From positions 2,852,001-2,916,000 of the forward strand of contig NZ_CP037993.1 in NCBI RefSeq assembly GCF_004367745.1: a stretch of 64,000 nt of DNA. Reading direction: 5' to 3'. A model generated the notes under the pieces. That model had not been told where the DNA came from, searched no databases, and saw nothing but the letters and a program-made list of their open reading frames with translations. Within the stretch, counting starts at the first letter, position 1. The number at the start of each line of letters is the position of its first letter. Positions 1 through 64,000 of this stretch are shown one piece after another. The position numbers were made by a program, and so were the translations under genes. This stretch comes from Herbaspirillum huttiense (GTDB lineage Bacteria > Pseudomonadota > Gammaproteobacteria > Burkholderiales > Burkholderiaceae_D).

Positions 1-844
1 AGCGCCAGTAGGGGTCATCCTCGATGATGCGCAGATCGAGCCGGGTGGCGACGGAAGCGATCTCGGCGCGGCGCGCGGCCGGCATGGTGCGGGTCGTCGG
101 ATTCTGCAGCGTGGGATTGAGATAGACCAGCCGCGCGCCATGCTTGCGCACCATGGTCGTGAGCAGATCCGGGCGCATGCCTTCGTGATCCACGCCGACC
201 GCAACCACGCGCCGCCCGAGCTGGGCTGCCGCCGCCAGCAGGCCAGGATAGGCCAGCGGTTCGGCCAGCACGGTTTCACCGGGACGGGTCTGCGACAGCA
301 GCAAGGCCGCCAGGGCCGACTGCGCGCCCGGACAGGCCAGCACCCGTTCGTCTTCCACCGGCCCCAGCATGTCCTGCAGCCACATCGCACCGGCGGCGCG
401 GTCGGCACTGCTGCCGCCACCCAGGTGATACGTCATCAGCAGATCGACATCACTGTGCATCAGTACCTGCGACACGCCCTGGCGCAGCAGGTCATCCAGA
501 TCGATACCGGCCGGCGGCGGCGGGATGTTCATCGACAGGTCGATTACCTGGCTCAGGTCCACCTTGGGCGCGGCCACGAAACTCCCGGCGGCGCCGCGTC
601 CTTCCAGCAACTGGCGGCGGCGCGCCTCGCCGTAGGCGCGGGTGACGGTGGTGAGATCGACGCCGAGGCGATCAGCCAGCATCCGCTGCGGCGGCAGGCG
701 ATCGCCAGGCTTGAGGCGTTCGTCGGCGATGGCCTGCTCCAGAAAGCCCACGATCTGCAGATAACGTGGACCGCCATGGGCCGTGAAACGGCTGATCCAG
801 TGCAGGGAGGGATCTGCGGTGTGTGAAGGGTCCGGTCGGGCCAT
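1..844 (-). CDS. MocR-family (GntR-HTH / aminotransferase-like) regulator, C-terminus outside window
   Basis: PLP-dependent transcriptional regulator of the MocR/PdxR type. The minus-strand reading frame is open from an ATG at 844 to the window edge (281 codons seen). The first ~80 residues form a GntR winged helix (RLPPQRMLADRLGVDLTTVT), followed by the start of a fold-type I aminotransferase domain with the PGAQSALAAL and YLNPTLQNPTT segments typical of the family. The PLP-binding lysine lies beyond the window. MocR proteins sense PLP or amino compounds and usually regulate a neighbouring gene and themselves. An inverted repeat sits just upstream. The effector and target cannot be told from sequence. 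Confidence 0.88.
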   Translation of the reverse strand, partial: MARPDPSHTADPSLHWISRFTAHGGPRYLQIVGFLEQAIADERLKPGDRLPPQRMLADRLGVDLTTVTRAYGEARRRQLLEGRGAAGSFVAAPKVDLSQVIDLSMNIPPPPAGIDLDDLLRQGVSQVLMHSDVDLLMTYHLGGGSSADRAAGAMWLQDMLGPVEDERVLACPGAQSALAALLLSQTRPGETVLAEPLAYPGLLAAAAQLGRRVVAVGVDHEGMRPDLLTTMVRKHGARLVYLNPTLQNPTTRTMPAARRAEIASVATRLDLRIIEDDPYWR

Positions 845-897
845 GGAGAATCCTGGTGAGGGGCTGCCTGCCGACGGTTGTGCAGGCGGACATCTAG

Positions 898-926
898 TAT
901 GGATGCACCAACAACAAAAATCCATA
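898..926. repeat. Inverted repeat upstream of the MocR-type regulator, candidate operator
   Basis: TATGGAT (898-904) and ATCCATA (920-926) form a perfect 7-bp inverted repeat with 15 bp between the arms, 54 bp upstream of the regulator start codon. The placement suits an autoregulatory operator. Binding is inferred, not shown. Confidence 0.45.
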
Positions 927-971
927 CATCGCCACTGCCCCTTGTACCAAGGTTTTCCGGGCTGCTGGCGT

Positions 972-1721
972 TTATGCGGAGGCCGAGCGCATCCATTCCA
1001 CCGCATCTTCTCCTGCGGCGATGCGCATCGGCGCGGCCGCCTCGGTCGCCGCCCGCCACACCGCTTCGGCTACATCGCTGGCGTGGGTGATCTGGCTGTG
1101 ATCCTGGAAATTGCTGAATACTTGCGCTGCGAGTGCGCCGTAAGCATCCGGGATCGCCCCTTCCATGCGCGGCCGGGCATTCTCGGCGAAGCGGGTCTGC
1201 GGTGCGCGCCCCGGCAGGACCAGACGCGCCTGCACGCCGACGCTGGCCAGTTCGAGGGCGACGGATTCGGTGAAGGCATTCACGGCAGCCTTGCTGGCCG
1301 TGTAGACCGCCAGCAGCGGCAAGGAGCGCAAGGTCACCGAGGAGGTGACATTGACGATCACGCCCGCGCCGCGCTGGCGCATCTGCGGGATGACCGCCTG
1401 TGTCATGGCGATGCTGCCGAGGGTGTTGGTGTCGAAGATCTCGCGCACCTGCTCCATGGGCTGGGCTTCGACGGCGGCGAGCGCGCCGATACCGGCATTG
1501 TTGACCAGCACGTCAATCGGGCCGGCCTCTGCGATGGCAGCGGCGATGCTGGTCCCGCTGGTCACATCCAGCGGCAGGATGCGCAGCCGGGGCGAGTCGG
1601 GCAGCAAGTCGCCGCGCGGTGTACGCATGGTGGCGATGACCTGCCAGTCGCGTTGCAGGAAGTACGAGGCGATTTCGAGGCCGAAGCCGGACGAACAGCC
1701 GGTGATGAGGACGGTTTTCAT
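972..1721 (-). CDS. Short-chain dehydrogenase/reductase (SDR)
   Basis: NAD(P)-dependent oxidoreductase of 249 residues. The N-terminus has the nucleotide-binding TGCSSGFG motif, then NNAG, and the catalytic YxxxK as YTASKAAV. The start at 1721 (MKTVLITG) was chosen because a Shine-Dalgarno AAGGA lies just upstream and the Rossmann strand begins immediately; the longer frame to 1844 has no comparable site and would overlap the divergent regulator. It is divergent from an AraC-type regulator, an arrangement in which the regulator often controls the SDR gene. The substrate is unknown. Confidence 0.9.
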   Translation of the reverse strand: MKTVLITGCSSGFGLEIASYFLQRDWQVIATMRTPRGDLLPDSPRLRILPLDVTSGTSIAAAIAEAGPIDVLVNNAGIGALAAVEAQPMEQVREIFDTNTLGSIAMTQAVIPQMRQRGAGVIVNVTSSVTLRSLPLLAVYTASKAAVNAFTESVALELASVGVQARLVLPGRAPQTRFAENARPRMEGAIPDAYGALAAQVFSNFQDHSQITHASDVAEAVWRAATEAAAPMRIAAGEDAVEWMRSASA

Positions 1722-1824
1722 GCTGGATTCCTTGTGAGGTGAAAGAGAACAAGGCGAAGAATAGGCGCCCGTGGCCGGACTTGCTACAATCCGGAGTCCA
1801 TCATTCATTGGCAATCGTCCAGCC

Positions 1825-2772
1825 ATGTCCGAACCATCACTCACCGATCCCCTGGCCGAAGTGGTCAGTCTGCTGCAGCCTGCCGCCCGCTACACCAAGT
1901 ACGTCCAGGGTGCCGGCGGCTGGCGGGTGCAGCGTTCCCGGCCGGAGCTGGCCTTCTATTGCGCGGTGCTGGAGGGCAGTTGCCGCATCCTGCGCGCAGA
2001 TGCCGGCGCAATGACCGAGGAGACCTCCATCGTGCTGCACGCCGGTGATTTTTTCCTCGCGCCGGCCTTGCAGGGTTTTACCCTGGCCAGCATGGACGAT
2101 TGCGATGACGCCCTGCTCAATGAAGACAATCCGCCACCGCGTCTGCCTGATGGGCGCTATCACCTGGGGACGCTGGGCTTGCCGCCGCAGGTGCAACTGG
2201 TGGTCGGCCATTGCGTCTTCGCCTCGCCCGATACGCCGCTGCTGCTCTCGCTGCTGCCCAGCCTGGTTGTGGTGCGCGCCCATGCGCGCCTGCATACGCT
2301 GGTGCAACTGGTGGGTGACGAATACCGCGCCGAGCGTCCGGCGCGCGACGTCGTGCTGGCGCGTCTGCTGGAGGTGCTGCTGATCGAAGCCCTGCGTTCC
2401 GGCACGGACACGGGTGCAGCCGCCACACCCGGCTTGCTGCGGGGTCTGGGCGATGTACGGCTGGCTGCGGCGCTGCGATCCATACATGCGCGGCCCGCCG
2501 ACAACTGGAACGTGCTGCGGCTGGCGCGGGCTGCTGCGCTGTCGCGCTCCTCTTTCTTTGAACGTTTCCGCCGTGAAGTCGGACTGGCTCCGATGGAATA
2601 CCTGCTGGCCTGGCGCATGGCACTGGCCAAACGGCTGCTGCTGGGCGAGGCGGCCTCCATGGCGACGGTGGCTCAGCAGGTAGGCTACAGCTCGGCCTCC
2701 ACCTTCAGCGTGGCCTTCAGCCGGCATGTCGGCGTGCCGCCGTCGCAGTTCGCCCAGCAGGGCAAGGCCTAA
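1825..2772 (+). CDS. AraC-family transcriptional regulator with cupin_6-type N-terminal domain
   Basis: A 315-residue regulator. The N-terminal ~190 residues look like the cupin_6 sensor domain (LVVGHCVF region near residue 133). The C-terminal ~100 residues carry the two AraC helix-turn-helix motifs, with ALSRSSFFERFRREVG in the first and VAQQVGYSSASTFSVAFSRH in the second. The start at 1825 (MSEPSLTD) is preferred over an upstream in-frame ATG at 1771 because family members start close to this motif. It is divergent from the SDR gene across ~100 bp and probably regulates it. The last 4 bp overlap the convergent GntR gene. Confidence 0.9.
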   Translation: MSEPSLTDPLAEVVSLLQPAARYTKYVQGAGGWRVQRSRPELAFYCAVLEGSCRILRADAGAMTEETSIVLHAGDFFLAPALQGFTLASMDDCDDALLNEDNPPPRLPDGRYHLGTLGLPPQVQLVVGHCVFASPDTPLLLSLLPSLVVVRAHARLHTLVQLVGDEYRAERPARDVVLARLLEVLLIEALRSGTDTGAAATPGLLRGLGDVRLAAALRSIHARPADNWNVLRLARAAALSRSSFFERFRREVGLAPMEYLLAWRMALAKRLLLGEAASMATVAQQVGYSSASTFSVAFSRHVGVPPSQFAQQGKA

Positions 2773-3407
2773 GCCGCCACGAAGCCGACCCGTTCCATGG
2801 TGCCGATATGCATGCTCAGCAACTGCACGGCACGGTCGGTCTTCTTGTCGCGCAGGGCTTCGATGATGAGGCGGTGATCGTGATCCGAACGCGGCTGCCA
2901 GCCGCGCTTGAAGCCGGTCGAGAACAGGTAGCGTGAATTGGTCAGCTGCAGTTGCTTCAACACCGCCAGCAGGCGCGGCATGCCACATTCGCTGGAGAGG
3001 ATGTCGTGGAACAGGTTGTTGGCGGCATCCCATTCGATCAGCGAAGCGGCCTGGGCACAGGCCTCCTGGGCGGCTTCCAGGCGGGCGATATGTTCGGGGC
3101 CGAACTTGCGGATGCTGTGGCGCAGGGCCAGGATTTCCAGCGAGCCGCGCATCTCGGCATTTTCCTTGACCGCCGCCCGGTCCACCTGCGTGACCCGCAC
3201 CCCGCGACGGGGCAATGTGAGCACCAATCCCTCGGCTTCCAACTGACGAAACGCTTCCCGTACCGGCACGTGGCTGGACTGGAATTCCTGTGCCACGTGA
3301 TCCTGCCGAAGCGCCGCCCCGCCTGCGATTTCACCGCGGATGATGCGCGTGCGCAGGACCTCCGCGATGCGTTCCACGGTGCTCGGATGCTCGGAATGAA
3401 GCGCCAT
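2769..3407 (-). CDS. bioR: GntR-family FCD-domain regulator, probable biotin repressor BioR
   Basis: A 212-residue GntR regulator: winged helix over residues ~8-70 (VAQEFQSSHVPVREAFRQLE), then an FCD-type all-helical effector domain. It lies directly upstream of and divergent from the biotin operon, and the intergenic region holds the decamer TTATAGATAA, which matches the BioR box TTATMKATAA known from alphaproteobacteria. Assignment as BioR is therefore by family, position and operator together. The box lies 5-14 bp before its own start codon, so autorepression is likely. BioR proteins are best described in alphaproteobacteria, so a copy in a betaproteobacterium-like genome deserves a check. 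Confidence 0.8.
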   Translation of the reverse strand: MALHSEHPSTVERIAEVLRTRIIRGEIAGGAALRQDHVAQEFQSSHVPVREAFRQLEAEGLVLTLPRRGVRVTQVDRAAVKENAEMRGSLEILALRHSIRKFGPEHIARLEAAQEACAQAASLIEWDAANNLFHDILSSECGMPRLLAVLKQLQLTNSRYLFSTGFKRGWQPRSDHDHRLIIEALRDKKTDRAVQLLSMHIGTMERVGFVAA

Positions 3408-3411
3408 ATTT

Positions 3412-3421
3412 TTATAGATAA
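3412..3421. promoter_or_regulatory. BioR-type operator box
   Basis: TTATAGATAA at 3412-3421 fits the published BioR consensus TTATMKATAA on both strands. It overlaps a second, longer dyad TAGATAATCTA (3415-3425). It sits between the GntR regulator and bioB, immediately before the regulator start and about 97 bp before bioB, in an AT-rich patch of otherwise GC-rich DNA. Confidence 0.75.
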
Positions 3422-3437
3422 TCTATGAAAAAAGAAA

Positions 3438-3467
3438 TTGTTGAACGAATTTGAGCGAAGTTAGAAT
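3438..3467 (+). promoter_or_regulatory. Candidate promoter of the biotin operon
   Basis: TTGTTG (3438-3443) and TAGAAT (3462-3467) are separated by 18 bp and lie 50-80 bp upstream of bioB, just downstream of the BioR-type box. This is the best sigma-70-like pair by eye in the divergent region. Confidence 0.4.
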
Positions 3468-3517
3468 CCGCCGAAGCTGAATTCTAAGCCTTTTCACTCA
3501 CGGACCGGATTTTATCG

Positions 3518-4528
3518 ATGAGCCAGTGCCCTTCCCCCGCCGCTGCCCAAGCCAGCGCTCCCCTGCATTTCCACCGCCCTTTGGCCGCCATCGACAGCAG
3601 CGCGGCCGAGCAGCTGTTTGAACTGCCCTTCCTCGATCTGCTGTACCGCGCACAGACCGTGCATCGCCAGCACCACCGCGCCAATGAAGTCCAGCTGTCC
3701 AGCCTGCTGTCGATCAAGACCGGGGGCTGCGCGGAAGACTGCGGCTATTGCTCGCAGTCGGCGCATCACAAGGAAGCGGGCGTGCCGGCCGGCAAGCTGA
3801 TGGGCGTGGACGAGGTAGTGCAGGCCGCACAAGCCGCGCGCGACCAGGGCGCGACGCGCTTTTGCATGGGTGCGGCATGGCGCAATCCCAAGCAGCGTGA
3901 CATGGCCGCACTCACCGAGATGGTCAGCCAGGTGCGCGCACTCGGGCTGGAGACCTGCATGACCCTCGGCATGCTGGAGCAAGCCCAGGCCGAGGCACTC
4001 AAGCAGGCCGGACTGGACTACTACAACCACAACCTCGATACCGCGCCCGATTTCTATGGCCAGGTCATCTCCACCCGCAGCTACCAGGATCGGCTGGACA
4101 CCCTGCAACGCGTGCAGGAAGCCGGCCTCAACGTCTGCTGCGGCGGCATCATCGGCATGGGTGAGACGCGCGCCCAGCGGGCCGGCCTGATTGCCCAGTT
4201 GGCCAGCCTGCCGGTGCCGCCGCAATCAGTGCCGATCAATCACCTGGTGCCGATCGCGGGCACGCCGCTGCAGGATGTGGCACCGCTGGACGAATTCGAA
4301 TTCGTGCGCACCGTGGCGGTGGCCCGCATCGCCCTGCCGCACGCGGTGATCCGCCTCTCCGCCGGGCGCGAGAGCATGAGCGAAGCGACCCAGGCACTGT
4401 GCTTTGCAGCGGGTGCGAACTCCATCTTCCTCGGGGCCAAACTGCTGACCACGGCCAATGCGCCGGTCTCGGCCGACCTCGACCTGCTGCAGCGCCTGGG
4501 CCTGCAAGCGGCAGCTGCGTCCGCCTGA
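3518..4528 (+). CDS. bioB: Biotin synthase
   Basis: Radical SAM enzyme that inserts sulfur into dethiobiotin, the last step of biotin synthesis. The cluster-binding CxxxCxxC is visible as CAEDCGYC (Cys71, Cys75, Cys78), and the family segments [16 protein letters not shown] and LSAGRESM follow in order. The length of 336 residues is normal. It is the first gene of the operon bioB-P450-bioF-bioA-bioD; its stop codon overlaps the next ATG by one base. Control by the BioR-type box upstream is inferred. Confidence 0.98.
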
Positions 4529-5694
4529 TGCCGCTGCACTGGAGCACCGCCCACTGCGGCGGAGCCTGGGTCATCACCGGCTACGAGGAAGTGGCCGCTG
4601 CCTTGCGCGACCCCCGCTTCTCCGTGCGGCGCGCGGCCCGCTGGATCAACAGCGGGCTCGGCGATACCGGTAATGGGCAGCAGGACGAAGCGCAGCGTCA
4701 GTTCAAGCGCCTGTTCTCGCGTTCCTTGCTGTTCCTCGACGGCCGCGCCCATCGCCGCCTGCGCGGCGTACTCAATCCGGGATTCAAACCGGCTGACCTG
4801 CAAGCCCGGCGCGGCGACATCACCGCACTGGCACAGCGGCTGGCCGATGACATCGTGACCGATCCGCAGGCAGCACGCGGCTTCGATTTCATCGCGCGCT
4901 TTGCACGTCCCTTGCCCGCCCTGGTGATTGCGCAACTGCTGGGATTGCCCGACCGCGTACCGGCGGAATTCATCGACTGGGCGGCCGATCTGGCGGCCTT
5001 CATCGGCAGTCCGACGCCGGACGCCACGCAGACCCTCGCGGCGCAACAGGCCATGCGCAGTCTGTGTGATTTCTTCAGTCAGGCGCTGGCGCGAGCGGAC
5101 GAGCTGCCCGAGGCTTGTCTTCTGCGCGGCCTGCTGCAAGCCCATGCAAGCGGGCAACTGAATCGCAACGAGCTGCTGGCCCAGTGCTGCACCCTGCTCT
5201 TTGCCGGCTACGAGACCACCCGCAATCTGCTGGGCAATGGCGTGCTGGCCCTGCTGCAAGATCCCGTGCAATGGGCCGCGCTCAAGGCCCGCCAAGCGGA
5301 CCCCGCCGCCCTGCGGATGGCCGTGCGGGAGATGCTGCGCCATGACAGCCCGGTGCAGTACACCGGCCGCCGCCTGTTGCAGGACGTGACGCTGGCCGGT
5401 CAACGCCTGCAGCGCGGTCAGCTGGCCATCCTGCACATCGGGCAAGCCAATCACGATGCGCGCCGCTTCCGTGATCCGCAGCGTTTCGATATCCGGCGTG
5501 ACGAAGGCATGCACCTGTCCTTCGGCCAGGGGCCGCACGTCTGCCTGGGTGCGGCACTGACGCAACTGGAAGCCGAAATCGCTTTCAGCGTGCTGATGCA
5601 GCGCCTGCCCACGCTGTCCCTCGCTGACGAAACGCCGGTGTGGCAAAGCAATGCAGCCTATCGGGCGCTGGATCGCTTGTCCGTTTTTTTCTGA
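4528..5694 (+). CDS. Cytochrome P450 within the biotin operon (BioI-like role inferred)
   Basis: A 388-residue soluble P450 with no membrane anchor. It has the I-helix oxygen-binding motif AGYETT, the K-helix ExxR as EMLR, and the heme-binding loop FGQGPHVCLG with the cysteine ligand at Cys339. The ATG overlaps the bioB stop by one base (TGATG), so it is translated as part of the biotin operon. In Bacillus subtilis the P450 BioI cleaves fatty acyl-ACP to give pimeloyl-ACP for BioF; a similar role here would explain why bioC and bioH are not in the operon. Function is inferred from context; no redox partner is encoded nearby. Confidence 0.9.
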   Translation: MPLHWSTAHCGGAWVITGYEEVAAALRDPRFSVRRAARWINSGLGDTGNGQQDEAQRQFKRLFSRSLLFLDGRAHRRLRGVLNPGFKPADLQARRGDITALAQRLADDIVTDPQAARGFDFIARFARPLPALVIAQLLGLPDRVPAEFIDWAADLAAFIGSPTPDATQTLAAQQAMRSLCDFFSQALARADELPEACLLRGLLQAHASGQLNRNELLAQCCTLLFAGYETTRNLLGNGVLALLQDPVQWAALKARQADPAALRMAVREMLRHDSPVQYTGRRLLQDVTLAGQRLQRGQLAILHIGQANHDARRFRDPQRFDIRRDEGMHLSFGQGPHVCLGAALTQLEAEIAFSVLMQRLPTLSLADETPVWQSNAAYRALDRLSVFF

Positions 5695-5704
5695 AAGCCC
5701 CTCC

Positions 5705-6865
5705 ATGCAAGATTTCACCCGTGAGCTGGACGCCCTCGCCAGCCAGAGCCTGCTGCGCACGCGGCGTGTGGTCGACGGTCCGCAGGGACCGCTGCTGCAG
5801 GTCGATGGACACGACGAATTGTCCTTCTGCAGCAACGATTACCTGGGCCTGGCCAACCATCCGCAGCTCATCGCCGCTGCCGCCGAGGCCTTGCAGCGCT
5901 ATGGCGTGGGTGCAGCGGCCTCGCCTCTGATCAGCGGCCACAGCCGCGCGCATGAAACGCTGGAAGCCGAACTGGCGGCCTTTGTCCGCAGGCCTTCGGC
6001 GCTGGCGTTCGGCAATGGCTACATGGCCAACCTGGGGGTCGCCGCAGCGCTGGCCGGCAAAGGGGATACCGTCATCGTGGATCGCCTGGCCCATGCCTCG
6101 CTGATCGATGGCGCACGCTTGTCCGGGGCCAGCCTGAAGGTATTTCCGCACAACGATGTGAGCCGTCTGGAGCAGGTGCTCTCCCGCTGCAGCAGCCCTC
6201 GCAAGCTGGTGCTCACCGATGCCGTGTTCAGCATGGATGGCGACCTGGCCCCGTTGGCCGAACTGGCGGCAGTGTGCGCCCGGCATGAGGCCTGGCTGCT
6301 GGTGGATGACGCCCATGGCCTGGGCGTACTTGGTCCGCAAGGACGAGGCAGCCTGGCCCTGGCGGGCGTACAGGCGCCGCACGTGCTGCTGATGGGCACG
6401 CTGGGCAAGGCGGCCGGGGTGGCCGGCGCTTTCGTCGCCGGTGATGCCGGCGTGCTTGCATGGATCCTGCAGCGCGCCCGTACCTACATGTTCAGCACGG
6501 CGCATCCCCCCGCGCTGGCCGCCGCCACCTCGGCCAGCCTGCGCCTGATCGCCCGCGAAGAATGGCGGCGCGCGCATCTGCAGGTACTGGCCAAGCAATT
6601 GCGCAGCGGACTGGCGGGGCTGCCGTGGACACTGCTGCCCTCCCCGACCGCCATCCAGCCGCTGATCGTGGGCGACAATGCGGCCGCCCGCGCCCTCTCG
6701 GCGGCCCTGCGCGTCAGGGGCATCTGGGTGCCGGCGATCTGCCCGCCCACGGTCCCCAAGGGGACAGCCCGGCTGCGCATCAGCCTGTCAGCCCTGCATA
6801 CCCCGGCCGATGTGGCGCGCCTGGTGGCGGCACTGAGATCACTGGCCCAAGGAGAATCCGCATGA
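5705..6865 (+). CDS. bioF: 8-amino-7-oxononanoate synthase
   Basis: PLP enzyme that condenses a pimeloyl thioester with L-alanine to give KAPA, the first ring-assembly step of biotin synthesis. The 386-residue product has the alpha-oxoamine synthase landmarks CSNDYLGLA, GNGYMANL, DDAHGLGVLG and the PLP lysine in GTLGKAAG (Lys235). The ATG at 5705 lies 10 bp after the P450 stop. The stop overlaps the bioA start (ATGA). Confidence 0.97.
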   Translation: MQDFTRELDALASQSLLRTRRVVDGPQGPLLQVDGHDELSFCSNDYLGLANHPQLIAAAAEALQRYGVGAAASPLISGHSRAHETLEAELAAFVRRPSALAFGNGYMANLGVAAALAGKGDTVIVDRLAHASLIDGARLSGASLKVFPHNDVSRLEQVLSRCSSPRKLVLTDAVFSMDGDLAPLAELAAVCARHEAWLLVDDAHGLGVLGPQGRGSLALAGVQAPHVLLMGTLGKAAGVAGAFVAGDAGVLAWILQRARTYMFSTAHPPALAAATSASLRLIAREEWRRAHLQVLAKQLRSGLAGLPWTLLPSPTAIQPLIVGDNAAARALSAALRVRGIWVPAICPPTVPKGTARLRISLSALHTPADVARLVAALRSLAQGESA

Positions 6866-8208
6866 CCATTGCAAGCCCGCTGGCCGCCCGCAGCCTGCGC
6901 AGCGTGTGGCATCCCTGCACCCAGATGCGCCAGCATGAGCGCACGCCTCCCATCGCGCTGGCCCGTGCGCACGGTGCATGGCTGGTCGATACCGAAGGAC
7001 GGCGCTATCTGGATGCCATCAGTTCCTGGTGGGTCAATCTGTTCGGACATACCAATGCGCGCATCAATGCGGCCCTGATCGACCAGTTGGGCCAGCTGGA
7101 GCACGCCATGCTGGCAGGCTTCACGCATGAGCCGGTGGTGCAGCTCTCCGAGCGGCTGGCGGCGCTGACGGAGCATGCGCTGGGCCATTGTTTCTATGCC
7201 TCGGACGGTGCCTCGGCGGTGGAGATCGCGCTGAAAATGAGCGTGCATGCATGGCGCAATGCCGGGCATGCAGACAAGAATGAATTCATCTGCATCGCCG
7301 GCGGCTATCACGGCGAGACCGTGGGGGCGCTCGGCGTGACCGACACGCCGCTCTTTCGCAGTGCCTATGAATCCCTGCTGCGTCCGGCACATATCGCTGC
7401 CTCGCCCGATGCGCGCCAGGCGGGACCGGGCGAGACGGCCGCCGATGTCAGCCGCCGCGCGCTGGCCGATGTCGAAAGGCTGCTGCAGGAACGCAGCGGA
7501 CGCATTGCCGCCCTCATCGTCGAACCGCTGGTGCAATGCGCTGCGGGCATGGCCATGCATGATCCACAGTATGTGCGCGGACTGCGCGGGCTGTGCGATG
7601 CCTACGGCGCGCACCTCATCGCCGACGAGATCGCGGTCGGCTGCGGGCGTACCGGCCGCTTCTTCGCCTGTGAGCAGGCGGGCGTGTGGCCGGATCTGCT
7701 GTGCCTGTCCAAGGGTATCAGCGGTGGCTACCTGCCGCTGTCGCTGGTGATGGCCAGCGAGGCCATCTATGCCGCTTTTTACGATGACGATGTGCGGCGC
7801 GGCTTCCTGCATTCGCACTCCTATACCGGCAATGCACTGGCGTGCCGTGCTGCGCTGGCGACGCTGGACATCTTCGAGCAGGAACAGGTGCTGGACCGCA
7901 ATGCCCGGTTCGCTCCGGTGCTGGCCCAGGCCCTGCAGCCGCTGGCGCAGGATGCGCGGGTGCAGCACGTGCGCCAGCGCGGCATGATCTGGGCTTGTGA
8001 TGCGCGCATCGATGATGCCGCCGTCGCGGCAGGTTTTTCGCGCCGGCTCGCCGACGAGGCCGCGCAACGCGAACTGCTGGTGCGCCCGATCGGCAAAACG
8101 CTTTACGTGATGCCGCCCTACATCCTCGATACGGCCCAGGCGCAATGGCTGGGCGAGCGTCTGCATGCGGCCTTCGATGCGGCGATGCGCGCCGAGCCTC
8201 GCCCATGA
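6862..8208 (+). CDS. bioA: Adenosylmethionine-8-amino-7-oxononanoate aminotransferase
   Basis: Class III PLP aminotransferase converting KAPA to DAPA with S-adenosylmethionine as amino donor. Of 448 residues, the N-terminus has WHPCTQM and SSWWVN, which are BioA signatures; the centre has ADEIAVGCGRTG and the PLP lysine in LSKGISGGYLPLS. Start ATG at 6862 overlaps the bioF stop by 4 bp and follows a GGAGA ribosome site. Its stop in turn overlaps bioD, showing translational coupling along the operon. Confidence 0.97.
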   Translation: MTIASPLAARSLRSVWHPCTQMRQHERTPPIALARAHGAWLVDTEGRRYLDAISSWWVNLFGHTNARINAALIDQLGQLEHAMLAGFTHEPVVQLSERLAALTEHALGHCFYASDGASAVEIALKMSVHAWRNAGHADKNEFICIAGGYHGETVGALGVTDTPLFRSAYESLLRPAHIAASPDARQAGPGETAADVSRRALADVERLLQERSGRIAALIVEPLVQCAAGMAMHDPQYVRGLRGLCDAYGAHLIADEIAVGCGRTGRFFACEQAGVWPDLLCLSKGISGGYLPLSLVMASEAIYAAFYDDDVRRGFLHSHSYTGNALACRAALATLDIFEQEQVLDRNARFAPVLAQALQPLAQDARVQHVRQRGMIWACDARIDDAAVAAGFSRRLADEAAQRELLVRPIGKTLYVMPPYILDTAQAQWLGERLHAAFDAAMRAEPRP

Positions 8209-8885
8209 GCGGCCGCAGCTATTTCGTGACCGGTACCGATACCGGCGTCGGCAAGACGCTGGTGGCGTCCGCGCTCATCCACTTGCACGCCGCGCGAGGC
8301 GTGCGTGCCGGCGGCATGAAGCCGGTGGCGTCCGGGGCTTTCCAGCAGGACGGCGTCTGGTGCAACGAGGATGTGCTGGCCTTGCAGGCCGCGGCCAATG
8401 TGGATTTGCCGCTGCACCTGGTGAATCCCTACCTGCTGCGGCAGGCCACGGCGCCGCACATTGCAGCGGCGGAGGAAGGCGTGCAGATTGCACTCGATCA
8501 TCTGGCGCTATGCCATGCGCAATTGCAGTCGGCGTGTGACGTACTGATTGTGGAAGGTGCGGGTGGCTTCATGGTGCCGCTCGATGCGGACCACAACAGC
8601 GACGATCTGGTGGCCCGGCTGGGCTTGCCCGTGATCCTCGTGGTCGGCATCCGCCTTGGCTGCATCAATCATGCCTTGCTCAGTGCGCTGGCCATCCGCA
8701 CGCGCGGGCTGCGCCTGGCTGGCTGGGTGGCCAATCATGTCGATGCGCGAGAGACGCAGGCCGGCGCCATGGTGAACACGCTGGTGCAGCGGCTGCAAGC
8801 GCCGCTGCTGGGGCGTCTGCCCTGGTCACCTGACATGACGGCGGCCCAAGTGGCTGGTCTTCTTACTTGGCCAGATCCATCTTGA
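8205..8885 (+). CDS. bioD: Dethiobiotin synthetase
   Basis: ATP-dependent ligase forming the ureido ring of dethiobiotin from DAPA and carbon dioxide. The 226-residue product has the P-loop GTDTGVGKT at residues 10-18, GMKPVASG, and VEGAGGFMVPL. The ATG overlaps the bioA stop (ATGA). It is the last gene of the operon; its final 23 bp overlap the 3' end of the convergent next gene, and no hairpin terminator was seen between them. Confidence 0.97.
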   Translation: MSGRSYFVTGTDTGVGKTLVASALIHLHAARGVRAGGMKPVASGAFQQDGVWCNEDVLALQAAANVDLPLHLVNPYLLRQATAPHIAAAEEGVQIALDHLALCHAQLQSACDVLIVEGAGGFMVPLDADHNSDDLVARLGLPVILVVGIRLGCINHALLSALAIRTRGLRLAGWVANHVDARETQAGAMVNTLVQRLQAPLLGRLPWSPDMTAAQVAGLLTWPDPS

Positions 8886-9471
8886 CGACGTTGGACGTGC
8901 CACTGCGCACGGCCGTGATGTGCTTGTCGTGAATCGTGCGATAGCTGGCCAGCCCCAGTTCTGCCATGGAGTTGGACAATTCCACCAGGTCGGTGACGGC
9001 CTCTTCGGAATACATGGCATCGACCTCGTTGGCATCGAGCCAGTGACGGATGCGGCGCTCGCCGGAGAAGACGAAATCGCTCAGCCGCACCCAGTGGCCA
9101 CCGAGGATGGCGGCCTCCTGGCCGTCGCGGCCGGCCAGTACGCTGTCAACCTGCGTGACCAGCTGGCGCATGCTCTTGCCGCTGCCGTCGACCAGGAACC
9201 GCGTGAGTTCCTCTTCGCTGGCGCAGTACCACAGCCACAGGGCATTGAAGGCAGCCTCGATCTGGTGCCCGATGAGTGCAAAGGCCGAGGCGTGGACCGG
9301 CATGTCATCACGCAGCAGCAGGATGATGCCGCAGTGATGTTGCTGGGCCACAGTGAGACAACCGATGGCGGCACAGGCGCGCCGGTCATCGGGCAAAGGC
9401 TGGCCGTTGAATTCGGCCGAAATGCGATAGGCAAGGGACTGCGCCCTGGCCAACAGGTGATCCAATTGCAT
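8863..9471 (-). CDS. Uncharacterised protein, possibly DUF6988-like
   Basis: A 202-residue, mainly helical soluble protein. The N-terminal half contains QQHHCGIILLLRDDMPVHAS and a run ALWLWYCASEEEL; these resemble the DUF6988 group as I remember it, which was not checked. No catalytic motif, signal peptide or membrane segment was seen. It stands alone between bioD (convergent, 23 bp overlap) and the LOV kinase (same strand, 56 bp upstream). Function unknown. Confidence 0.75.
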   Translation of the reverse strand: MQLDHLLARAQSLAYRISAEFNGQPLPDDRRACAAIGCLTVAQQHHCGIILLLRDDMPVHASAFALIGHQIEAAFNALWLWYCASEEELTRFLVDGSGKSMRQLVTQVDSVLAGRDGQEAAILGGHWVRLSDFVFSGERRIRHWLDANEVDAMYSEEAVTDLVELSNSMAELGLASYRTIHDKHITAVRSGTSNVVKMDLAK

Positions 9472-9527
9472 GGGACGACTCCCCTTCGTGTGAGGGCACG
9501 TGTACGGACGACTTGTTGTTATTCTTT

Positions 9528-11168
9528 TCAGCTCACGCCAGTGGCGCCGTCGAGGACAATGCGGATCTTGCGGGCCAGCTCATCGTGGCGGTAAGGTTTG
9601 TCGAGGACGGGAAATTCGCCATCGGCACCATGCCGCTCTATCGATTCACTGGCATAACCGGTAGTTAATAAAATTTTGATGGAAGGTATCATGCGGCGGG
9701 CCTCTCGCGCCAGTACCACGCCGTTCATGCTGCCCGGCATGATGAGGTCGGTGAAGAGCAGATCCACCTTCGGTTCGGAACGCAGCACCTGCAAGGCTTC
9801 CGTCGGTGAATTCACCATGCTGACGCGATAGCCCAGGCTTTCCAGCATCGCCTGGGCCAGTTCGGCGACCTCGATTCTATCGTCAACCACCAGAATGTGC
9901 TCGTGACCGCCTTGGGTATGCGTGCGGTTGTCATACTCAAAGGCCCCGCCGACCTGGTCCTGCGTGGCCGGGAAGTAGATCGAGACTGTCGTGCCGCGCT
10001 CTGCGCTGGAGACGATGCGCACCGATCCGCCGGACTGCTTGACGAAGCCGTACACCATCGACAGCCCGAGGCCGGTGCCCTTGCCTTCGTCCTTGGTCGT
10101 GAAAAACGGGTCCATCACGCGCGGCAGGATGTCCGCGGGAATGCCGGGGCCGTTGTCCGTAACTGCGATGCAGACATAGAGGCCGGGTTTTACACCCAGC
10201 TGGATGGCACGATCTTCCGAGGTCAGGTCTTCATTGCTTGTATGGATTTTTACCGTTCCCTTGCCGGACATCGCATCGCGCGCATTGATGAGCACGTTCA
10301 GCAGGGCGACTTCCATCTGGGTCGGATCGAGTCGGCAGTTCCACAGGCCGGAAGCCAGCTCGGTTTGCACCTCGATATCGCCACCGAGCGTGCGTTGCAC
10401 GAGATCGGTGAAACCTTCCGTGAGCGAATTCAGGTTGATGGTGCGCCCCTCCAGCCGCTGCTTGCGGGCGAAGGCCAGCAATTGCTGGGTCAGCATGGCC
10501 GCCTTGCCGGAAGCCTTGCGAATGCTGTCGGCGCTGCGCGAGACACGCCCGAGGTCGGGCGTATCGCTGCGCAGCGCAAGATTGATGATGTCCAGGTAGC
10601 CGCTGATGACCTGCAGCAGGTTGTTGAAGTCATGCGCAATGCCGCCGGTGAGCTGGCCCAGCGCTTCCATCTTGCGCGCCTGGCCGAGGGCTTGCTCGGC
10701 ATCACGTCGGCGGCTGATGTCCAGTTGCGAGCTGAAGAAGTATTTCAGTTCGCCATGCTGGTCATAGACCGGTGAAATGAAGAGCGCATTCCAGAACGTC
10801 GAGCCATTCTTGCGGTAGTTCAGCAGCTCGGTGGCGAGCTCGCGCTTTTCCGCCACGGCCTGGCGCACTTGTGCGACCACTGCGCGGTCGGTCTCCGGGC
10901 CTTGCAGGAACCGGCAGTTCTTGCCCACGACCTCGGCCCGGCTGTAGCCGGTCATGTTCATGAAGGCGTTGTTGACGAAGATGATCGGATTGTCCGGCTT
11001 GTTGGGATCGGACACGATCATCGGCATGCGCGTCATTTCGACGGCTGCGAAGAAGATATCGTTGGCGTCATCGCCTACCGCGACCTTGGCGTGGTCGTTG
11101 CGCATTCCTGCATCATTGAAGTCGTCGGCAGGCCAATGCACCGTGGGGTGCTTGGCGGTGTTGGGCAT
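9528..11168 (-). CDS. LOV-domain hybrid sensor histidine kinase with C-terminal receiver
   Basis: A 546-residue, apparently soluble photoreceptor kinase. Residues ~40-155 are a LOV/PAS domain with the flavin motif GKNCRFLQG: Cys85 would form the light-induced FMN adduct, and Asn121, Asn127 and Gln148 match flavin-contacting positions. Residues ~160-400 are HisKA plus HATPase with the phospho-His in GIAHDFNN (His179), the N-box NVLINARDAM and G-box TDNGPGIP. A receiver domain ends the protein, with phospho-Asp474 (TDLIMPG) and Lys524. The layout and length match LOV-HK of plant-associated pseudomonads. No partner regulator lies next to it. Confidence 0.93.
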   Translation of the reverse strand: MPNTAKHPTVHWPADDFNDAGMRNDHAKVAVGDDANDIFFAAVEMTRMPMIVSDPNKPDNPIIFVNNAFMNMTGYSRAEVVGKNCRFLQGPETDRAVVAQVRQAVAEKRELATELLNYRKNGSTFWNALFISPVYDQHGELKYFFSSQLDISRRRDAEQALGQARKMEALGQLTGGIAHDFNNLLQVISGYLDIINLALRSDTPDLGRVSRSADSIRKASGKAAMLTQQLLAFARKQRLEGRTINLNSLTEGFTDLVQRTLGGDIEVQTELASGLWNCRLDPTQMEVALLNVLINARDAMSGKGTVKIHTSNEDLTSEDRAIQLGVKPGLYVCIAVTDNGPGIPADILPRVMDPFFTTKDEGKGTGLGLSMVYGFVKQSGGSVRIVSSAERGTTVSIYFPATQDQVGGAFEYDNRTHTQGGHEHILVVDDRIEVAELAQAMLESLGYRVSMVNSPTEALQVLRSEPKVDLLFTDLIMPGSMNGVVLAREARRMIPSIKILLTTGYASESIERHGADGEFPVLDKPYRHDELARKIRIVLDGATGVS

Positions 11169-11377
11169 TGTATTTTTCTCCAGTGGGCTGGGCTCGGTTG
11201 CAGTGAGGCAACGGGAAGCGAGCTGCTTTCAGGAGTTTGGACACGGACGACCTCAACGGTTCCCGGCCCAATTGCAACAAGAATGCGAGTGTCCTGTTAC
11301 ATGTTGAGATGCATGTTGCGCAGCCCTTGCTGCAGGCCGGATTGCCATGGATGAGCTTGACGGGATGGCGTGCTGTC

Positions 11378-12031
11378 CTACGGCAACATGCGGCCCTGAT
11401 CCAGTGTGTAGCTGCGGTCGCTGACCAGGCCGGCGAAGTGCGTATTCTGTTCGCAGAGGAGGATGGACATGCCGCGCCGTTTCAATTGCAGGATCATGTT
11501 CGCCATCTGCTCCACAATCACCGGGGCCACGCCTTCGGAAGGCTCATCCAGCAACAGCAGGTGCGGATTGCCCATGAGCGTGCGGGCAATGGTCAGCATC
11601 TGCTGTTCGCCGCCGCTCATGCGCCCGCCGGGGCGATGCGGCATGGCGCCCAGGTTGGGGAAGAGCTCGAAGAGCGCCTGCGGCGTCCATGCTGGCTCGC
11701 CCGCGCGCGCAGGCTGCCGACCGGTTTCCAGATTCTGCAGCACGCTCAGTTCGGTGAAGATGCGCCGATCCTCGGGCACGAAACCGAGTCCCAGGCGGGC
11801 GCGCTGGAAAGGGGCCAGGCGCGTGATGTCGCGGCCCTCCAGCGTGACCTGGCCCTGCGTGCCTTCCAGCAAGCCCATCAGCGCCTTGAGCGTAGTGGAT
11901 TTTCCCGCGCCGTTGCGCCCGGTGAGCGCGACCACTTCGCCGCGCCCCACTTCCAGCGAGAGATCGAACAGGATATGCGCCTGCCCATAGAAGGCATGCA
12001 GTCCCTCGACCATCAACAATGGCCCACTCAT
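11378..12031 (-). CDS. livF: ABC transporter ATP-binding protein, LivF-like
   Basis: ATPase subunit of a branched-chain amino acid (HAAT family) importer. The 217-residue product has Walker A GRNGAGKST, signature MSGGEQQ, and Walker B LLLLDEPSEG. It is slightly shorter than usual (~235) at the C-terminus. It is the last gene of the operon binding protein-permease-livG-livF; its ATG overlaps the livG stop by 4 bp. About 200 bp with no gene follow before the LOV kinase. Confidence 0.93.
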   Translation of the reverse strand: MSGPLLMVEGLHAFYGQAHILFDLSLEVGRGEVVALTGRNGAGKSTTLKALMGLLEGTQGQVTLEGRDITRLAPFQRARLGLGFVPEDRRIFTELSVLQNLETGRQPARAGEPAWTPQALFELFPNLGAMPHRPGGRMSGGEQQMLTIARTLMGNPHLLLLDEPSEGVAPVIVEQMANMILQLKRRGMSILLCEQNTHFAGLVSDRSYTLDQGRMLP

Positions 12032-12789
12032 GCCGGGCTCCCGAAGCTGGCACCCGAGCCGAAGTAGACCTCGCGCACGCGCGCGTCCTGGCGCACCTCC
12101 TCGGGCAAGCCTTGCGCGATCAACTGGCCGCGCGCCAGTACGATGATGCGGTCGGCAAACGAGAACACCACATCCATGCTGTGCTCGGTGAAGAGTACCG
12201 ACAAGCCGCGTTCGCTGACCAGGCGGCGCGTGAGGGCCATCAGTTCGTGCCGCTCGCGCGGGGCCATGCCGGCCGTCGGCTCATCCATCAACAGCAGACG
12301 CGGCGCATTGGACAGCGCCATGGCCAGCTCGACGCGCTTGATGTCGCCATAGGCCAGCACGCCGCAGGCCCGTCCGGCCTGATCAGCCATGCCGACCTGT
12401 GCCAACAGGGTCATCGCTTCATCGCGCAGGCAAGCCGCAGCGGGACGCCATAGCTGCCACAGCCGGCGACGATGCGAGAGCAAGGCGGCCTGGACGTTTT
12501 CGAGCACGGTCAGGGATGCGAAGGCGGCCGACACCTGGAAAGTCCGCCCCACGCCGCGCCGCCAGATGCGGCGCGCATCGAGACCGGCAATATCCTCGCC
12601 ATCAAGCAGCACACGCCCGGCATCCGGACGCAACTGGCCGTTGATGAGATTGAAGCAGGTGGACTTGCCCGCACCGTTCGGTCCGATCAGCGCCAGCATC
12701 TCGCCGGCCGGCAGCGTAAAGGAAACGTCATCCAGCGCGGCGACACCGCCGAAGGATTTGCGCAGGCCATCGATCTGCAGCAGGCTCAT
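12028..12789 (-). CDS. livG: ABC transporter ATP-binding protein, LivG-like
   Basis: Second ATPase subunit of the HAAT importer, 253 residues. Walker A is GPNGAGKST, Walker B is LLLMDEPTAGMAP, and the H-loop is in LFTEHSMD. The signature is atypical, reading LAYGDIKRVELA in place of LSxGxQ; LivG-type proteins often have LSYGQQRxLE here. The start at 12789 (MSLLQIDG) overlaps the end of the permease gene by 4 bp, as expected for a coupled operon. Confidence 0.92.
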   Translation of the reverse strand: MSLLQIDGLRKSFGGVAALDDVSFTLPAGEMLALIGPNGAGKSTCFNLINGQLRPDAGRVLLDGEDIAGLDARRIWRRGVGRTFQVSAAFASLTVLENVQAALLSHRRRLWQLWRPAAACLRDEAMTLLAQVGMADQAGRACGVLAYGDIKRVELAMALSNAPRLLLMDEPTAGMAPRERHELMALTRRLVSERGLSVLFTEHSMDVVFSFADRIIVLARGQLIAQGLPEEVRQDARVREVYFGSGASFGSPA

Positions 12790-14681
12790 GCGCCCTCCTC
12801 CCGCTTCAACGGTGCACGCAGGCGGCTGAACGCGCCTGCCATGCCGCCGGGGAACAGCAATACCAGCAGCAGGATCACGCCGCCCAGCAAGGCACGCCAG
12901 TAATCGGTCTCGCGCGCCACCAGGTCTTGCAGCCAGGTAAACAGCGCTGCGCCCAGCAGCGGACCGAGCAGGCTCTGCACGCCGCCCAGCAAGACCATCA
13001 CCAGGCCATCCACCGAGCGCCCCACGCTGGCCACCTCGGGCGAGATGCTGCCCTTGGAGAAGGCGAACAGCACACCGGCCAATCCGCAGAACAGCCCGGC
13101 GATGGCGAAGCCGCCCCATTGCAGGCGGCGCACGTCCATGCCCAGCGACTCGGCGCGCACGGCCGCGTCGCGGGCGGCGCGCAAGGCCAGTCCGAACGGC
13201 GCATGGATCACGCGCCGCAGGAGAATGACGCCAAGCGCGGCACAGCCCAGTGCCAGGTAGTAGTAGGCCAGCGGCGAGGCCAGCGTTTCTGCGGGACGAA
13301 TGCCGACCAGCCCGTTGCTGCCGCCGGTCAGGTCATCCCACTGGAAAAAGGTGGCCCAGACGATCTGGGCGAAGGCCAGCGTCAGCATGGCCAGATACAC
13401 GCCCGACAGCCGCACGCAGAACCAGCCGAACAGGATCGCGCCAGCCATGGCCGCGAGCGCGCCGGCGAGCATGGCCAGCGGCATCGGCCACTGCAGTTTG
13501 AGCGTGACCAGTGCGGCGGCATAGGCCCCCAATCCGAAATAGGCGGCGTGACCGAAGGACACCATGCCCCCCGGCCCCATCAAGAAATGCAGGCTGGCGG
13601 CGAAGAGGACGGCGATCAGGATCTCCACCATCAGCACCGGCAGATAAGGGAAGCGGCTTGCCAGCAAGGGCAGCGCCAGCAAGGCCAGCAGCGCGGCCCA
13701 TCCCGCCAGGCGTGCCTTGCGCCCGGGTGCGCGCAACGGCGCGTCATGGCCGATACCGCTGCGCACCAGCGCCAGTGGCTTGCCGAACAGGCCCCACGGG
13801 CGCATCACCAGGATGGCCGCCATCACCAGAAATTCCACCACCAGCGTGAGCCGCGAGAGCGAGACCTCGATGCCGAACAAGGAGACATTGCCCAACGCAA
13901 TGCACAGCGCCTTGACCTCGGCGATCAGCAAGGCAGCGGCGAAGGCACCGCCGAGCGAGCCCATGCCACCGACCACCACCACCACGAAGGCGTTGCCGAT
14001 GGTATCGAGATCCAGTGCCAGGTTGGCCGGCATGCGTGGCCCCTGCAGCGCGCCGCCCAGTCCGGCCAGGAAGCAGCCCAGCGCGAAGACGGCCGTGAAC
14101 AGCCAGGCCTGGTTCACGCCCAGTGCGCCCAGCATTTCGCGATCCTGCGTCGCGGCGCGGATGAGCGTGCCCCAGCGCGTGCGGTTGAGCAACAGCCACA
14201 GCAATCCGAACACCAGCGGACCGATGACGATGAGCAGCAAGTCATACTGAGGCAGGCGCCGCCCCAGCAACTGCACGGCACCGGAGAGCCCCGGCGCACG
14301 CGGGCCGAACAGGTCTTCCGGACCCCAGATCCAGAGCGCGGCATCCTTGATGATGAGTACCAGGGCAAAGGTGGCCAGCAGCTGGAACAGTTCCGGCGCA
14401 CGATAGATGCGACGCAAGACCAGTACTTCCACCACGGCACCCAGCGCGGCCACGGTGAGCGCGGCCAGCAGCAGCGCGCCCCAGAAACCGAGCGCCGTGC
14501 TGCCCAGCCGCTCCACCAGGCTGTAGGCGACATACAGCCCCAGCATGTAGAACGAGCCATGCGCAAAATTGACGATGCGGGTAACGCCGAAGATCAGCGA
14601 CAGGCCTGCCGCCACCAAGAACATCGCGGAAGCATCGGCCAGGCCATTGAGCAGCTGGACGGTGAGGCTGGCAAGCGTCAT
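12786..14681 (-). CDS. Fused LivH-LivM type ABC transporter permease
   Basis: Integral membrane permease of 631 residues, about twice the usual size because the two permease halves are one polypeptide. Residues 1-~300 are LivH-like (GLSLIFGVTRIVNFAHGSFY, GGMGSLGGA) and ~320-620 are LivM-like (GPGGMVSFGHAAYFGLGAYA, TGGSNGL, GGVQSLLGP). Many transmembrane segments are obvious in both halves. Fusion in place of two genes occurs in several HAAT systems. The stop overlaps livG. The substrate cannot be read from the permease. Confidence 0.93.
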   Translation of the reverse strand: MTLASLTVQLLNGLADASAMFLVAAGLSLIFGVTRIVNFAHGSFYMLGLYVAYSLVERLGSTALGFWGALLLAALTVAALGAVVEVLVLRRIYRAPELFQLLATFALVLIIKDAALWIWGPEDLFGPRAPGLSGAVQLLGRRLPQYDLLLIVIGPLVFGLLWLLLNRTRWGTLIRAATQDREMLGALGVNQAWLFTAVFALGCFLAGLGGALQGPRMPANLALDLDTIGNAFVVVVVGGMGSLGGAFAAALLIAEVKALCIALGNVSLFGIEVSLSRLTLVVEFLVMAAILVMRPWGLFGKPLALVRSGIGHDAPLRAPGRKARLAGWAALLALLALPLLASRFPYLPVLMVEILIAVLFAASLHFLMGPGGMVSFGHAAYFGLGAYAAALVTLKLQWPMPLAMLAGALAAMAGAILFGWFCVRLSGVYLAMLTLAFAQIVWATFFQWDDLTGGSNGLVGIRPAETLASPLAYYYLALGCAALGVILLRRVIHAPFGLALRAARDAAVRAESLGMDVRRLQWGGFAIAGLFCGLAGVLFAFSKGSISPEVASVGRSVDGLVMVLLGGVQSLLGPLLGAALFTWLQDLVARETDYWRALLGGVILLLVLLFPGGMAGAFSRLRAPLKREEGA

Positions 14682-14730
14682 GGCATCAGCAACGGCCGCA
14701 TTGGAACGTGAGCAAGATCAGCGTGGCAGG

Positions 14731-15945
14731 TCAATCCGTCGGACGCAGCTTCTTGACCTCGGCATCCGGCAACTGCAGGCTGGCGCCGTCGACATAGCTG
14801 AAGCTGGTCATGATGCCCTTGCCGTCCTTGATGCCGGTACGGCCGACGAAAGCGCCCAGCGTGGACTGGTGATCCTGCGGGCGATAGACGATGGAGGCCA
14901 CCGGCGTCTCCACTTTCAGGCCCGAGAAGGCCGCAGCGAGCTTGTCGGCATCGGTGCTGCCGGCTTTCTTGATGCCGGCGGCAATCGACATCAATGCGCT
15001 GTAGCCAACCAGCGAACCATTGCGCGGGTAGTCGTTGAATTTCTTGCGATAGGCGTCCACGAACTTCTTGTGTTCGGGGGTGTTGATGGCGTACCAAGGG
15101 TAGCCGGTGACGATCCAGTTCTGCGGGGCTTCGTTCTTCAGCGGATCGAGGTATTCAGGTTCGCCGGTCAGCAGCGACACCACCTCCACCTGATCGAACA
15201 GGCCGCGCGTATTGCCTTCCCGCACGAACTTGCCCAGGTCGGCGGCGAAGAGTGCATTGAAGATGGCATCCGGCTTGGCATCGGCCAGCGCCTGCGTGAC
15301 CGCACCGGCATCGATCTTGCCCAGCGGCGGCGCTTGTTCGGCGACGAATTCCACATCCGGCTGGGCTTGCTTGAGCAGGGTCTTGAAGCTGGCGACGGCG
15401 GATTGGCCGTATTCATAGTTGGGATAGACGATGGCCCAGCGTTTCTTCTTCAGCTTGGCGGCTTCTTTCACCACCGACGCCACCAGCATGTAGGTGGACG
15501 GACGCAGGCGGTAGGTGTACTTGTTGCCGTTCTGCCAGACGATCTTGTCGGTCAGCGGCTCGGCCGCCAGGAAGAAGACCTTGTGCTGCTTGGCGTAATC
15601 GGTGAGCGCCAGGCCGGTATTGGAGAGGAAGCCGCCAAAGAGCAGCGCCACGCGTTCGCGCGCCATCAGTTCTTCGGCCACGCGCACCGAATCCCCGGGG
15701 TTGCCATTGTCGTCGCGGGCGATCACTTCCAGCTTCTTGCCCAGCACGCCACCGGCGGCATTGACTTCATCCAGGGCCATCTCCCAGCCCCGGCGGTACG
15801 GTTCCAGGAAGGCCGGCTGCGCCTTGTAGCTGTTGATCTCGCCAATCTTGATGGTGTCCTGGGCCTGGGCTGCGCCTGCAGAAAGATTCACGATGGTCGC
15901 GGCGCACGCCCACAGCAGGCCGCGCTGGAAGTTGAAATGGTTCAC
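14731..15945 (-). CDS. Periplasmic substrate-binding protein of HAAT-type ABC transporter
   Basis: A 404-residue Peripla_BP_6 (Leu/Ile/Val-binding type) protein. A Sec signal peptide ends near AGAAQAQ-DT (~residue 29). The mature part begins IKIGEINSYKAQPAFLEPYR and has the family segments DEVNAAGGVLGKKLEV and FGGFLSNTGLAL. It is the first gene of the transporter operon, with 49 bp before the permease gene. The ligand may be an amino acid, amide or aromatic acid; the family does not decide this. Confidence 0.92.
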   Translation of the reverse strand: MNHFNFQRGLLWACAATIVNLSAGAAQAQDTIKIGEINSYKAQPAFLEPYRRGWEMALDEVNAAGGVLGKKLEVIARDDNGNPGDSVRVAEELMARERVALLFGGFLSNTGLALTDYAKQHKVFFLAAEPLTDKIVWQNGNKYTYRLRPSTYMLVASVVKEAAKLKKKRWAIVYPNYEYGQSAVASFKTLLKQAQPDVEFVAEQAPPLGKIDAGAVTQALADAKPDAIFNALFAADLGKFVREGNTRGLFDQVEVVSLLTGEPEYLDPLKNEAPQNWIVTGYPWYAINTPEHKKFVDAYRKKFNDYPRNGSLVGYSALMSIAAGIKKAGSTDADKLAAAFSGLKVETPVASIVYRPQDHQSTLGAFVGRTGIKDGKGIMTSFSYVDGASLQLPDAEVKKLRPTD

Positions 15946-16030
15946 GTCATTCCCTTCTGGTGAGAGTGCCCCGGCCGTTGCGGCGCGCGGGGCGGGCGTA
16001 ATGATAACCGCTGGCGCAGCCGTGTGCAGT

Positions 16031-16567
16031 TTACTTCACACGCTGTTTTTCCAGCTTGCGCGCCAAGGTACGGCGGTGCATACCGAGGCGGCGCGCGGTT
16101 TCGGAGATGTTGAAATCGGTTTCCACCAGCACCTCGTGGATGCGTTCCCATTCCAGGGTCTTGATGGAGGTGGCGCGGGCCGGCAGCTCGACCTCCGACG
16201 CACCGGCCACGTGGCCGAAGGCGGCTTCGATGTCGTCGGTATTGGAGGGTTTGGCGAGGTACTGGCAGGCGCCCAGCTTGATGGCTTCCACCGCCGTGGT
16301 GATGCTGGCGAAGCCGGTCAGCACGACGATGAGCATGGCTTCATCGTGGGCATGCAGCATCTGCACGCAGGCCAGTCCGGAGGCGTTGCCGCCCAGTTTC
16401 AGGTCGACCACGGCATAGCCGGGACTGTGTTCTTTCAGGTGGGCCGCCGCTTCCTCCTGGCTGGCGGCCAGCAGGACGGTGTAGCCGCGACGCTCGAAGG
16501 AGCGTCCCAAGGTGCGTGCGAAGGCGGCGTCGTCCTCGATGATCAGAAGCAGGCGATCAGCCGGCAT
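16031..16567 (-). CDS. regA: RegA/PrrA/RoxR-type redox response regulator
   Basis: Response regulator of 178 residues. The receiver has acidic residues EDD at 11-13, phospho-Asp55 in VVDLKLGG and Lys in LAKPS. A short linker leads to a Fis-type HTH, ISETARRLGMHRRTLARKL, the highly conserved RegA DNA-binding motif. The second ATG at 16567 was chosen over 16573 because AGGAA lies 6 bp before it. It is the target of the RegB-like kinase upstream on the same strand and with it probably controls respiration in response to quinone redox state. Confidence 0.93.
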   Translation of the reverse strand: MPADRLLLIIEDDAAFARTLGRSFERRGYTVLLAASQEEAAAHLKEHSPGYAVVDLKLGGNASGLACVQMLHAHDEAMLIVVLTGFASITTAVEAIKLGACQYLAKPSNTDDIEAAFGHVAGASEVELPARATSIKTLEWERIHEVLVETDFNISETARRLGMHRRTLARKLEKQRVK

Positions 16568-16696
16568 GTGCATTTCCTATTTTTCTACTTTGCCAAAGCC
16601 GGTATTGTAAGGCGAGACGGCACCGGACATGGCCGGCACCTGAAGAAAAAGGAAATGATCACGGTCAATGCCGCGTCAGGCGCGGCTTGCGGCACA

Positions 16697-18079
16697 TCAA
16701 GCGCCCATCGGATAGTCCGGCAGTTCGCTGCCAGGCGCCGTTTCGGTCAGCGGGGCCAGGCTGATGGCCGACAGCGGCAGCTCAAGCGTCACGCGCGCGC
16801 CACCCGCGGCACGATTGCTGGCCCAGACCCGTCCGCCCAGCTTGCGCGCGACGTTGACCACAAAGAACAGGCCCAGGCCACGGCCCGGCTTGCCCTTGGT
16901 GGACTGGTAGGGCTTGCCGATCTGGTTGATCATCCAGTCGGGGAAGCCGGGGCCGCGATCGCTCACTTCCATGAGCAGCAGATCCCCTTCCCGCCTCACC
17001 TCCAGGGCCAGCCATTGGGGCGAGACCTCGAAGGCGTTGTCCAGCACGTTGCCCAGCATCTGCTTGATGGCCGAGTCGAAGGCGACCGGCACATCCTGCC
17101 CGATCAGGTTGCGGTATTCGAAGATCTCCACCGGCCGCGTCTTGCGCCAGTCTTCGGCCACGCTATCGAGGAAGGTGTTGATCGTGGTCTTGATGGACGA
17201 TTCGCCGCGCGCCTCGCCGGCCGACAGCAACACGCCGCTGACGATGGATTTGCAGCGCTGCAGCTGGGCTTCCATCTCGGCGATGTCGTCCAGCATGTCG
17301 GCGCGCTGGCTGATTTCGGGCATGCGCTTCCAGTCACCCAGGATCACTGACACTGTTGCCAGCGGCGTCCCCAGTTCATGGGCTGCTCCGGAAGCCAGCA
17401 GGCCCATGCGCACGATGTGGTCTTCCTCGGCGGCACGCTGGCGCAGGTCGGCCAGCAAGGCATCACCGGCGCGCAGGTTGCTGCTGATGCGGGTGATGAA
17501 GAACACCATCAGCCCGGCATTGAGCAGGAAGCAGATCAGCGTGCCCTCCACATACAGGCTCAGCAAGCCCGCGTTGTGGTCCGGCGGCAGTGCCAGCGGC
17601 TCGGAAAACAGTGCCAGTCCCGCCAGGCAGGCCATGGTCACGGCGACGATGGCCCAGCTCGACCAGGGCTTCAGGAGCACGGCCGAGAGGATGATCTGCA
17701 TCAGGTACAGGAAGGCGAAGGGATTGGTGATGCCGCCGCTCAGGTAAAGCTGGAAGGTCAGCACCGCCACGTCCACCAGCAAGGCCAGGAACAGTTCGGC
17801 ATTGGTGGCGATGCGCCGTTCATGCCAGCGCAGGTGGCTGGCGATGTTGAAGGCGATCAGGCAGGACAGCACCTCCAGCATGTGCGGCAGCGGCAGATGC
17901 AGGTCGAACACCAGCACCACGAAGGCAATCGTGGAGACCTGCCCCAGCACCGCCAGCCAACGCAACTGGATCAGCAGCAGCATGTTCTGGTGGCCGGCCG
18001 GGTTCTGCTCGCCCTGGCGCAGGCGCTGCCAGCGCTCGCGCAGGGTCTTGCGCTTGGCGACGGTGTCGGAGGCAGTCAT
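16697..18079 (-). CDS. regB: RegB/PrrB/RoxS-type membrane redox sensor histidine kinase
   Basis: A 460-residue kinase with about six transmembrane segments in the first ~210 residues. GGITNPF between segments is the quinone-sensing motif of RegB. The H-box is GAAHELGTPLATVS, and the redox-active cysteine region reads LQRCKSIVSG. The ATPase has GNVLDNAFEVSP and GRGLGLFF. It starts 3 bp after the SURF1 stop, so it is likely co-transcribed with cyoABCD-surf1, linking the oxidase and its probable redox sensor in one unit. Confidence 0.95.
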   Translation of the reverse strand: MTASDTVAKRKTLRERWQRLRQGEQNPAGHQNMLLLIQLRWLAVLGQVSTIAFVVLVFDLHLPLPHMLEVLSCLIAFNIASHLRWHERRIATNAELFLALLVDVAVLTFQLYLSGGITNPFAFLYLMQIILSAVLLKPWSSWAIVAVTMACLAGLALFSEPLALPPDHNAGLLSLYVEGTLICFLLNAGLMVFFITRISSNLRAGDALLADLRQRAAEEDHIVRMGLLASGAAHELGTPLATVSVILGDWKRMPEISQRADMLDDIAEMEAQLQRCKSIVSGVLLSAGEARGESSIKTTINTFLDSVAEDWRKTRPVEIFEYRNLIGQDVPVAFDSAIKQMLGNVLDNAFEVSPQWLALEVRREGDLLLMEVSDRGPGFPDWMINQIGKPYQSTKGKPGRGLGLFFVVNVARKLGGRVWASNRAAGGARVTLELPLSAISLAPLTETAPGSELPDYPMGA

Positions 18080-18082
18080 CGC

Positions 18083-18934
18083 TCAGCCCCTGGCTTGCGC
18101 ATCCTGGATGCGCTGGCGCCAGCGGCGTTCGTCGCGGATGACCCAATAGCCCGCACCCAGCGACATGAGCGCCAGGGCGTACCAGGTCAGGGCATAGACC
18201 AGGTGGCTGTTGTGGAAGGCGATCACGGTCAGGCCACCGACGGGTTTCTGCGCATCAGGAGCGCTGGCGGCATTGGCTTCCGACGACGCCTTGTCGGCAT
18301 CGACGAAATACGGTGCCACCTGCCCCGCTGGCAAATGTCGGGCTTGTGCAATTACCTTCACATCGCGCGAATACCAGCGGTTCTGCGCGCCGTCATTGCT
18401 GCGCAGGAAACCGCCGCCCTGCTCGCTCATGCGCAGCAATCCAGTCACTTCGTTCAGTTGGCCTGCAGGCGCATCCGCCAGCTGGGACTCAGCCAGTTTG
18501 AGCGGCGAGACCGGCACGAACCCGCGATTGATCAGCACTACGCTGCCATCGGCCATCTGCAAGGGCGTCAGCAGCCACGCTCCGCTGCCCAGGTCGGTAC
18601 TGGCCTGCACGGCCACCGTCTTGCTGTACAGGTAGCGGCCGCTCAAGGCCACACGCTTGTATTCATCGCGCTCGGCGGTCACGTTCGGCCAGTCCTGCGC
18701 AGCGGGTGGCGCCACCGGTGCGGCGTGCACCCGGGCGTCGACCTTGGCGATCAGATCCAGCTTCCATTGCAGGCGATAGACCTGCCAGGTTCCCAGCGCA
18801 GCGAAGACCAGAAAGAAAAATCCCGCCAAAAGCGTCAGCAGCAACAAGCTGGCCTTTGTGCGGGATACCGGGGCGGCTTGCGCCGCCCCGCTTTCTTTGC
18901 CTTGCGTCACGCCATCAGTTGGCGTCGGGCTCAT
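18083..18934 (-). CDS. SURF1-family cytochrome oxidase assembly protein
   Basis: Membrane protein of 283 residues with the SURF1 layout: one transmembrane helix at ~29-50 (ending LGTWQVYRLQWK, matching the family GxWQ motif), a periplasmic domain, and a second helix near 240-262 (LTWYALALMSLGAGY). The insertion rich in Ala and Asp around residues 205-225 is variable in the family. SURF1 helps insert heme a in heme-copper oxidases; here it follows cyoD with a 4-bp overlap, suggesting a role for the bo3-type enzyme. Confidence 0.92.
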   Translation of the reverse strand: MSPTPTDGVTQGKESGAAQAAPVSRTKASLLLLTLLAGFFFLVFAALGTWQVYRLQWKLDLIAKVDARVHAAPVAPPAAQDWPNVTAERDEYKRVALSGRYLYSKTVAVQASTDLGSGAWLLTPLQMADGSVVLINRGFVPVSPLKLAESQLADAPAGQLNEVTGLLRMSEQGGGFLRSNDGAQNRWYSRDVKVIAQARHLPAGQVAPYFVDADKASSEANAASAPDAQKPVGGLTVIAFHNSHLVYALTWYALALMSLGAGYWVIRDERRWRQRIQDAQARG

Positions 18935-19407
18935 TTCGATGGGGCTGCGCCGTGTTGCATGCCTTGCATACCCTGCATCGACTGCGGCACGGTTTCGGTC
19001 GGCATGTTTTCAGGCGACATGGTCGGCATCATGTTGTGGTTCAAGTGATACATGACCCACAGCGAACCGGACAGAGCGATCACCACGATGACGACGGTGA
19101 AGATCATCGCCAGCATGTTCCATCCACCTTCGGACTTGCTGTTCATGTGCAGGAAATACTTGATGTGCACCACGATCTGCACTGCCGCGAAGACCAGCAA
19201 TACGATGCCCAGAGTTGCCGGGTTCGCGATGGTCTTGTTCATGACCATCCAGAACGGGATCGCGGTAAGGATCACGGCCAGCACGAAGCCGGTGACGTAA
19301 TCCTTCATCGTGCCGTGTGCGGCGTGGTCGCCATGACCATGACCGTGGCCATGGTCGTCTTGATGGCCCATCGGTCGGGCCGGGTGTTCTTGGTGACCGC
19401 GGCTCAT
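18931..19407 (-). CDS. cyoD: Cytochrome bo3 ubiquinol oxidase subunit IV
   Basis: Small three-helix subunit that assists CuB insertion. The conserved core runs from MKDYVTGF to the third helix (residues ~33-125). The 158-residue product is longer than usual (~110-125): the first 32 residues are His-rich ([12 protein letters not shown]) and the last ~35 are Met-rich ([20 protein letters not shown]). Both ends look metal-binding. The ATG at 19407 overlaps the cyoC stop by 4 bp; an internal start at MKDYV would remove the His-rich head. Confidence 0.93.
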
Positions 19408-20030
19408 GGCAGGACTCCCATCAGATAGACAAAGGTGAAGACGCCGATCCAGACCACGTCCAAGAAGTGCCAGAACATCGACAGGCACATCAGGCGACGG
19501 CCGTTGGCTTCGGTCAGGCCGTGCTTGTTGATCTGGAACAGCAGCACGATCAGCCAGATGATGCCGAAGGAAACGTGCAGACCGTGGGTACCGACCAGCG
19601 CGAAGAACGAGGTCAGGAAGCCGCTGCGTGCCGGACCTGCGCCTTCGTGGATCAGGTGCAGGAACTCGTACAGTTCGAAGTAGATGAAGCCGGCACCCAG
19701 CAGACCCGTGATGATCAGCCAGATGATGGTGTTCTGCTGCTTCTTGGCCTGCATGGCCAGCATGGCGAAACCGTAGGTGATCGACGACAGCAGCAGCAGC
19801 GCGGTGTTCAGCGCCACCAGCGGCAGGTCGAACAGCTCGGCGCCGGTCGGACCGCCTGCATAGTTGCGGCCCAGGACGGCGTAGCACGCAAACAGGCAGG
19901 CGAAGATCAGGCAATCGCTCATCAGGTAGATCCAGAAGCCCAGCAAAGTGCCGTTCTCCGGATGGTGATGGCGGACGAAATAGCGCGAGCTAGGCGTCGC
20001 GTCGGCCGTGTGGTTGATTGCTTCAGACAT
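19404..20030 (-). CDS. cyoC: Cytochrome bo3 ubiquinol oxidase subunit III
   Basis: Heme-copper oxidase subunit III, 208 residues with five membrane helices. Family segments visible are [29 protein letters not shown] and [13 protein letters not shown]. The start lies 8 bp inside the end of cyoB, and the stop overlaps cyoD by 4 bp. Confidence 0.96.
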
Positions 20031-22026
20031 GGCTATTCAACAGACGTGTGCGCTCTGCTTCGACACGGACGACTTCGTCGGCCGGGATGTAGTAGTCGCG
20101 GTTGTAATTAAAGGTGTGCACGATGGTGGCCACGCACAGGGCGACGAAACCAGCCACGGCGGGCAACCACATGTGCCAGATCATGGCGAAGCCAACGGCA
20201 GCGGACAGCGCGGCGATGATGAAGCCGGCACCGGTGTTCTTGGGCATGTGGATTTCCACGAAATCACCCAGCGGACGCTGATAGTTGTTCTTCTTCATGT
20301 CAGCCCAGGCGTCGTTGTCATGCACGACCGGGGTGAAGGCGAAGTTGTAAGCCGGCGGCGGCGACGAAGTCGACCATTCCAGGGTACGGCCGTTCCACGG
20401 ATCACCGGTCACATCGGCCAGCTTCTTGCGGTCGCGGATCGAGACAGCGATCTGGATGATGAAGGAACCGATGCCCAGGGCGATCAGGCCGGCACCCAGT
20501 GCAGCGACCACGAACCAGATCTGCAGCGACGGATCATCGAAGTGGCTCATGCGGCGTGTCACGCCCATCAGGCCCAGTACATACAGCGGCATGAAGGCCA
20601 GGTAGAAGCCGACCAGCCAGAACCAGAACGAGCACTTGCCCCAGAATTCGTTCAGCTTGAAGCCGAAGGCCTTCGGGAACCAGAAGTTGATGCCGGCGAA
20701 CATGCCGAACACCACGCCGCCGATGATGACGTTGTGGAAGTGGGCGATCAGGAACAGCGAGTTGTGCAGCACGAAGTCAGCCGGGGGAACGGCCAGCAGC
20801 ACGCCGGTCATGCCACCGATGACGAAGGTGACCATGAAACCGATGGTCCACAGCATCGGCACTTCGAAGCGGATACGACCGCGGTACATCGTGAAGAGCC
20901 AGTTGAAGATCTTGGCACCGGTCGGGATCGAAATGATCATCGTGGTGATGCCGAAGAACGAGTTCACGCTGGCACCCGAACCCATGGTGAAGAAGTGGTG
21001 CAGCCACACCAGGTAGGACAGGATCGTAATCACGACGGTCGCATACACCATGGAGGTGTAACCGAACAGGCGCTTGCCGCTGAAGGTCGACACGATTTCC
21101 GAGAACACGCCGAAAGCCGGCAGGATCAGGATGTACACCTCGGGGTGGCCCCAGATCCAGATCAGGTTCACGTACATCATGGCGTTGCCGCCCATGTCGT
21201 TGGTGAAGAAGTTGGTACCGAAGATGCGGTCCAGAGACAGCATGCCCAGCACGGCGGTCAGCACCGGGAAGGCAGCCACGATCAGGACGTTGGTGCAGAG
21301 CGAGGTCCAGGTGAAGACCGGCATCTTCATCATGTTCATGCCCGGGGCGCGCATCTTGACGATGGTCACCACCAGGTTGATGCCTGAGAGCAGTGTCCCT
21401 ACCCCGGCCACCTGCAAGGCCCAGATGTAGTAATCCACCCCCACGTCAGGGCTGTACAGGATGCCCGACAGCGGCGGGTAAGCCAGCCAGCCGGTGCGGG
21501 CGAATTCGCCCACGAACAGCGAGGCCATCACCAGCAGTGCGCCGAAGGTGGTCATCCAGAAGCTGAAGTTGTTCAGGAAGGGGAAGGCCACGTCACGTGC
21601 ACCGATCTGCAGCGGCACGACGTAGTTCATCAGACCGGTCACCAGAGGCATGGCCACGAAGAAGATCATGATCACGCCGTGGGCGGTGAACACCTGGTCA
21701 TAGTGGTGCGGTGGCAGGAAGCCGGCATTGTCGCCAAAGGCGATGGCTTGCTGCGCACGCATCATCAGCGCATCGGCAAAGCCGCGCAGCAGCATGACGA
21801 TGGCCAGCACGATGTACATGATGCCGATGCGCTTGTGGTCGATACTGGTGAACCAGTCGCGCCACAGCATGCCCCACAGGCGATATTTGGTGAGCAGGCC
21901 GAGTACTACTATGCCGCCCAGCGCCACCATGGCGAAGGTACCGATCAGGATCGGCTCATGGTATGGAATCGCTTCCAGACTGAGACGACCGAAGATCAGC
22001 TTTATCAGGTCAAAATTGTCAGACAT
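20023..22026 (-). CDS. cyoB: Cytochrome bo3 ubiquinol oxidase subunit I
   Basis: Catalytic subunit with heme b, heme o3 and CuB; oxidises ubiquinol and reduces oxygen to water while pumping protons. The 667-residue product has the CuB/Tyr motif [15 protein letters not shown], the His pair in WLHHFFTMG, and [11 protein letters not shown] near the N-terminus. The length and about 15 membrane helices match CyoB. It lies 76 bp downstream of cyoA in the operon. Confidence 0.98.
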
Positions 22027-22102
22027 CTTTACTTCCCGGGGAAAAAGGAAATGGGGGCGCAGCGGTGTTCTGCTGCGCTGATACGGCTACCAGGCAAGGA
22101 AA

Positions 22103-23035
22103 TCATTCGGCCTTTTGCTGGCCCGGTTTCACGTTCAGGTCGGTGGCCATCATCTTGTCCATGCAAACCGTGTTGGGTGCGACGCAACGATTCACGATGG
22201 CGTGGAACAGTTCGGGCTCGACGCTGCCGATCAGGCGGGCAGGTTCGCGTTCGCTCGGCTGTTCCAGTTTCAGGTATTCGGCACGGTCCAGCTTGCCAGC
22301 GCCAGCCTTGGCCTTCTGCACCCAGGCGTCAAAGCCGGCCTGGTCCAGGCCATGGAACTTGAAGCGCATGTGCGAGAAGCCCGCACCACTGTAGTTGGCC
22401 GAGAAACCTTCATATTCGCCGGCCTTGTTGATGACGGCGTGCAGCTTGGTTTCCATGCTCGGCATCGCGTAGATCTGGCCTGCCAGTGCCGGGATGTAGA
22501 ACGAGTTCATCACGTTGGAGGCAGTGATCTTGAACTGGATGGGAACATCCACGGGCGCAGCCAACTCATTGACAGTAGCGATGCCTTGCTCCGGATAGAT
22601 GAACAGCCACTTCCAGTCCAGCGCCACGACTTCCACCACCAGCGGCTTGACCTGGGGCGACAGCGGACGCTCGGCGTCGATGCGCGAGAGCGGACGGTAC
22701 GGGTCCAGGGTGTGGGTGGTGATCCAGGTCAACAGGCCCAAGGCGATGATGATCAGCAGGGGGGCGCCCCAGATGACCAGTTCCAGGCGAGTCGAGTGAT
22801 CCCAGTCCGGCTCGTAGGGAGCGGAAGTGTTGCTCTTGCGATAACGCCATGCAAACAGCAGCGTCAGGATGATCACCGGGACGATGATGAGCAGCATCAA
22901 CGCGGTCGAGATGACGATCAGGCGTGCTTGCTGGTTAGCGATGTCGCCGGAAGGATTCATCACGACGGTGTTGCACCCAGCCAACAGAAGCGCAGGAAGC
23001 AGGAGCAATCCGCGACGGAGGATTTGAGAAACCAT
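22103..23035 (-). CDS. cyoA: Cytochrome bo3 ubiquinol oxidase subunit II
   Basis: Lipid-anchored subunit II, 310 residues. The N-terminus has a lipobox LLAGC with the modified Cys near residue 21, then two transmembrane helices and a cupredoxin-fold domain (VALDWKWLFIYPEQGIA, FSANYSGAGFSHMRF) that lacks the CuA ligands, as expected for a quinol oxidase. It is the first gene of cyoABCD-surf1-regBA and is divergent from an MFS gene across 160 bp. Confidence 0.97.
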   Translation of the reverse strand: MVSQILRRGLLLLPALLLAGCNTVVMNPSGDIANQQARLIVISTALMLLIIVPVIILTLLFAWRYRKSNTSAPYEPDWDHSTRLELVIWGAPLLIIIALGLLTWITTHTLDPYRPLSRIDAERPLSPQVKPLVVEVVALDWKWLFIYPEQGIATVNELAAPVDVPIQFKITASNVMNSFYIPALAGQIYAMPSMETKLHAVINKAGEYEGFSANYSGAGFSHMRFKFHGLDQAGFDAWVQKAKAGAGKLDRAEYLKLEQPSEREPARLIGSVEPELFHAIVNRCVAPNTVCMDKMMATDLNVKPGQQKAE

Positions 23036-23102
23036 GAAGGAAAATTCCAGTCGTATGTATCAGAGCGTGGTAATGTAACGCCAATAAAGTGTGTTGGCGA
23101 TT

Positions 23103-23115
23103 GGACGTTTTGTCC
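23103..23115. repeat. Short inverted repeat between cyoA and the MFS gene
   Basis: GGAC-GTTTT-GTCC in the 160-bp divergent region. It loosely recalls RegA/RoxR binding sites (GC-rich half sites with GTC), which would make sense upstream of the oxidase, but the match is weak and purely by eye. Confidence 0.25.
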
Positions 23116-23195
23116 CACCCTGTCACTTGCCACCTGCCAGGTTGGGATTTGTAGCACGTACTGCGACTAAACCTCTAACAGTGGGAGACAAAGCC

Positions 23196-24539
23196 ATGGC
23201 AAGCACCAGCATCCACAATGGTGAAGGTTCCGGTCAACTCCGGCCTCAATCCAGCAATCCTTCCACTCACCACGAACACGGCACGATCGAACCCGGTGAG
23301 ATCGCGGTGGGCGTGGTGATCGGACGCGCGTCCGAATACTTCGACTTCTTCGTCTATGCACTGGCTTCAGTGCTGGTGTTCCCGGCGGTCTTCTTTCCCA
23401 ACGAACCGAAACTGGAAGGCACGCTCTACGCCTTCGTGATCTTTGCCTTCGCCTTCCTGGCCCGCCCCATCGGGACCACGATCTTCATGGCGATTCAAAA
23501 GCACTACGGCCGAGAGGTGAAGCTGACGCTGGCGTTGTTCATGCTCGGCTTTTCGACTGCGGGCATTGCGTTATTGCCAACTTACGAACACATTGGTGTG
23601 TGGGCCATCATCTTGCTCTCGCTCTTGCGTGTCGGTCAAGGGGTGGCGCTGGGCGGTGCGTGGGACGGCCTGCCTTCGCTGCTGGCGATGAACGCCCCGC
23701 CGAACAAGCGCGGCTGGTATGCCGCACTGGGCCAATTGGGCGCGCCGCTGGGCTTCGTGATCGCCGCCAGCCTGTTTGCCTACATGCTGGCCACGCTGAC
23801 CACGGCCGACTTCCTTGACTGGGGCTGGCGTTTCCCCTTCTATGTGGCCTTTGCCATCAACGTGGTGGCCCTGTTCTCGCGCCTGCGCCTGGTGTCGGCG
23901 CCGGAATACGCCAAGCTGCTCGATGAACGCGAACTGGAGCCGGCCGGCGTGGTTGAGCTGGCCACCACCCAAGGCCGCAACATCATCATCGGCGCCCTCG
24001 CCGCCTTGGCCAGCTATGCGCTTTTCCACCTGGTGACGGTATTCCCGCTGTCGTGGATCAAACTGTATTCGCTGCGTGAAGCCTCGGCTTTCCTGGTGAT
24101 CCAGATCTGGGGCGGTGTGATCATGGCAGCTGGCATTGTGGTATCGGGCCTGATTGCGGATCGCTTCGGGCGCCGCAATACCCTGGGTTCGATGGCATTG
24201 CTGATCGCTATCCTGTCGGCCTTCGTCCCGAGCTTGATGAATGGCGGCGAATCCGGCCAGAACACCTTTATCCTGATCGGCTTTGCGCTCCTGGGCTTGT
24301 CTTACGGCCAGGCTGCCGGCGCCGTGACGGCCAACTTCAAGACCCGCTATCGCTACACCGGCGCGGCCCTGACGTCAGACCTGGCCTGGCTGGTCGGTGC
24401 CGGTTTCGCACCGCTGGTGGCGCTGGGCTTGTCTGCGCACTTCGGCATGGCCTACGTGAGCTTCTACCTGCTGTCCGGCGCTGTGGGTTCGCTGGCTGCG
24501 CTGAGCCTGAACCGTGCGCTGGAAGGGCGTGATGACTGA
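23196..24539 (+). CDS. MFS transporter, metabolite:H+ symporter type
   Basis: A 447-residue, 12-helix major facilitator. GVVIGRASEYFDFFVYA opens helix 1 in the manner of the MHS (ProP/ShiA) group, and the inter-repeat motif DRFGRRNTLG is present. The start at 23196 follows a GGGAG ribosome site; the first ~30 residues are a polar cytoplasmic tail. It is divergent from cyoA and ends 24 bp before a clear terminator. Substrate unknown; the MHS group includes carboxylate, shikimate and osmolyte carriers. Confidence 0.9.
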   Translation: MASTSIHNGEGSGQLRPQSSNPSTHHEHGTIEPGEIAVGVVIGRASEYFDFFVYALASVLVFPAVFFPNEPKLEGTLYAFVIFAFAFLARPIGTTIFMAIQKHYGREVKLTLALFMLGFSTAGIALLPTYEHIGVWAIILLSLLRVGQGVALGGAWDGLPSLLAMNAPPNKRGWYAALGQLGAPLGFVIAASLFAYMLATLTTADFLDWGWRFPFYVAFAINVVALFSRLRLVSAPEYAKLLDERELEPAGVVELATTQGRNIIIGALAALASYALFHLVTVFPLSWIKLYSLREASAFLVIQIWGGVIMAAGIVVSGLIADRFGRRNTLGSMALLIAILSAFVPSLMNGGESGQNTFILIGFALLGLSYGQAAGAVTANFKTRYRYTGAALTSDLAWLVGAGFAPLVALGLSAHFGMAYVSFYLLSGAVGSLAALSLNRALEGRDD

Positions 24540-24563
24540 ATCCTGCTGAGCGCCCCATGATTA

Positions 24564-24596
24564 AAAACCCGGAAGGAAACTTCCGGGTTTTTTATT
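24564..24596 (+). terminator. Rho-independent terminator after the MFS gene
   Basis: A perfect 12-bp stem (arms 24564-24575 and 24580-24591, with CCGGAAG at the apex side) closes a GAAA tetraloop and runs into TTTTATT. It is nearly symmetrical, so it may also stop transcription arriving from the Imm52-like gene on the other strand. Confidence 0.88.
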
Positions 24597-24617
24597 GGGT
24601 GATTCACCAGCCTCCCG

Positions 24618-25349
24618 TCAGATCAGCAGATCCGGATAGCGCGGCAGCAAGTTCTGATCCGTCAGCCTGACCTCGATGTCATGCGCGAGGCGCACGTGAG
24701 CGGGGTTATCGATGTCGAAGATCGTATCGGCGACGCTGATGATGATCGTGCCCATCTGCTGGCCGGCAGCGTCGTGCACAGGCTCCAGTCGCGCAGCTTC
24801 GGGAACTTGCCTGGTCGAGAGTTGCAGGGGCAGGTAAAGCATCCACGCCACGCAGGGCTTATCGAAGAATACCGGCGTATAGCTTGCAGGCTTCACGAAC
24901 ATCGCACGCGGAGAGAAGAGCTTTGCAGATTCCTTCAACGCATCCACGAGGGACGATGGATCGGACCAGCGTTCCATGTGATCTACGGTAAGCCAGACAA
25001 TCTCCGGACTGCCGTCCACATGGTTGTATTCATCAGAGTAACTGGCTCGCCCTCCTCTCTCTAGCTGCCCATTCCAAAAACAAAGATAGCGTGGATCGTC
25101 CGGCTCGTGATTGCGCTGGAACTCACGGTAATAGGCCAAGGCCGAGATCCCCGGCATTCCATCTTCAAAGACCGGATATCGGAACGAGCCCTCTTCATCG
25201 CCCGCCGCTACGAGCCAATGTTCCAGACTCATCCAATGGTCGTACTTGCTCCATGCGCTCAGGAGGACGGCCGCCTTCTTGATTCGCTCGACAAGACTGA
25301 TACGGGGCTCTACTGCTGGATAGAAAATCTTTATATCAAATGCTTTCAT
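24618..25349 (-). CDS. Imm52-like immunity protein of the T6SS nuclease module
   Basis: A 243-residue cytoplasmic protein with no signal peptide. Segments such as WLVAAGDEEGSFRYPVFEDG and a tail ending RYPDLLI fit Imm52-type immunity proteins, which are known partners of Tox-REase-5 toxins; the family match is from memory. It follows the toxin gene on the same strand: an in-frame GTG at 25361 overlaps the toxin stop and the first ATG is at 25349. Immunity genes typically sit exactly here. The DNA looks less GC-rich than neighbouring genes, as is common for acquired toxin-immunity cassettes. Confidence 0.75.
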   Translation of the reverse strand: MKAFDIKIFYPAVEPRISLVERIKKAAVLLSAWSKYDHWMSLEHWLVAAGDEEGSFRYPVFEDGMPGISALAYYREFQRNHEPDDPRYLCFWNGQLERGGRASYSDEYNHVDGSPEIVWLTVDHMERWSDPSSLVDALKESAKLFSPRAMFVKPASYTPVFFDKPCVAWMLYLPLQLSTRQVPEAARLEPVHDAAGQQMGTIIISVADTIFDIDNPAHVRLAHDIEVRLTDQNLLPRYPDLLI

Positions 25350-25357
25350 TAGCGCAC

Positions 25358-25972
25358 TCACGGTTGGAAGATAACGTTAATGGTCGGAGATATCTCGAAG
25401 AACATTGGTTTCAGATAGGCATACGTCCACGGCTCCATGAAGTACCAGTGCAGCTTTACAGGCGGCCGCGGCTGAGCGGCAATATTTTGCAGCCTTGCCT
25501 GCCCCACCATGTCGTGGATGATTCTTTTCTGGAAGTCGTATTCAAATTCGCCGGGTCCCGAAAAAAACTGGTCATATCCCGCCTTCGCCTCCATCAGCAA
25601 GCATTCGGCTGGCTTGAATCCGTCGAATTCCCTCTTGTCATATTTCCACTCAGTCAAGAACAGCGGGCCGGATCGCATACCCGTAATGCGCACCTGATAG
25701 TCCATCCAGGACTTCCGCTCCCGGAAGTGCTTTTCTATTTCATGCCCCGCCAGCGGCGGACAATCCCGGCACTTCTCGCGCGCAGCCGCGTCCACCTCGG
25801 CCTTGGCCAGCGGCGCATCTTTGGCCTTGTCCGCTTCGCTTCTGCGATCCTCGATTTGCTCCCCCACCACCACATCCCCTGTGCCGCCGGCAGCACGAGG
25901 CAACCAACGCTTGATCACGGGCACCGCGCGTTGCGCCGCCGCGCGCCCGACTTGAACGGCAATGGCTGCCAT
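25358..25972 (-). CDS. Tox-REase-5 domain T6SS effector (predicted nuclease)
   Basis: A 204-residue predicted toxin. Residues ~1-65 are a charged linker with no domain recognised. Residues ~68-200 match the Tox-REase-5 fold: CRDCPP, WMDYQVRITGM, FLTEWKYDKREFDGF, and CLLMEAKAGYDQFF, where Glu128-x-Lys130 is the ExK signature of restriction-endonuclease-fold nucleases. It probably cleaves DNA in competitor cells. Its start overlaps the stop of the preceding small gene by one base and its stop abuts the immunity gene, giving the order PAAR-adaptor-small protein-toxin-immunity. Confidence 0.85.
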   Translation of the reverse strand: MAAIAVQVGRAAAQRAVPVIKRWLPRAAGGTGDVVVGEQIEDRRSEADKAKDAPLAKAEVDAAAREKCRDCPPLAGHEIEKHFRERKSWMDYQVRITGMRSGPLFLTEWKYDKREFDGFKPAECLLMEAKAGYDQFFSGPGEFEYDFQKRIIHDMVGQARLQNIAAQPRPPVKLHWYFMEPWTYAYLKPMFFEISPTINVIFQP

Positions 25973-26328
25973 TATTCTTCCTCCTTCATCCGTTGCAATT
26001 CGTTGGCCAGGATGGCGTCGAAGTCATCGAGCCGCTGTTCCGGTGTCGCCCCCGGCATGCTGAGGTAGTGGCGAATCAGCTCATCCCCAAAAAGACCCGG
26101 TGCACCGGCCTCCAGGGTCATCATGTACAGCAGATGGGGCGTCGAGGTGAACCCCATCGAGCGGCCTCGTTCATAGGTGATGCGCATGCGTTCGATCACC
26201 GCATTCCGGCCGGGATCGCTGCGCATGTCCTGGTGCTGCGCAAGATACTGGTCGGCAGCAGCGGCTATGAAGTGCTGGGTATCGATGTGCAGGAACTGCC
26301 GGTATTGTTCGGACGTGAGTTCAAGCAT
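25972..26328 (-). CDS. Small helical protein of the T6SS effector module
   Basis: A 118-residue acidic, mostly helical protein of unknown family; no membrane segment or signal peptide. It lies between the DUF4123 adaptor (8-bp overlap) and the toxin (1-bp overlap), so it is almost certainly co-translated with them. Possible roles are a co-adaptor or a chaperone for the small PAAR-independent toxin; neither is shown by sequence. Confidence 0.75.
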   Translation of the reverse strand: MLELTSEQYRQFLHIDTQHFIAAAADQYLAQHQDMRSDPGRNAVIERMRITYERGRSMGFTSTPHLLYMMTLEAGAPGLFGDELIRHYLSMPGATPEQRLDDFDAILANELQRMKEEE

Positions 26329-26824
26329 GGTCGCGTCCTATGTAAACCGGACGGCCGTCCACCACGAAATGCCATTGCCGGATTGAATGAAAGAACGCGA
26401 TCCGTTGCGCTTCATCCAGCCGCCGCGCCAGCGTCGCCAGCACGCGCGGATCCCAGAATCGCAGCAGGGCCGAGCGGCCATCCGGCAGGCGCAGGTTCAG
26501 GCGCGCTTGCAAGTGCGCGGCAAGCGCGGCCGTGTCGAATGCTGCATAAATCCAGGAAACCGCTGCCCGGCTCCGCTCCAGCGCGATCAACTGGCGGCAA
26601 AGCGCATAGGATTGCCGCTGCACCGCCAGCAACCAGGGACCGCCCTCCATCAAGGATTCTTCTTCCGTGCCCGCGAACAAACTGGTTGCACCGGGCTGCT
26701 CAGCCAGGCGGACCGAAAAATTCATATCGGCAAAATGGAATCCATCGACCAGTACATGCAGTTGCTCTCCCGCCAGCGGCTGCGGCAGGGGCTTGATCCG
26801 GCCATGCGGCAATGGGGTTCTCAT
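26321..26824 (-). CDS. DUF4123 domain T6SS effector adaptor (Tap/TEC type)
   Basis: A 167-residue adaptor protein. DUF4123 proteins bind an effector and load it on a VgrG or PAAR tip. Visible family features are LHVLVDGFHFAD near the N-terminus, GGPWLLAV, AVSWIYAAFD and LLRFWDPRVLATL. The start at 26824 (MRTPLPHG) overlaps the PAAR stop by 4 bp, which favours it over upstream in-frame starts. It supports reading the downstream nuclease as a T6SS cargo. Confidence 0.88.
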   Translation of the reverse strand: MRTPLPHGRIKPLPQPLAGEQLHVLVDGFHFADMNFSVRLAEQPGATSLFAGTEEESLMEGGPWLLAVQRQSYALCRQLIALERSRAAVSWIYAAFDTAALAAHLQARLNLRLPDGRSALLRFWDPRVLATLARRLDEAQRIAFFHSIRQWHFVVDGRPVYIGRDHA

Positions 26825-27237
26825 GTGCGCACCAACAAGGCCTGACCAGACTGCGCGGCAGCAGCCAGACAAGGCAGGCAAATCGAGGAAGACGACGAGG
26901 CCGCGGGCGGAACAGGCTCTATGTCCGCGCTGGCAGCCGTGCCGGAAGGGGCCGCCTGAGCTGCCGTTTTTTCTTCCGAATGCGTGGCCACCCCTTGGCT
27001 GGCGATGAGCGTGGCGCCACACGCCGTGCGGTCGCCGTCACGTGCCGGTGCCTGGCCCATGGACTTCATGTCGCCCGCACCGGATGTGATGGGAAATGTC
27101 CCTTTGCAATGGGGACAGCTGGTCAGGTCGCCGACCCGCGCGACGGCCTTGCCATGAACGAGAAAGGTCTGATCGCCGGAAATGACCGTACCACCATGGC
27201 TGGTCTTGTCGCCGACGACGATGAAGGGACGCCCCAT
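26821..27237 (-). CDS. PAAR-domain T6SS spike-tip protein
   Basis: A 138-residue protein whose first ~90 residues are a PAAR domain: MGRPFIVVGDKTSHGGTVI, then VARVGDLTSCPHCKGTFPI and RDGDRTACGATLIAS with the His/Cys residues that bind the tip metal. A flexible Ala/Ser/Pro-rich tail of ~45 residues follows, ending with a hydrophobic ICLPCLAAAA patch. Start 27237 has a GGAGAG ribosome site. It is the first gene of the effector module. No VgrG or T6SS structural gene is in the window. Confidence 0.9.
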   Translation of the reverse strand: MGRPFIVVGDKTSHGGTVISGDQTFLVHGKAVARVGDLTSCPHCKGTFPITSGAGDMKSMGQAPARDGDRTACGATLIASQGVATHSEEKTAAQAAPSGTAASADIEPVPPAASSSSSICLPCLAAAAQSGQALLVRT

Positions 27238-27352
27238 GCAACTCTCCTTGCCAGCTCTACCGCTGGAATTGATGAGCCGCTTCGAGTCACTGCAGGGAGA
27301 ATGACTCCCTGCCCCCTTCAATCAACTAGCAACAATCGAAATCCTGCGAGCC

Positions 27353-28468
27353 TCAAGACGGTGCGCCGCCATTGACCACTTCATGCACGAAGCGCAGTTT
27401 CTGCAGTACCGGCGTGGACAAGGTGAAGGGATAGGAATCCGGCATGCCAATGCTGCGATTGAGGCTGTTGAGCACATAGGTCAGCGCAAACCACTCGCGG
27501 GCCAGTTCGTCAAAGGAACCGGCCGCCACCGGCGGCGCCTTGATGACCAGCTTCTGCTCGCCCTCATGGCGCGGCCGCAGCTGCACCCCGCAGGCATAGG
27601 CAGTCTCCAGCGTATCGAACATATGAAGATAATGGGCCCAGGTCTCCGCCCAGTCTTCCCAGGGGTGGCTGCTGGCGTAGGCACTGACGAAGTTTTCTTC
27701 CCAGTCCGGGCGCGGGCCATTCTCGTAATGAGCCTTGAGCGCTTCGCCATAGTCCTGGCGCTCGTCACCGAACATCTCCCGGAACGGTGTGATCCAGTTG
27801 GTTGGCGCCACCAGCCGGTCGAAATAGTAATGGCCGCTCTCATGCCGGAAATGCCCCAGCAGCGTGCGATACGGCTCGGCCATCTGCTCGCGCGCCTGTT
27901 CGCGGTAGGCGGGATCGGCTTCGGCAATGTTGATGGTGATGACGCCATCGGCATGCCCGGTCAGCACCCGCTCGCCATGCGGAAGGTCTTGCAGGAATTC
28001 GAAGGCCAGGCCGGCTTCTTCATCTTCCATCTTCGGTACCGGCTGCAATTGCAAGGTCCAGAGAGAATGCAGCAGGCGACGCTTGGCCGTCTCCAGGCGG
28101 CTCCACAGCACCCGGTTGTTGCCTTCGTCGAGATTGGGAATGACGCGCGTGAGGCGGCAGGAGGCACACAACTCGTGCGGCTCGCGCTCATCGAGCATCC
28201 AGTTGCAGATGTTTTCGCGCCAGTAGTTGACGCACTGCTTGAACACAACACCCTCGTTCTGCGGCCTGACGCTTCGCCAGCGCCCCGGCCCGGCTTCAGG
28301 AACGGCGGCTTGGGCATCCGGCGCCGGTGCGACTGCCGGCTCCAGCGGCGAAAAGCTGGCAATGGCCTGCAATTGAGGCTGATAACCCAGCATCCAGCCA
28401 CAATTGCCACATACGGTGTTTTCGAAAAAGACTTGCGCGCTGCAATTGTCGCAGTGAAAGGTTTTCAT
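27353..28468 (-). CDS. Putative zinc-binding metallopeptidase with N-terminal zinc ribbon
   Basis: A 371-residue protein. Residues 6-23 hold two CxxC pairs (CDNC, CGNC), a zinc ribbon; a further cysteine pair CASC is near residue 100. The catalytic motif HExxH appears as HFRHESGHYYFD. The overall plan matches the putative zinc-binding peptidase family (DUF2248/peptidase_Mx). No signal peptide, so cytoplasmic. The start has a GGGGGAG ribosome site. Substrate unknown. Confidence 0.85.
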   Translation of the reverse strand: MKTFHCDNCSAQVFFENTVCGNCGWMLGYQPQLQAIASFSPLEPAVAPAPDAQAAVPEAGPGRWRSVRPQNEGVVFKQCVNYWRENICNWMLDEREPHELCASCRLTRVIPNLDEGNNRVLWSRLETAKRRLLHSLWTLQLQPVPKMEDEEAGLAFEFLQDLPHGERVLTGHADGVITINIAEADPAYREQAREQMAEPYRTLLGHFRHESGHYYFDRLVAPTNWITPFREMFGDERQDYGEALKAHYENGPRPDWEENFVSAYASSHPWEDWAETWAHYLHMFDTLETAYACGVQLRPRHEGEQKLVIKAPPVAAGSFDELAREWFALTYVLNSLNRSIGMPDSYPFTLSTPVLQKLRFVHEVVNGGAPS

Positions 28469-28493
28469 GGGCTCCCCCGTTGTTTATCGTCAT

Positions 28494-28518
28494 TGCCGAC
28501 GAAGCATTGTCGTCGGCA
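28494..28518. repeat. Hairpin upstream of the zinc peptidase gene
   Basis: TGCCGACGA (28494-28502) and TCGTCGGCA (28510-28518) form a perfect 9-bp stem with a 7-base loop, between the peptidase gene and the 3' end of nadC. It could be the terminator of the nadA-nadC unit, but there is no T-run after it on the minus strand. Confidence 0.4.
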
Positions 28519-28637
28519 TCTGGCGTTTGAAGGGGAAAACCGAGATACGTTCCTGCATGCAGGCACGCAAAAAAGTGAAGCCTGGTGCAAGTTACTGCGC
28601 CAGGCCGATGCCAGGGTGAGGCCGGCCGTTCAGCAGG

Positions 28638-29543
28638 TCAGGCAATCACGCGCAAGGAAAAATCAGTCGCCTGGATATCCTTGGTCAGGCTGCCGATGGA
28701 GATGCGATCCACGCCGGTTTCGGCAATGGCGCGCACGGTCTGCATGTTGATGCCGCCGGAGGCTTCGAGCAAAGCGCGGCCCGCATTGAGGGCCACGGCC
28801 TCGCGCATCATGTCCAGCGAGAAATTGTCCAGCAGGATCGACTCAGCACCAGCCTGCAGAGCTTCATTGAGCTCGGCAATGCTTTCCACCTCGACCTGGA
28901 TGGTCACACCTGCGTTGAGCTTCAGGGCGGCTGCCACAGCCGCAGTGATGCCGCCGGCGGCCGCGATGTGGTTTTCCTTGATGAGGATGCCGTCATACAG
29001 CGCCAGCCGCTGGTTGGCGCCACCGCCCACGCGCACCGCGTATTTCTGCGCCAGGCGCAGACCGGGCAAGGTCTTGCGGGTATCGAGGATGGCCGCACGC
29101 GTACCCTGCACTACTTCCACGTAACGACGGGTAGCGCTGGCCACGCCCGAAAGCAGTTGCAGGAAATTGAGCGCACCGCGCTCGGCGGTCAGCAAGGCAC
29201 GAGCCGGGCCTTCGATGGTGCAGACCTCGCTGTCGGCGGACATCAGGTCGCCTTCGGCATAGCTCCAGCTGACCTGCAGGCGCGGATCGAGCCGGGTCAT
29301 CACCGCCTCGAACCAGGGCGCACCGCACAGCACGGCAGCTTCGCGCACGATGACGCGGGCCTTCACGAATTCGTTTTCCGGTACCAACAGGCCCGTGTAG
29401 TCGCAGTCGCCCACATCCTCGGCGATGGCCTGGTTGGCGTTGGCATCGAAAGCCGCATGCAGCGCGGCATCGAAAGGAGCGAAGGGATTGCGCAGGTTGC
29501 TGCCCGCGATGGTCGAGGCAGTCTTGAGGGCGTGGAGCGTCAT
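28638..29543 (-). CDS. nadC: Quinolinate phosphoribosyltransferase
   Basis: Converts quinolinate and PRPP to nicotinate mononucleotide in de novo NAD synthesis. The 301-residue product has the family motif [37 protein letters not shown], and a C-terminal [20 protein letters not shown]. Its start overlaps the nadA stop by 4 bp, so nadA and nadC are translated together. Confidence 0.97.
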
Positions 29544-30679
29544 GCGGGGCCGATTCCTGCAAACAGTTGCTGTTCGTCTTCAAGGCGCGCCGACGGGCGG
29601 ACCTTGGCCTTGCGCTGGGCGGCGAAGTCCAGCATGCGGTCGATGCAGACCACGGCCTGCTGGCCGATGACCGGATCGACGTGGATTTCATTGGCGCCGG
29701 TTTCCAGCACGTGCAGCAGGTTCTGCAAGCCATTCATGGCCATCCACGGGCAGTGCGCGCAGCTCTTGCAGGTGGCGCTGTTGCCGGCGGTGGGGGCATC
29801 GATGAAACGCTTGCCAGGAGCCGCTGCGCGCATCTTGTGCAGGATGCCATTGTCGGTAGCCACGATGAAAGCCGGCGCATCGGACGATTGCACCGCCGCG
29901 ATCAGCTGCGAGGTCGACCCGATCACATCGGCCTGCGCCACCACCGCTTCAGGCGACTCCGGGTGCACCAGCACCAGCGCATCCGGATGTTCGGCGCGCA
30001 TCAGTTCCAGTTCGATGCCCTTGAATTCGTCATGCACCAGGCAGGAACCCTGCCACAGCAGCATGTCGGCGCCGGTCTGCTTCTGGATGTAGCTGCCGAG
30101 GTGCTTGTCCGGTGCCCACAGGATCTTCTTGCCTTGGGCGTGCAGGTGCTGGACGATCTCAAGACCAATGCCGGAAGTCACCATCCAGTCGGCACGGGCC
30201 TTCACGGCCGCGCTGGTATTGGCATAGACCACCACGGTGCGGTCCGGATGCTGGTCGCAGAAGGCCGCGAACTCATCGGCCGGGCAACCCAGGTCCAACG
30301 AGCAGGTCGCGTCCAGGTCGGGCATCAGGATGCGCTTTTCGGGGCTGAGGATCTTGGCCGTCTCGCCCATGAAGCGCACGCCGGCCACGACCAGGGTCTG
30401 TGCGGCATGGTCACGGCCAAAACGCGCCATCTCCAGCGAATCCGAGACGCAGCCGCCGGTTTCCTCGGCCAGGTCCTGCAGGTCGCCATCGACGTAGTAG
30501 TGCGCCACCAGCACCGCCTGCTTTTCCTTGAGCAGCTGGCGGATGCGCGCTTTCAATTGCGCGCGTTCCTCGGGGCTGGGCGTGGCCGGTACCTTGGCCC
30601 ACGCATTGGCGGTACAACTGCCGCCGGTCTCCATTTGCGGTCGCTCGAATTCGACGACCTTGGTTGCTGTTGCTTGCAT
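29540..30679 (-). CDS. nadA: Quinolinate synthase A
   Basis: [4Fe-4S] enzyme condensing iminoaspartate and dihydroxyacetone phosphate to quinolinate. The 379-residue product has [31 protein letters not shown], and the cysteine-rich [10 protein letters not shown]. The ATG at 30679 is preferred to an in-frame TTG at 30691. It is first in nadA-nadC. No nadB is in the window. Confidence 0.96.
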
Positions 30680-30716
30680 GGCGGTCAACAATGCTGTGCT
30701 GATGCGGTTGGGGGAA

Positions 30717-32315
30717 TTATTCGATGCCCTGGCTGGCCAGGTAGTCTTCGTAGCCGCCCTGGAAGTCGATCACCTGGCCGTCCTTCACTTCGAGGATGCG
30801 GGTGGCCAGCGAGGACACGAATTCACGGTCGTGCGACACGAAGATCAGCGTACCGGCGTACTTTTCCAGCGCGATGTTGAGCGATTCGATGGATTCCATA
30901 TCCATGTGGTTGGTCGGCTCATCCATCAGCAGCACGTTGTGGCGGCCCAGCATCAGCTTGCCGTACATCATGCGGCCCTTTTCGCCACCGGAGAGCACCT
31001 TCACCGATTTCTTCACATCGTCGCCCGAGAACAGCAGACGGCCCAGAATGCCGCGCACGGCCTGGTCATCGTCGCCTTCCTGGGTCCACTTGCCCATCCA
31101 GTCGGTCAGGGTCTCGCCGCCGGCGAATTCCTCGGTCGGATCCTGGGGCATATAGCCGACGTTGGCGTTTTCCGCCCATTTCACCTCGCCCGAATCCGGA
31201 TGCAGGCCGGTCACGTCGCCGCCGATGCTGCGCAGCAGAGTGGTTTTACCCGCGCCGTTGGCACCGATGATGGCAATCTTCTCGCCGGCTTCGACCATGA
31301 TGCTGAAGTTCTTGAAGATGTCGCGGTCGTAGGTCTTGGTGATGCTTTGGGTTTCCACGGCCAGGCGGTGCAGCTTCTTTTCGCCTTCGAAGCGCACGAA
31401 CGGGTTCACGCGGGAAGACGGCTTGATGTCCTCGACCTTGATCTTGTCGATCTGCTTGGCGCGCGAAGTCGCCTGGCGGGCCTTGGACTTGTTGGCCGAG
31501 AAGCGGCGCACGAAGTCCTGCAGTTCGGCCACTTTTTCCTTGGCCTTGGCGTTGACGGCCAACTGCTGCGCCCGCGCTTGCGATGACGCCAGCATGTAGT
31601 CGTCATAGTTGCCGGGATAGATCTTCAGCGTGCCGTAATCCATGTCGGCCATGTGGGTACAGACCTGGTTCAGGAAGTGGCGATCGTGGGAAATGATGAT
31701 CATGGTGGAATTGCGCTCGTTGAGCACTTCTTCCAGCCAGCGGATGGTGTCGATGTCCAGGTTGTTGGTCGGTTCGTCCAGCAGCAGGATGTCCGGGTTG
31801 GAGAACAGGGCCTGGGCCAGCAGCACGCGCAGCTTCCAGCCGGGTGCCACATTGCTCATCGGGCCGGTGTGCTGTTCGATGGGCACGCCCACGCCCAGCA
31901 GCAGCTCGCCGGCACGCGCTTCGGCGGTGTAGCCGTCGTATTCGGCGAACTTGGCTTCCAGGTCGGCGGCCTTCATGTAGTCGTCGTCGGTGGCATCCGG
32001 ATTGGCGTAGATCGCATCGCGCTCGGACATGGCCGCCCACATTTCCACGTGGCCCATCATGACCACATCCAGCACGCGCATTTCTTCATACGCGAACTGA
32101 TCCTGGCGCAGCTTGCCCAGGCGCTCGTTCACGTCCAGGCTGACGTTGCCGCCCGACGGCTCCAGGTCGCCGCCCAGAATCTTCATGAAGGTGGATTTGC
32201 CGCAGCCATTGGCGCCGATCAGGCCGTAGCGATTGCCATCGCCGAACTTGACGGAAATGTTCTCGAACAACGGCTTGGCGCCGAACTGCATGGTGATGTT
32301 TGCGGTGGATAGCAC
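30717..32315 (-). CDS. ybiT: ABC-F family ATPase, YbiT-like
   Basis: A 532-residue protein with two ABC ATPase domains and no membrane segment. Walker A sites are GANGCGKST and GANGAGKTT; signatures are VAPGWKLR (degenerate) and LSGGEKGR; the linker between the domains is the ABC-F P-site tRNA-interaction region (residues ~240-300). The length and sequence closely follow E. coli YbiT as remembered, including the ending [12 protein letters not shown] proteins act on the ribosome to adjust stalled translation. Confidence 0.93.
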
Positions 32316-32559
32316 TGCGAAAACCTTTTCAAAAATGTAACTTGCGTACGCCGGTCAACAACGAAACTGCAGCACGCGAAACCCGGCATTTTACCACCGC
32401 GAGCCTGCTGCGGCTTGCCTTGCGGGCGGGAGAGCCGGTGAAAAATTGCCAACAACCAATCTTTGTGCGCCTCAGGAGACCCCGCACGCTTACAATTGCC
32501 CGGAATTTTCGCCCGTCGCGGCCGCTCTGACCCAATTTGCCACTCTGGAAACTGCAAGC

Positions 32560-33135
32560 ATGAAGCGAGTCCTTCTTCCCGCCGCCGTCCTCACCCTGTC
32601 CGCTCTGGCCTTGCCGCTGATGCCGGCGCAGGCCGCCGACACCGGTTACAACGTCTGGACCAATGAATACACCGTCTCCAGACAGCAACTGCAGACGGCC
32701 ATCGCCCCGCAATTCCCGCGCAAGATGCGCTACATGGACATCTTCGACGTGACCTTCAGCAACCCGCGCCTGGGCATGCTGCCTTCCGAAAACCGCATGA
32801 ATACCGTGGTCGACGCCCAGATTGCCAATCCCCTGCTCCTGCAGCGCCCGGTCAACGCGGTGCTGACCCTGAGCAGCGCCTTCAAGTACGATCCGGCCAC
32901 GCGCTCGCTGCGATTGGATGCCCCGAAGGTGGACAAGGTCGACAGCACCGACCTGCCGCCGCAATACGCGCAGCAGCTGGCCACCCTGGGCAATGCCGCC
33001 GCCGACCAGTTCCTGCGCGACTACGCGCTCTATACCTTCAAGCCGGAACAGCTGCAGATGAACGGCAAGACCTTCGAGCCCGGCAAGATCACGGTCGAAC
33101 AGGACGCGGTCAAGGTGGAAATCAAGGAAAAGTGA
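32560..33135 (+). CDS. DUF1439 periplasmic protein
   Basis: A 191-residue exported protein. The N-terminal signal peptide (MKRVLLPAAVLTLSALALP) ends at a probable AQA-AD site near residue 25. The remainder resembles DUF1439 (YceB) with QFPRKMRYMDIFDVTFSNPR; unlike YceB there is no lipobox. The start at 32560 was chosen for the signal peptide. It is divergent from ybiT across 244 bp in which nothing else was recognised. Function unknown; the family is thought to bind a hydrophobic ligand. Confidence 0.88.
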   Translation: MKRVLLPAAVLTLSALALPLMPAQAADTGYNVWTNEYTVSRQQLQTAIAPQFPRKMRYMDIFDVTFSNPRLGMLPSENRMNTVVDAQIANPLLLQRPVNAVLTLSSAFKYDPATRSLRLDAPKVDKVDSTDLPPQYAQQLATLGNAAADQFLRDYALYTFKPEQLQMNGKTFEPGKITVEQDAVKVEIKEK

Positions 33136-33183
33136 CGATTCCTTCACTGAGCATGCAAGCAGCCCGCCGAGCCGCCTGCAGTC

Positions 33184-35188
<2,005 letters not shown>

Positions 35189-35294
35189 GAATGTTTCTTC
35201 GAGGATGGCCGCCGCACAAGCCGTGCAGCAGGCCGGGTGAAGCCATTGTAATCACGCGGCGCAGCGCCGCATGAAGAAAAAAGCAAAAAATCGG

Positions 35295-35930
35295 TCAGGG
35301 GATATTGAGCAGCTTGTGGGTCTGGATGCTCAGTTTCCACTTGGGGTTGTTCTTGACCATCTCGATGGCCAGGCGCGTATTGGCGGCCGCCTGCAGGCCA
35401 TCCATGGGTTGCAGCAGGAAGTGCTGGAAATCCAGCTTTTCATATTCGTCCAGCGGCTGGCCAGGCTGCGGCACCACCACTTTGAGTTCGCTGCCGCGTT
35501 TGACCTTCAGTTCCGAGCCCATCTTGGGGCTCACGCAGATCCAGTCCACGCCCTGCGGCACCTCGATGGTGCCGTTGGTCTCAATGGCGATCTCAAAGCC
35601 GACCGCATGCATGGCCTCGATCAGGGCCGTATCCAGTTGCAGCAGGGGCTCGCCGCCGGTGAAGACGACGTATTTGCTGGCGGCATGGCGGGCCGGCCAG
35701 AAGCTGTTGATCTTGTCGGCCAGCTCAGCCGCCGACTTGAACTTGCCGCCGTTCTCGCCATCGGTGCCGACGAAATCGGTATCGCAGAACTGGCAGATGG
35801 CGCGGGCGCGGTCTTCCTCGCGGCCGGTCCAAAGGTTGCAGCCCGAAAAACGGCAGAACACTGCTGGACGGCCGGCGTGCGCGCCCTCGCCTTGCAAGGT
35901 ATAGAAGATTTCTTTGATGCTGTAAGTCAC
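35295..35930 (-). CDS. queE: 7-carboxy-7-deazaguanine synthase (radical SAM)
   Basis: Radical SAM enzyme contracting carboxytetrahydropterin to CDG in the queuosine pathway. The cluster motif is of the extended form, CNLW...ICQFC (14 residues between the first two Cys), as in the QueE group with CX14CX2C; GGEPLLQ and SPKMGSELK follow. The GTG start at 35930 (VTYSIKEIFYTLQGEG) gives 211 residues and matches the family start; a longer GTG start at 35978 is possible. A hairpin-like leader and a good promoter lie upstream. Confidence 0.94.
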   Translation of the reverse strand: MTYSIKEIFYTLQGEGAHAGRPAVFCRFSGCNLWTGREEDRARAICQFCDTDFVGTDGENGGKFKSAAELADKINSFWPARHAASKYVVFTGGEPLLQLDTALIEAMHAVGFEIAIETNGTIEVPQGVDWICVSPKMGSELKVKRGSELKVVVPQPGQPLDEYEKLDFQHFLLQPMDGLQAAANTRLAIEMVKNNPKWKLSIQTHKLLNIP

Positions 35931-36055
35931 GATATGAAGGCGAAAGGCAGGCGCAAGGCCGCATTGGGATGAATTCACGCGGCGGGCTTCAGCAATTCAG
36001 CAAACTTCACTAAGTCACTGATATTGCAGCCCATTTTGTCCGCATCAGGGGCAGT

Positions 36056-36084
36056 ATTATAGCCGCTCCTCGAGGCCGGTTCAC
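36056..36084 (-). promoter_or_regulatory. Candidate sigma-70 promoter of queE (queE-queD-tadA-ldcA strand)
   Basis: On the minus strand GTGAAC (36084-36079) and a perfect TATAAT (36061-36056) are separated by 17 bp. The predicted start leaves a leader of about 115 nt before queE, in which GGGCT and AGCCC can pair across ~40 nt. It lies just beyond the 3' end of the DUF72 gene. Confidence 0.6.
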
Positions 36085-36085
36085 C

Positions 36086-37000
36086 TCATCGATCCTCATC
36101 GAGCATGCGGCCGGGCGGCGGCAAGTCCAGCTTCAGGCCCAGGCGGTCGATCAGGCGGCGCGCGTCAAAGGGGGCCTTGACCTTCATATCGTTATCAAAA
36201 TAACAGTAAATATCGCGACTGGCCCGCTTGCGCGGCGCGCTCCCGGAGATGCGTGGCCCGCCTTCCGGCTGACCGCCGCTGGCCCAGGCCCGGATACGCT
36301 CGGCCCAGGCGTCGATGGCTTCGTCGCTGTAGCCGCTCTGGTACAAGCGCTTGTCGCCATGCAGGCGCAGGTACATGAAATCGGCCGTCACGTCCTCCTG
36401 ATAAGGCCATTTCTTGGGTGCATCGGCGACGACCAGCGCGACCTTGTATTTGCGCAGCAGCTTGATGAAGGACTCATCCACGAAGCTGTCATGACGAATT
36501 TCCATGGCATGGCGCAGCTTGCGCTTGCGGTCGATGTCCAGCGCCACCCTGCCCTCCATGCGCGGCTCATGGCCACGCGCCAGCCGCTGCGCCGCCTCGG
36601 TATCGTGCGGCAGCAAGCTCAGGAAGTGTTCCAGCGGCTCCGGGTCATAGCGGAAGCTGGGCGGGAATTGCCACAGGAAGGGGCCGACCTTTTCTTTCAG
36701 GTTCAGTACGCCGGAGGCGAAGACATTGGCCAGCGCACCATCAATATCCTGCAGCCGGCGCGTGTGCGTGATGAAGCGATTGCCCTTGTGGCTGAAGAGG
36801 AAGCCGGGCGGCGTTGCTTCATACCAGCGCTGGTAGCTTTCCGGGCGCTGCAGGGCGTAGAAGGAACCGTTGAGTTCGATGCTCGGCAGTACCCGCGAGG
36901 CGTAGTGCAGTTCGTCGTCCTGACGCAGCCCCTCGGGATAGAAACTGCCGCGCCACGGCGCATAGCGCCAGCCGGAAATGCCGATCCAGATCTTGCCCAT
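36086..37000 (-). CDS. DUF72 family protein (YecE-like)
   Basis: A 304-residue TIM-barrel type DUF72 protein. Family segments: WIGISGWRYAPWRGSFYP at the N-terminus, SIELNGSFYALQRPESYQRW, FLWQFPP, ALEIRH-type block as AMEIRHDSF, YLRLHGDK and a C-terminal YCYFDNDMKVKAP. The start at 37000 follows GAGGAGAG. The family has no settled biochemical function. Confidence 0.9.
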   Translation of the reverse strand: MGKIWIGISGWRYAPWRGSFYPEGLRQDDELHYASRVLPSIELNGSFYALQRPESYQRWYEATPPGFLFSHKGNRFITHTRRLQDIDGALANVFASGVLNLKEKVGPFLWQFPPSFRYDPEPLEHFLSLLPHDTEAAQRLARGHEPRMEGRVALDIDRKRKLRHAMEIRHDSFVDESFIKLLRKYKVALVVADAPKKWPYQEDVTADFMYLRLHGDKRLYQSGYSDEAIDAWAERIRAWASGGQPEGGPRISGSAPRKRASRDIYCYFDNDMKVKAPFDARRLIDRLGLKLDLPPPGRMLDEDR

Positions 37001-37140
37001 GATGCTCTCCTCGTTCAGATTCTCCTGTCCCGATGTGACCCAAGGCATCCCGCTTGGTGCCAGCCAGCGCGACTGTAGCGGGCCTGCTGCTGTTACACTG
37101 CTGGCCTCGCCGTTGACCGCTGCCTGCCCACTTCTTCATC

Positions 37141-37515
37141 ATGTCCGCCACCCCTGCCATCACCCAGTTCCGCCTGAATTCCCCTGCGCCCGAATACGAC
37201 CACCCACGCGAAGACCGCCGCCTGGAGGGCAATCCGCTGCGCACCACGTGGAATCACTTCACCAATGCCAGCGGAGAAATGAACGCCGGCATCTGGGCCT
37301 GCGAAAAAGGCAGCTGGCGCATCGCCTTCGCCCCCAACAAAGATGAATATTTTTGCGTCCTCGAAGGCCGCTGCCGCGTCATCGACGAACAGGGCCATGC
37401 GGCCGAAGCGGGTCCGGGCGATGCGATGGTGATCCCGGCAGGCTTCAAGGGCGTCTTTGAAGTGCTGGAGCCGGTGCGCAAGCATTACGTCATCGTCGAA
37501 CGCGCCGCTGGCTGA
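37141..37515 (+). CDS. Cupin domain protein (DUF861/cupin_3)
   Basis: A 124-residue single-domain cupin. The conserved block is AGIWACEKGSWRIAFAPNKDEYFCVLEG followed by PGDAMVIPAGFKGVFEV (read as separate strands of the barrel), typical of the EutQ-like cupin_3 group. The ligand is unknown. A TPR gene follows 19 bp later on the same strand. Confidence 0.88.
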   Translation: MSATPAITQFRLNSPAPEYDHPREDRRLEGNPLRTTWNHFTNASGEMNAGIWACEKGSWRIAFAPNKDEYFCVLEGRCRVIDEQGHAAEAGPGDAMVIPAGFKGVFEVLEPVRKHYVIVERAAG

Positions 37516-37534
37516 ACAACCACCTGCCCGCGCC

Positions 37535-38359
37535 ATGTCCGCCTCGCCAGCCGCTCCCGACCAGATCATGGGCGCCGCCCTGCAGCACTACAATGCCGGA
37601 CGTGTCGCAGAAGCCGAACAAGCCTGCCACGCCTTGCTGGCGCTGGTGCCGCAGCATCCGGCGGCCCATCAGCTGCTGGCCATGCTGGCGCTGGACCGGC
37701 AGGCGCTGGCGCAGGCGCGGCAACATATCCTGCTGAGCCTGGCACCGCGGCCGGAGCATGTGCCCTCGTTGCTCATGGCCGGCCGGATAGCGCTGGCCGA
37801 AGGCGATCCCGCCACGGCCGTCCAGTATTTCGACGCGGCGGCACGACATCAGCCTGGATTGAGCCAGGCGCATTTCCACCTCGGCACCAGTTTGTCGGCA
37901 GTGGGGCAGCATGCGGAGGCCGTAGCGGCTTTGCGCCAGGCCGTCGCGCTGGCGCCGCAAGCCATGGAAGCCGTCCTCAACCTGGGAAGCGCCCTGCGCG
38001 AACTGGGCGAGCTCCCCGCCGCCCGTGAGGCCTTCGAGCAAGCGTGCCGGCTGCGTCCCGAGGTAGCCGAGACCTGGTTCAACCTCGGCCTGACCCTGCA
38101 GGATATGAAGGAAGGTGCCGCCGCCGTCGACGCCTTTGCCCGCGCGCTGCAACTGCGTCCCGGCTATGCCGATGCCGCGCTCAACCTGGGTGTGGCCCTG
38201 CAAGAGATACATCGCATGGACGATGCCGTGCAGGCCTTCCGCACGGCACTGCGGCTGCAGCCGCAGTGGTTCGGCCGCATCGCCCACGCCCTCACGGCAG
38301 GCAGCAGCGGCCGGCTGTGGCTGCACTTGCGTGACCTGGAAGCGGCCCTGCGTGGATGA
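37535..38359 (+). CDS. Tetratricopeptide repeat protein
   Basis: A 274-residue soluble protein made of about seven TPR units; clear ones start at ALQHYNAGRVAEAEQAC, HFHLGTSLSAVGQHAEAVAA, VLNLGSALRELGELPAAREA, WFNLGLTLQDMKEGAAAVDA and ALNLGVALQEIHRMDDAVQA. No signal peptide or catalytic domain. Likely a protein-interaction scaffold. The start at 37535 (MSASPAAP) is the first ATG clear of the upstream cupin gene. Confidence 0.88.
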   Translation: MSASPAAPDQIMGAALQHYNAGRVAEAEQACHALLALVPQHPAAHQLLAMLALDRQALAQARQHILLSLAPRPEHVPSLLMAGRIALAEGDPATAVQYFDAAARHQPGLSQAHFHLGTSLSAVGQHAEAVAALRQAVALAPQAMEAVLNLGSALRELGELPAAREAFEQACRLRPEVAETWFNLGLTLQDMKEGAAAVDAFARALQLRPGYADAALNLGVALQEIHRMDDAVQAFRTALRLQPQWFGRIAHALTAGSSGRLWLHLRDLEAALRG

Positions 38360-38395
38360 TTGACCTATGCACTGTCTGCAACAGACAACGCGCCG

Positions 38396-38424
38396 TTGTC
38401 GATGAGCTTCAATCTTGCTACTAT
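38396..38424 (+). promoter_or_regulatory. Promoter in front of the fluoride riboswitch
   Basis: TTGTCG (38396-38401) and TACTAT (38419-38424) with 17 bp spacing predict a transcription start at about 38431, which is the first base before the riboswitch stem. The exact fit of the predicted start with the aptamer supports both calls. Confidence 0.7.
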
Positions 38425-38431
38425 CGGGGTC

Positions 38432-38494
38432 AAGGAGATGGCATTCCTCCTTCAACCGCCACCAACGTCCCGTTGGGGCTGATGATGCCTACAG
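38432..38494 (+). promoter_or_regulatory. Fluoride riboswitch aptamer (crcB motif)
   Basis: All parts of the fluoride aptamer are present. Stem one is AAGGAG (38432-38437) with CTCCTT (38447-38452). The loop GGCAT (38440-38444) pairs with ATGCC (38485-38489) as the pseudoknot. The conserved AACCGCC follows at 38454-38460, then stem CCAACG (38462-38467) with CGTTGG (38472-38477), and the conserved GCTGATGATGCCTACA. The gene downstream is a CLC-F type antiporter, the classic target of this riboswitch. Confidence 0.93.
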
Positions 38495-38528
38495 TGACCT
38501 GGCAATCCGGGGCTGTAGGCGTTCGCCT
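38487..38528 (+). promoter_or_regulatory. Candidate expression platform of the fluoride riboswitch
   Basis: GCCTACAG (38487-38494), which includes the 3' strand of the pseudoknot, is perfectly complementary to CTGTAGGC (38513-38520). The two structures exclude each other, so fluoride binding should block this hairpin. A second small hairpin AGGC-GTTC-GCCT (38517-38528) runs into TTCT. The T-run is poor, so it is uncertain whether the platform acts by intrinsic termination, Rho or another way. Confidence 0.6.
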
Positions 38529-38587
38529 TTCTGCTTCGCGCGCGCTGCACCCGGTGTGCCAGGATGTTCATTCAGCACTCTGGTCAC

Positions 38588-39904
38588 ATGAAAAATCATA
38601 AACTCCCCGAACAGCTGCACCTGCTGCCTTACATCGTCAAATGGTGTCTGATCGCCAGCCTGATCGCCGCCCTTGCCGGATCGGCCTCGGCCTTCTTCCT
38701 CTTCGCGCTGGACTACGCCACGCACTGGCGTGAAACCCATCCGTGGATCATCTGGTTGCTGCCGCTGGGCGGTTTTGCGGTCGGCTGGCTGTACCTGAAG
38801 ACCGGCAAGCCGGTGGAAGCCGGCAACAACCTGCTGATCGATGAAATCCACGATCCGAAAAAGGTGATCCCGCTGCGGATGGCGCCGCTGGTGTTGTTCG
38901 GCACCGTGATGTCGCACCTGTTCGGTGCTTCCGTGGGCCGTGAAGGCACGGCCGTGCAGATGGGCGGCGCGCTGGCTGATCAGCTGACCACGGTGCTGCG
39001 TCTGCGCACGGAAGACCGGCGCATTCTCCTGATGGCCGGCATCAGCGCCGGGTTTGCGTCGGTCTTCGGCACGCCGATGGCCGGTGCATTGTTCGGACTG
39101 GAAGTGCTGGCCATCGGCCGCATGCGCTATGACGCCATCCTGCCCTGCTTCGTGGCGGCCATTGCGGCCGATCAGGTCGGGCTGGCCTGGGGCGTGCATC
39201 ACACCCACTACCACATGGGCGGCGTGGTACCGGTCGCGCTGTGGAGCGTGGCGGCGGTGATCGCGGCCGGTGTGGTCTTTGGGCTGGTCGGCATGGTGTT
39301 TGCCAACAGCACGCACCGGCTGTCGGCCTTCATGAAGCGCCACGTCAGCTATGCGCCGCTGCGGCCCTTCATCGGCGGTGCCATCGTTGCGGTAGCCGTG
39401 TGGGCGCTGGGTACGCAACGCTACATCGGTCTCGGCATCCCGGTGATCGTGGAAGCCTTCCAGCAGCCGCTGGCCCCTTGGGATTTCCTGGGCAAGATGG
39501 TGTTCACGGTGACCTCGCTGGGCACCGGTTTCAAGGGCGGCGAAGTCACACCGCTCTTCTATATCGGCGCGACAGTGGGCAATGCGCTGGCACCCCTGCT
39601 GCATCTGCCGTTTTCGATGCTGGCCGGGATCGGCTTCGTGGCGGTCTTTGCGGGCGCGGCCAATACGCCGATTGCCTCCACCATCATGGCCGTCGAACTG
39701 TTCGGGCCGGAGATCGGTCCGTTTGCAGCGCTGGCTTGCGTGGTGGCCTATCTGTTCTCCGGACATACCGGCATCTATCATGCGCAACGCGTGGGACAGG
39801 GGAAGTATCCGTCGCTGCCGGAAGGCTTGAAGATCGGCGAGATTGGCGCCTACAGGGCGCGGCGCCAGGCGGAGCGGGAGCAGGAGAGTATCGGCGAGAA
39901 GTGA
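38588..39904 (+). CDS. clcF: CLC-F type fluoride/proton antiporter
   Basis: A 438-residue CLC protein that should expel fluoride. Canonical CLC motifs are modified as described for the CLC-F clade: GNNLLID (79-85) replaces the chloride-coordinating GSGIP, the gating glutamate is kept in GREGTAVQ (Glu119), and the position of the transporter glutamate is a channel-like valine in LEV (Val173). GFKGGEVTPLF follows. The start at 38588 (MKNHKLPEQ) was taken; an in-frame ATG at 38564 is possible. A fluoride riboswitch lies immediately upstream, which strongly supports fluoride over chloride as substrate. Confidence 0.92.
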   Translation: MKNHKLPEQLHLLPYIVKWCLIASLIAALAGSASAFFLFALDYATHWRETHPWIIWLLPLGGFAVGWLYLKTGKPVEAGNNLLIDEIHDPKKVIPLRMAPLVLFGTVMSHLFGASVGREGTAVQMGGALADQLTTVLRLRTEDRRILLMAGISAGFASVFGTPMAGALFGLEVLAIGRMRYDAILPCFVAAIAADQVGLAWGVHHTHYHMGGVVPVALWSVAAVIAAGVVFGLVGMVFANSTHRLSAFMKRHVSYAPLRPFIGGAIVAVAVWALGTQRYIGLGIPVIVEAFQQPLAPWDFLGKMVFTVTSLGTGFKGGEVTPLFYIGATVGNALAPLLHLPFSMLAGIGFVAVFAGAANTPIASTIMAVELFGPEIGPFAALACVVAYLFSGHTGIYHAQRVGQGKYPSLPEGLKIGEIGAYRARRQAEREQESIGEK

Positions 39905-40211
39905 TGTGAGGCCGGGCCAGTACCCTGTCTCGTGCAGCGGGAGGCGGACAGCTTAACTGTACAGTGAGCTGTATCGGGACTGTAATGGTCATTTCCTCCA
40001 TCTGTACTGCTGATCGAGCCAGAGGTGTCCGCAGAAGTGTCAGCACTCATTGTGAGTGACCATATGCAGTTGCAAACTTCATCTGCGTGCTGACGGATTA
40101 AAAACATTCACCGGCACCCCGCCACCGAACGCGCGATAATCCCCGAACTCGACCAGCCCCGACGGCCCCTCAAAGCCGCACCGCCCGCAGCCCAGCTGCC
40201 AAGGAGACCGC
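39905..40211. other. 307-bp gap with CTGTA direct repeats
   Basis: No gene was recognised. CTGTA occurs at 39957, 39969, 39980 and 40004; the first three are 11-12 bp apart, close to one helical turn, and the first lies within the perfect palindrome ACTGTACAGT (39956-39965). This looks like a regulator-binding array. A good ribosome site (AAGGAGA) precedes the next gene at 40212. Confidence 0.5.
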
Positions 40212-41078
40212 ATGTCAGCCACACCCGCCTTCGCCCGCACCGTCCGCCACCCCGGCCCGCCCGACCCGCAGCGCATCGTTACCCTGTCCGGTCCGGCGAT
40301 GCATCTCGATTTCACCCTCGAAGCCGGCATGAACCTGCGTGACGCCATCAGCATTCCGCTGGCACGCGCGGGCCTGGATGGCGGTACCGTGCGCTTCGCC
40401 AACCTCCCTGTCTCCCCCCTTCACTTCCTCATGCCTGCACTGGCGGTGGATGACCAGCACGCCGCTTTCTACAGCGCGCCACAGGCGATGGAAGAAGGAA
40501 CGGTGATCGAATACGCCTGCGCCACCGCCGGACGCAAGGACGGCGAGCCTTTCGTGCACTGTCACGCCATCTGGCGCGGCCGCGATGGCCAGCGCCAGGG
40601 CGGTCACCTGATGATGGAAAAAACCGTGGCCGGTGCCAGTACGCCCGCGCAAGCCTGGGGTCTGCACGACGCCACCATGGCGACTCGCTACGATCCGGAG
40701 ACCAATTTCACCCTGTTCTACCCTACCCGGCTGAGCGACCAGCCACTCTCAGCGAGTGGAAAACGCTTGGTACTGGCACGCATCCGCCCCGACCAGGATC
40801 TCACCATCGCCGTCGAACAGGCCTGCGCGGAGCACGGCATGCGCAATGCCATCGTGCGCGGCAGCGTGGGCAGCATCATCGGGGCAAATTTTGAAGACGG
40901 ACGCGTGCTGGAAGACCGTGCCACTGAAATCCTGGTTCGATCGGGCGAAGTGCGCGATGGAATGGGACGCCTGGACATCGGCCTCATCAATCCCCAAGGC
41001 CGGGTCTGGGAGGGAGTGCTCAAGCGCGGCAGCAATCCCGTGCTGATCTGCTTCGAACTGGTGCTGGAAGAGCCGTGA
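40212..41078 (+). CDS. Tandem PPC/DUF296 domain protein
   Basis: A 288-residue protein with two PPC (DUF296, AT-hook-associated) domains. The first spans ~20-130 (LRDAISIPLARAGLDGGTVR ... FVHCHAIW) and the second ~175-288 (DLTIAVEQACAEHGMRNAIV, GSVGSIIGANFEDG). The usual metal-binding His residues are seen in the first (HCHA) but not clearly in the second. Bacterial PPC proteins are generally single-domain; function is unknown. It is convergent with brnA, 1 bp apart. Confidence 0.82.
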   Translation: MSATPAFARTVRHPGPPDPQRIVTLSGPAMHLDFTLEAGMNLRDAISIPLARAGLDGGTVRFANLPVSPLHFLMPALAVDDQHAAFYSAPQAMEEGTVIEYACATAGRKDGEPFVHCHAIWRGRDGQRQGGHLMMEKTVAGASTPAQAWGLHDATMATRYDPETNFTLFYPTRLSDQPLSASGKRLVLARIRPDQDLTIAVEQACAEHGMRNAIVRGSVGSIIGANFEDGRVLEDRATEILVRSGEVRDGMGRLDIGLINPQGRVWEGVLKRGSNPVLICFELVLEEP

Positions 41079-41079
41079 T

Positions 41080-41367
41080 TCAAGCCGGCTTGTGCTGCGC
41101 CAGCCATTCTCGCAAGGCACCGTTCATCCGACTTTGCCAGCCATCCCCCCCGGCCTTGAAGGCCTCAACGATGTCCTGATCAAAGCGCATCGTCACTTGC
41201 ACCTTGCAGCCACTTCCCGCCGGCCTGCCGCGTCCGCGCGCCGGACGCATCGTGGAGAACTGCGCTGCCGTGAGCGGCTGCGCGTCCGGATCCGCCAAAG
41301 CGGCCTTGGTGAGCGCCGCATCTTCGGCGGCAGTAGGTACGATTGTTCCTGGTTTAAGCTTCGGCAT
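41080..41367 (-). CDS. brnA: BrnA-type antitoxin
   Basis: A 95-residue antitoxin. The C-terminal half (VQVTMRFDQDIVEAFKAGGDGWQSRMNGAL, read in two parts) is the DUF4415/BrnA ribbon-helix-helix, which binds DNA and BrnT. The N-terminal ~50 residues are a flexible linker rich in Ala, Arg and Gly. The start at 41367 lies 14 bp inside the end of brnT, the standard toxin-first order of the family. Confidence 0.88.
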   Translation of the reverse strand: MPKLKPGTIVPTAAEDAALTKAALADPDAQPLTAAQFSTMRPARGRGRPAGSGCKVQVTMRFDQDIVEAFKAGGDGWQSRMNGALREWLAQHKPA

Positions 41368-41620
41368 AGTGTTGTATCTCCCTTTTGGTTGCCCTGCGCA
41401 GACTGATGATGCGCAACACTTCATTTCGCTCCACAAAGACCACCACATGGAGCCGCAGACCGATGTAGGCAATCGCGATTTCCCGAACCTCATCATAATC
41501 AAACCTGCGGTCCACGCTGAGCAATGCCGTGTCCCATTCGATGGCCGCCGCTTCTGCGAGTGAAACGCCGTGCTTGTGTCGGTTGACGACGTCTTTTTTC
41601 GGGTCGAATGTAATCTGCAT
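41354..41620 (-). CDS. brnT: BrnT-type ribonuclease toxin
   Basis: An 88-residue RelE-fold toxin. FDPKKDVVNRHKHGVSL near the N-terminus and RIISLRRATKREIQHY at the C-terminus are BrnT signatures. It cleaves RNA and stops growth when BrnA is lost. Together with brnA it forms an autoregulated type II toxin-antitoxin operon; palindromic sites in its promoter are listed separately. Confidence 0.9.
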   Translation of the reverse strand: MQITFDPKKDVVNRHKHGVSLAEAAAIEWDTALLSVDRRFDYDEVREIAIAYIGLRLHVVVFVERNEVLRIISLRRATKREIQHYAEA

Positions 41621-41628
41621 GGGGATTA

Positions 41629-41676
41629 ATTGTAACTACACTTAATCCGCTCTTCAACCAATATTCGTAGCTACGA
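41629..41676 (-). promoter_or_regulatory. brnTA promoter with two palindromic operator candidates
   Basis: On the minus strand TTGAAG (41657-41652) and TACAAT (41634-41629) are spaced by 17 bp, just ahead of brnT. TGTA-AC-TACA (41631-41640) overlaps the -10 region, and the perfect 12-bp palindrome TCGTAGCTACGA (41665-41676) lies upstream of -35. They share GTA-NN-TAC half sites, centres about 35 bp apart, fitting cooperative binding by the BrnT-BrnA complex. Confidence 0.62.
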
Positions 41677-41712
41677 TTAATAAAGCAGCTGTGCTCCAAC
41701 AGCAGACCACAA

Positions 41713-41746
41713 ACGAATCGGCCCGCATCACTGCGGGCCGATTCGT
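41713..41746 (-). terminator. Strong hairpin ending the chemosensory-like operon
   Basis: A perfect 14-bp stem (41713-41726 with 41733-41746; core CGGCCCGC/GCGGGCCG) and a 6-base loop. On the minus strand it is followed by TTTG, a weak T-run, 46 bp after the cheY-like stop codon. Confidence 0.75.
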
Positions 41747-41791
41747 ACTCACACTAATTGAAGGCTGAATGCTCAACGCAGATCAATACCT

Positions 41792-42160
41792 TCAAACACC
41801 CACCAGCTTCTTGAACGTCGGCAACACCGCCTCCCCCTTGAAGGGCTTGACGATCCAACCCTTGATACCGGCAGCCTTGCCACGTTCCTTCATGATGGGC
41901 GAATTCTCGGTAGTCAGCATGATGATGTTCACGCTGGCATTGCCCAGTTCGCTGCGGATCTTCTCGGCCATGGTCAGGCCGTCCATGTTGGGCATGTTCA
42001 CGTCGGAGACCACCAGCTTGATGGCCGGGTCGCTCTTGAGCTTGGCCAGGCCATCGCGGCCATCCACGGCCAGGGCCACGTCCAGGCCATTTTTCTTGAG
42101 GAAGTCACCGACTTCGGCGCGCACGGTGCTCGAATCGTCCACTACCAGGATTTGTGCCAT
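41792..42160 (-). CDS. CheY-like single-domain response regulator
   Basis: A 122-residue receiver with no output domain. ILVVDDSSTVR holds the acidic pair, LVVSDVNMPNMDG the phospho-Asp, TTENS the switch threonine region, and VKPFKGE the conserved Lys. It is the last gene of a five-gene operon with a CheA-like kinase and two CheX-like proteins, which are the obvious phosphodonor and phosphatases. It may act on flagellar motors, pili or another output; none is encoded nearby. Confidence 0.92.
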   Translation of the reverse strand: MAQILVVDDSSTVRAEVGDFLKKNGLDVALAVDGRDGLAKLKSDPAIKLVVSDVNMPNMDGLTMAEKIRSELGNASVNIIMLTTENSPIMKERGKAAGIKGWIVKPFKGEAVLPTFKKLVGV

Positions 42161-42236
42161 CTTGAATTCTCTCTTTGCTTGATTTGCGTAATTGCTTGAG
42201 GGGAAGGTAAATCAATGCCGGGGTGCTACCCCGGCC

Positions 42237-43190
42237 TCAGAACAGTTCCAGCTCGCCGGATTCGAACAGCTCTTCCACCGAGGTCTGGTTCTCGGTGAAA
42301 TCCTCCGGCGACCACGACAGGTTGAAGATGAAGCGCTGCAGCAGCACCAGCGGTGCACCGTCGTCACGACGCAGCAGGTATTTGAAGCACAGCTGCGCAT
42401 CCTCCGAACCGAAGGAAATGTAGCGATGCTGGTGATTGATGATGATCGGCACCTGGCTCAGTTGATGAATGGGCTGGCTCTGGTTGATGAAGCGGTTCTT
42501 GAACCAGCCCCAGATCAGGTTGGTCAGTTCGCCCAGCGCATTGTTGAGATTGCGGAAATCGCCCGATTCGTCCGGTGCCAGTGCCTGCAGCGTCTTCTGT
42601 TCCGCCTGCAGCATCATGTAGCCACGGCACCAGCTGCTCTCCAGCGGAATGAGCGTGAACACTTCCCCGAAGATGATGCGGTCGCGCACCAGATAAGGCT
42701 GCTCGATCTCGACCTGCATGCCGGGGAACTGGCTCTCCAGCACCATGCGGCTGATCTCGGCAATGCCGCGCACCAGTGCATTGGGGTATTGCTGGCTGAA
42801 AATCGACGAGGCCACCGCCGGTGCCAGCGCATCGATGTGCTCGATGCGATAGACGGCGCTGAAGAGTTCGCTATCGCGTTCGGACAATTCGACATCAGCA
42901 GCTTCCCGGCGACGGCGCAGGAAGATCGGCAACTCCGGCCGCACCTCGCGGATGCGGCGCGCCAGGCCAGGCCCGCCCTCGCCCAGTCCGGCCAGGCTTT
43001 CCGAGAGCATGATGCCGCCCAGGTCGACGTTGCTGCGCAAGACCGCCATCACATGTTCTTCATGGGCCTTCAGCCCGACCAGGTTGTGGCGCTCGCAAAA
43101 GGATTTGATGGTGTCGTAGCAGTCGGCGTCGCGGTCCAGGACCAACACCTTGCTGGTGATGGCGTTGTCGAGGCTGGCAGTGGCTTCCAT
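42237..43190 (-). CDS. CheX-like phosphatase with N-terminal degenerate receiver
   Basis: A 317-residue, two-part protein. Residues ~12-130 look like a receiver fold (KVLVLDRDADCYDTIKSF), but the strand that should carry the phospho-Asp reads LGGIMLSES, without Asp, so it is probably a pseudo-receiver. Residues ~135-305 resemble the CheC/CheX/FliY fold; LGELTNLIWGWF contains the catalytic Glu221-x-x-Asn224 pair. The protein ends GELELF, as does the neighbouring CheX-like protein. Start 43190 (MEATASLD) lies 31 bp after the upstream gene. Confidence 0.75.
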   Translation of the reverse strand: MEATASLDNAITSKVLVLDRDADCYDTIKSFCERHNLVGLKAHEEHVMAVLRSNVDLGGIMLSESLAGLGEGGPGLARRIREVRPELPIFLRRRREAADVELSERDSELFSAVYRIEHIDALAPAVASSIFSQQYPNALVRGIAEISRMVLESQFPGMQVEIEQPYLVRDRIIFGEVFTLIPLESSWCRGYMMLQAEQKTLQALAPDESGDFRNLNNALGELTNLIWGWFKNRFINQSQPIHQLSQVPIIINHQHRYISFGSEDAQLCFKYLLRRDDGAPLVLLQRFIFNLSWSPEDFTENQTSVEELFESGELELF

Positions 43191-43221
43191 GGTGATGAGA
43201 TTCCCCCGAATCGTTGAATGG

Positions 43222-43830
43222 TCAGAACAGTTCCAGCTCGCCCGTTGTATCGGCCTCTTCGCCCGGTGCCACGGCAAAGTCCAGCCGGTCGTAAGTGGAA
43301 AGGGCCAGTGAAACGTGCAGGCGCGGCGCGTCCGTCATGTCGATGGCGAAATGCCGCACGTGCGCGCAGTTGAGTTTTTGCAGGTAGGCCACGCACTGCG
43401 TATCGATCACGTTGGGCGTGGACATGCCCAGGTGCGGGAAGAAGCGTCCCAGCTCGCGATTGAAGATGCCGCAGCAGAGATTGCCGCATTCGGCAATTGC
43501 ATCCATCAAGGCCTGTTCGCCCATCTCCCCGGCAGACACCCGCGTCAGGCGCGCAAAGTGGCCGCGAGTGGCGGCGTCCGGCGTGAAGTGAAACATCACC
43601 ATCAGGCGGAACAGATAAGACGAGATGGTCAGCACCACCATCTTCTTCTCGGTAAGGGCGGCGATGTCTTCCACCACCGAGATCTCCGCACTGGCGTCCG
43701 ACGGCACCAGGCTGCTGCGCAGCGCCTGCTGCAGGAGCGTATCGAAGCCGTCGCGCGCGCTGGCGCTGATGCGCTCGTCGGCCACGACCTCGGCTACCGC
43801 CTGCAGCTCGTCCATGTCGTTGGCGCTCAT
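43222..43830 (-). CDS. CheX-like CheY-P phosphatase
   Basis: A 202-residue protein of the CheC/CheX type. The catalytic ExxN is in [11 protein letters not shown] (Glu114, Asn117), the position used by CheX to attack CheY-P. It ends with GELELF, identical to the last six residues of the next gene product. The start overlaps the end of the MCP-like gene by 4 bp. It probably dephosphorylates the operon CheY. Confidence 0.78.
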
Positions 43831-44552
43831 GCCGCTTCGGCCAGCGCTTGCCGGGTCTTCTTGTTGATCAGGTCGAGGCCGATGACGGCACCCATGATCA
43901 TCTTGCCCCCGGCCTGCAGGTCCTGGAAGGTGGTGGTGGTGATCAGGTCGTTCTGGTACAGGTTGGCGCGATAGCTCTTGGAAAGCTTCTCGGCCCGCTG
44001 CGCCAGATCGCGCACTTCCTGCGCCACCACGGCAAAGCCACGGCCATGCACACCGGCACGCGCAGCTTCGATGGACGCATTCAGGGCCACGATGATGACC
44101 TGGTTCACGATCAGCGCGAACTCGTCGTTCTTGCGATGCATCTCGCGGTTGTGCGCGATCAGCTCGTTCATGTCGTCATGCCAGCGCTCGAAGGTGCGTA
44201 CCAGACCCAGCAACTTGCTGATGGTGTCCTGCGACTCGTCGCAACTCTGGCGCACGCGCGACACGTGATCGGACTGCTCGCTGGACAGGCGTGCCAGCAT
44301 GGCCTCGCTCTCGCGGCGCATCTCGGCCATGTGCTGCTGCGCGGCCAGTCGATCCTGTTCCAGCTGTTGCTGGTGCGCGCTCCATTGCTGCTGTTGCTCG
44401 GCGAGCGTGGCCTGGGCCTGGTCACGCACGCGTTCCAGCTGACCGGCATCGATCAGCTGGCGCGCGCGACGCTTCTGGCGCAGCCACAGCGCGGCCATCG
44501 GCAGGCCGGCCAGGGCAGCGCCCAGCGCTACCAGAAGAAGTGATTGAAACAT
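43827..44552 (-). CDS. Miniature methyl-accepting chemotaxis-like protein
   Basis: A 241-residue protein with one N-terminal transmembrane helix (~4-24), a Gln-rich coiled coil (~35-110), and an MCP signalling tip at ~150-190 ([28 protein letters not shown]). It has no periplasmic ligand domain and no HAMP, and it is much shorter than normal MCPs. The tip deviates from the canonical CheA/CheW contact sequence ([11 protein letters not shown]). It sits 51 bp after the kinase gene. Confidence 0.85.
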
Positions 44553-44603
44553 GGCGTGCTATTCCTGCTGTCTTGATGAGATTGCGTGATCGCGTCAGGT
44601 GAA

Positions 44604-47036
44604 TCAGGCGACCTGTGCATCGCCGCCCGGCGGCAGCACCGCCGGTGCAGCGATTTCCTGTCCCGCCACCGGATACGGCACGTCGATGCCATCGACTTCC
44701 ACCGCCACGTTTTCCGGCAGCATCACGATGATCTGGAAGGCACGGAAGGCAGCCCCCTCTTCGCTATCCATGAAGCGGATCTCGATCTTGCCGTGTTCAC
44801 GGGTGACGAAGTCCAGCACCGCATCCATGCCCACGCCGCGTCCCGATACCTCGGTCACTTCGCTGCGTGTTGAGAAGCCCGGCTGCAGGATCAGGCGCGC
44901 GATCTCGGCATCGGTGAGTACCTGGTCCACGCTGATGAGCTGCTTCTCGATAGCGATCTGGCGCACCTTGTGCAGCGCCAGGCCACGGCCATCGTCGGAC
45001 AGGGCCATCTGGAACATGTCTTCCATCACGCCCATTTCCAGCTTGATGGTGCCGGCTTCGGGCTTGCCCTTGGCCAGGCGCTCTTCGCCCGATTCCAGGC
45101 CGTGATCCACCGCATTGCGGATCAGGTGCATGAATACGTTCTGCAACAGCGGCGAAGCAAAACTGTGGACCACATAGCCGTTGTCGTCGATCTGCACTAT
45201 CGGGGCCGACTTGCCGAGGTCGCTGGCCAGCGCCGGCAGCGAATCGATGACCGGGGCCAGTACTTCCTCGATGGTCTCGGTACCCAGCAGGCGCAGGGTA
45301 CGGCGCACGTCGTTGCGCACGGCCACCAGCTCGTGCAGGTTGGCAGTATTGACGTTCTCCAGACGCAGCAGGCTTTCCTGGATGTGCTTGCGGTCGATGG
45401 TCAGGACATGGCGTTCGTAGCCCGGCAACACCTGCTCGCCACCACTACCGGCGCTGGCACCACGGCCCAGCGTGACGTCGTTGATGCGGGCGTAGCGGTC
45501 GATGATCTCGCGCACCTGGGCCAGTTGCAGCAGCAGCTCTTCCTGGCTCCAGACGGCGCCGCTGGCCGGATGGCGCAGGTCGTCATAATGCTGCTCGGTG
45601 TGGTGGACCACGTTGGCCAGGTGCAGCAGGCCGTAGGTGCGGCCGTTGCCCTTGATGGTGTGCATGTTGCGGAACAGCTTGGCGATGGCGAAGGCCGTCG
45701 CCTGCGGGTTCTGGTGCACGATCTGCTCGTTCTCGTCCAGGAAGCGGCGGGCGCTGACGATGAATTCGGCAAACTTGGCCGGGGCCACGGCGAGGATTTC
45801 GCCGATCATTTCCAGTTCGCGCTTCTGCTCGTTGGCTTCGGCAGCCAGGTGGCGCAGCTCGGTCACATCGCGCACGCACAGCATCAGGCGGATCACCATG
45901 TCCTGCTCATCAGTGATGGGCGACCACGAGAGATCGAGGATCTTCACGCTGCCATCGGCCATGGTCTTTTCGATTTCGCCGACCATCAGGTGTTCGTTGA
46001 AGCTGAAGTTCATAACGTCTTCGCCGATGCAGGCGCCGCCGATGGCTTCGATCTGCGAGAGCGTGTCGGCGCCGAGATTGGTGTTGGAGAAGACCAGTTC
46101 CATCACGTCGCGGCCGGCGATGTCGGTGGTGTCGAACACCGTTTCCAGGAAGGCCGAATACTCCGGATGCACCTTGTTGCCATCGACGATGGTGAGAATG
46201 CCCTGCGGAATGTTCTGCAGCATGGCCTGCATGTCGGCGGTCTTCTGGCGCACCTGGGCCGAGGCTTCCTCGATCTTCTCGACCATGCCATTGAAGGCGA
46301 CGACGGAATGGCCCACTTCGTCCATGCGCTGCACCGGCAGGCGGCGGGTGAAGTCCTGGCTGGTGGCGATTTCACCCATCATGGCGGCCATGCGGCTGAT
46401 CGGACCGGTGATCTGGCGGTACAGCAGGAAGCCCAGGCCACCCAGCAGCAATACCGCGACCACGGTGACGATGCTGATGGTGGTGGTGGTCTGCGCCAGC
46501 TTGCCGTTCAGCGAGGCAATGGCGTTGTCCTTGAATCGGTTCTTCTCGATGCGCAGGGTGTTGACGATGCCTTCCAGCTCGGTCTGGTACTGCATCACGC
46601 CGCCGAAGAACTGCGCTTGCGCGATCTCGTTCTTGCCGGCCAGCTTGAACTTGGCGGTGGTATCGATGGCACCGAAGTAATTGTCCAGGCTTTCCTTGGC
46701 CTGCTCGATCAGCCCGCGCTGCGCTACGCCCTCAGCCTGCTGCGCCTGCAGGGCCAGTGCCTTTTCCAGCACGGCCTTCTTCTCGGCCAGCTTGTCGTTT
46801 TCCTGCGCGACCAGTTGATTGTCGGTCTCGTTGACCATCACCATGGCGGCCAACTGCACATCCTTCAACTGCCCCATGAGATCGGCCGAGGCCAGCACGC
46901 TGGGCATCACGCCCTCGGTCACCGAACGCACCTCCACGGCGCTGCTACGGGATTGCATCATCGCGTAGCCGCCGATACCGGCGATCGCGACAAAGGTAAG
47001 TATCACCAATAGCGTGATACGCATGCGGATGGTCAT
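44604..47036 (-). CDS. Membrane-bound MCP/CheA hybrid histidine kinase (4HB-HAMP-PAS-HPt-HATPase)
   Basis: An 810-residue kinase. Residues 7-26 and ~187-206 are transmembrane helices bounding a four-helix-bundle MCP-type periplasmic sensor. HAMP spans ~207-262 and a PAS domain ~268-395. An HPt domain (~415-520) holds the phospho-His459 in MHTIKGNGRTYG, as in CheA P1. A CheA-type ATPase follows (~560-770) with HLIRNAVDHGLES, SDDGRG and GRGVGMDAV. The CheA dimerisation and CheW-like P5 domains are absent. Start 47036 has an AAGGGG ribosome site. It heads the operon to a mini-MCP, two CheX-like proteins and CheY. Confidence 0.9.
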   Translation of the reverse strand: MTIRMRITLLVILTFVAIAGIGGYAMMQSRSSAVEVRSVTEGVMPSVLASADLMGQLKDVQLAAMVMVNETDNQLVAQENDKLAEKKAVLEKALALQAQQAEGVAQRGLIEQAKESLDNYFGAIDTTAKFKLAGKNEIAQAQFFGGVMQYQTELEGIVNTLRIEKNRFKDNAIASLNGKLAQTTTTISIVTVVAVLLLGGLGFLLYRQITGPISRMAAMMGEIATSQDFTRRLPVQRMDEVGHSVVAFNGMVEKIEEASAQVRQKTADMQAMLQNIPQGILTIVDGNKVHPEYSAFLETVFDTTDIAGRDVMELVFSNTNLGADTLSQIEAIGGACIGEDVMNFSFNEHLMVGEIEKTMADGSVKILDLSWSPITDEQDMVIRLMLCVRDVTELRHLAAEANEQKRELEMIGEILAVAPAKFAEFIVSARRFLDENEQIVHQNPQATAFAIAKLFRNMHTIKGNGRTYGLLHLANVVHHTEQHYDDLRHPASGAVWSQEELLLQLAQVREIIDRYARINDVTLGRGASAGSGGEQVLPGYERHVLTIDRKHIQESLLRLENVNTANLHELVAVRNDVRRTLRLLGTETIEEVLAPVIDSLPALASDLGKSAPIVQIDDNGYVVHSFASPLLQNVFMHLIRNAVDHGLESGEERLAKGKPEAGTIKLEMGVMEDMFQMALSDDGRGLALHKVRQIAIEKQLISVDQVLTDAEIARLILQPGFSTRSEVTEVSGRGVGMDAVLDFVTREHGKIEIRFMDSEEGAAFRAFQIIVMLPENVAVEVDGIDVPYPVAGQEIAAPAVLPPGGDAQVA

Positions 47037-47385
47037 GGAATTCCCCTTGAGGTGGCGGTGAACCGGCGCAGGTTTGGTCATTTGCTTCAGCTTCTTCCCT
47101 GGAAACTGAACGAATGAACAGCCGGTCTGGATGCGGGGCGCATTGTTACACTGAAGTATTACTGCTCCATGACAACAAAAAATTACACTTTTGCGTTTAT
47201 CGGAGACTCGCATTTGCCCTGCCAAGGGCGATCTGCGACAGCATCTTCCTACATCAGCTTGGGGAGCTGTCCGATGGGCTGCCGCCGAGGAAGGGCCTAA
47301 TGTGAAGCTTTTGGCGGCTTGGCCCTATGCGCCCTGCTGTCCTCACGCTTACCCATTTGCTTTGCCAGTTGAACAGGAGCCTCCC
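47037..47385. other. 349-bp divergent intergenic region
   Basis: Lies between the chemosensory-like kinase (minus) and an SDR gene (plus), so it must hold both promoters. An AT-rich patch at about 47150-47210 is the likeliest control site. No convincing -35/-10 pair, FliA-type promoter or additional gene was found. Confidence 0.4.
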
Positions 47386-48171
47386 ATGCCCAGCCTCAAT
47401 CCCTCCCAATTGCAACGTTTCAAGGACAAGGTCGTCATCGTCACCGGGGCCGCCTCCGGCATCGGCGAAGCGACTGCGCGCCGCTTTTCGGACGAAGGCG
47501 CGAAGGTATTGCTGGCCGATCGCAATGCTGCCGCACTGACCAAGGTCTTCGATTCCCTGCCGGCCGAGCGCAGCGCCGCGCGCGAAACCGATGTGTCGCA
47601 CCATGAAGACGTGCGCCAGATGGTGGAATTCGCCATCGAACGCTTTGGCCGCATCGACGTCCTGGTCAGCGACGCCGGCATCTTCGCCGAAGGCGACATC
47701 ACCCAGGTCAGCCCGGAAGACTGGCACCACGTCCAGGCCACCAATGTCAACGGCGTGTTCTACGGGGCGCGCGAAGCCATGCCCCATCTGGAGAAGACGC
47801 GCGGATGCATCGTCAACGTGGCCTCGGTCTCGGGACTGGGCGCCGACTGGAATCTGGCGGCCTACAACACCTCCAAGGGTGCCGTCGTCAACCTCACCCG
47901 CGCCATGGCCCTGGATTTCGGCCGCAAGGGCGTGCGTGTGAATGCAGTCTGCCCCAGCCTCACCTTCACCGGCATGACCGCCGATGTGGCTGAGGACCAG
48001 GAACAGCTGGCCAAGTTTGCCGAACGCATTCCGCTCGGCCGCGGTGCCGACCCGGTTGAAGTTGCTTCCGTGATCGCCTTCCTGGCCAGCCCTGATGCCG
48101 GCTTCGTGACCGGTGTGAACCTGCCGGTCGACGGTGGCGTCACCGCCTCCAACGGCCAGCCGCCGCAATGA
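47386..48171 (+). CDS. Short-chain dehydrogenase/reductase
   Basis: A 261-residue classical SDR. TGAASGIGEATA binds NAD(P); the usual NNAG reads SDAG; the catalytic Ser is in NVASVSG and YxxxK in YNTSKGAVVN; PVDGGVTASNG is near the end. The start at 47386 has an AGGAG ribosome site. Closest in style to 2,3-butanediol or 3-ketoacyl reductases, but the substrate cannot be decided. A small gene follows on the same strand. Confidence 0.92.
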   Translation: MPSLNPSQLQRFKDKVVIVTGAASGIGEATARRFSDEGAKVLLADRNAAALTKVFDSLPAERSAARETDVSHHEDVRQMVEFAIERFGRIDVLVSDAGIFAEGDITQVSPEDWHHVQATNVNGVFYGAREAMPHLEKTRGCIVNVASVSGLGADWNLAAYNTSKGAVVNLTRAMALDFGRKGVRVNAVCPSLTFTGMTADVAEDQEQLAKFAERIPLGRGADPVEVASVIAFLASPDAGFVTGVNLPVDGGVTASNGQPPQ

Positions 48172-48205
48172 ACCACAAGTGATTGAAAGTGAAGAGGAGC
48201 CCATC

Positions 48206-48385
48206 GTGAGCGACAAGATTCCCCTACCCGAAGAAACCACGGAATCCACCGAGACCGGCATGGATCAGCGCAAGCCCAAGCCTCTGCCGCACCAGGCGGT
48301 GCAAGAGCGCAGCAACGGCGCGACGGATCCGTCCCGGCAATCGACCGACACGGATGAACATCCGATGTCTGTTGGCAAGCCCTGA
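48206..48385 (+). CDS. Small hydrophilic protein of unknown function
   Basis: A 59-residue, charged and Pro/Thr-rich protein (VSDKIPLPEETTEST ...) with no hydrophobic segment, likely disordered. The GTG start at 48206 has AGGAG 7 bases upstream, and it lies between an SDR and the phospholipase D gene on the same strand. Unknown family; could be a stress-related small protein. Moderate confidence that it is translated. Confidence 0.55.
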   Translation: MSDKIPLPEETTESTETGMDQRKPKPLPHQAVQERSNGATDPSRQSTDTDEHPMSVGKP

Positions 48386-48436
48386 TCCCATTCACACCAC
48401 AACGATCACAAAAGTCACGTGTCTCCGGAGGCCATG

Positions 48437-50746
48437 ATGTCGTCCACCCCTGTCCAGGAATCCCCCGCAGCGGGGCTGCTGCAGCCCGGCCGCAATTGCT
48501 GGCGGGTGGAACATGCGCAGCGTTTCAAGCTGCTCATCGACGCCGCCGATTATTTCCGCGCCTTGCGCATGGCCCTGCTCAACGCCCGGCGCAGCGTCTT
48601 CATTCTCGGCTGGGATATCGACAGCCGTACCGTCCTGGTACCCGATATCAATGACACCGACGATAGCTTGCCGCCGCAGCTGGGTGACCTGCTGCATGCG
48701 CTGGTCGAGCGCCAGCCCGATCTGCACATCCGCGTGCTGAACTGGGACTACGCCATGCTCTACGCGCTGGAACGTGAATGGATGATTGCCCGCAAGCCGG
48801 GCCGTGCGCGTAACAAGCGGCTGCATTTCCGTACCGATGCGCGCCATCCGGTCGGCGCTTCGCATCATCAGAAGATCGTGGTGATCGATGACAAGCTGGC
48901 GTTCGTGGGCGGCCTTGACCTGACCCGCTGCCGCTGGGATACGCCGGAACATCTCCCAGAGAACCCGCTGCGGCGCGATCCCGACGACAAGCCTTACGCC
49001 CCTTTCCATGACGTGCAGGCCATGGTCGACGGCGATGTCGCCCGTGCCTTGGGTGAATTGGCGCGTCGGCGCTGGAATCTGGCCGGCTATGCAGAGCGCC
49101 GTACCGCGTTGATGCAAGCCACCAGCTTGCCTGCCGTTGATCCATGGCCACAGGGATTCGAGCCCGATCTGTGCGATCTGCGGGTCGGCATCTCGCGCAC
49201 CGAACCTGCCTACGAAGATCGTCCGGGGGTGTTTGAAGTGCGCGAACTCTATCTTGATGCCATCGCCGGTGCGCAGCATCACCTGTTCTTCGAAAACCAG
49301 TACTTCACCTCGAACGTGCTGTCCGAAGCGATTGGCGCGCGCCTGCGCGAACCGCAAGGCCCCGAAGTGGCCGTCATATCTCCGCAGACCCAGAGCGGCT
49401 GGCTGGAGCAGGCCACCATGGGCGCGCTGCGCGCCCGCATCCATCACCGTCTCAAAAGCGCCCTGGAAAACCAGGGCGAGCAGGCCGCTACGCGCTACCA
49501 GATGTATTGCCCGCACCTGCCCGGCCTGGAGGATGGCTGCTGCCTGAACGTCCACAGCAAGGTCTTCAGCATGGATGACCGGCTGTTCTCGGTCGGCTCG
49601 GCCAACATGAGCAATCGCTCCATGGCCTTCGACACCGAATGCAACCTGACCATCGAATTGCAGGGCGATGCCGCCAAGCAGGACGAAATCCGCGCGGCCA
49701 TCGCGCTCATGCGCAACCGCCTGCTGGCCGAGCATCTGGGCGTCGCACCTGCCGATGTGCAAGCCGCCCTTCAGCAGGACCAAAGCCTGCATGGCGCCAT
49801 CGCCCGCTTGCGCAAGGCAGAACGGCGCGAACTGCGCCCCATGGATCCGCGCCTCATCCCGGAGCTGGATGCCTTGACCCAGGACAATGCCGTCTTCGAT
49901 CCGGAACGCCCCATCAGCCCCGATGAAATCGTCGATGCCTATGTGCCGCACAGTGCCAGAAAGCCGGTGCCGCGCCGCATGATCGGCCTGGGCGTGCTGG
50001 CCGTGGCACTGGTGGTCTTTGCATTGGCCTGGCGATTCACACCGCTGCGCGAATGGATCAATCTGAGCTCGCTGATTGCGCTGGCGCGCAGCGTCGACCA
50101 GATGCCCTTCACGCCGGCCATCGTGATTGCGGCCTTCGTGGTGGCGGGCATGCTGATGGTACCCATCACGGTGCTGATCGCGGTCGCGGGGGTAGTGTTC
50201 GGGCCGGTGAATGGCGGCCTGTATGCCACGGCGGGCGTGGGCTTGAGCGCCCTGCTCGGCTTCGGCCTGGGCCATTGGCTGGGGCATGACGCGCTGCGCG
50301 ACATGCTGGGTCCGCGCATCAACAACCTGAGCCGCCGCTTTGCCCAGCGCGGCATCGCTGCCATGGCCGTGGTGCGGCTGCTGCCGATTGCGCCCTTCAC
50401 GGTCGTCAACGTGGTGGCAGGCGCGTCGCACCTTGGCTTGCGCGATTACCTGCTGGGCACCTTGATCGGCATGGCCCCCGGTATCGCGCTGACGGTGGTG
50501 TTCTCGCACAACCTGGCCGAAGCCATCCGCCATCCCAGTTTACAGACCGTGCTGATTCTGGTCGGCGTGACCGCCGCGCTGATGTTGATGGCGTTTGGCT
50601 TGCAGAAGCTGCTCAAGCCGCGCGTCGGGAAGAAATCGAAATCGTCCGCATCGTCCACCCGCAAGAGCCCTGCGTCGCACACGCCGGGCGATGAGGGCAT
50701 GGCGCGCGTCAGCGCCGAGCATGGCGTGGAGGCGAGGCAGGCCTGA
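48437..50746 (+). CDS. Phospholipase D-like / VTT (DedA-like) membrane fusion protein
   Basis: A 769-residue protein. Residues ~1-480 are a phospholipase D fold with two HKD motifs: HHQKIVVIDD (His144, Lys146, Asp151) and HSKVFSMDD (~residue 373). Residues ~520-740 are a VTT/SNARE-associated membrane domain with several helices (AGVVFGPVNGGLYATAGVG, RLLPIAPFTVVNVVAG). The tail is basic and Ser-rich. The ATG at 48437 is 5 bases after GGAGG. It likely acts on phospholipids at the inner membrane, for instance as a cardiolipin-synthase-like enzyme. Its stop overlaps the next gene. Confidence 0.92.
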   Translation: MSSTPVQESPAAGLLQPGRNCWRVEHAQRFKLLIDAADYFRALRMALLNARRSVFILGWDIDSRTVLVPDINDTDDSLPPQLGDLLHALVERQPDLHIRVLNWDYAMLYALEREWMIARKPGRARNKRLHFRTDARHPVGASHHQKIVVIDDKLAFVGGLDLTRCRWDTPEHLPENPLRRDPDDKPYAPFHDVQAMVDGDVARALGELARRRWNLAGYAERRTALMQATSLPAVDPWPQGFEPDLCDLRVGISRTEPAYEDRPGVFEVRELYLDAIAGAQHHLFFENQYFTSNVLSEAIGARLREPQGPEVAVISPQTQSGWLEQATMGALRARIHHRLKSALENQGEQAATRYQMYCPHLPGLEDGCCLNVHSKVFSMDDRLFSVGSANMSNRSMAFDTECNLTIELQGDAAKQDEIRAAIALMRNRLLAEHLGVAPADVQAALQQDQSLHGAIARLRKAERRELRPMDPRLIPELDALTQDNAVFDPERPISPDEIVDAYVPHSARKPVPRRMIGLGVLAVALVVFALAWRFTPLREWINLSSLIALARSVDQMPFTPAIVIAAFVVAGMLMVPITVLIAVAGVVFGPVNGGLYATAGVGLSALLGFGLGHWLGHDALRDMLGPRINNLSRRFAQRGIAAMAVVRLLPIAPFTVVNVVAGASHLGLRDYLLGTLIGMAPGIALTVVFSHNLAEAIRHPSLQTVLILVGVTAALMLMAFGLQKLLKPRVGKKSKSSASSTRKSPASHTPGDEGMARVSAEHGVEARQA

Positions 50747-51549
50747 TGCGCTCCGGTAGCCTGTCCCATCGCGCCGCCGAGTACCAGCCGGCATCGACGG
50801 CGGAGGCGCGTTCCGATACGGAACTCGTCCTCACCGGCGATGTGCCATTGCGCGACCTCGACCCATGGCCGCTCACCGTGGCGACGTACAACATCCATGG
50901 GGCGATCGGCACCGATGACGTATTCTCCCCGCAGCGCATTGTCCAGGTGCTCAAGGAAATCAATGCGGATGTGGTGGCCCTGCAGGAAGTGCCCCTGGGC
51001 GGCTCCTCGCAGCCGGATGTGCTGTCCTTGCTAAGGAAAGAGACTGGATTTTTCGCGGTCGAGGGACCGACCATGGAGAGTGCCGAACGCCGTTATGGCA
51101 ATGCCGTCCTGAGCCGCTACCCCATTCTTGCCAAACAGAGCATCGACTTGTCCTTCGGCAGCCGCGAACCGCGCGGCGCACTGGATGCGGATATCGATTG
51201 CCACGGCCACATGCTGCGCGTGATCGCCACCCATCTGGGGCTCAAGCCCGCTGAGCGGCGTGCCCAGATCAAACGGCTGCTGCAGGCCTTCGATACCGAC
51301 CAGGCACCGGTGATCCTCATGGGCGACGTCAATGAATGGTTCATGTGGGGGCGAGCCCTGCGCTGGCTGGTTTCCCACTTCGAGGCCGCACCCGCACCGC
51401 GCACGTTCCCATCTCGCTGGCCGCTGTTTGCGCTGGACCGCATCTGGATCAGCCCGCGTCAACGCCTGCTGCAGGTGCAGGTCCACCGCACCGCCCTGTC
51501 ACGCGTGGCCTCTGACCATTTGCCGCTGGTGGCCCATATCGATGGCTGA
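50746..51549 (+). CDS. Endonuclease/exonuclease/phosphatase family protein
   Basis: A 267-residue EEP-fold hydrolase. VATYNIHGAIG, VALQEV, YGNAVLSRYPI, VIATHLGLKPAERRAQ, LMGDVNEW and the final SDHLPLVAHI give all metal- and catalysis-related motifs. The ATG overlaps the stop of the phospholipase D fusion by one base; this pairing suggests the two act on the same substrate, probably a phospholipid or phosphodiester. No signal peptide. Confidence 0.92.
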   Translation: MRSGSLSHRAAEYQPASTAEARSDTELVLTGDVPLRDLDPWPLTVATYNIHGAIGTDDVFSPQRIVQVLKEINADVVALQEVPLGGSSQPDVLSLLRKETGFFAVEGPTMESAERRYGNAVLSRYPILAKQSIDLSFGSREPRGALDADIDCHGHMLRVIATHLGLKPAERRAQIKRLLQAFDTDQAPVILMGDVNEWFMWGRALRWLVSHFEAAPAPRTFPSRWPLFALDRIWISPRQRLLQVQVHRTALSRVASDHLPLVAHIDG

Positions 51550-51569
51550 CCAGCTGATGACGCGCAGGC

Positions 51570-51908
51570 TCAGCCTGCGCTGCGCTTGCCGCTCCACAGC
51601 TTGACTGCCAACGCGATCCAGATCAGCAGGAACAGCATGTTGCCCGGCAGCCAGATCATCTGCGTCCATACATAATCGCGTACCCACATCGAGACTGCCT
51701 CACGGCAATCGCAGACGTGATCGGCGTAAAACAATTCGCCGCCGCTGCGCGCGGCGACGAACTGCAGCCAGAGAAATCCCAGGAAAAACGGAATGCCGAC
51801 GAAGCCGGTGAGACACCAGCGCCGCATCTTGCGATAGCGGCGGCAGAATTCCTGGCCATCGCCGGAAGCATCACCGCCCCGGCATGACTGCATAGCGTTG
51901 CTGTGCAT
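51570..51908 (-). CDS. Small membrane protein of unknown function
   Basis: A 112-residue protein with two transmembrane helices (LTGFVGIPFFLGFLWLQF and LPGNMLFLLIWIALAVKLW) flanking a short loop with CDC. Start 51908 (MHSNAMQS) follows AGGGGG, better than the in-frame start at 52034. The 3' end contains an inverted repeat (51562-51570 with 51572-51580) that may terminate the convergent endonuclease-family gene. Family unknown. Confidence 0.65.
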   Translation of the reverse strand: MHSNAMQSCRGGDASGDGQEFCRRYRKMRRWCLTGFVGIPFFLGFLWLQFVAARSGGELFYADHVCDCREAVSMWVRDYVWTQMIWLPGNMLFLLIWIALAVKLWSGKRSAG

Positions 51909-52325
51909 ATTTCCCCCTTGCACTGGCATATGTTGCATGTGTGGTCTGCCCCTGGGTTGCCCACGCGCCGTCGTGACGACGCCCAAATGCGCGGCGGCAA
52001 CCATGCGCCAGTCTCCCGTGAGGGATGCTGGCAATGTCTGTTCGGATCAACGTCGTCTGGAATTGCGCCGGCCTGCACCGGTGCATGGGAAGAAGCAGGT
52101 CACCCGCTGAACAGGTGGCTCGCATTTCCCGAGGGCTGTCCTCCGCGCCCTCTGCGGAGGAAGAGATGGATTCTTGTCGTCGAAAGCCGCCGTCTGCTGG
52201 CGCTTTCAGCGTATCCCGGTGGCCCGGAATCGCTGATTTTTGACGCAAAAGTCCACTTGCCCAGAACCAATACGATACGTTTCGTCTCGGATTCTAGGTG
52301 CAATCGGGGTACTGCTCAATAAAAT
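51909..52325. other. 417-bp gap with an imperfect palindrome
   Basis: No gene is supported. ACGATACGTTTCGT at 52272-52285 is a 14-base palindrome with one mismatched pair around ACGT, of a kind seen in TetR-family operators. It lies 3' of the tetR gene rather than at its promoter, so its role is open. The last ~120 bp are less GC-rich than the surroundings. Confidence 0.35.
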
Positions 52326-52880
52326 TTACGTTTGTTGGCTCGAAATTTTACTTGGCGTCAAAAGGGGTTGGGACAGCGCAATGCTGCCCAGGACCAGTTT
52401 CAGTTGGGACTGGATCTGGCGTTCATCGATGTCGGCGCTGCCAGTCAGCAGACGTTGCAGTACGGGGGCGTACAGCAGGTCGAAGACCAGGTTGAGGTCG
52501 GCATCTTCCCGGAATTCGCCGCGCTGGGCGCCACGGCGCAGCACGTTGACCAGCGCCAGGCGGCGCGGCACCAGGTAGTTGTCGTTGAAAATGCGGCGGC
52601 TCTCGGGCTCGAACTGGGCCAGCGCGATCATCTCGCGCACCACCCGGCCGGACTTGCCACGCAACAGTTGGGACAGTTGCAGCATGTGCTGTTCGATGTC
52701 GTCGCGGGCCGAACCGCTGTCGCCCAGCGGCGGCAAGGGTTCCACCGCGCGCAGCAGCGCTTCCATGGCCAGTGCGCTCTTGTTGGGCCACCAGCGGTAG
52801 ATGGTAGCCTTGCCTACGCCGGCGCGCGCCGCCACGCCCTCCAGGGAGAGCTTGTCGAAACCGATCTCCTCGAGCATCAC
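52326..52880 (-). CDS. TetR/AcrR-family transcriptional regulator (start uncertain)
   Basis: A TetR-type repressor of at least 184 residues. The HTH reads LSLEGVAARAGVGKATIYRWWPNK, followed by the helical ligand-binding domain. The first standard start is GTG at 52880, but the open frame continues upstream with typical family sequence (GRRRNAVSHDAILDATYVM) to about 52990 with no ATG, GTG or TTG. Translation may start at a CTG near 52976, or there may be a lesion in the 5' end. The ligand and target are unknown. Confidence 0.83.
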   Translation of the reverse strand: MMLEEIGFDKLSLEGVAARAGVGKATIYRWWPNKSALAMEALLRAVEPLPPLGDSGSARDDIEQHMLQLSQLLRGKSGRVVREMIALAQFEPESRRIFNDNYLVPRRLALVNVLRRGAQRGEFREDADLNLVFDLLYAPVLQRLLTGSADIDERQIQSQLKLVLGSIALSQPLLTPSKISSQQT

Positions 52881-53084
52881 ATAAGTGGCATCGAGGATGG
52901 CGTCATGACTGACGGCATTCCTGCGGCGACCGGTGGCCGGATCGGAGATGAAGGTGAGAGAAATGATGTGCTCCAGATGACAAAGGCATGTTTTCCGTCA
53001 TTGATAACGGCATGCTTTTGGACAACTTGAGCGATTGACAGCAAAAAAACGAAGATTTTTGTGACAAAAATCCCGGAAATCTCA

Positions 53085-53777
53085 TTACTGCATCGTCACC
53101 GCGTCCAAGGGACGGCCGAAACGCTCCAGACGCGGCTTGTAGAACTGGTCGGCATCCAGGGAGAAGGCGATGCGACGGGTGCGCCCCATCAGTTCGCTGC
53201 GGGCGAAGAAGCCGAAGTAGCGCGAATCCATGCTGTTGTCCCGATTGTCGCCCAGCATCATGTAATGATCGGCCGGCACCACCACCGGGCCGAAGCTGCT
53301 GTGCAGGCTGGGATGGGCCTCCGACAGGCGCACCAGGTGATTCATCCCGTCCAGCCTTTCATCGCGGTAGTGTGCCTGGTCGACGCCATCTCCGCTTTCG
53401 GGACGCGCGTGCGCCGGGCCGTAGCTGGCGGGCTGGCCGTTGATGAAGAGCACGTTGTCACGCAACTCCACCACATCGCCTGGCAGGCCGATGATGCGCT
53501 TGAGCAGCAGTTCGCCGGCCTGCCGCGAATCGATGGTGACGATATCGCCACGCTGCGGTTCGCCCAGGCGCAGCAGGCTGATGTGGGTGAGCGGCAGGCG
53601 CAGGTCATAGGCCAGCTTGTCGACCAGGATGCGGTCGCCCACCATCACGGTCGGCAGCATGGAGCCGCTGGGCACCACGTTGTAGTCGGCGATGGCACTG
53701 CGAAACACCACCATCAGCGCGATGAAGGCCAGCAGGCCCTTGTTGGCTGCTGCCAGTTGTTTGAGGGGGAAGCTCAT
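53085..53777 (-). CDS. lepB: Signal peptidase I
   Basis: A 230-residue inner-membrane serine peptidase of the S26 family. One N-terminal transmembrane helix is followed by VPSGSMLPTVMVGD with the catalytic Ser, LLKRIIGLPGD with the catalytic Lys, and box GDNRDNSMDSRYFGF. It is not next to lepA or rnc, the usual lepB neighbours in Burkholderiales, so it is probably an additional paralogue. Confidence 0.93.
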   Translation of the reverse strand: MSFPLKQLAAANKGLLAFIALMVVFRSAIADYNVVPSGSMLPTVMVGDRILVDKLAYDLRLPLTHISLLRLGEPQRGDIVTIDSRQAGELLLKRIIGLPGDVVELRDNVLFINGQPASYGPAHARPESGDGVDQAHYRDERLDGMNHLVRLSEAHPSLHSSFGPVVVPADHYMMLGDNRDNSMDSRYFGFFARSELMGRTRRIAFSLDADQFYKPRLERFGRPLDAVTMQ

Positions 53778-53826
53778 GTTGCCGTCTCGTTGTTTGTTTT
53801 CACGAAGACCACCATGCTAAATGAAT

Positions 53827-55212
53827 TCAGCTCCATGCGGGCTGGACGCTGCGCAAGGGCGAGGCCGGCCGGTCCCACGCCATCTCGGCCACCCCCACGC
53901 TGAGCGGGCCTCGCAGGCGCCGGGCCGGGCCCCAGACGGTCATTTCCAGATGCGGATGCACATCGGCCATCGTTTCGGGGGCCAGCGGCGATTGGCCTGA
54001 GGCGGCCGGATAATCGGCCAGCAGGCGGGCAGTACGGGCCAGCGACAAGCGGTATTGGCTGCCGCCACCGGTCTGGCGCCGGGTGAGCCCGCGCACGGCG
54101 GCCGCCGCCATGAGATAACCGGTCGCATGGTCCAGCGCCTGCACCGGCAGCGGTACCGGCTTGTCGCTGCCGGCGGCGCGCATGCCGGCCTCGGCAATGC
54201 CGCTGCTCATCTGCACCAGGCTGTCGAAGCCCCGCCGCGACGACCACGGACCGCTCCAGCCGTAGGCATTGAGGGCCACATCGACCAGCCCGGGGTTCAG
54301 TTCGCGCCGCCGAGGCGCACCCAGCCCCAGGCGCTCCAGGGCATCGGCACGATACCCGTGCACCATCACGTCGGCCTGCCGCACCAGCGCTTCCAGCACG
54401 GCGCGCCCGGCTGGCTGGCGCAGGTCCAGTCCGGCGCAACGCTTGCCGAGCGTCATGTCGGGAACCACGCCGGGCTCCTCCCACGAGGCCGGGTCGATGC
54501 GCAGCACATCGGCCCCGAAAGCGGCGAGCAAACGCGTGGCAGTCGGGCCTGCCAGCACCCGCGTCAGATCCAGTACCCGCACCCCGGCCAGTGGCCGCAC
54601 CGGGTCCACCGGGCGCGGCGCGGCCGCAGCCGCATCGAAGTAACGGCAGGCCACCAGCGGCTCGGCCGCCACGGCCGCGCCTTGCGGATGGCTTGCCCAT
54701 TGCGCTTGGCTGCGCATTTCGGCGGCGCAGCCGCCGTGGGCTACCACGGCGCTTTCCAGTTCGCTGGCGCGCCAGCCCGAGACGGCACGACCCACGTCCT
54801 CGCGCGTGGCCTGCCCTGCATCCAGCCCCAGCGCTGCCAGGGCTGCGGCACGGTGATGGCTGGCGTTGGTGTGCAGGCGGATCCAGCCATCGGCGGCGCG
54901 GTAATCGCCCGCTACCGCATCCCACAAAGGCGGCGGCGCCCAGCCCTCGGGCCGCAGGCTGCTGCTGAACCACATCGCTGCAAGGCGGCGATCGCAGCTC
55001 ACCTCGGGGTAAGCCCCGTCGGCATCGCTGACCAGCCCGGCCAGCGCGAGTCCGGCTGCCGCTATCGATGCCTGGGCCAGGTCCGTGGTGGCAAACACCG
55101 ACGACAACCCGCCCTCGCCCGTCAGGCGCACGGCGGCAAGAGCGTCAGGATCGCCGTCGAGGGCGCTCCACATCGTGGCAAGCATGGCTTGCGAGGGGGA
55201 AAGGGATGTCAT
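53827..55212 (-). CDS. Class III (CaiB/BaiF) CoA-transferase family protein
   Basis: A 461-residue protein. The C-terminal ~250 residues match family III: LAGVRVLDLTRVLAGPTATR, AAFGADVLRID, and the catalytic Asp in SSRRGFDSLVQMSSGIA. The N-terminal ~190 residues are an extra, shortened domain of the same family type. It is divergent from the HTH-citrate synthase gene across a 101-bp region with palindromes and probably shares its regulation. The acyl-CoA substrate is unknown. Confidence 0.88.
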   Translation of the reverse strand: MTSLSPSQAMLATMWSALDGDPDALAAVRLTGEGGLSSVFATTDLAQASIAAAGLALAGLVSDADGAYPEVSCDRRLAAMWFSSSLRPEGWAPPPLWDAVAGDYRAADGWIRLHTNASHHRAAALAALGLDAGQATREDVGRAVSGWRASELESAVVAHGGCAAEMRSQAQWASHPQGAAVAAEPLVACRYFDAAAAAPRPVDPVRPLAGVRVLDLTRVLAGPTATRLLAAFGADVLRIDPASWEEPGVVPDMTLGKRCAGLDLRQPAGRAVLEALVRQADVMVHGYRADALERLGLGAPRRRELNPGLVDVALNAYGWSGPWSSRRGFDSLVQMSSGIAEAGMRAAGSDKPVPLPVQALDHATGYLMAAAAVRGLTRRQTGGGSQYRLSLARTARLLADYPAASGQSPLAPETMADVHPHLEMTVWGPARRLRGPLSVGVAEMAWDRPASPLRSVQPAWS

Positions 55213-55260
55213 GGCAATCCTCGGAATGAAAGGCGATGACTGCAGGATACTAGCCTTGAA

Positions 55261-55290
55261 TTAATCGTCAATATTGATTAATTTAATCAA
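55261..55290. promoter_or_regulatory. Palindromic operator candidate between CoA-transferase and HTH-citrate synthase
   Basis: TTGATTAA-T-TTAATCAA (55274-55290) is a perfect 17-bp palindrome, and TTAATC (55261-55266) pairs with GATTAA (55276-55281) to form a second, overlapping dyad. This AT-rich stretch in GC-rich DNA is 24 bp before the HTH-citrate synthase start, so it may be bound by that protein itself. Confidence 0.6.
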
Positions 55291-55313
55291 CTTGTCTGTC
55301 TTTCAGGGCCCCC

Positions 55314-56498
55314 ATGAGCCGCTATCTTTCCTCTTCCGAGGCCGCCACCTTGCTCGGCGTATCCCGCCAGACGCTCTACGCCTACGTCAGCCGCGGCCTG
55401 CTGCACGCCCATCCCGGCGGGCAGGCCCGCGACCGCCGCTACCTGGCCACCGAGGTCGAGCGGCTGGCCGCCAGCCGTTCCCGTGGACGCAAGCCGCGCG
55501 AGGTGGCGCGGGCAGCACTGGACTGGGGCTTGCCGGTGCTGGAATCGGCGCTCACGCTGATCGAAGACGGCCGGCTCTATTACCGGGGCCATGATGCCGT
55601 GACCCTGAGCGCCGAGGCCAGCGTCGAAGAGGTTGCCGCCCTGCTCTGGGATTGCGCGGTGGAGGATGCCTTCGGCCCGGTGCCGCCGGCCCGGCCGCCG
55701 CGGCCGGAGAGCGTCCAGTCCGAGTGGAGCGCAGGCCGCGCCGAGCAGACCTTGCTGCCGCTGTTTGCCCTGGCCTGCGCCGAAGACATCGGCGCCCAAT
55801 GGCACCTGCCGCTGCCGCGCCAGCTGGCCAGCTGCGGCTTGCTGGTACGCCGCCTGGCCGCCTGCCTGCTCGGAACGGCGCCTTCCACCGCGCCCCTGCA
55901 CCAGCAATGTGCCAGCGCCTGGGGACTGGATGCGGCCGGTGCGCAGCTGGTACGCCGTGCCCTGGTGCTGTGCGCCGACCACGAACTCAATGCCTCGGGT
56001 TTTACTGCCCGATGCATCGCCTCGACCGGCGCCAACCTGCAGGCGGCCGTCATCGGCGGGCTGGCCGCGCTGTCCGGGCCGCTGCATGGCGGCACCACGG
56101 CGCGTGTCGAAGCCCTGCTCGAGACGCTGGATGAACAGGACGATCCCGCCGCCAGCCTGCGCCAGCGGCTGGCGCGCGGCGAAGAGCTGCCCGGCTTTGG
56201 CCACCATCTCTATCCACAGGGTGACGTGCGCGCTTCCGCCCTGCTGGCACCGCTGCTGCCGGTCCATCCGCGCTGGCAGCAAACCATCGAGGTGGTCCGC
56301 GAACTGACCGGCCATCCCCCCTCGGTGGACTTTGCCCTGGCCGCAGTGCGGCGCCATCTGCACCTGCCGCCCGGCAGTGCCTTCGGCCTGTTTGCGCTGG
56401 GGCGTTCGCTGGGCTGGATCGCCCATGCGCTGGAACAGGGCCGCGGCGGCAGCCTGATCCGGCCGCGGGCTGCCTATGTCGGTGTACGTCCTGGCTGA
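55314..56498 (+). CDS. Citrate synthase-family protein with N-terminal MerR-type HTH
   Basis: A 394-residue fusion. Residues ~4-50 are a MerR/excisionase-like HTH (SSEAATLLGVSRQTLYAYVS, RRYLATEVERL). The rest is a citrate synthase fold: LCADHELNASGFTAR, GPLHGGTTARVEALL, and the active-site loop reading PGFGHHLYPQGDVRA, where most citrate synthases have GFGHPxY. Key His residues are retained, so activity is possible. It is probably a DNA-binding enzyme or a regulator that senses acyl-CoA/oxaloacetate; the adjacent palindrome and CoA-transferase fit the latter. Confidence 0.9.
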   Translation: MSRYLSSSEAATLLGVSRQTLYAYVSRGLLHAHPGGQARDRRYLATEVERLAASRSRGRKPREVARAALDWGLPVLESALTLIEDGRLYYRGHDAVTLSAEASVEEVAALLWDCAVEDAFGPVPPARPPRPESVQSEWSAGRAEQTLLPLFALACAEDIGAQWHLPLPRQLASCGLLVRRLAACLLGTAPSTAPLHQQCASAWGLDAAGAQLVRRALVLCADHELNASGFTARCIASTGANLQAAVIGGLAALSGPLHGGTTARVEALLETLDEQDDPAASLRQRLARGEELPGFGHHLYPQGDVRASALLAPLLPVHPRWQQTIEVVRELTGHPPSVDFALAAVRRHLHLPPGSAFGLFALGRSLGWIAHALEQGRGGSLIRPRAAYVGVRPG

Positions 56499-56637
56499 CA
56501 AAATTGTCATGTTGATGTCAGCCTCGCGTTGAGCGGCCGGGCTTACATTAGCGCGGTAAGCAGGGGTCGGCCTCGGGTGCTGAGGGGTGCCGCGTGGCCG
56601 GCCAGTCCTTCATCCGCAAGCCATCATCGTGAGCCCT

Positions 56638-58191
56638 ATGGTCGTCCCGTTTCGCCGCGTCGCAGCCAGCGCCCGTCTTCGTCATTTCACTCATCCCCCA
56701 CAACACTCCCCCTTCCGCGCCAAGAAGGGAATGACGGTACTGGTGCTGGCCGCGCTGCTGGGCGGCTGCGCGGTCGGGCCCGATTACGTGCGCCCGGCCA
56801 TGGATCTGCCCCAGGCCTACAAGGAACAAGGCCCCTGGAAAGTGGCCGCGCCGCGCCAGGCCGATGACCATCAACGCTGGTGGGAAGCCTATGGCGATCC
56901 CATCCTCAACGACCTGGTCAATCAGGCCAACGCCGCCAACCAGACCATCCAGCAAGCCGCTGCCCAGTATCGCCAGGCCCAGGCCACGGCCGCCGTGGCG
57001 CGCGCCAGCCTGTGGCCGACCGTCGGCGCGCAGGCCGGTGCGACCCGGGCGCAGACCAATACCAACGGCGTGCAACGCCTGGGCGACAGCTACACCGTGG
57101 GCCTGAATGCCTCCTGGGAAGCGGACGTCTGGGGCCGCATCCGGCGCGGTGCCGAGGCCGGCGATGCCAGCGCCCAGGCCAGTGCCGCCAGCCTGGCCGC
57201 GGCCCGCCTGGCGATCCAGGCCACGCTGGCGCAGAACTACCTGCAACTGCGCGTGACGGACCTGCAAAAGGATTTGTACCGCCGCACGGTCGAGGCCTAT
57301 ACCCGTTCGCTGCAACTGACCACGCATCAATACGAAGCCGGTACCGCCCTGCGCTCCGACGTGGCCCAGGCGGAGACGCAGCTGCGCTCGGCCCAGGCCC
57401 AGCTGATCGACCTGGACGCCACCCGCAACCAGCTGGAACACGCCATCGCCATGCTGATCGGCAAGGCACCGGCGGCCTTCAGCCTGGCTCCCCTGCCAGC
57501 CGCGGCGCCCACCGACAGCGGCATGGATGCCAATGCCCTGCGCCTGCAGGCCAGCCTGCCGCAGATCCCGGCAGGTTTGCCCTCCGACCTGCTGGAGCGC
57601 CGCCCCGACATCGCCAATGCCGAACGCCTGGCCGCTGCCGCCAACGCCAATATCGGCGTGGCCCGTGCGGCTTACTTCCCGACCCTGACCCTGTCGACCA
57701 CCGGCGGCTACAACAGCGCCTCGTTCGCCGACCTGTTCAACACGCCCAGCCGCGTCTGGTCGCTGGGTGCAGCGCTGGCCGAGACGCTCTTCGATGGCGG
57801 CGCGCGCACTGCCCGCAACGACGCTGCGATGGCGGCCTATGACGCTGCCGCTGCGCAATACAAGCAGACCGTCCTGGCCGGCCTGCAGGACGTGGAAGAC
57901 AACCTCTCCACCCTGCGCGTGCTGGATCAGGAAAGCGCGGCCCAGGCCCAGGCCGTCAGATCGGCGCAGCTGGCCGAACGGCTGGCGATGAGCCAGTACC
58001 AGGCCGGTACCGTGACGTATCTGTCGGTCGTCACCACCCAGGCCACCTCCCTGACCAACCAGCGCAGCGCAGTCACCCTGCTGGGCCGCCAGCTGGTCGC
58101 CAGCGTGGCGCTGATCAAGGCCACCGGCGGTGGCTGGCAGGTCGGACAGACCGATCCGGCCAGCATGCAGGCACCGATGGCAGCGCGCTGA
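56638..58191 (+). CDS. RND efflux outer-membrane factor (NodT/OprM type) lipoprotein
   Basis: Outer-membrane channel of a tripartite efflux pump, ~517 residues. The signal region ends with a lipobox LLGGC, then AVGPDYVRPAMDLP. Two repeats of the outer membrane efflux domain follow, including RRPDIANAERLAAAANANIG, and YFPTLTLSTTGGY. The start is uncertain because the N-terminus is unusually long (ATG 56638 or GTG 56629, or an internal ATG at MTVLVLAAL). First gene of the operon OMF-adaptor-pump. Confidence 0.9.
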   Translation: MVVPFRRVAASARLRHFTHPPQHSPFRAKKGMTVLVLAALLGGCAVGPDYVRPAMDLPQAYKEQGPWKVAAPRQADDHQRWWEAYGDPILNDLVNQANAANQTIQQAAAQYRQAQATAAVARASLWPTVGAQAGATRAQTNTNGVQRLGDSYTVGLNASWEADVWGRIRRGAEAGDASAQASAASLAAARLAIQATLAQNYLQLRVTDLQKDLYRRTVEAYTRSLQLTTHQYEAGTALRSDVAQAETQLRSAQAQLIDLDATRNQLEHAIAMLIGKAPAAFSLAPLPAAAPTDSGMDANALRLQASLPQIPAGLPSDLLERRPDIANAERLAAAANANIGVARAAYFPTLTLSTTGGYNSASFADLFNTPSRVWSLGAALAETLFDGGARTARNDAAMAAYDAAAAQYKQTVLAGLQDVEDNLSTLRVLDQESAAQAQAVRSAQLAERLAMSQYQAGTVTYLSVVTTQATSLTNQRSAVTLLGRQLVASVALIKATGGGWQVGQTDPASMQAPMAAR

Positions 58192-58246
58192 TGTGCGCGG
58201 CCCATCTTCCGAATCCCATGTGCATTTTCCAGGACGAGTTTCAGGC

Positions 58247-59491
58247 ATGACCACCTCACCCAACTCCCCCAAGACTTCCCCGACTCCGCAACGCTCCCCG
58301 CTGGCCATCGTCGTGGCGACGGCCCTGATCCTGGCCGCCGGCGTCGGCGGCTGGAGCGCCATGCAACGCGCCACCGCAGCCGATCAGCCCGCAGCCAAGA
58401 CAGCACCACCGGTATCGGTCTCGGTGGCCCGCGTGCAGGAGCGCGATCTGCCGCTGTATCTGGCCGGCGTGGGCACGGTCACCGCCAATGCCAGCGTGGT
58501 CGTCAAGACCCGCATCGACGGCCAGCTGGACAAGGTCGGCTTCGAGGAAGGCCAGGAGGTCAAGAAGGGACAACTGCTGGCGCAGATCGACCCGCGTGCG
58601 CTGCAGGCGCAACTGGCGCAGGCCGAGGCGCAACGGGCCAAGGATGCGGCCACCCTCATGAATGCGCGCCTGGACCTGCAGCGCTACACCACCCTGCGCA
58701 GCCAGGATGCGGCCACCCAGCAGCAGCTGGATACGCAGAAGGCGCTGGTGGCGCAGCTGGAGGCAGCGGTCAAGACCGATGAGGCGCAGGTGGCCTATGC
58801 CAAGGTGCAACTGAGCTACACCACCATCAATGCGCCACTCTCGGGTCGTGTCGGTGCGCGCCTGGTCGATCCGGGCAATATCGTGCATGCGGCCGATGCC
58901 AATGGCCTGGTGGTCATCAACCAGATCGATCCGATCACGCTGGTCTTCACCCTGCCGGAAGAAGCCGTGGTCGGCATCAACCGGGCCCAGCGCAACAGCC
59001 AGCAGCCGCTGAAGGTGGTCGCCTATGCGCGCGACTCTCAGGAAGTACTGGCCACCGGCAAGCTGATCCTGCTGGACAACCAGATCAACACCACCAACGG
59101 CACTGTGCAGTTGAAGGCACGCTTCGACAATGCCGAACACAAGCTGTGGCCGGGCCAGTACGTCAATGCCCGCCTGCAGATGAACAGCCACGGCAACGCC
59201 CTGACCGTGCCCGCTGCCGCCATCCAGCGCAACCAGCAAGGCACTTATGTCTATGCCATCGACCAGGACGACAAGGCCAACATGCAGCCGGTCAAGGTCG
59301 ACCGCATCCAGGACGGCGTCGCCGTCCTGGCCGCCGACAGCGGCCTGACGGCAGACCAGCGCGTCGTCATCGACGGCCAGTACAAGCTCAAGCCGGGCAG
59401 CCGCATCGTGGAAAGCAAGCCGCAGCCGGCCAAGGGCGCTGTTGCTGCTGCGCCTGCCGCCAACGCTGACGCGAAAGGAAGCACCAAGTGA
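58247..59491 (+). CDS. RND efflux periplasmic adaptor (MdtA-like)
   Basis: Membrane fusion protein, 414 residues, with an N-terminal membrane anchor (~20-40), a lipoyl/barrel-sandwich region (VVVKTRIDGQLDKVGFEEGQ), a coiled hairpin (~105-180, Ala/Gln-rich) and a beta-barrel with INAPLSGRVGARLVDPGN. It closely resembles MdtA. The ribosome site AGGAC lies upstream and the stop overlaps the pump gene by 4 bp. Confidence 0.93.
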   Translation: MTTSPNSPKTSPTPQRSPLAIVVATALILAAGVGGWSAMQRATAADQPAAKTAPPVSVSVARVQERDLPLYLAGVGTVTANASVVVKTRIDGQLDKVGFEEGQEVKKGQLLAQIDPRALQAQLAQAEAQRAKDAATLMNARLDLQRYTTLRSQDAATQQQLDTQKALVAQLEAAVKTDEAQVAYAKVQLSYTTINAPLSGRVGARLVDPGNIVHAADANGLVVINQIDPITLVFTLPEEAVVGINRAQRNSQQPLKVVAYARDSQEVLATGKLILLDNQINTTNGTVQLKARFDNAEHKLWPGQYVNARLQMNSHGNALTVPAAAIQRNQQGTYVYAIDQDDKANMQPVKVDRIQDGVAVLAADSGLTADQRVVIDGQYKLKPGSRIVESKPQPAKGAVAAAPAANADAKGSTK

Positions 59492-62400
59492 GCGTCTCCG
59501 CCGCCTTCATCAAGCGCCCCATCGGCACCACGCTGCTGGCCATCGCCATCCTGCTGGTGGGCATCGCGGTGTGGCCGCTGTTGCCGGTCGCGCCCTTGCC
59601 TCAGGTCGATTTCCCGACCATCCAGGTGACCGCGCAATTGCCGGGAGGCAGTCCCGAGACCATGGCCTCCAACGTGGCACAGCCGCTGGAACGCCAGTTT
59701 TCGCTGATCGCGGGTCTCTCGCAGATGACCTCGCAGAGCACCCTGGGCAGTACCCAGATCACCCTGCAGTTCGACCTCAACCGCAACATCGATGCCGCCG
59801 CGCTGGACGTGCAGGCCGCCATCAACGCCTCCACCGGCCAGTTGCCGGCCAACCTGCCCAATCCGCCGACCTTCCGCAAGATCAATCCGGCCGATTCGCC
59901 CATCATGATCATGTCGGTGCAGTCCGATGCGCTGCCGCTGACGGTGGTCAACGACTATGCCGACAACATCCTGGCCCAGCAGATCTCGCAGATCTCGGGC
60001 GTGGGCCTGGTGAGCGTGAACGGCCAGCAGAAACCGGCCGTGCGCATCCAGGTCGATCCGGCCAAGATCGCTACGCTGGGCATCAGCCTGGAAGACATTC
60101 GCGGCGTCATCGCCACCACCACCGTGAACCAGCCCAAGGGGACGGTCGATGGCGCACGCCAGGCCTTCACCGTCTATACCAACGATCAGTTGCTCAAGGC
60201 CGAGCAGTGGAACGACATGGTCCTGGCCTGGCGCAATGGCGCGCCGATCCGCGTCAAGGACATCGGCATCGCCATCGACGGTCCGGAGAACAACAAGATC
60301 GCCGCCTGGGCCTTTGCCGGTGCGGCCAATACCGCCGATCACACCATCAGCAATGGCCGCTCCATCGTGCTGGCCATCACCAAGCAGCCCGGGGCCAACG
60401 TGATCGAGACCGTGGGCCGCATCAAGGCCGCCATGCCACGCCTGCGCGCGGCCATCCCGGCGGCGATCAACGTCAATACCCTGATCGACCGCACCCAGAC
60501 CATCCGCGCCTCCGTGGAGGATGTGGAATTCACCCTGGTACTGACCATCGCGCTGGTGGTGATGGTGATCTTCGTGTTCCTGCGCAATGTGGCGGCCACC
60601 CTGATCCCGTCGGTCACGGTGCCGCTGGCCATCATGGGCACGGCCGGGGTCATGTACGTGGTCGGCTACAGCCTCGACAACCTCTCGCTGATGGCGCTGA
60701 CCATTGCGGTCGGTTTCGTGGTGGACGACGCCATCGTCATGCTGGAAAACATCTACCGCTACGTCGAGGAAGGCATGTCGCCGCTGGAAGCCGCCCTCAA
60801 GGGCGCGGGCGAGATCGGCTTCACCATCATCTCGATCTCGGTGTCGCTGGTGGCGGTGTTCATTCCGCTGCTGCTGATGGGTGGCATCGTCGGGCGGCTG
60901 TTCCGCGAATTTGCGGTGACGGTCACGCTGACCATTGCGGTCTCGGTCATCATCTCGCTCACCCTCACGCCCATGCTGTGCTCGCGCTTCCTCAAGAACG
61001 AGCATGGCCGCCAGCACGGCAAGCTGTATCAATGGTTCGAGCGCTGCTTCGATGCCATGCTCAATGGCTACAAGCGCGGGCTCGACGTGGTGATGAAGCA
61101 CCAGTTCATTACGCTGATGAGCTTCATCGCCACGGTGGCCCTGACGGTGGTGCTGTTCATCTTCATCCCCAAGGGTTTCTTCCCGCAGCAAGACAATGGC
61201 GTCATCGTCGGCTTTGCCGAGTCGGCCCAGGATACGTCTTCGGCGGCCATGCAGGAACGGCTGCTGAAGGTGGCCGAGGTGGTGCGCAAGGATCCGGACG
61301 TGATCGGCTTTGCCATGAGCGCCGGTTCCACCACCTTCAATACCGGACAATTCTTCATCGCACTGAAACCCAAGGATGAAGGCCGCACCACCAATGCCGA
61401 CGAAGTCATCGCGCGCCTGCGTCCGCAGGTGGCCAAGGTGCAAGGCGTGAACCTGTTCATGCAGGCCAGCCAGGACATCAACGTCGGCGGCCGTCTCTCG
61501 CGCACCCAGTACCAGTACACCATCACCGACACCGACCTCGATGAACTGAACGTCTGGGCACCGCGCATGCTGGAGCGTTTCCGGCAGCTGCCGCAGCTGA
61601 CCGACGTGGCCTCCGACCAGCAGAACCAGGCAGCAGCAGCGGTCATCACCATCGACCGCGCACGCGCCTCCAGCTTCGGCATTTCGCCTTCGCTCATCGA
61701 CGCCACCATCTATGACGCCATCGGCCAGCGCCAAGTGGCGCAATACTTCACGCAGATCAACAGCTACCGCGTGATTCTGGAGGTGACGCCACAGTTGCAG
61801 AAGGATCCTGCACTCTTCGACAAACTCTACCTGACCTCGCCCCTGACCGGCCAGCAGGTGCCGCTGTCGACCTTCGTGAAGGTCGATACCACCAAGACCT
61901 CTTACCTGTCGATCAGCCACCAGAGCCAGTTCCCGGCGGTGACGATTTCCTTCAACCTGGCCAAGGGCGTCTCGCTGGGCGAGGCGGTGGACATCATCCA
62001 GAAGACCAAGGACGAGATGGGCGTGCCGCAGACCCTGGTGGGCAACTTCCAGGGAACGGCCAAGGCCTTCGGTGATTCGCTGGCCTCGCAGCCTTATCTC
62101 ATCGCGGCCGCCCTGATCGCGGTCTACATCGTGCTGGGCCTGCTCTACGAGAGCTACATCCATCCGCTGACCATTCTCTCCACGCTTCCCTCGGCCGGCG
62201 TGGGGGCACTGCTGATCCTGATGATCGGCGGTTACGACCTGTCGGTGATCGCCCTGATCGGCATCATCCTGCTGATCGGCATCGTCAAGAAGAACGGCAT
62301 CATGATGATCGACTTCGCCCTCACCGCCGAGCGCACCCAGGGCCTGAAGCCGGAAGAAGCGATCTACCAGGCCTGCCTGCTGCGCTTCCGTCCCATCATG

Positions 62401-62640
62401 ATGACCACCATGTGCGCCCTGCTCTCGGGCCTGCCGCTCATGCTCGGCCATGGTGCCGGCTCCGAGCTGCGCCGTCCGCTGGGTTATGCCATGGTCGGCG
62501 GCCTGGTGCTGTCGCAGGCGCTCACGCTCTTCACCACGCCGGTGGTCTACCTTTACCTGGACCGTGCGCACTACTGGTACGAACGCAAGAAGAAGGCAAG
62601 GCAGGAACGCAAGGCCGCGCGCCTGGCGCAGGAACATTGA
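59488..62640 (+). CDS. RND multidrug efflux pump (MdtC-like, HAE1 family)
   Basis: Inner-membrane drug/proton antiporter, 1050 residues and 12 membrane helices with two large periplasmic loops. FIKRPIGTTLLAIAILLVG opens the protein; GFVVDDAIVMLENIYRY holds the proton-relay Asp pair; LPSAGVGALLILMIGG and GIVKKNGIMMIDFAL are the helix-11 region. Translation starts at GTG 59488 overlapping the adaptor stop. Only one pump subunit is present, unlike MdtBC with two. The two-component genes downstream may control it. Confidence 0.95.
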   Translation: MSVSAAFIKRPIGTTLLAIAILLVGIAVWPLLPVAPLPQVDFPTIQVTAQLPGGSPETMASNVAQPLERQFSLIAGLSQMTSQSTLGSTQITLQFDLNRNIDAAALDVQAAINASTGQLPANLPNPPTFRKINPADSPIMIMSVQSDALPLTVVNDYADNILAQQISQISGVGLVSVNGQQKPAVRIQVDPAKIATLGISLEDIRGVIATTTVNQPKGTVDGARQAFTVYTNDQLLKAEQWNDMVLAWRNGAPIRVKDIGIAIDGPENNKIAAWAFAGAANTADHTISNGRSIVLAITKQPGANVIETVGRIKAAMPRLRAAIPAAINVNTLIDRTQTIRASVEDVEFTLVLTIALVVMVIFVFLRNVAATLIPSVTVPLAIMGTAGVMYVVGYSLDNLSLMALTIAVGFVVDDAIVMLENIYRYVEEGMSPLEAALKGAGEIGFTIISISVSLVAVFIPLLLMGGIVGRLFREFAVTVTLTIAVSVIISLTLTPMLCSRFLKNEHGRQHGKLYQWFERCFDAMLNGYKRGLDVVMKHQFITLMSFIATVALTVVLFIFIPKGFFPQQDNGVIVGFAESAQDTSSAAMQERLLKVAEVVRKDPDVIGFAMSAGSTTFNTGQFFIALKPKDEGRTTNADEVIARLRPQVAKVQGVNLFMQASQDINVGGRLSRTQYQYTITDTDLDELNVWAPRMLERFRQLPQLTDVASDQQNQAAAAVITIDRARASSFGISPSLIDATIYDAIGQRQVAQYFTQINSYRVILEVTPQLQKDPALFDKLYLTSPLTGQQVPLSTFVKVDTTKTSYLSISHQSQFPAVTISFNLAKGVSLGEAVDIIQKTKDEMGVPQTLVGNFQGTAKAFGDSLASQPYLIAAALIAVYIVLGLLYESYIHPLTILSTLPSAGVGALLILMIGGYDLSVIALIGIILLIGIVKKNGIMMIDFALTAERTQGLKPEEAIYQACLLRFRPIMMTTMCALLSGLPLMLGHGAGSELRRPLGYAMVGGLVLSQALTLFTTPVVYLYLDRAHYWYERKKKARQERKAARLAQEH

Positions 62641-62736
62641 CTCCGTAGCCTGTTCATCAACAAGGGGAGCCGGGAAGGTAGAATCCGGCATGGGCCGGCG
62701 CCGGGGAATGTTCCCGGCGCGGCCAGTGGAGACCGA

Positions 62737-63429
62737 ATGAAGATCCTGATAGTCGAAGACGAGCAAAAGATGTCCGAATACCTCTGCAAGGGCCTCACCG
62801 AGCAGGGATGCGCGGTGGATGTGGCCAGCAACGGCATCGACGGGCAGCACCTGGCGATCCAGCATGACTACGACGTCATCGTGCTGGACGTGATGCTGCC
62901 GGGCCTGGATGGCTTTGCCGTGCTGCGTTCGCTGCGTACCGTCAAGCAGACGCCGGTCATCATGCTGACCGCGCGCGACAGCGTGGAAGACCGCATCAAG
63001 GGCTTGCATGATGGCGCCGATGATTACCTCATCAAGCCGTTCTCCTTCCTGGAACTGCTGGCCCGCCTGCAGGCCCTGACCCGCCGTGGCCGCGTGCAGG
63101 AAGCGCCGCAGCTGCGCATCGGCGACCTGCAGATCGACCTGATCTCGCGCAAGGCCTTCCGGGGCGGGCTGCGCATCGATCTCACCGCCAAGGAGTTCGC
63201 CCTGCTGGCCGTGATGGCACGCAGACAGGGCGAGATCCTCTCCAAGACCGCCATCGCCGAACTGGTCTGGGACATGAATTTCGACAGCAATACCAACGTG
63301 GTGGAAGTCGCCATCAAGCGCCTGCGCGCCAAGATCGACGCGCCCTTCGAGCAGAAGCTGCTGCATACCGTGCGCGGCATGGGCTACGTGCTGGAGCCGC
63401 GCGCCACCTCCGAAGCCGGCGATGAGTGA
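62737..63429 (+). CDS. OmpR-family response regulator, CusR/CzcR-like
   Basis: A 230-residue regulator. Receiver: [18 protein letters not shown], phospho-Asp in [11 protein letters not shown], Lys in LIKPFSF. A winged-helix domain follows ([29 protein letters not shown]). The sequence is of the heavy-metal CusR/CzcR/SilR type. It lies 96 bp after the RND pump gene and overlaps its kinase gene by 8 bp. Control of the RND operon is an inference. Confidence 0.94.
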
Positions 63430-64000
63430 GACCGCTGCCACGCCGGTCAAGAAGCGCCGCCTGCCGCTGCGCCAATCCATCACCGCGCGGCTGGTGCTGA
63501 TGTCGGCGGCGTCGGCCCTGTTGATCTTCGCGGTGGCCGGCGTGGTGCTCTACACCGTCCTGAAGGGGGAACTGCTGCGCCATGAGCGCGATGCCCTCTT
63601 CACCACCCTCAATGACATCAGCTACCAGATCGAGCGCGCCGGCAATACCGAGCGCTGGGCCCGCGTGCAGTTGAAGCTGTCGACGCTCTCGCAAGCCGAC
63701 CAGCACGTGTTCTTCTGGATCGCCAGCGATGATCCCCGCTACACCTATGGCGACCTGACGCGGCTCGCGCCCTCGGCCATCAATCATGCCGACGGCAAAC
63801 AGGTCGGCCGCCTGCACCTGCCGGGACGCGCCTATCCACTGCACATCATGACGCGCACCCTGCCGGCCTTCGAGGTTCGTCCTGAAGTGCGCGTGACGGT
63901 CGGTGTCGATGGCGCTCCCTACTTCGAGATGCGCCGCACCTTCCTGCTGGCCACCAGCATTTCTTCGCTGCTGGGCATCGTGCTGGCGGTCATCTCCAGC
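63422..64000 (+). CDS. Sensor histidine kinase, CusS-like, C-terminus outside window
   Basis: The first 193 residues of a membrane kinase. A transmembrane helix at ~25-47 ([20 protein letters not shown]) is followed by a periplasmic domain, and a second helix starts at about residue 175 ([17 protein letters not shown]). The sequence is of the heavy-metal sensor (CusS/CzcS) kind. The kinase core is outside the window. The start overlaps the regulator by 8 bp. Confidence 0.9.

Follow-up and report, generated by a model that had tools for sequence, protein, structure and literature searches.

A fluoride riboswitch in front of a CLC-F antiporter gene in Herbaspirillum huttiense and its probable control of translation by a three-strand relay

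The window analysed here, 64,000 nucleotides of the Herbaspirillum huttiense genome (contig NZ_CP037993.1, positions 2,852,001 to 2,916,000, forward strand), carries a fluoride riboswitch in front of clcF, a gene of the CLC family, and raises the question of how the aptamer could pass its signal on to the gene. The reading that we consider probable, from covariation and folding models, is that clcF encodes a fluoride-induced exporter and that its translation is controlled by a relay of three RNA strands (b, d and e), without an intrinsic terminator.

The aptamer matched the full RF01734 model (1-64) with 49.5 bits against a gathering score of 34, clearing the cutoff by 15 bits, and only the innermost P3 pair was non-standard in the model alignment. 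At gathering scores this was the single Rfam match of the whole window (38425-38498, plus strand), and no second RF01734 match was found in the 5.69 Mb genome, which is one contig. The first-pass annotation of this DNA had named the covariance model as the check on a fluoride aptamer, and the check came out in its favor. It had also let the aptamer begin at the predicted transcription start. The aptamer elements and the pseudoknot were indeed present, but a consensus scan at its own threshold found no promoter at the aptamer, and the transcription start near 38431-38432 is therefore only a prediction. By eye, TTGTCG (38396-38401) lies 17 nt upstream of a -10-like TACTAT (38419-38424), which seven bases separate from the aptamer core, starting at 38432. 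Such -10-like hexamers precede the aptamers of many relatives, not of all.

38396-38424, plus strand: predicted promoter, TTGTCG, 17 nt spacer and extended -10 TGCTACTAT
38425-38498, plus strand: fluoride riboswitch aptamer, RF01734 (cmscan, 49.5 bits, E 1e-10)
38432-38437/38447-38452, plus strand: aptamer P1, read off the sequence
38440-38444 (GGCAU) with 38485-38489 (AUGCC), plus strand: aptamer pseudoknot, read off the sequence
about 38458-38479, plus strand: aptamer P3

The expression platform that follows, on which the first-pass annotation had been silent, can be divided into five strands, the first of which still belongs to the aptamer.

38495-38587, plus strand: expression platform, the stretch of about 90 nt before the gene
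38484-38494, plus strand: strand a, GATGCCTACAG, including the 3' pseudoknot strand (a:c paired in 95.1% of cells, 46 leaders)
38498-38504, plus strand: strand b, CCTGGCA, loop segment of the a:c hairpin and partner of d
38513-38523, plus strand: strand c, CTGTAGGCGTT, partner of a in the anti-aptamer hairpin
38554-38563, plus strand: strand d, GTGTGCCAGG, alternative partner of b and e
38580-38590, plus strand: strand e, CTGGTCACATG, abuts the start codon and may be masked by d (duplex test, controls, minimum free energy fold)
38588-39904, plus strand: clcF, CLC-F type fluoride/proton antiporter, 438 aa (GNNLLID 79-85, external glutamate, Gluex, E119, V173, second glutamate E319)

Two sets of these pairings are mutually exclusive: a:c with the aptamer pseudoknot, and b:d with d:e. 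None of 200 shuffles folded as well as the leader (38425-38610; z -3.2). The minimum free energy fold of the leader without constraints included both a:c and d:e. Strand c, which ends 64 nt upstream of the clcF start, is directly followed by CGCCTTTCTGC and not by a U-tract. The terminator scan of the window called no intrinsic terminator at the a:c hairpin, and such a terminator was rejected for this leader on both grounds. The duplex with the anti-Shine-Dalgarno sequence upstream of the start is weak (-2.1 kcal/mol), a value that is also the median over 53 leaders, the strongest being -6.2 in L049.

The position of strand e depends on the choice of start codon. An in-frame ATG at 38564 would give a longer reading of 446 aa, the form used for database searches; it was dropped as the start since it is not conserved, in favor of the conserved ATG at 38588. 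For the leaders of relatives, an ATG was accepted 5-11 codons ahead of the EQ-type motif, a rule that gave a start in 53 of 60 leaders, lying 7 codons before the motif in 50 of the 53.

From these pairings the following mechanism may be proposed. In the absence of fluoride, strand a (3' pseudoknot strand plus CCTACAG) would pair with c and lock b in the hairpin loop; strand d, left free, would pair with e and mask the clcF start codon. When fluoride is present, the aptamer would hold strand a, so that the a:c hairpin could not form and b would capture d. Strand e and the start codon would thereby be exposed and clcF translated, and the CLC-F protein would expel fluoride in exchange for protons. 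Control would be exerted mainly on translation and not by an intrinsic terminator.

Covariation among relatives spoke for the first helices of this relay. After removal of 7 duplicates, the 53 leaders with an assigned start were reduced to 46; the 7 of 60 leaders with no assigned start were L031, L037, L061, L070, L073, L080 and L083. For a:c and b:d taken together, 93.0% of the cells were paired in the 46 leaders, and the covariation of 0.177, against 0.108 in shuffles, was reached by none of 500 shuffles, which overstate support as the leaders are related by descent. Six pairs had changed on both sides (as many in 3 of 500 shuffles), and pairing dropped to at most 44.4% when the strands were slid by 1-3 columns. 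The b:d helix alone gave a covariation of 0.328 against 0.164 in whole-segment swaps over the 46 leaders and of 0.431 against 0.179 over 18 cluster representatives, with 0 of 500 swaps as high in either set. Its count of pairs changed on both sides was reached by 21 of 500 swaps, and by 49 of 500 with the representatives.

For d:e the picture was more mixed. In fixed columns, 12 of 500 shuffles reached the paired percentage and 38 the covariation score, while three counting measures were reached by 155, 343 and 383 of the 500. Whole-segment swaps over the 46 leaders reached the paired percentage twice in 500 and the covariation 12 times; with the 18 representatives these numbers rose to 89 and 121 of 500. 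Since lineages differ in the register that d:e keeps to the start codon, the helix was also tested register-free. Over 18 clusters the native duplexes had -11.9 kcal/mol, swapped partners -9.1 (p 1.6e-4) and shuffled ones -7.3, and over 31 leaders native duplexes had -11.7 against -8.9 kcal/mol for swapped ones (p 4.3e-5). In 23 of the 31 leaders the native d:e surpassed the mean of its swaps, and in 26 the native b:D did so. Strand e also paired with d better than did four control segments from within the gene (p 1e-4 to 1.2e-3), whose base composition was not matched.

Ten leaders outside the alignment (from 19 candidates, 7 of which yielded no start) were also compared on their own. Against swapped partners the native d:e had p 0.097, with 6 of the 10 better, and the native b:D p 0.053; against shuffled ones the values were 0.005 and 0.003, respectively. 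One of those outside the alignment, L098, forms eleven consecutive d:e pairs that end beside its ATG. In the set of 31, L102, L031, L073 and L083 were restored, and L037, L061 and L070 were left out as near-copies of L031. L080 is absent from all d:e tests; L101 was in the ten-leader test but, being closely related to the window, was kept out of the 31; L089 and L091, which look alike, were counted apart in the duplex tests. A search for the longest d:e helix was descriptive only and chose other sites in L014, L016, L023, L043, L079, L081 and L082, among others. Judged from these sequence comparisons, b:d appears well supported, and d:e appears supported but less firmly.

The predicted switch was then followed in folding models with Vienna, which leaves out the pseudoknot, magnesium and co-transcriptional order. 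The fluoride-bound state was represented by the full aptamer with P1 set and strand a withheld; P1 was not settable for L058 and L065, neither of them among the 18 clusters. In this state b:d rose in 18 of 18 clusters, which in part follows from removal of its competitor, d:e fell in all 18, and accessibility of the start region increased in 17 of them; counted over all leaders, this region opened in 44 of 53. When strand b was shuffled (15 shuffles per leader), the accessibility change was -0.006, compared to +0.096 for the native strand (p 8e-6, 17 of 18). In the window itself, withholding a raised b:d from 2.7 to 11.5 pairs and lowered d:e from 9.5 to 4.2. Start accessibility increased only from 0.24 to 0.28, compared to 0.15 to 0.58 in the close relative L007, because the masked fold of the window pairs the start region with sequence at and just upstream of b. 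The full-aptamer model was chosen after the results of a truncated-aptamer model had been seen. The truncated model, with P1 not set, gave higher accessibility in 15 of 18 clusters, lower d:e in 17 and higher b:d in 18; the window did not switch, and its a:c hairpin did not prevail (1.0 expected pairs).

The helices could also be read as a transcriptional platform, in which a:c would be a weak or Rho-assisted terminator, b:d its antiterminator and d:e incidental. The a:c hairpin does share a strand with the pseudoknot, like the hairpins of the terminator class described in PMC13273304 (in the part of the article available), and d:e is the least firmly supported of the helices. Moreover, T6 directly follows the hairpin in three Achromobacter leaders (L029, L044, L079) and T5-T6 stands at the same place in L092, L107 and L112, three leaders of crcB-like type in the family, for which reason a:c seems able to serve as a terminator in some leaders. 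In the window, however, the hairpin is followed by CGCCTTTCTGC and no terminator was called. In addition, d is more complementary to the start-codon segment than to segments of the gene or to swapped partners, and a platform with b:d alone would need no coevolution of d with e. We therefore regard transcriptional control as unlikely and keep translational control by the relay as the preferred reading.

Two of these Achromobacter loci, L029 and L044, showed a further arrangement. On the minus strand near 2687-2781, back to back with the clcF riboswitch, a divergent gene for a 540-aa product, MutS-like by eye, has a fluoride aptamer and a T-tract of its own.

The same layout recurs in front of other genes. 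In seven loci (L016, L032, L036, L038, L047, L048 and L051) a second plus-strand aptamer lies about 1 kb upstream of clcF, and the genes behind it are CrcB-like by eye. Six of the seven leaders were read, the coordinates and score of L048 being the same as those of L047. All six had a b:d helix of 7-11 bp and a d:e helix of 7-8 bp; among 500 shuffles, a d:e as good was found 3 times for L016, 9 for L036, 24 for L032, 11 for L038, 4 for L047 and 55 for L051. For the two loci from Herbaspirillum ST 5-3, the masked start is that of the crcB-like frame. The start masked in the four loci from Pseudomonas (L032, L038, L047 and L051, about 1855-2440) belongs to an upstream frame of 26-29 codons, whose stop overlaps the crcB start or lies within 4 nt of it, which suggests that this frame is translationally coupled to crcB. 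The genome of the window has one copy of CrcB, without a fluoride riboswitch. In a wider search at the level of the class, 26 of 369 genomes matched with 29 loci; 24 leaders were tried, of which 9 were unparsed and the others were judged by eye alone.

These leaders also bear on the possibility that, downstream of a genuine riboswitch, the helices merely reflect random matches between strands of a GC-rich leader, with control following another route. The weakness of d:e in fixed columns and the common descent of the leaders, which inflates shuffle-based support, would fit such an origin. Yet b:d carries compensating changes across Herbaspirillum, Pseudomonas and Chromobacteriaceae leaders, its pairing collapses when it is slid, the modelled switch is lost when b is shuffled, and the layout is repeated before crcB-like genes. 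An origin by chance is thus very improbable, and the relay is the reading pursued below.

The riboswitch is present in some relatives and missing in others. Among the best 80 of 249 encoded relatives, 59 had RF01734 directly upstream at gathering score and 21 did not; the closest was Herbaspirillum sp. GW103 with 92% identity. Across the family, 28 of 145 sampled genomes had RF01734 matches. A search of all 21 riboswitch-less relatives with the platform model R1 gave no match at E values up to 1. In a tree of the window with 79 relatives (80 rows, L075 omitted) the riboswitch label changes six times, five of these changes being forced by well-supported branches, and none of the 16 rows in a clade of Duganella, Rugamonas and Massilia-like members (98/91) has the riboswitch. 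Of the 21 riboswitch-less relatives, 14 have an extended -10 (TGYTAnnAT) whose end lies 9-10 nt upstream of the start codon, so that their clcF genes look leaderless or nearly so.

L013, L015, L017, L018, L020, L022, L024-L028, L030, L033 and L052: extended -10 in the about 60 nt before each start

We lean, with somewhat less confidence than for the relay itself, towards a translational relay platform that, in Burkholderiales and Pseudomonas, is conserved in the leaders of clcF and in some of those of crcB. The Duganella/Rugamonas/Massilia clade would have lost it, leaving an apparently leaderless clcF without fluoride control.

Two observations on individual relatives may be added. A Janthinobacterium clcF (L072, about 2860-2900) is preceded by what looks by eye like a broken aptamer remnant, under the Rfam cutoff. 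L011 and L012 carry CLC-F genes 76-79% identical to that of the window on contigs binned as Chlorobi; they group with Herbaspirillum sp. RV1423 in the tree, pointing to horizontal transfer or mis-binned contigs.

The nature of the transported ion was judged from the protein. In CLC proteins the serine of the GSGIP motif coordinates chloride, and a glutamate at the site of Val173 serves as the internal proton glutamate. In the clcF product GNNLLID occupies the GSGIP site, without the serine, and Val173 comes after the helix-F glutamate (GLEV), without the proton glutamate. These are the replacements that the first-pass annotation had taken as marks of CLC-F; both are present, but Val173 alone is not diagnostic, since 3 of the 4 CLC paralogues of the genome also lack a glutamate there. 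More telling is the second glutamate, E319 (GGEVTP), which is missing from all four other CLC proteins of the genome, whereas the external glutamate, E119 (GREG), is common to them. A methionine at the M79 site and an extra glutamate, E318, which is missing from chloride CLCs, are given as features of CLCF in the available part of PMC12035849.

The closest solved structures were 6d0j/6d0k/6d0n, three entries of a CLC-type fluoride/proton antiporter, at 4.5e-64, ahead of the best ClcA (1.6e-11) by about 50 orders of magnitude. The structure 6d0j, presumably from Enterococcus casseliflavus, aligned with residues 29-410 of the longer, 446-aa form, with both glutamates kept. It has a methionine at the position-79 site where the clcF product has an asparagine (Asn80), and GNN occurs in 78 of the 80 relatives (best 80 of 249). 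The asparagine variant reportedly forms a second CLC-F subclade (Brammer 2014). We take it that methionine at position 79 is not demanded of the whole CLC-F family, given this asparagine subclade, and that membership stands. By its sequence, the clcF product is a CLC-F antiporter. The pairing of riboswitch and CLC-F gene put forward by the first-pass annotation was thus borne out, RNA (RF01734, 49.5 bits) and protein both pointing to fluoride as the probable substrate. Its expectation that automatic annotation would say chloride channel was equally correct, for Pfam as for the H. seropedicae paper (PMC7011215, available part); no NCBIfam equivalog scored above its cutoff for the product. A chloride transporter or channel with a fluoride aptamer in front of it by chance, for which the Pfam label Voltage_CLC (voltage-gated chloride channel) might speak, is barely conceivable and was rejected in view of the RF01734 match, the far better match to CLC-F than to ClcA structures, the second glutamate missing in the paralogues and the recurrence of the aptamer-gene pair in 59 of the best 80 relatives.

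Elsewhere in the window, the minus strand at 41354-41620 encodes a BrnT-type ribonuclease toxin and is overlapped by a downstream frame (41080-41502), possibly a BrnT/BrnA pair.

Among known systems, the nearest is the fluoride riboswitch Hsnc002 of H. seropedicae SmR1, reported in 2020 with 50.3 bits upstream of HSERO_RS12335 (PMC7011215). As far as the available part of that article goes, it shares with the window the aptamer family, the gene context and probably the genus, its gene is called a voltage-gated chloride channel and an expression platform is not described. The riboswitch-clcF pair was thus already known, probably from the same genus, and the new part is the relay platform. A description of the relay was not found in the openly licensed literature; older or supplementary accounts could hold one.

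Translational action has been considered for other fluoride riboswitches. The accessible part of PMC8814607 presents translational lux fusions of P. syringae and B. thailandensis riboswitches, with fluoride raising expression in a B. thailandensis host (5.1 fold, up to 25 fold) and little or no induction in E. coli; some fluoride platforms are there presumed to act on translation, without a platform structure in that part. The fusions include P. syringae, and Pseudomonas relatives of the window show the relay helices. A more direct form of masking, by sequestration of the Shine-Dalgarno sequence, might be present in L120 and L142, where by eye strand c itself reads AGGAG beside the ATG, whereas c of the window ends 64 nt upstream; there too the start would be covered as long as fluoride is absent. 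If true, the relay would supply strands that can be tested in the fluoride sensors of Pseudomonas and Burkholderiales, and a natural case for comparing the state before and after a riboswitch was lost.

The better described systems are transcriptional. Terminators overlap many crcB RNAs (PMC2864571, available part), and whole-riboswitch covariation models have been given for terminator-type fluoride riboswitches (PMC13273304, available part). According to the latter source, the transcriptional riboswitches of B. cereus and T. petrophila resemble the window in that the downstream hairpin of the apo state takes the pseudoknot strand. They differ in that this hairpin is an intrinsic terminator with a poly-U tract, whereas the window has none and instead continues with strands d and e toward the start codon. 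A defined translational counterpart to these systems, if true, would explain fluoride leaders without terminators.
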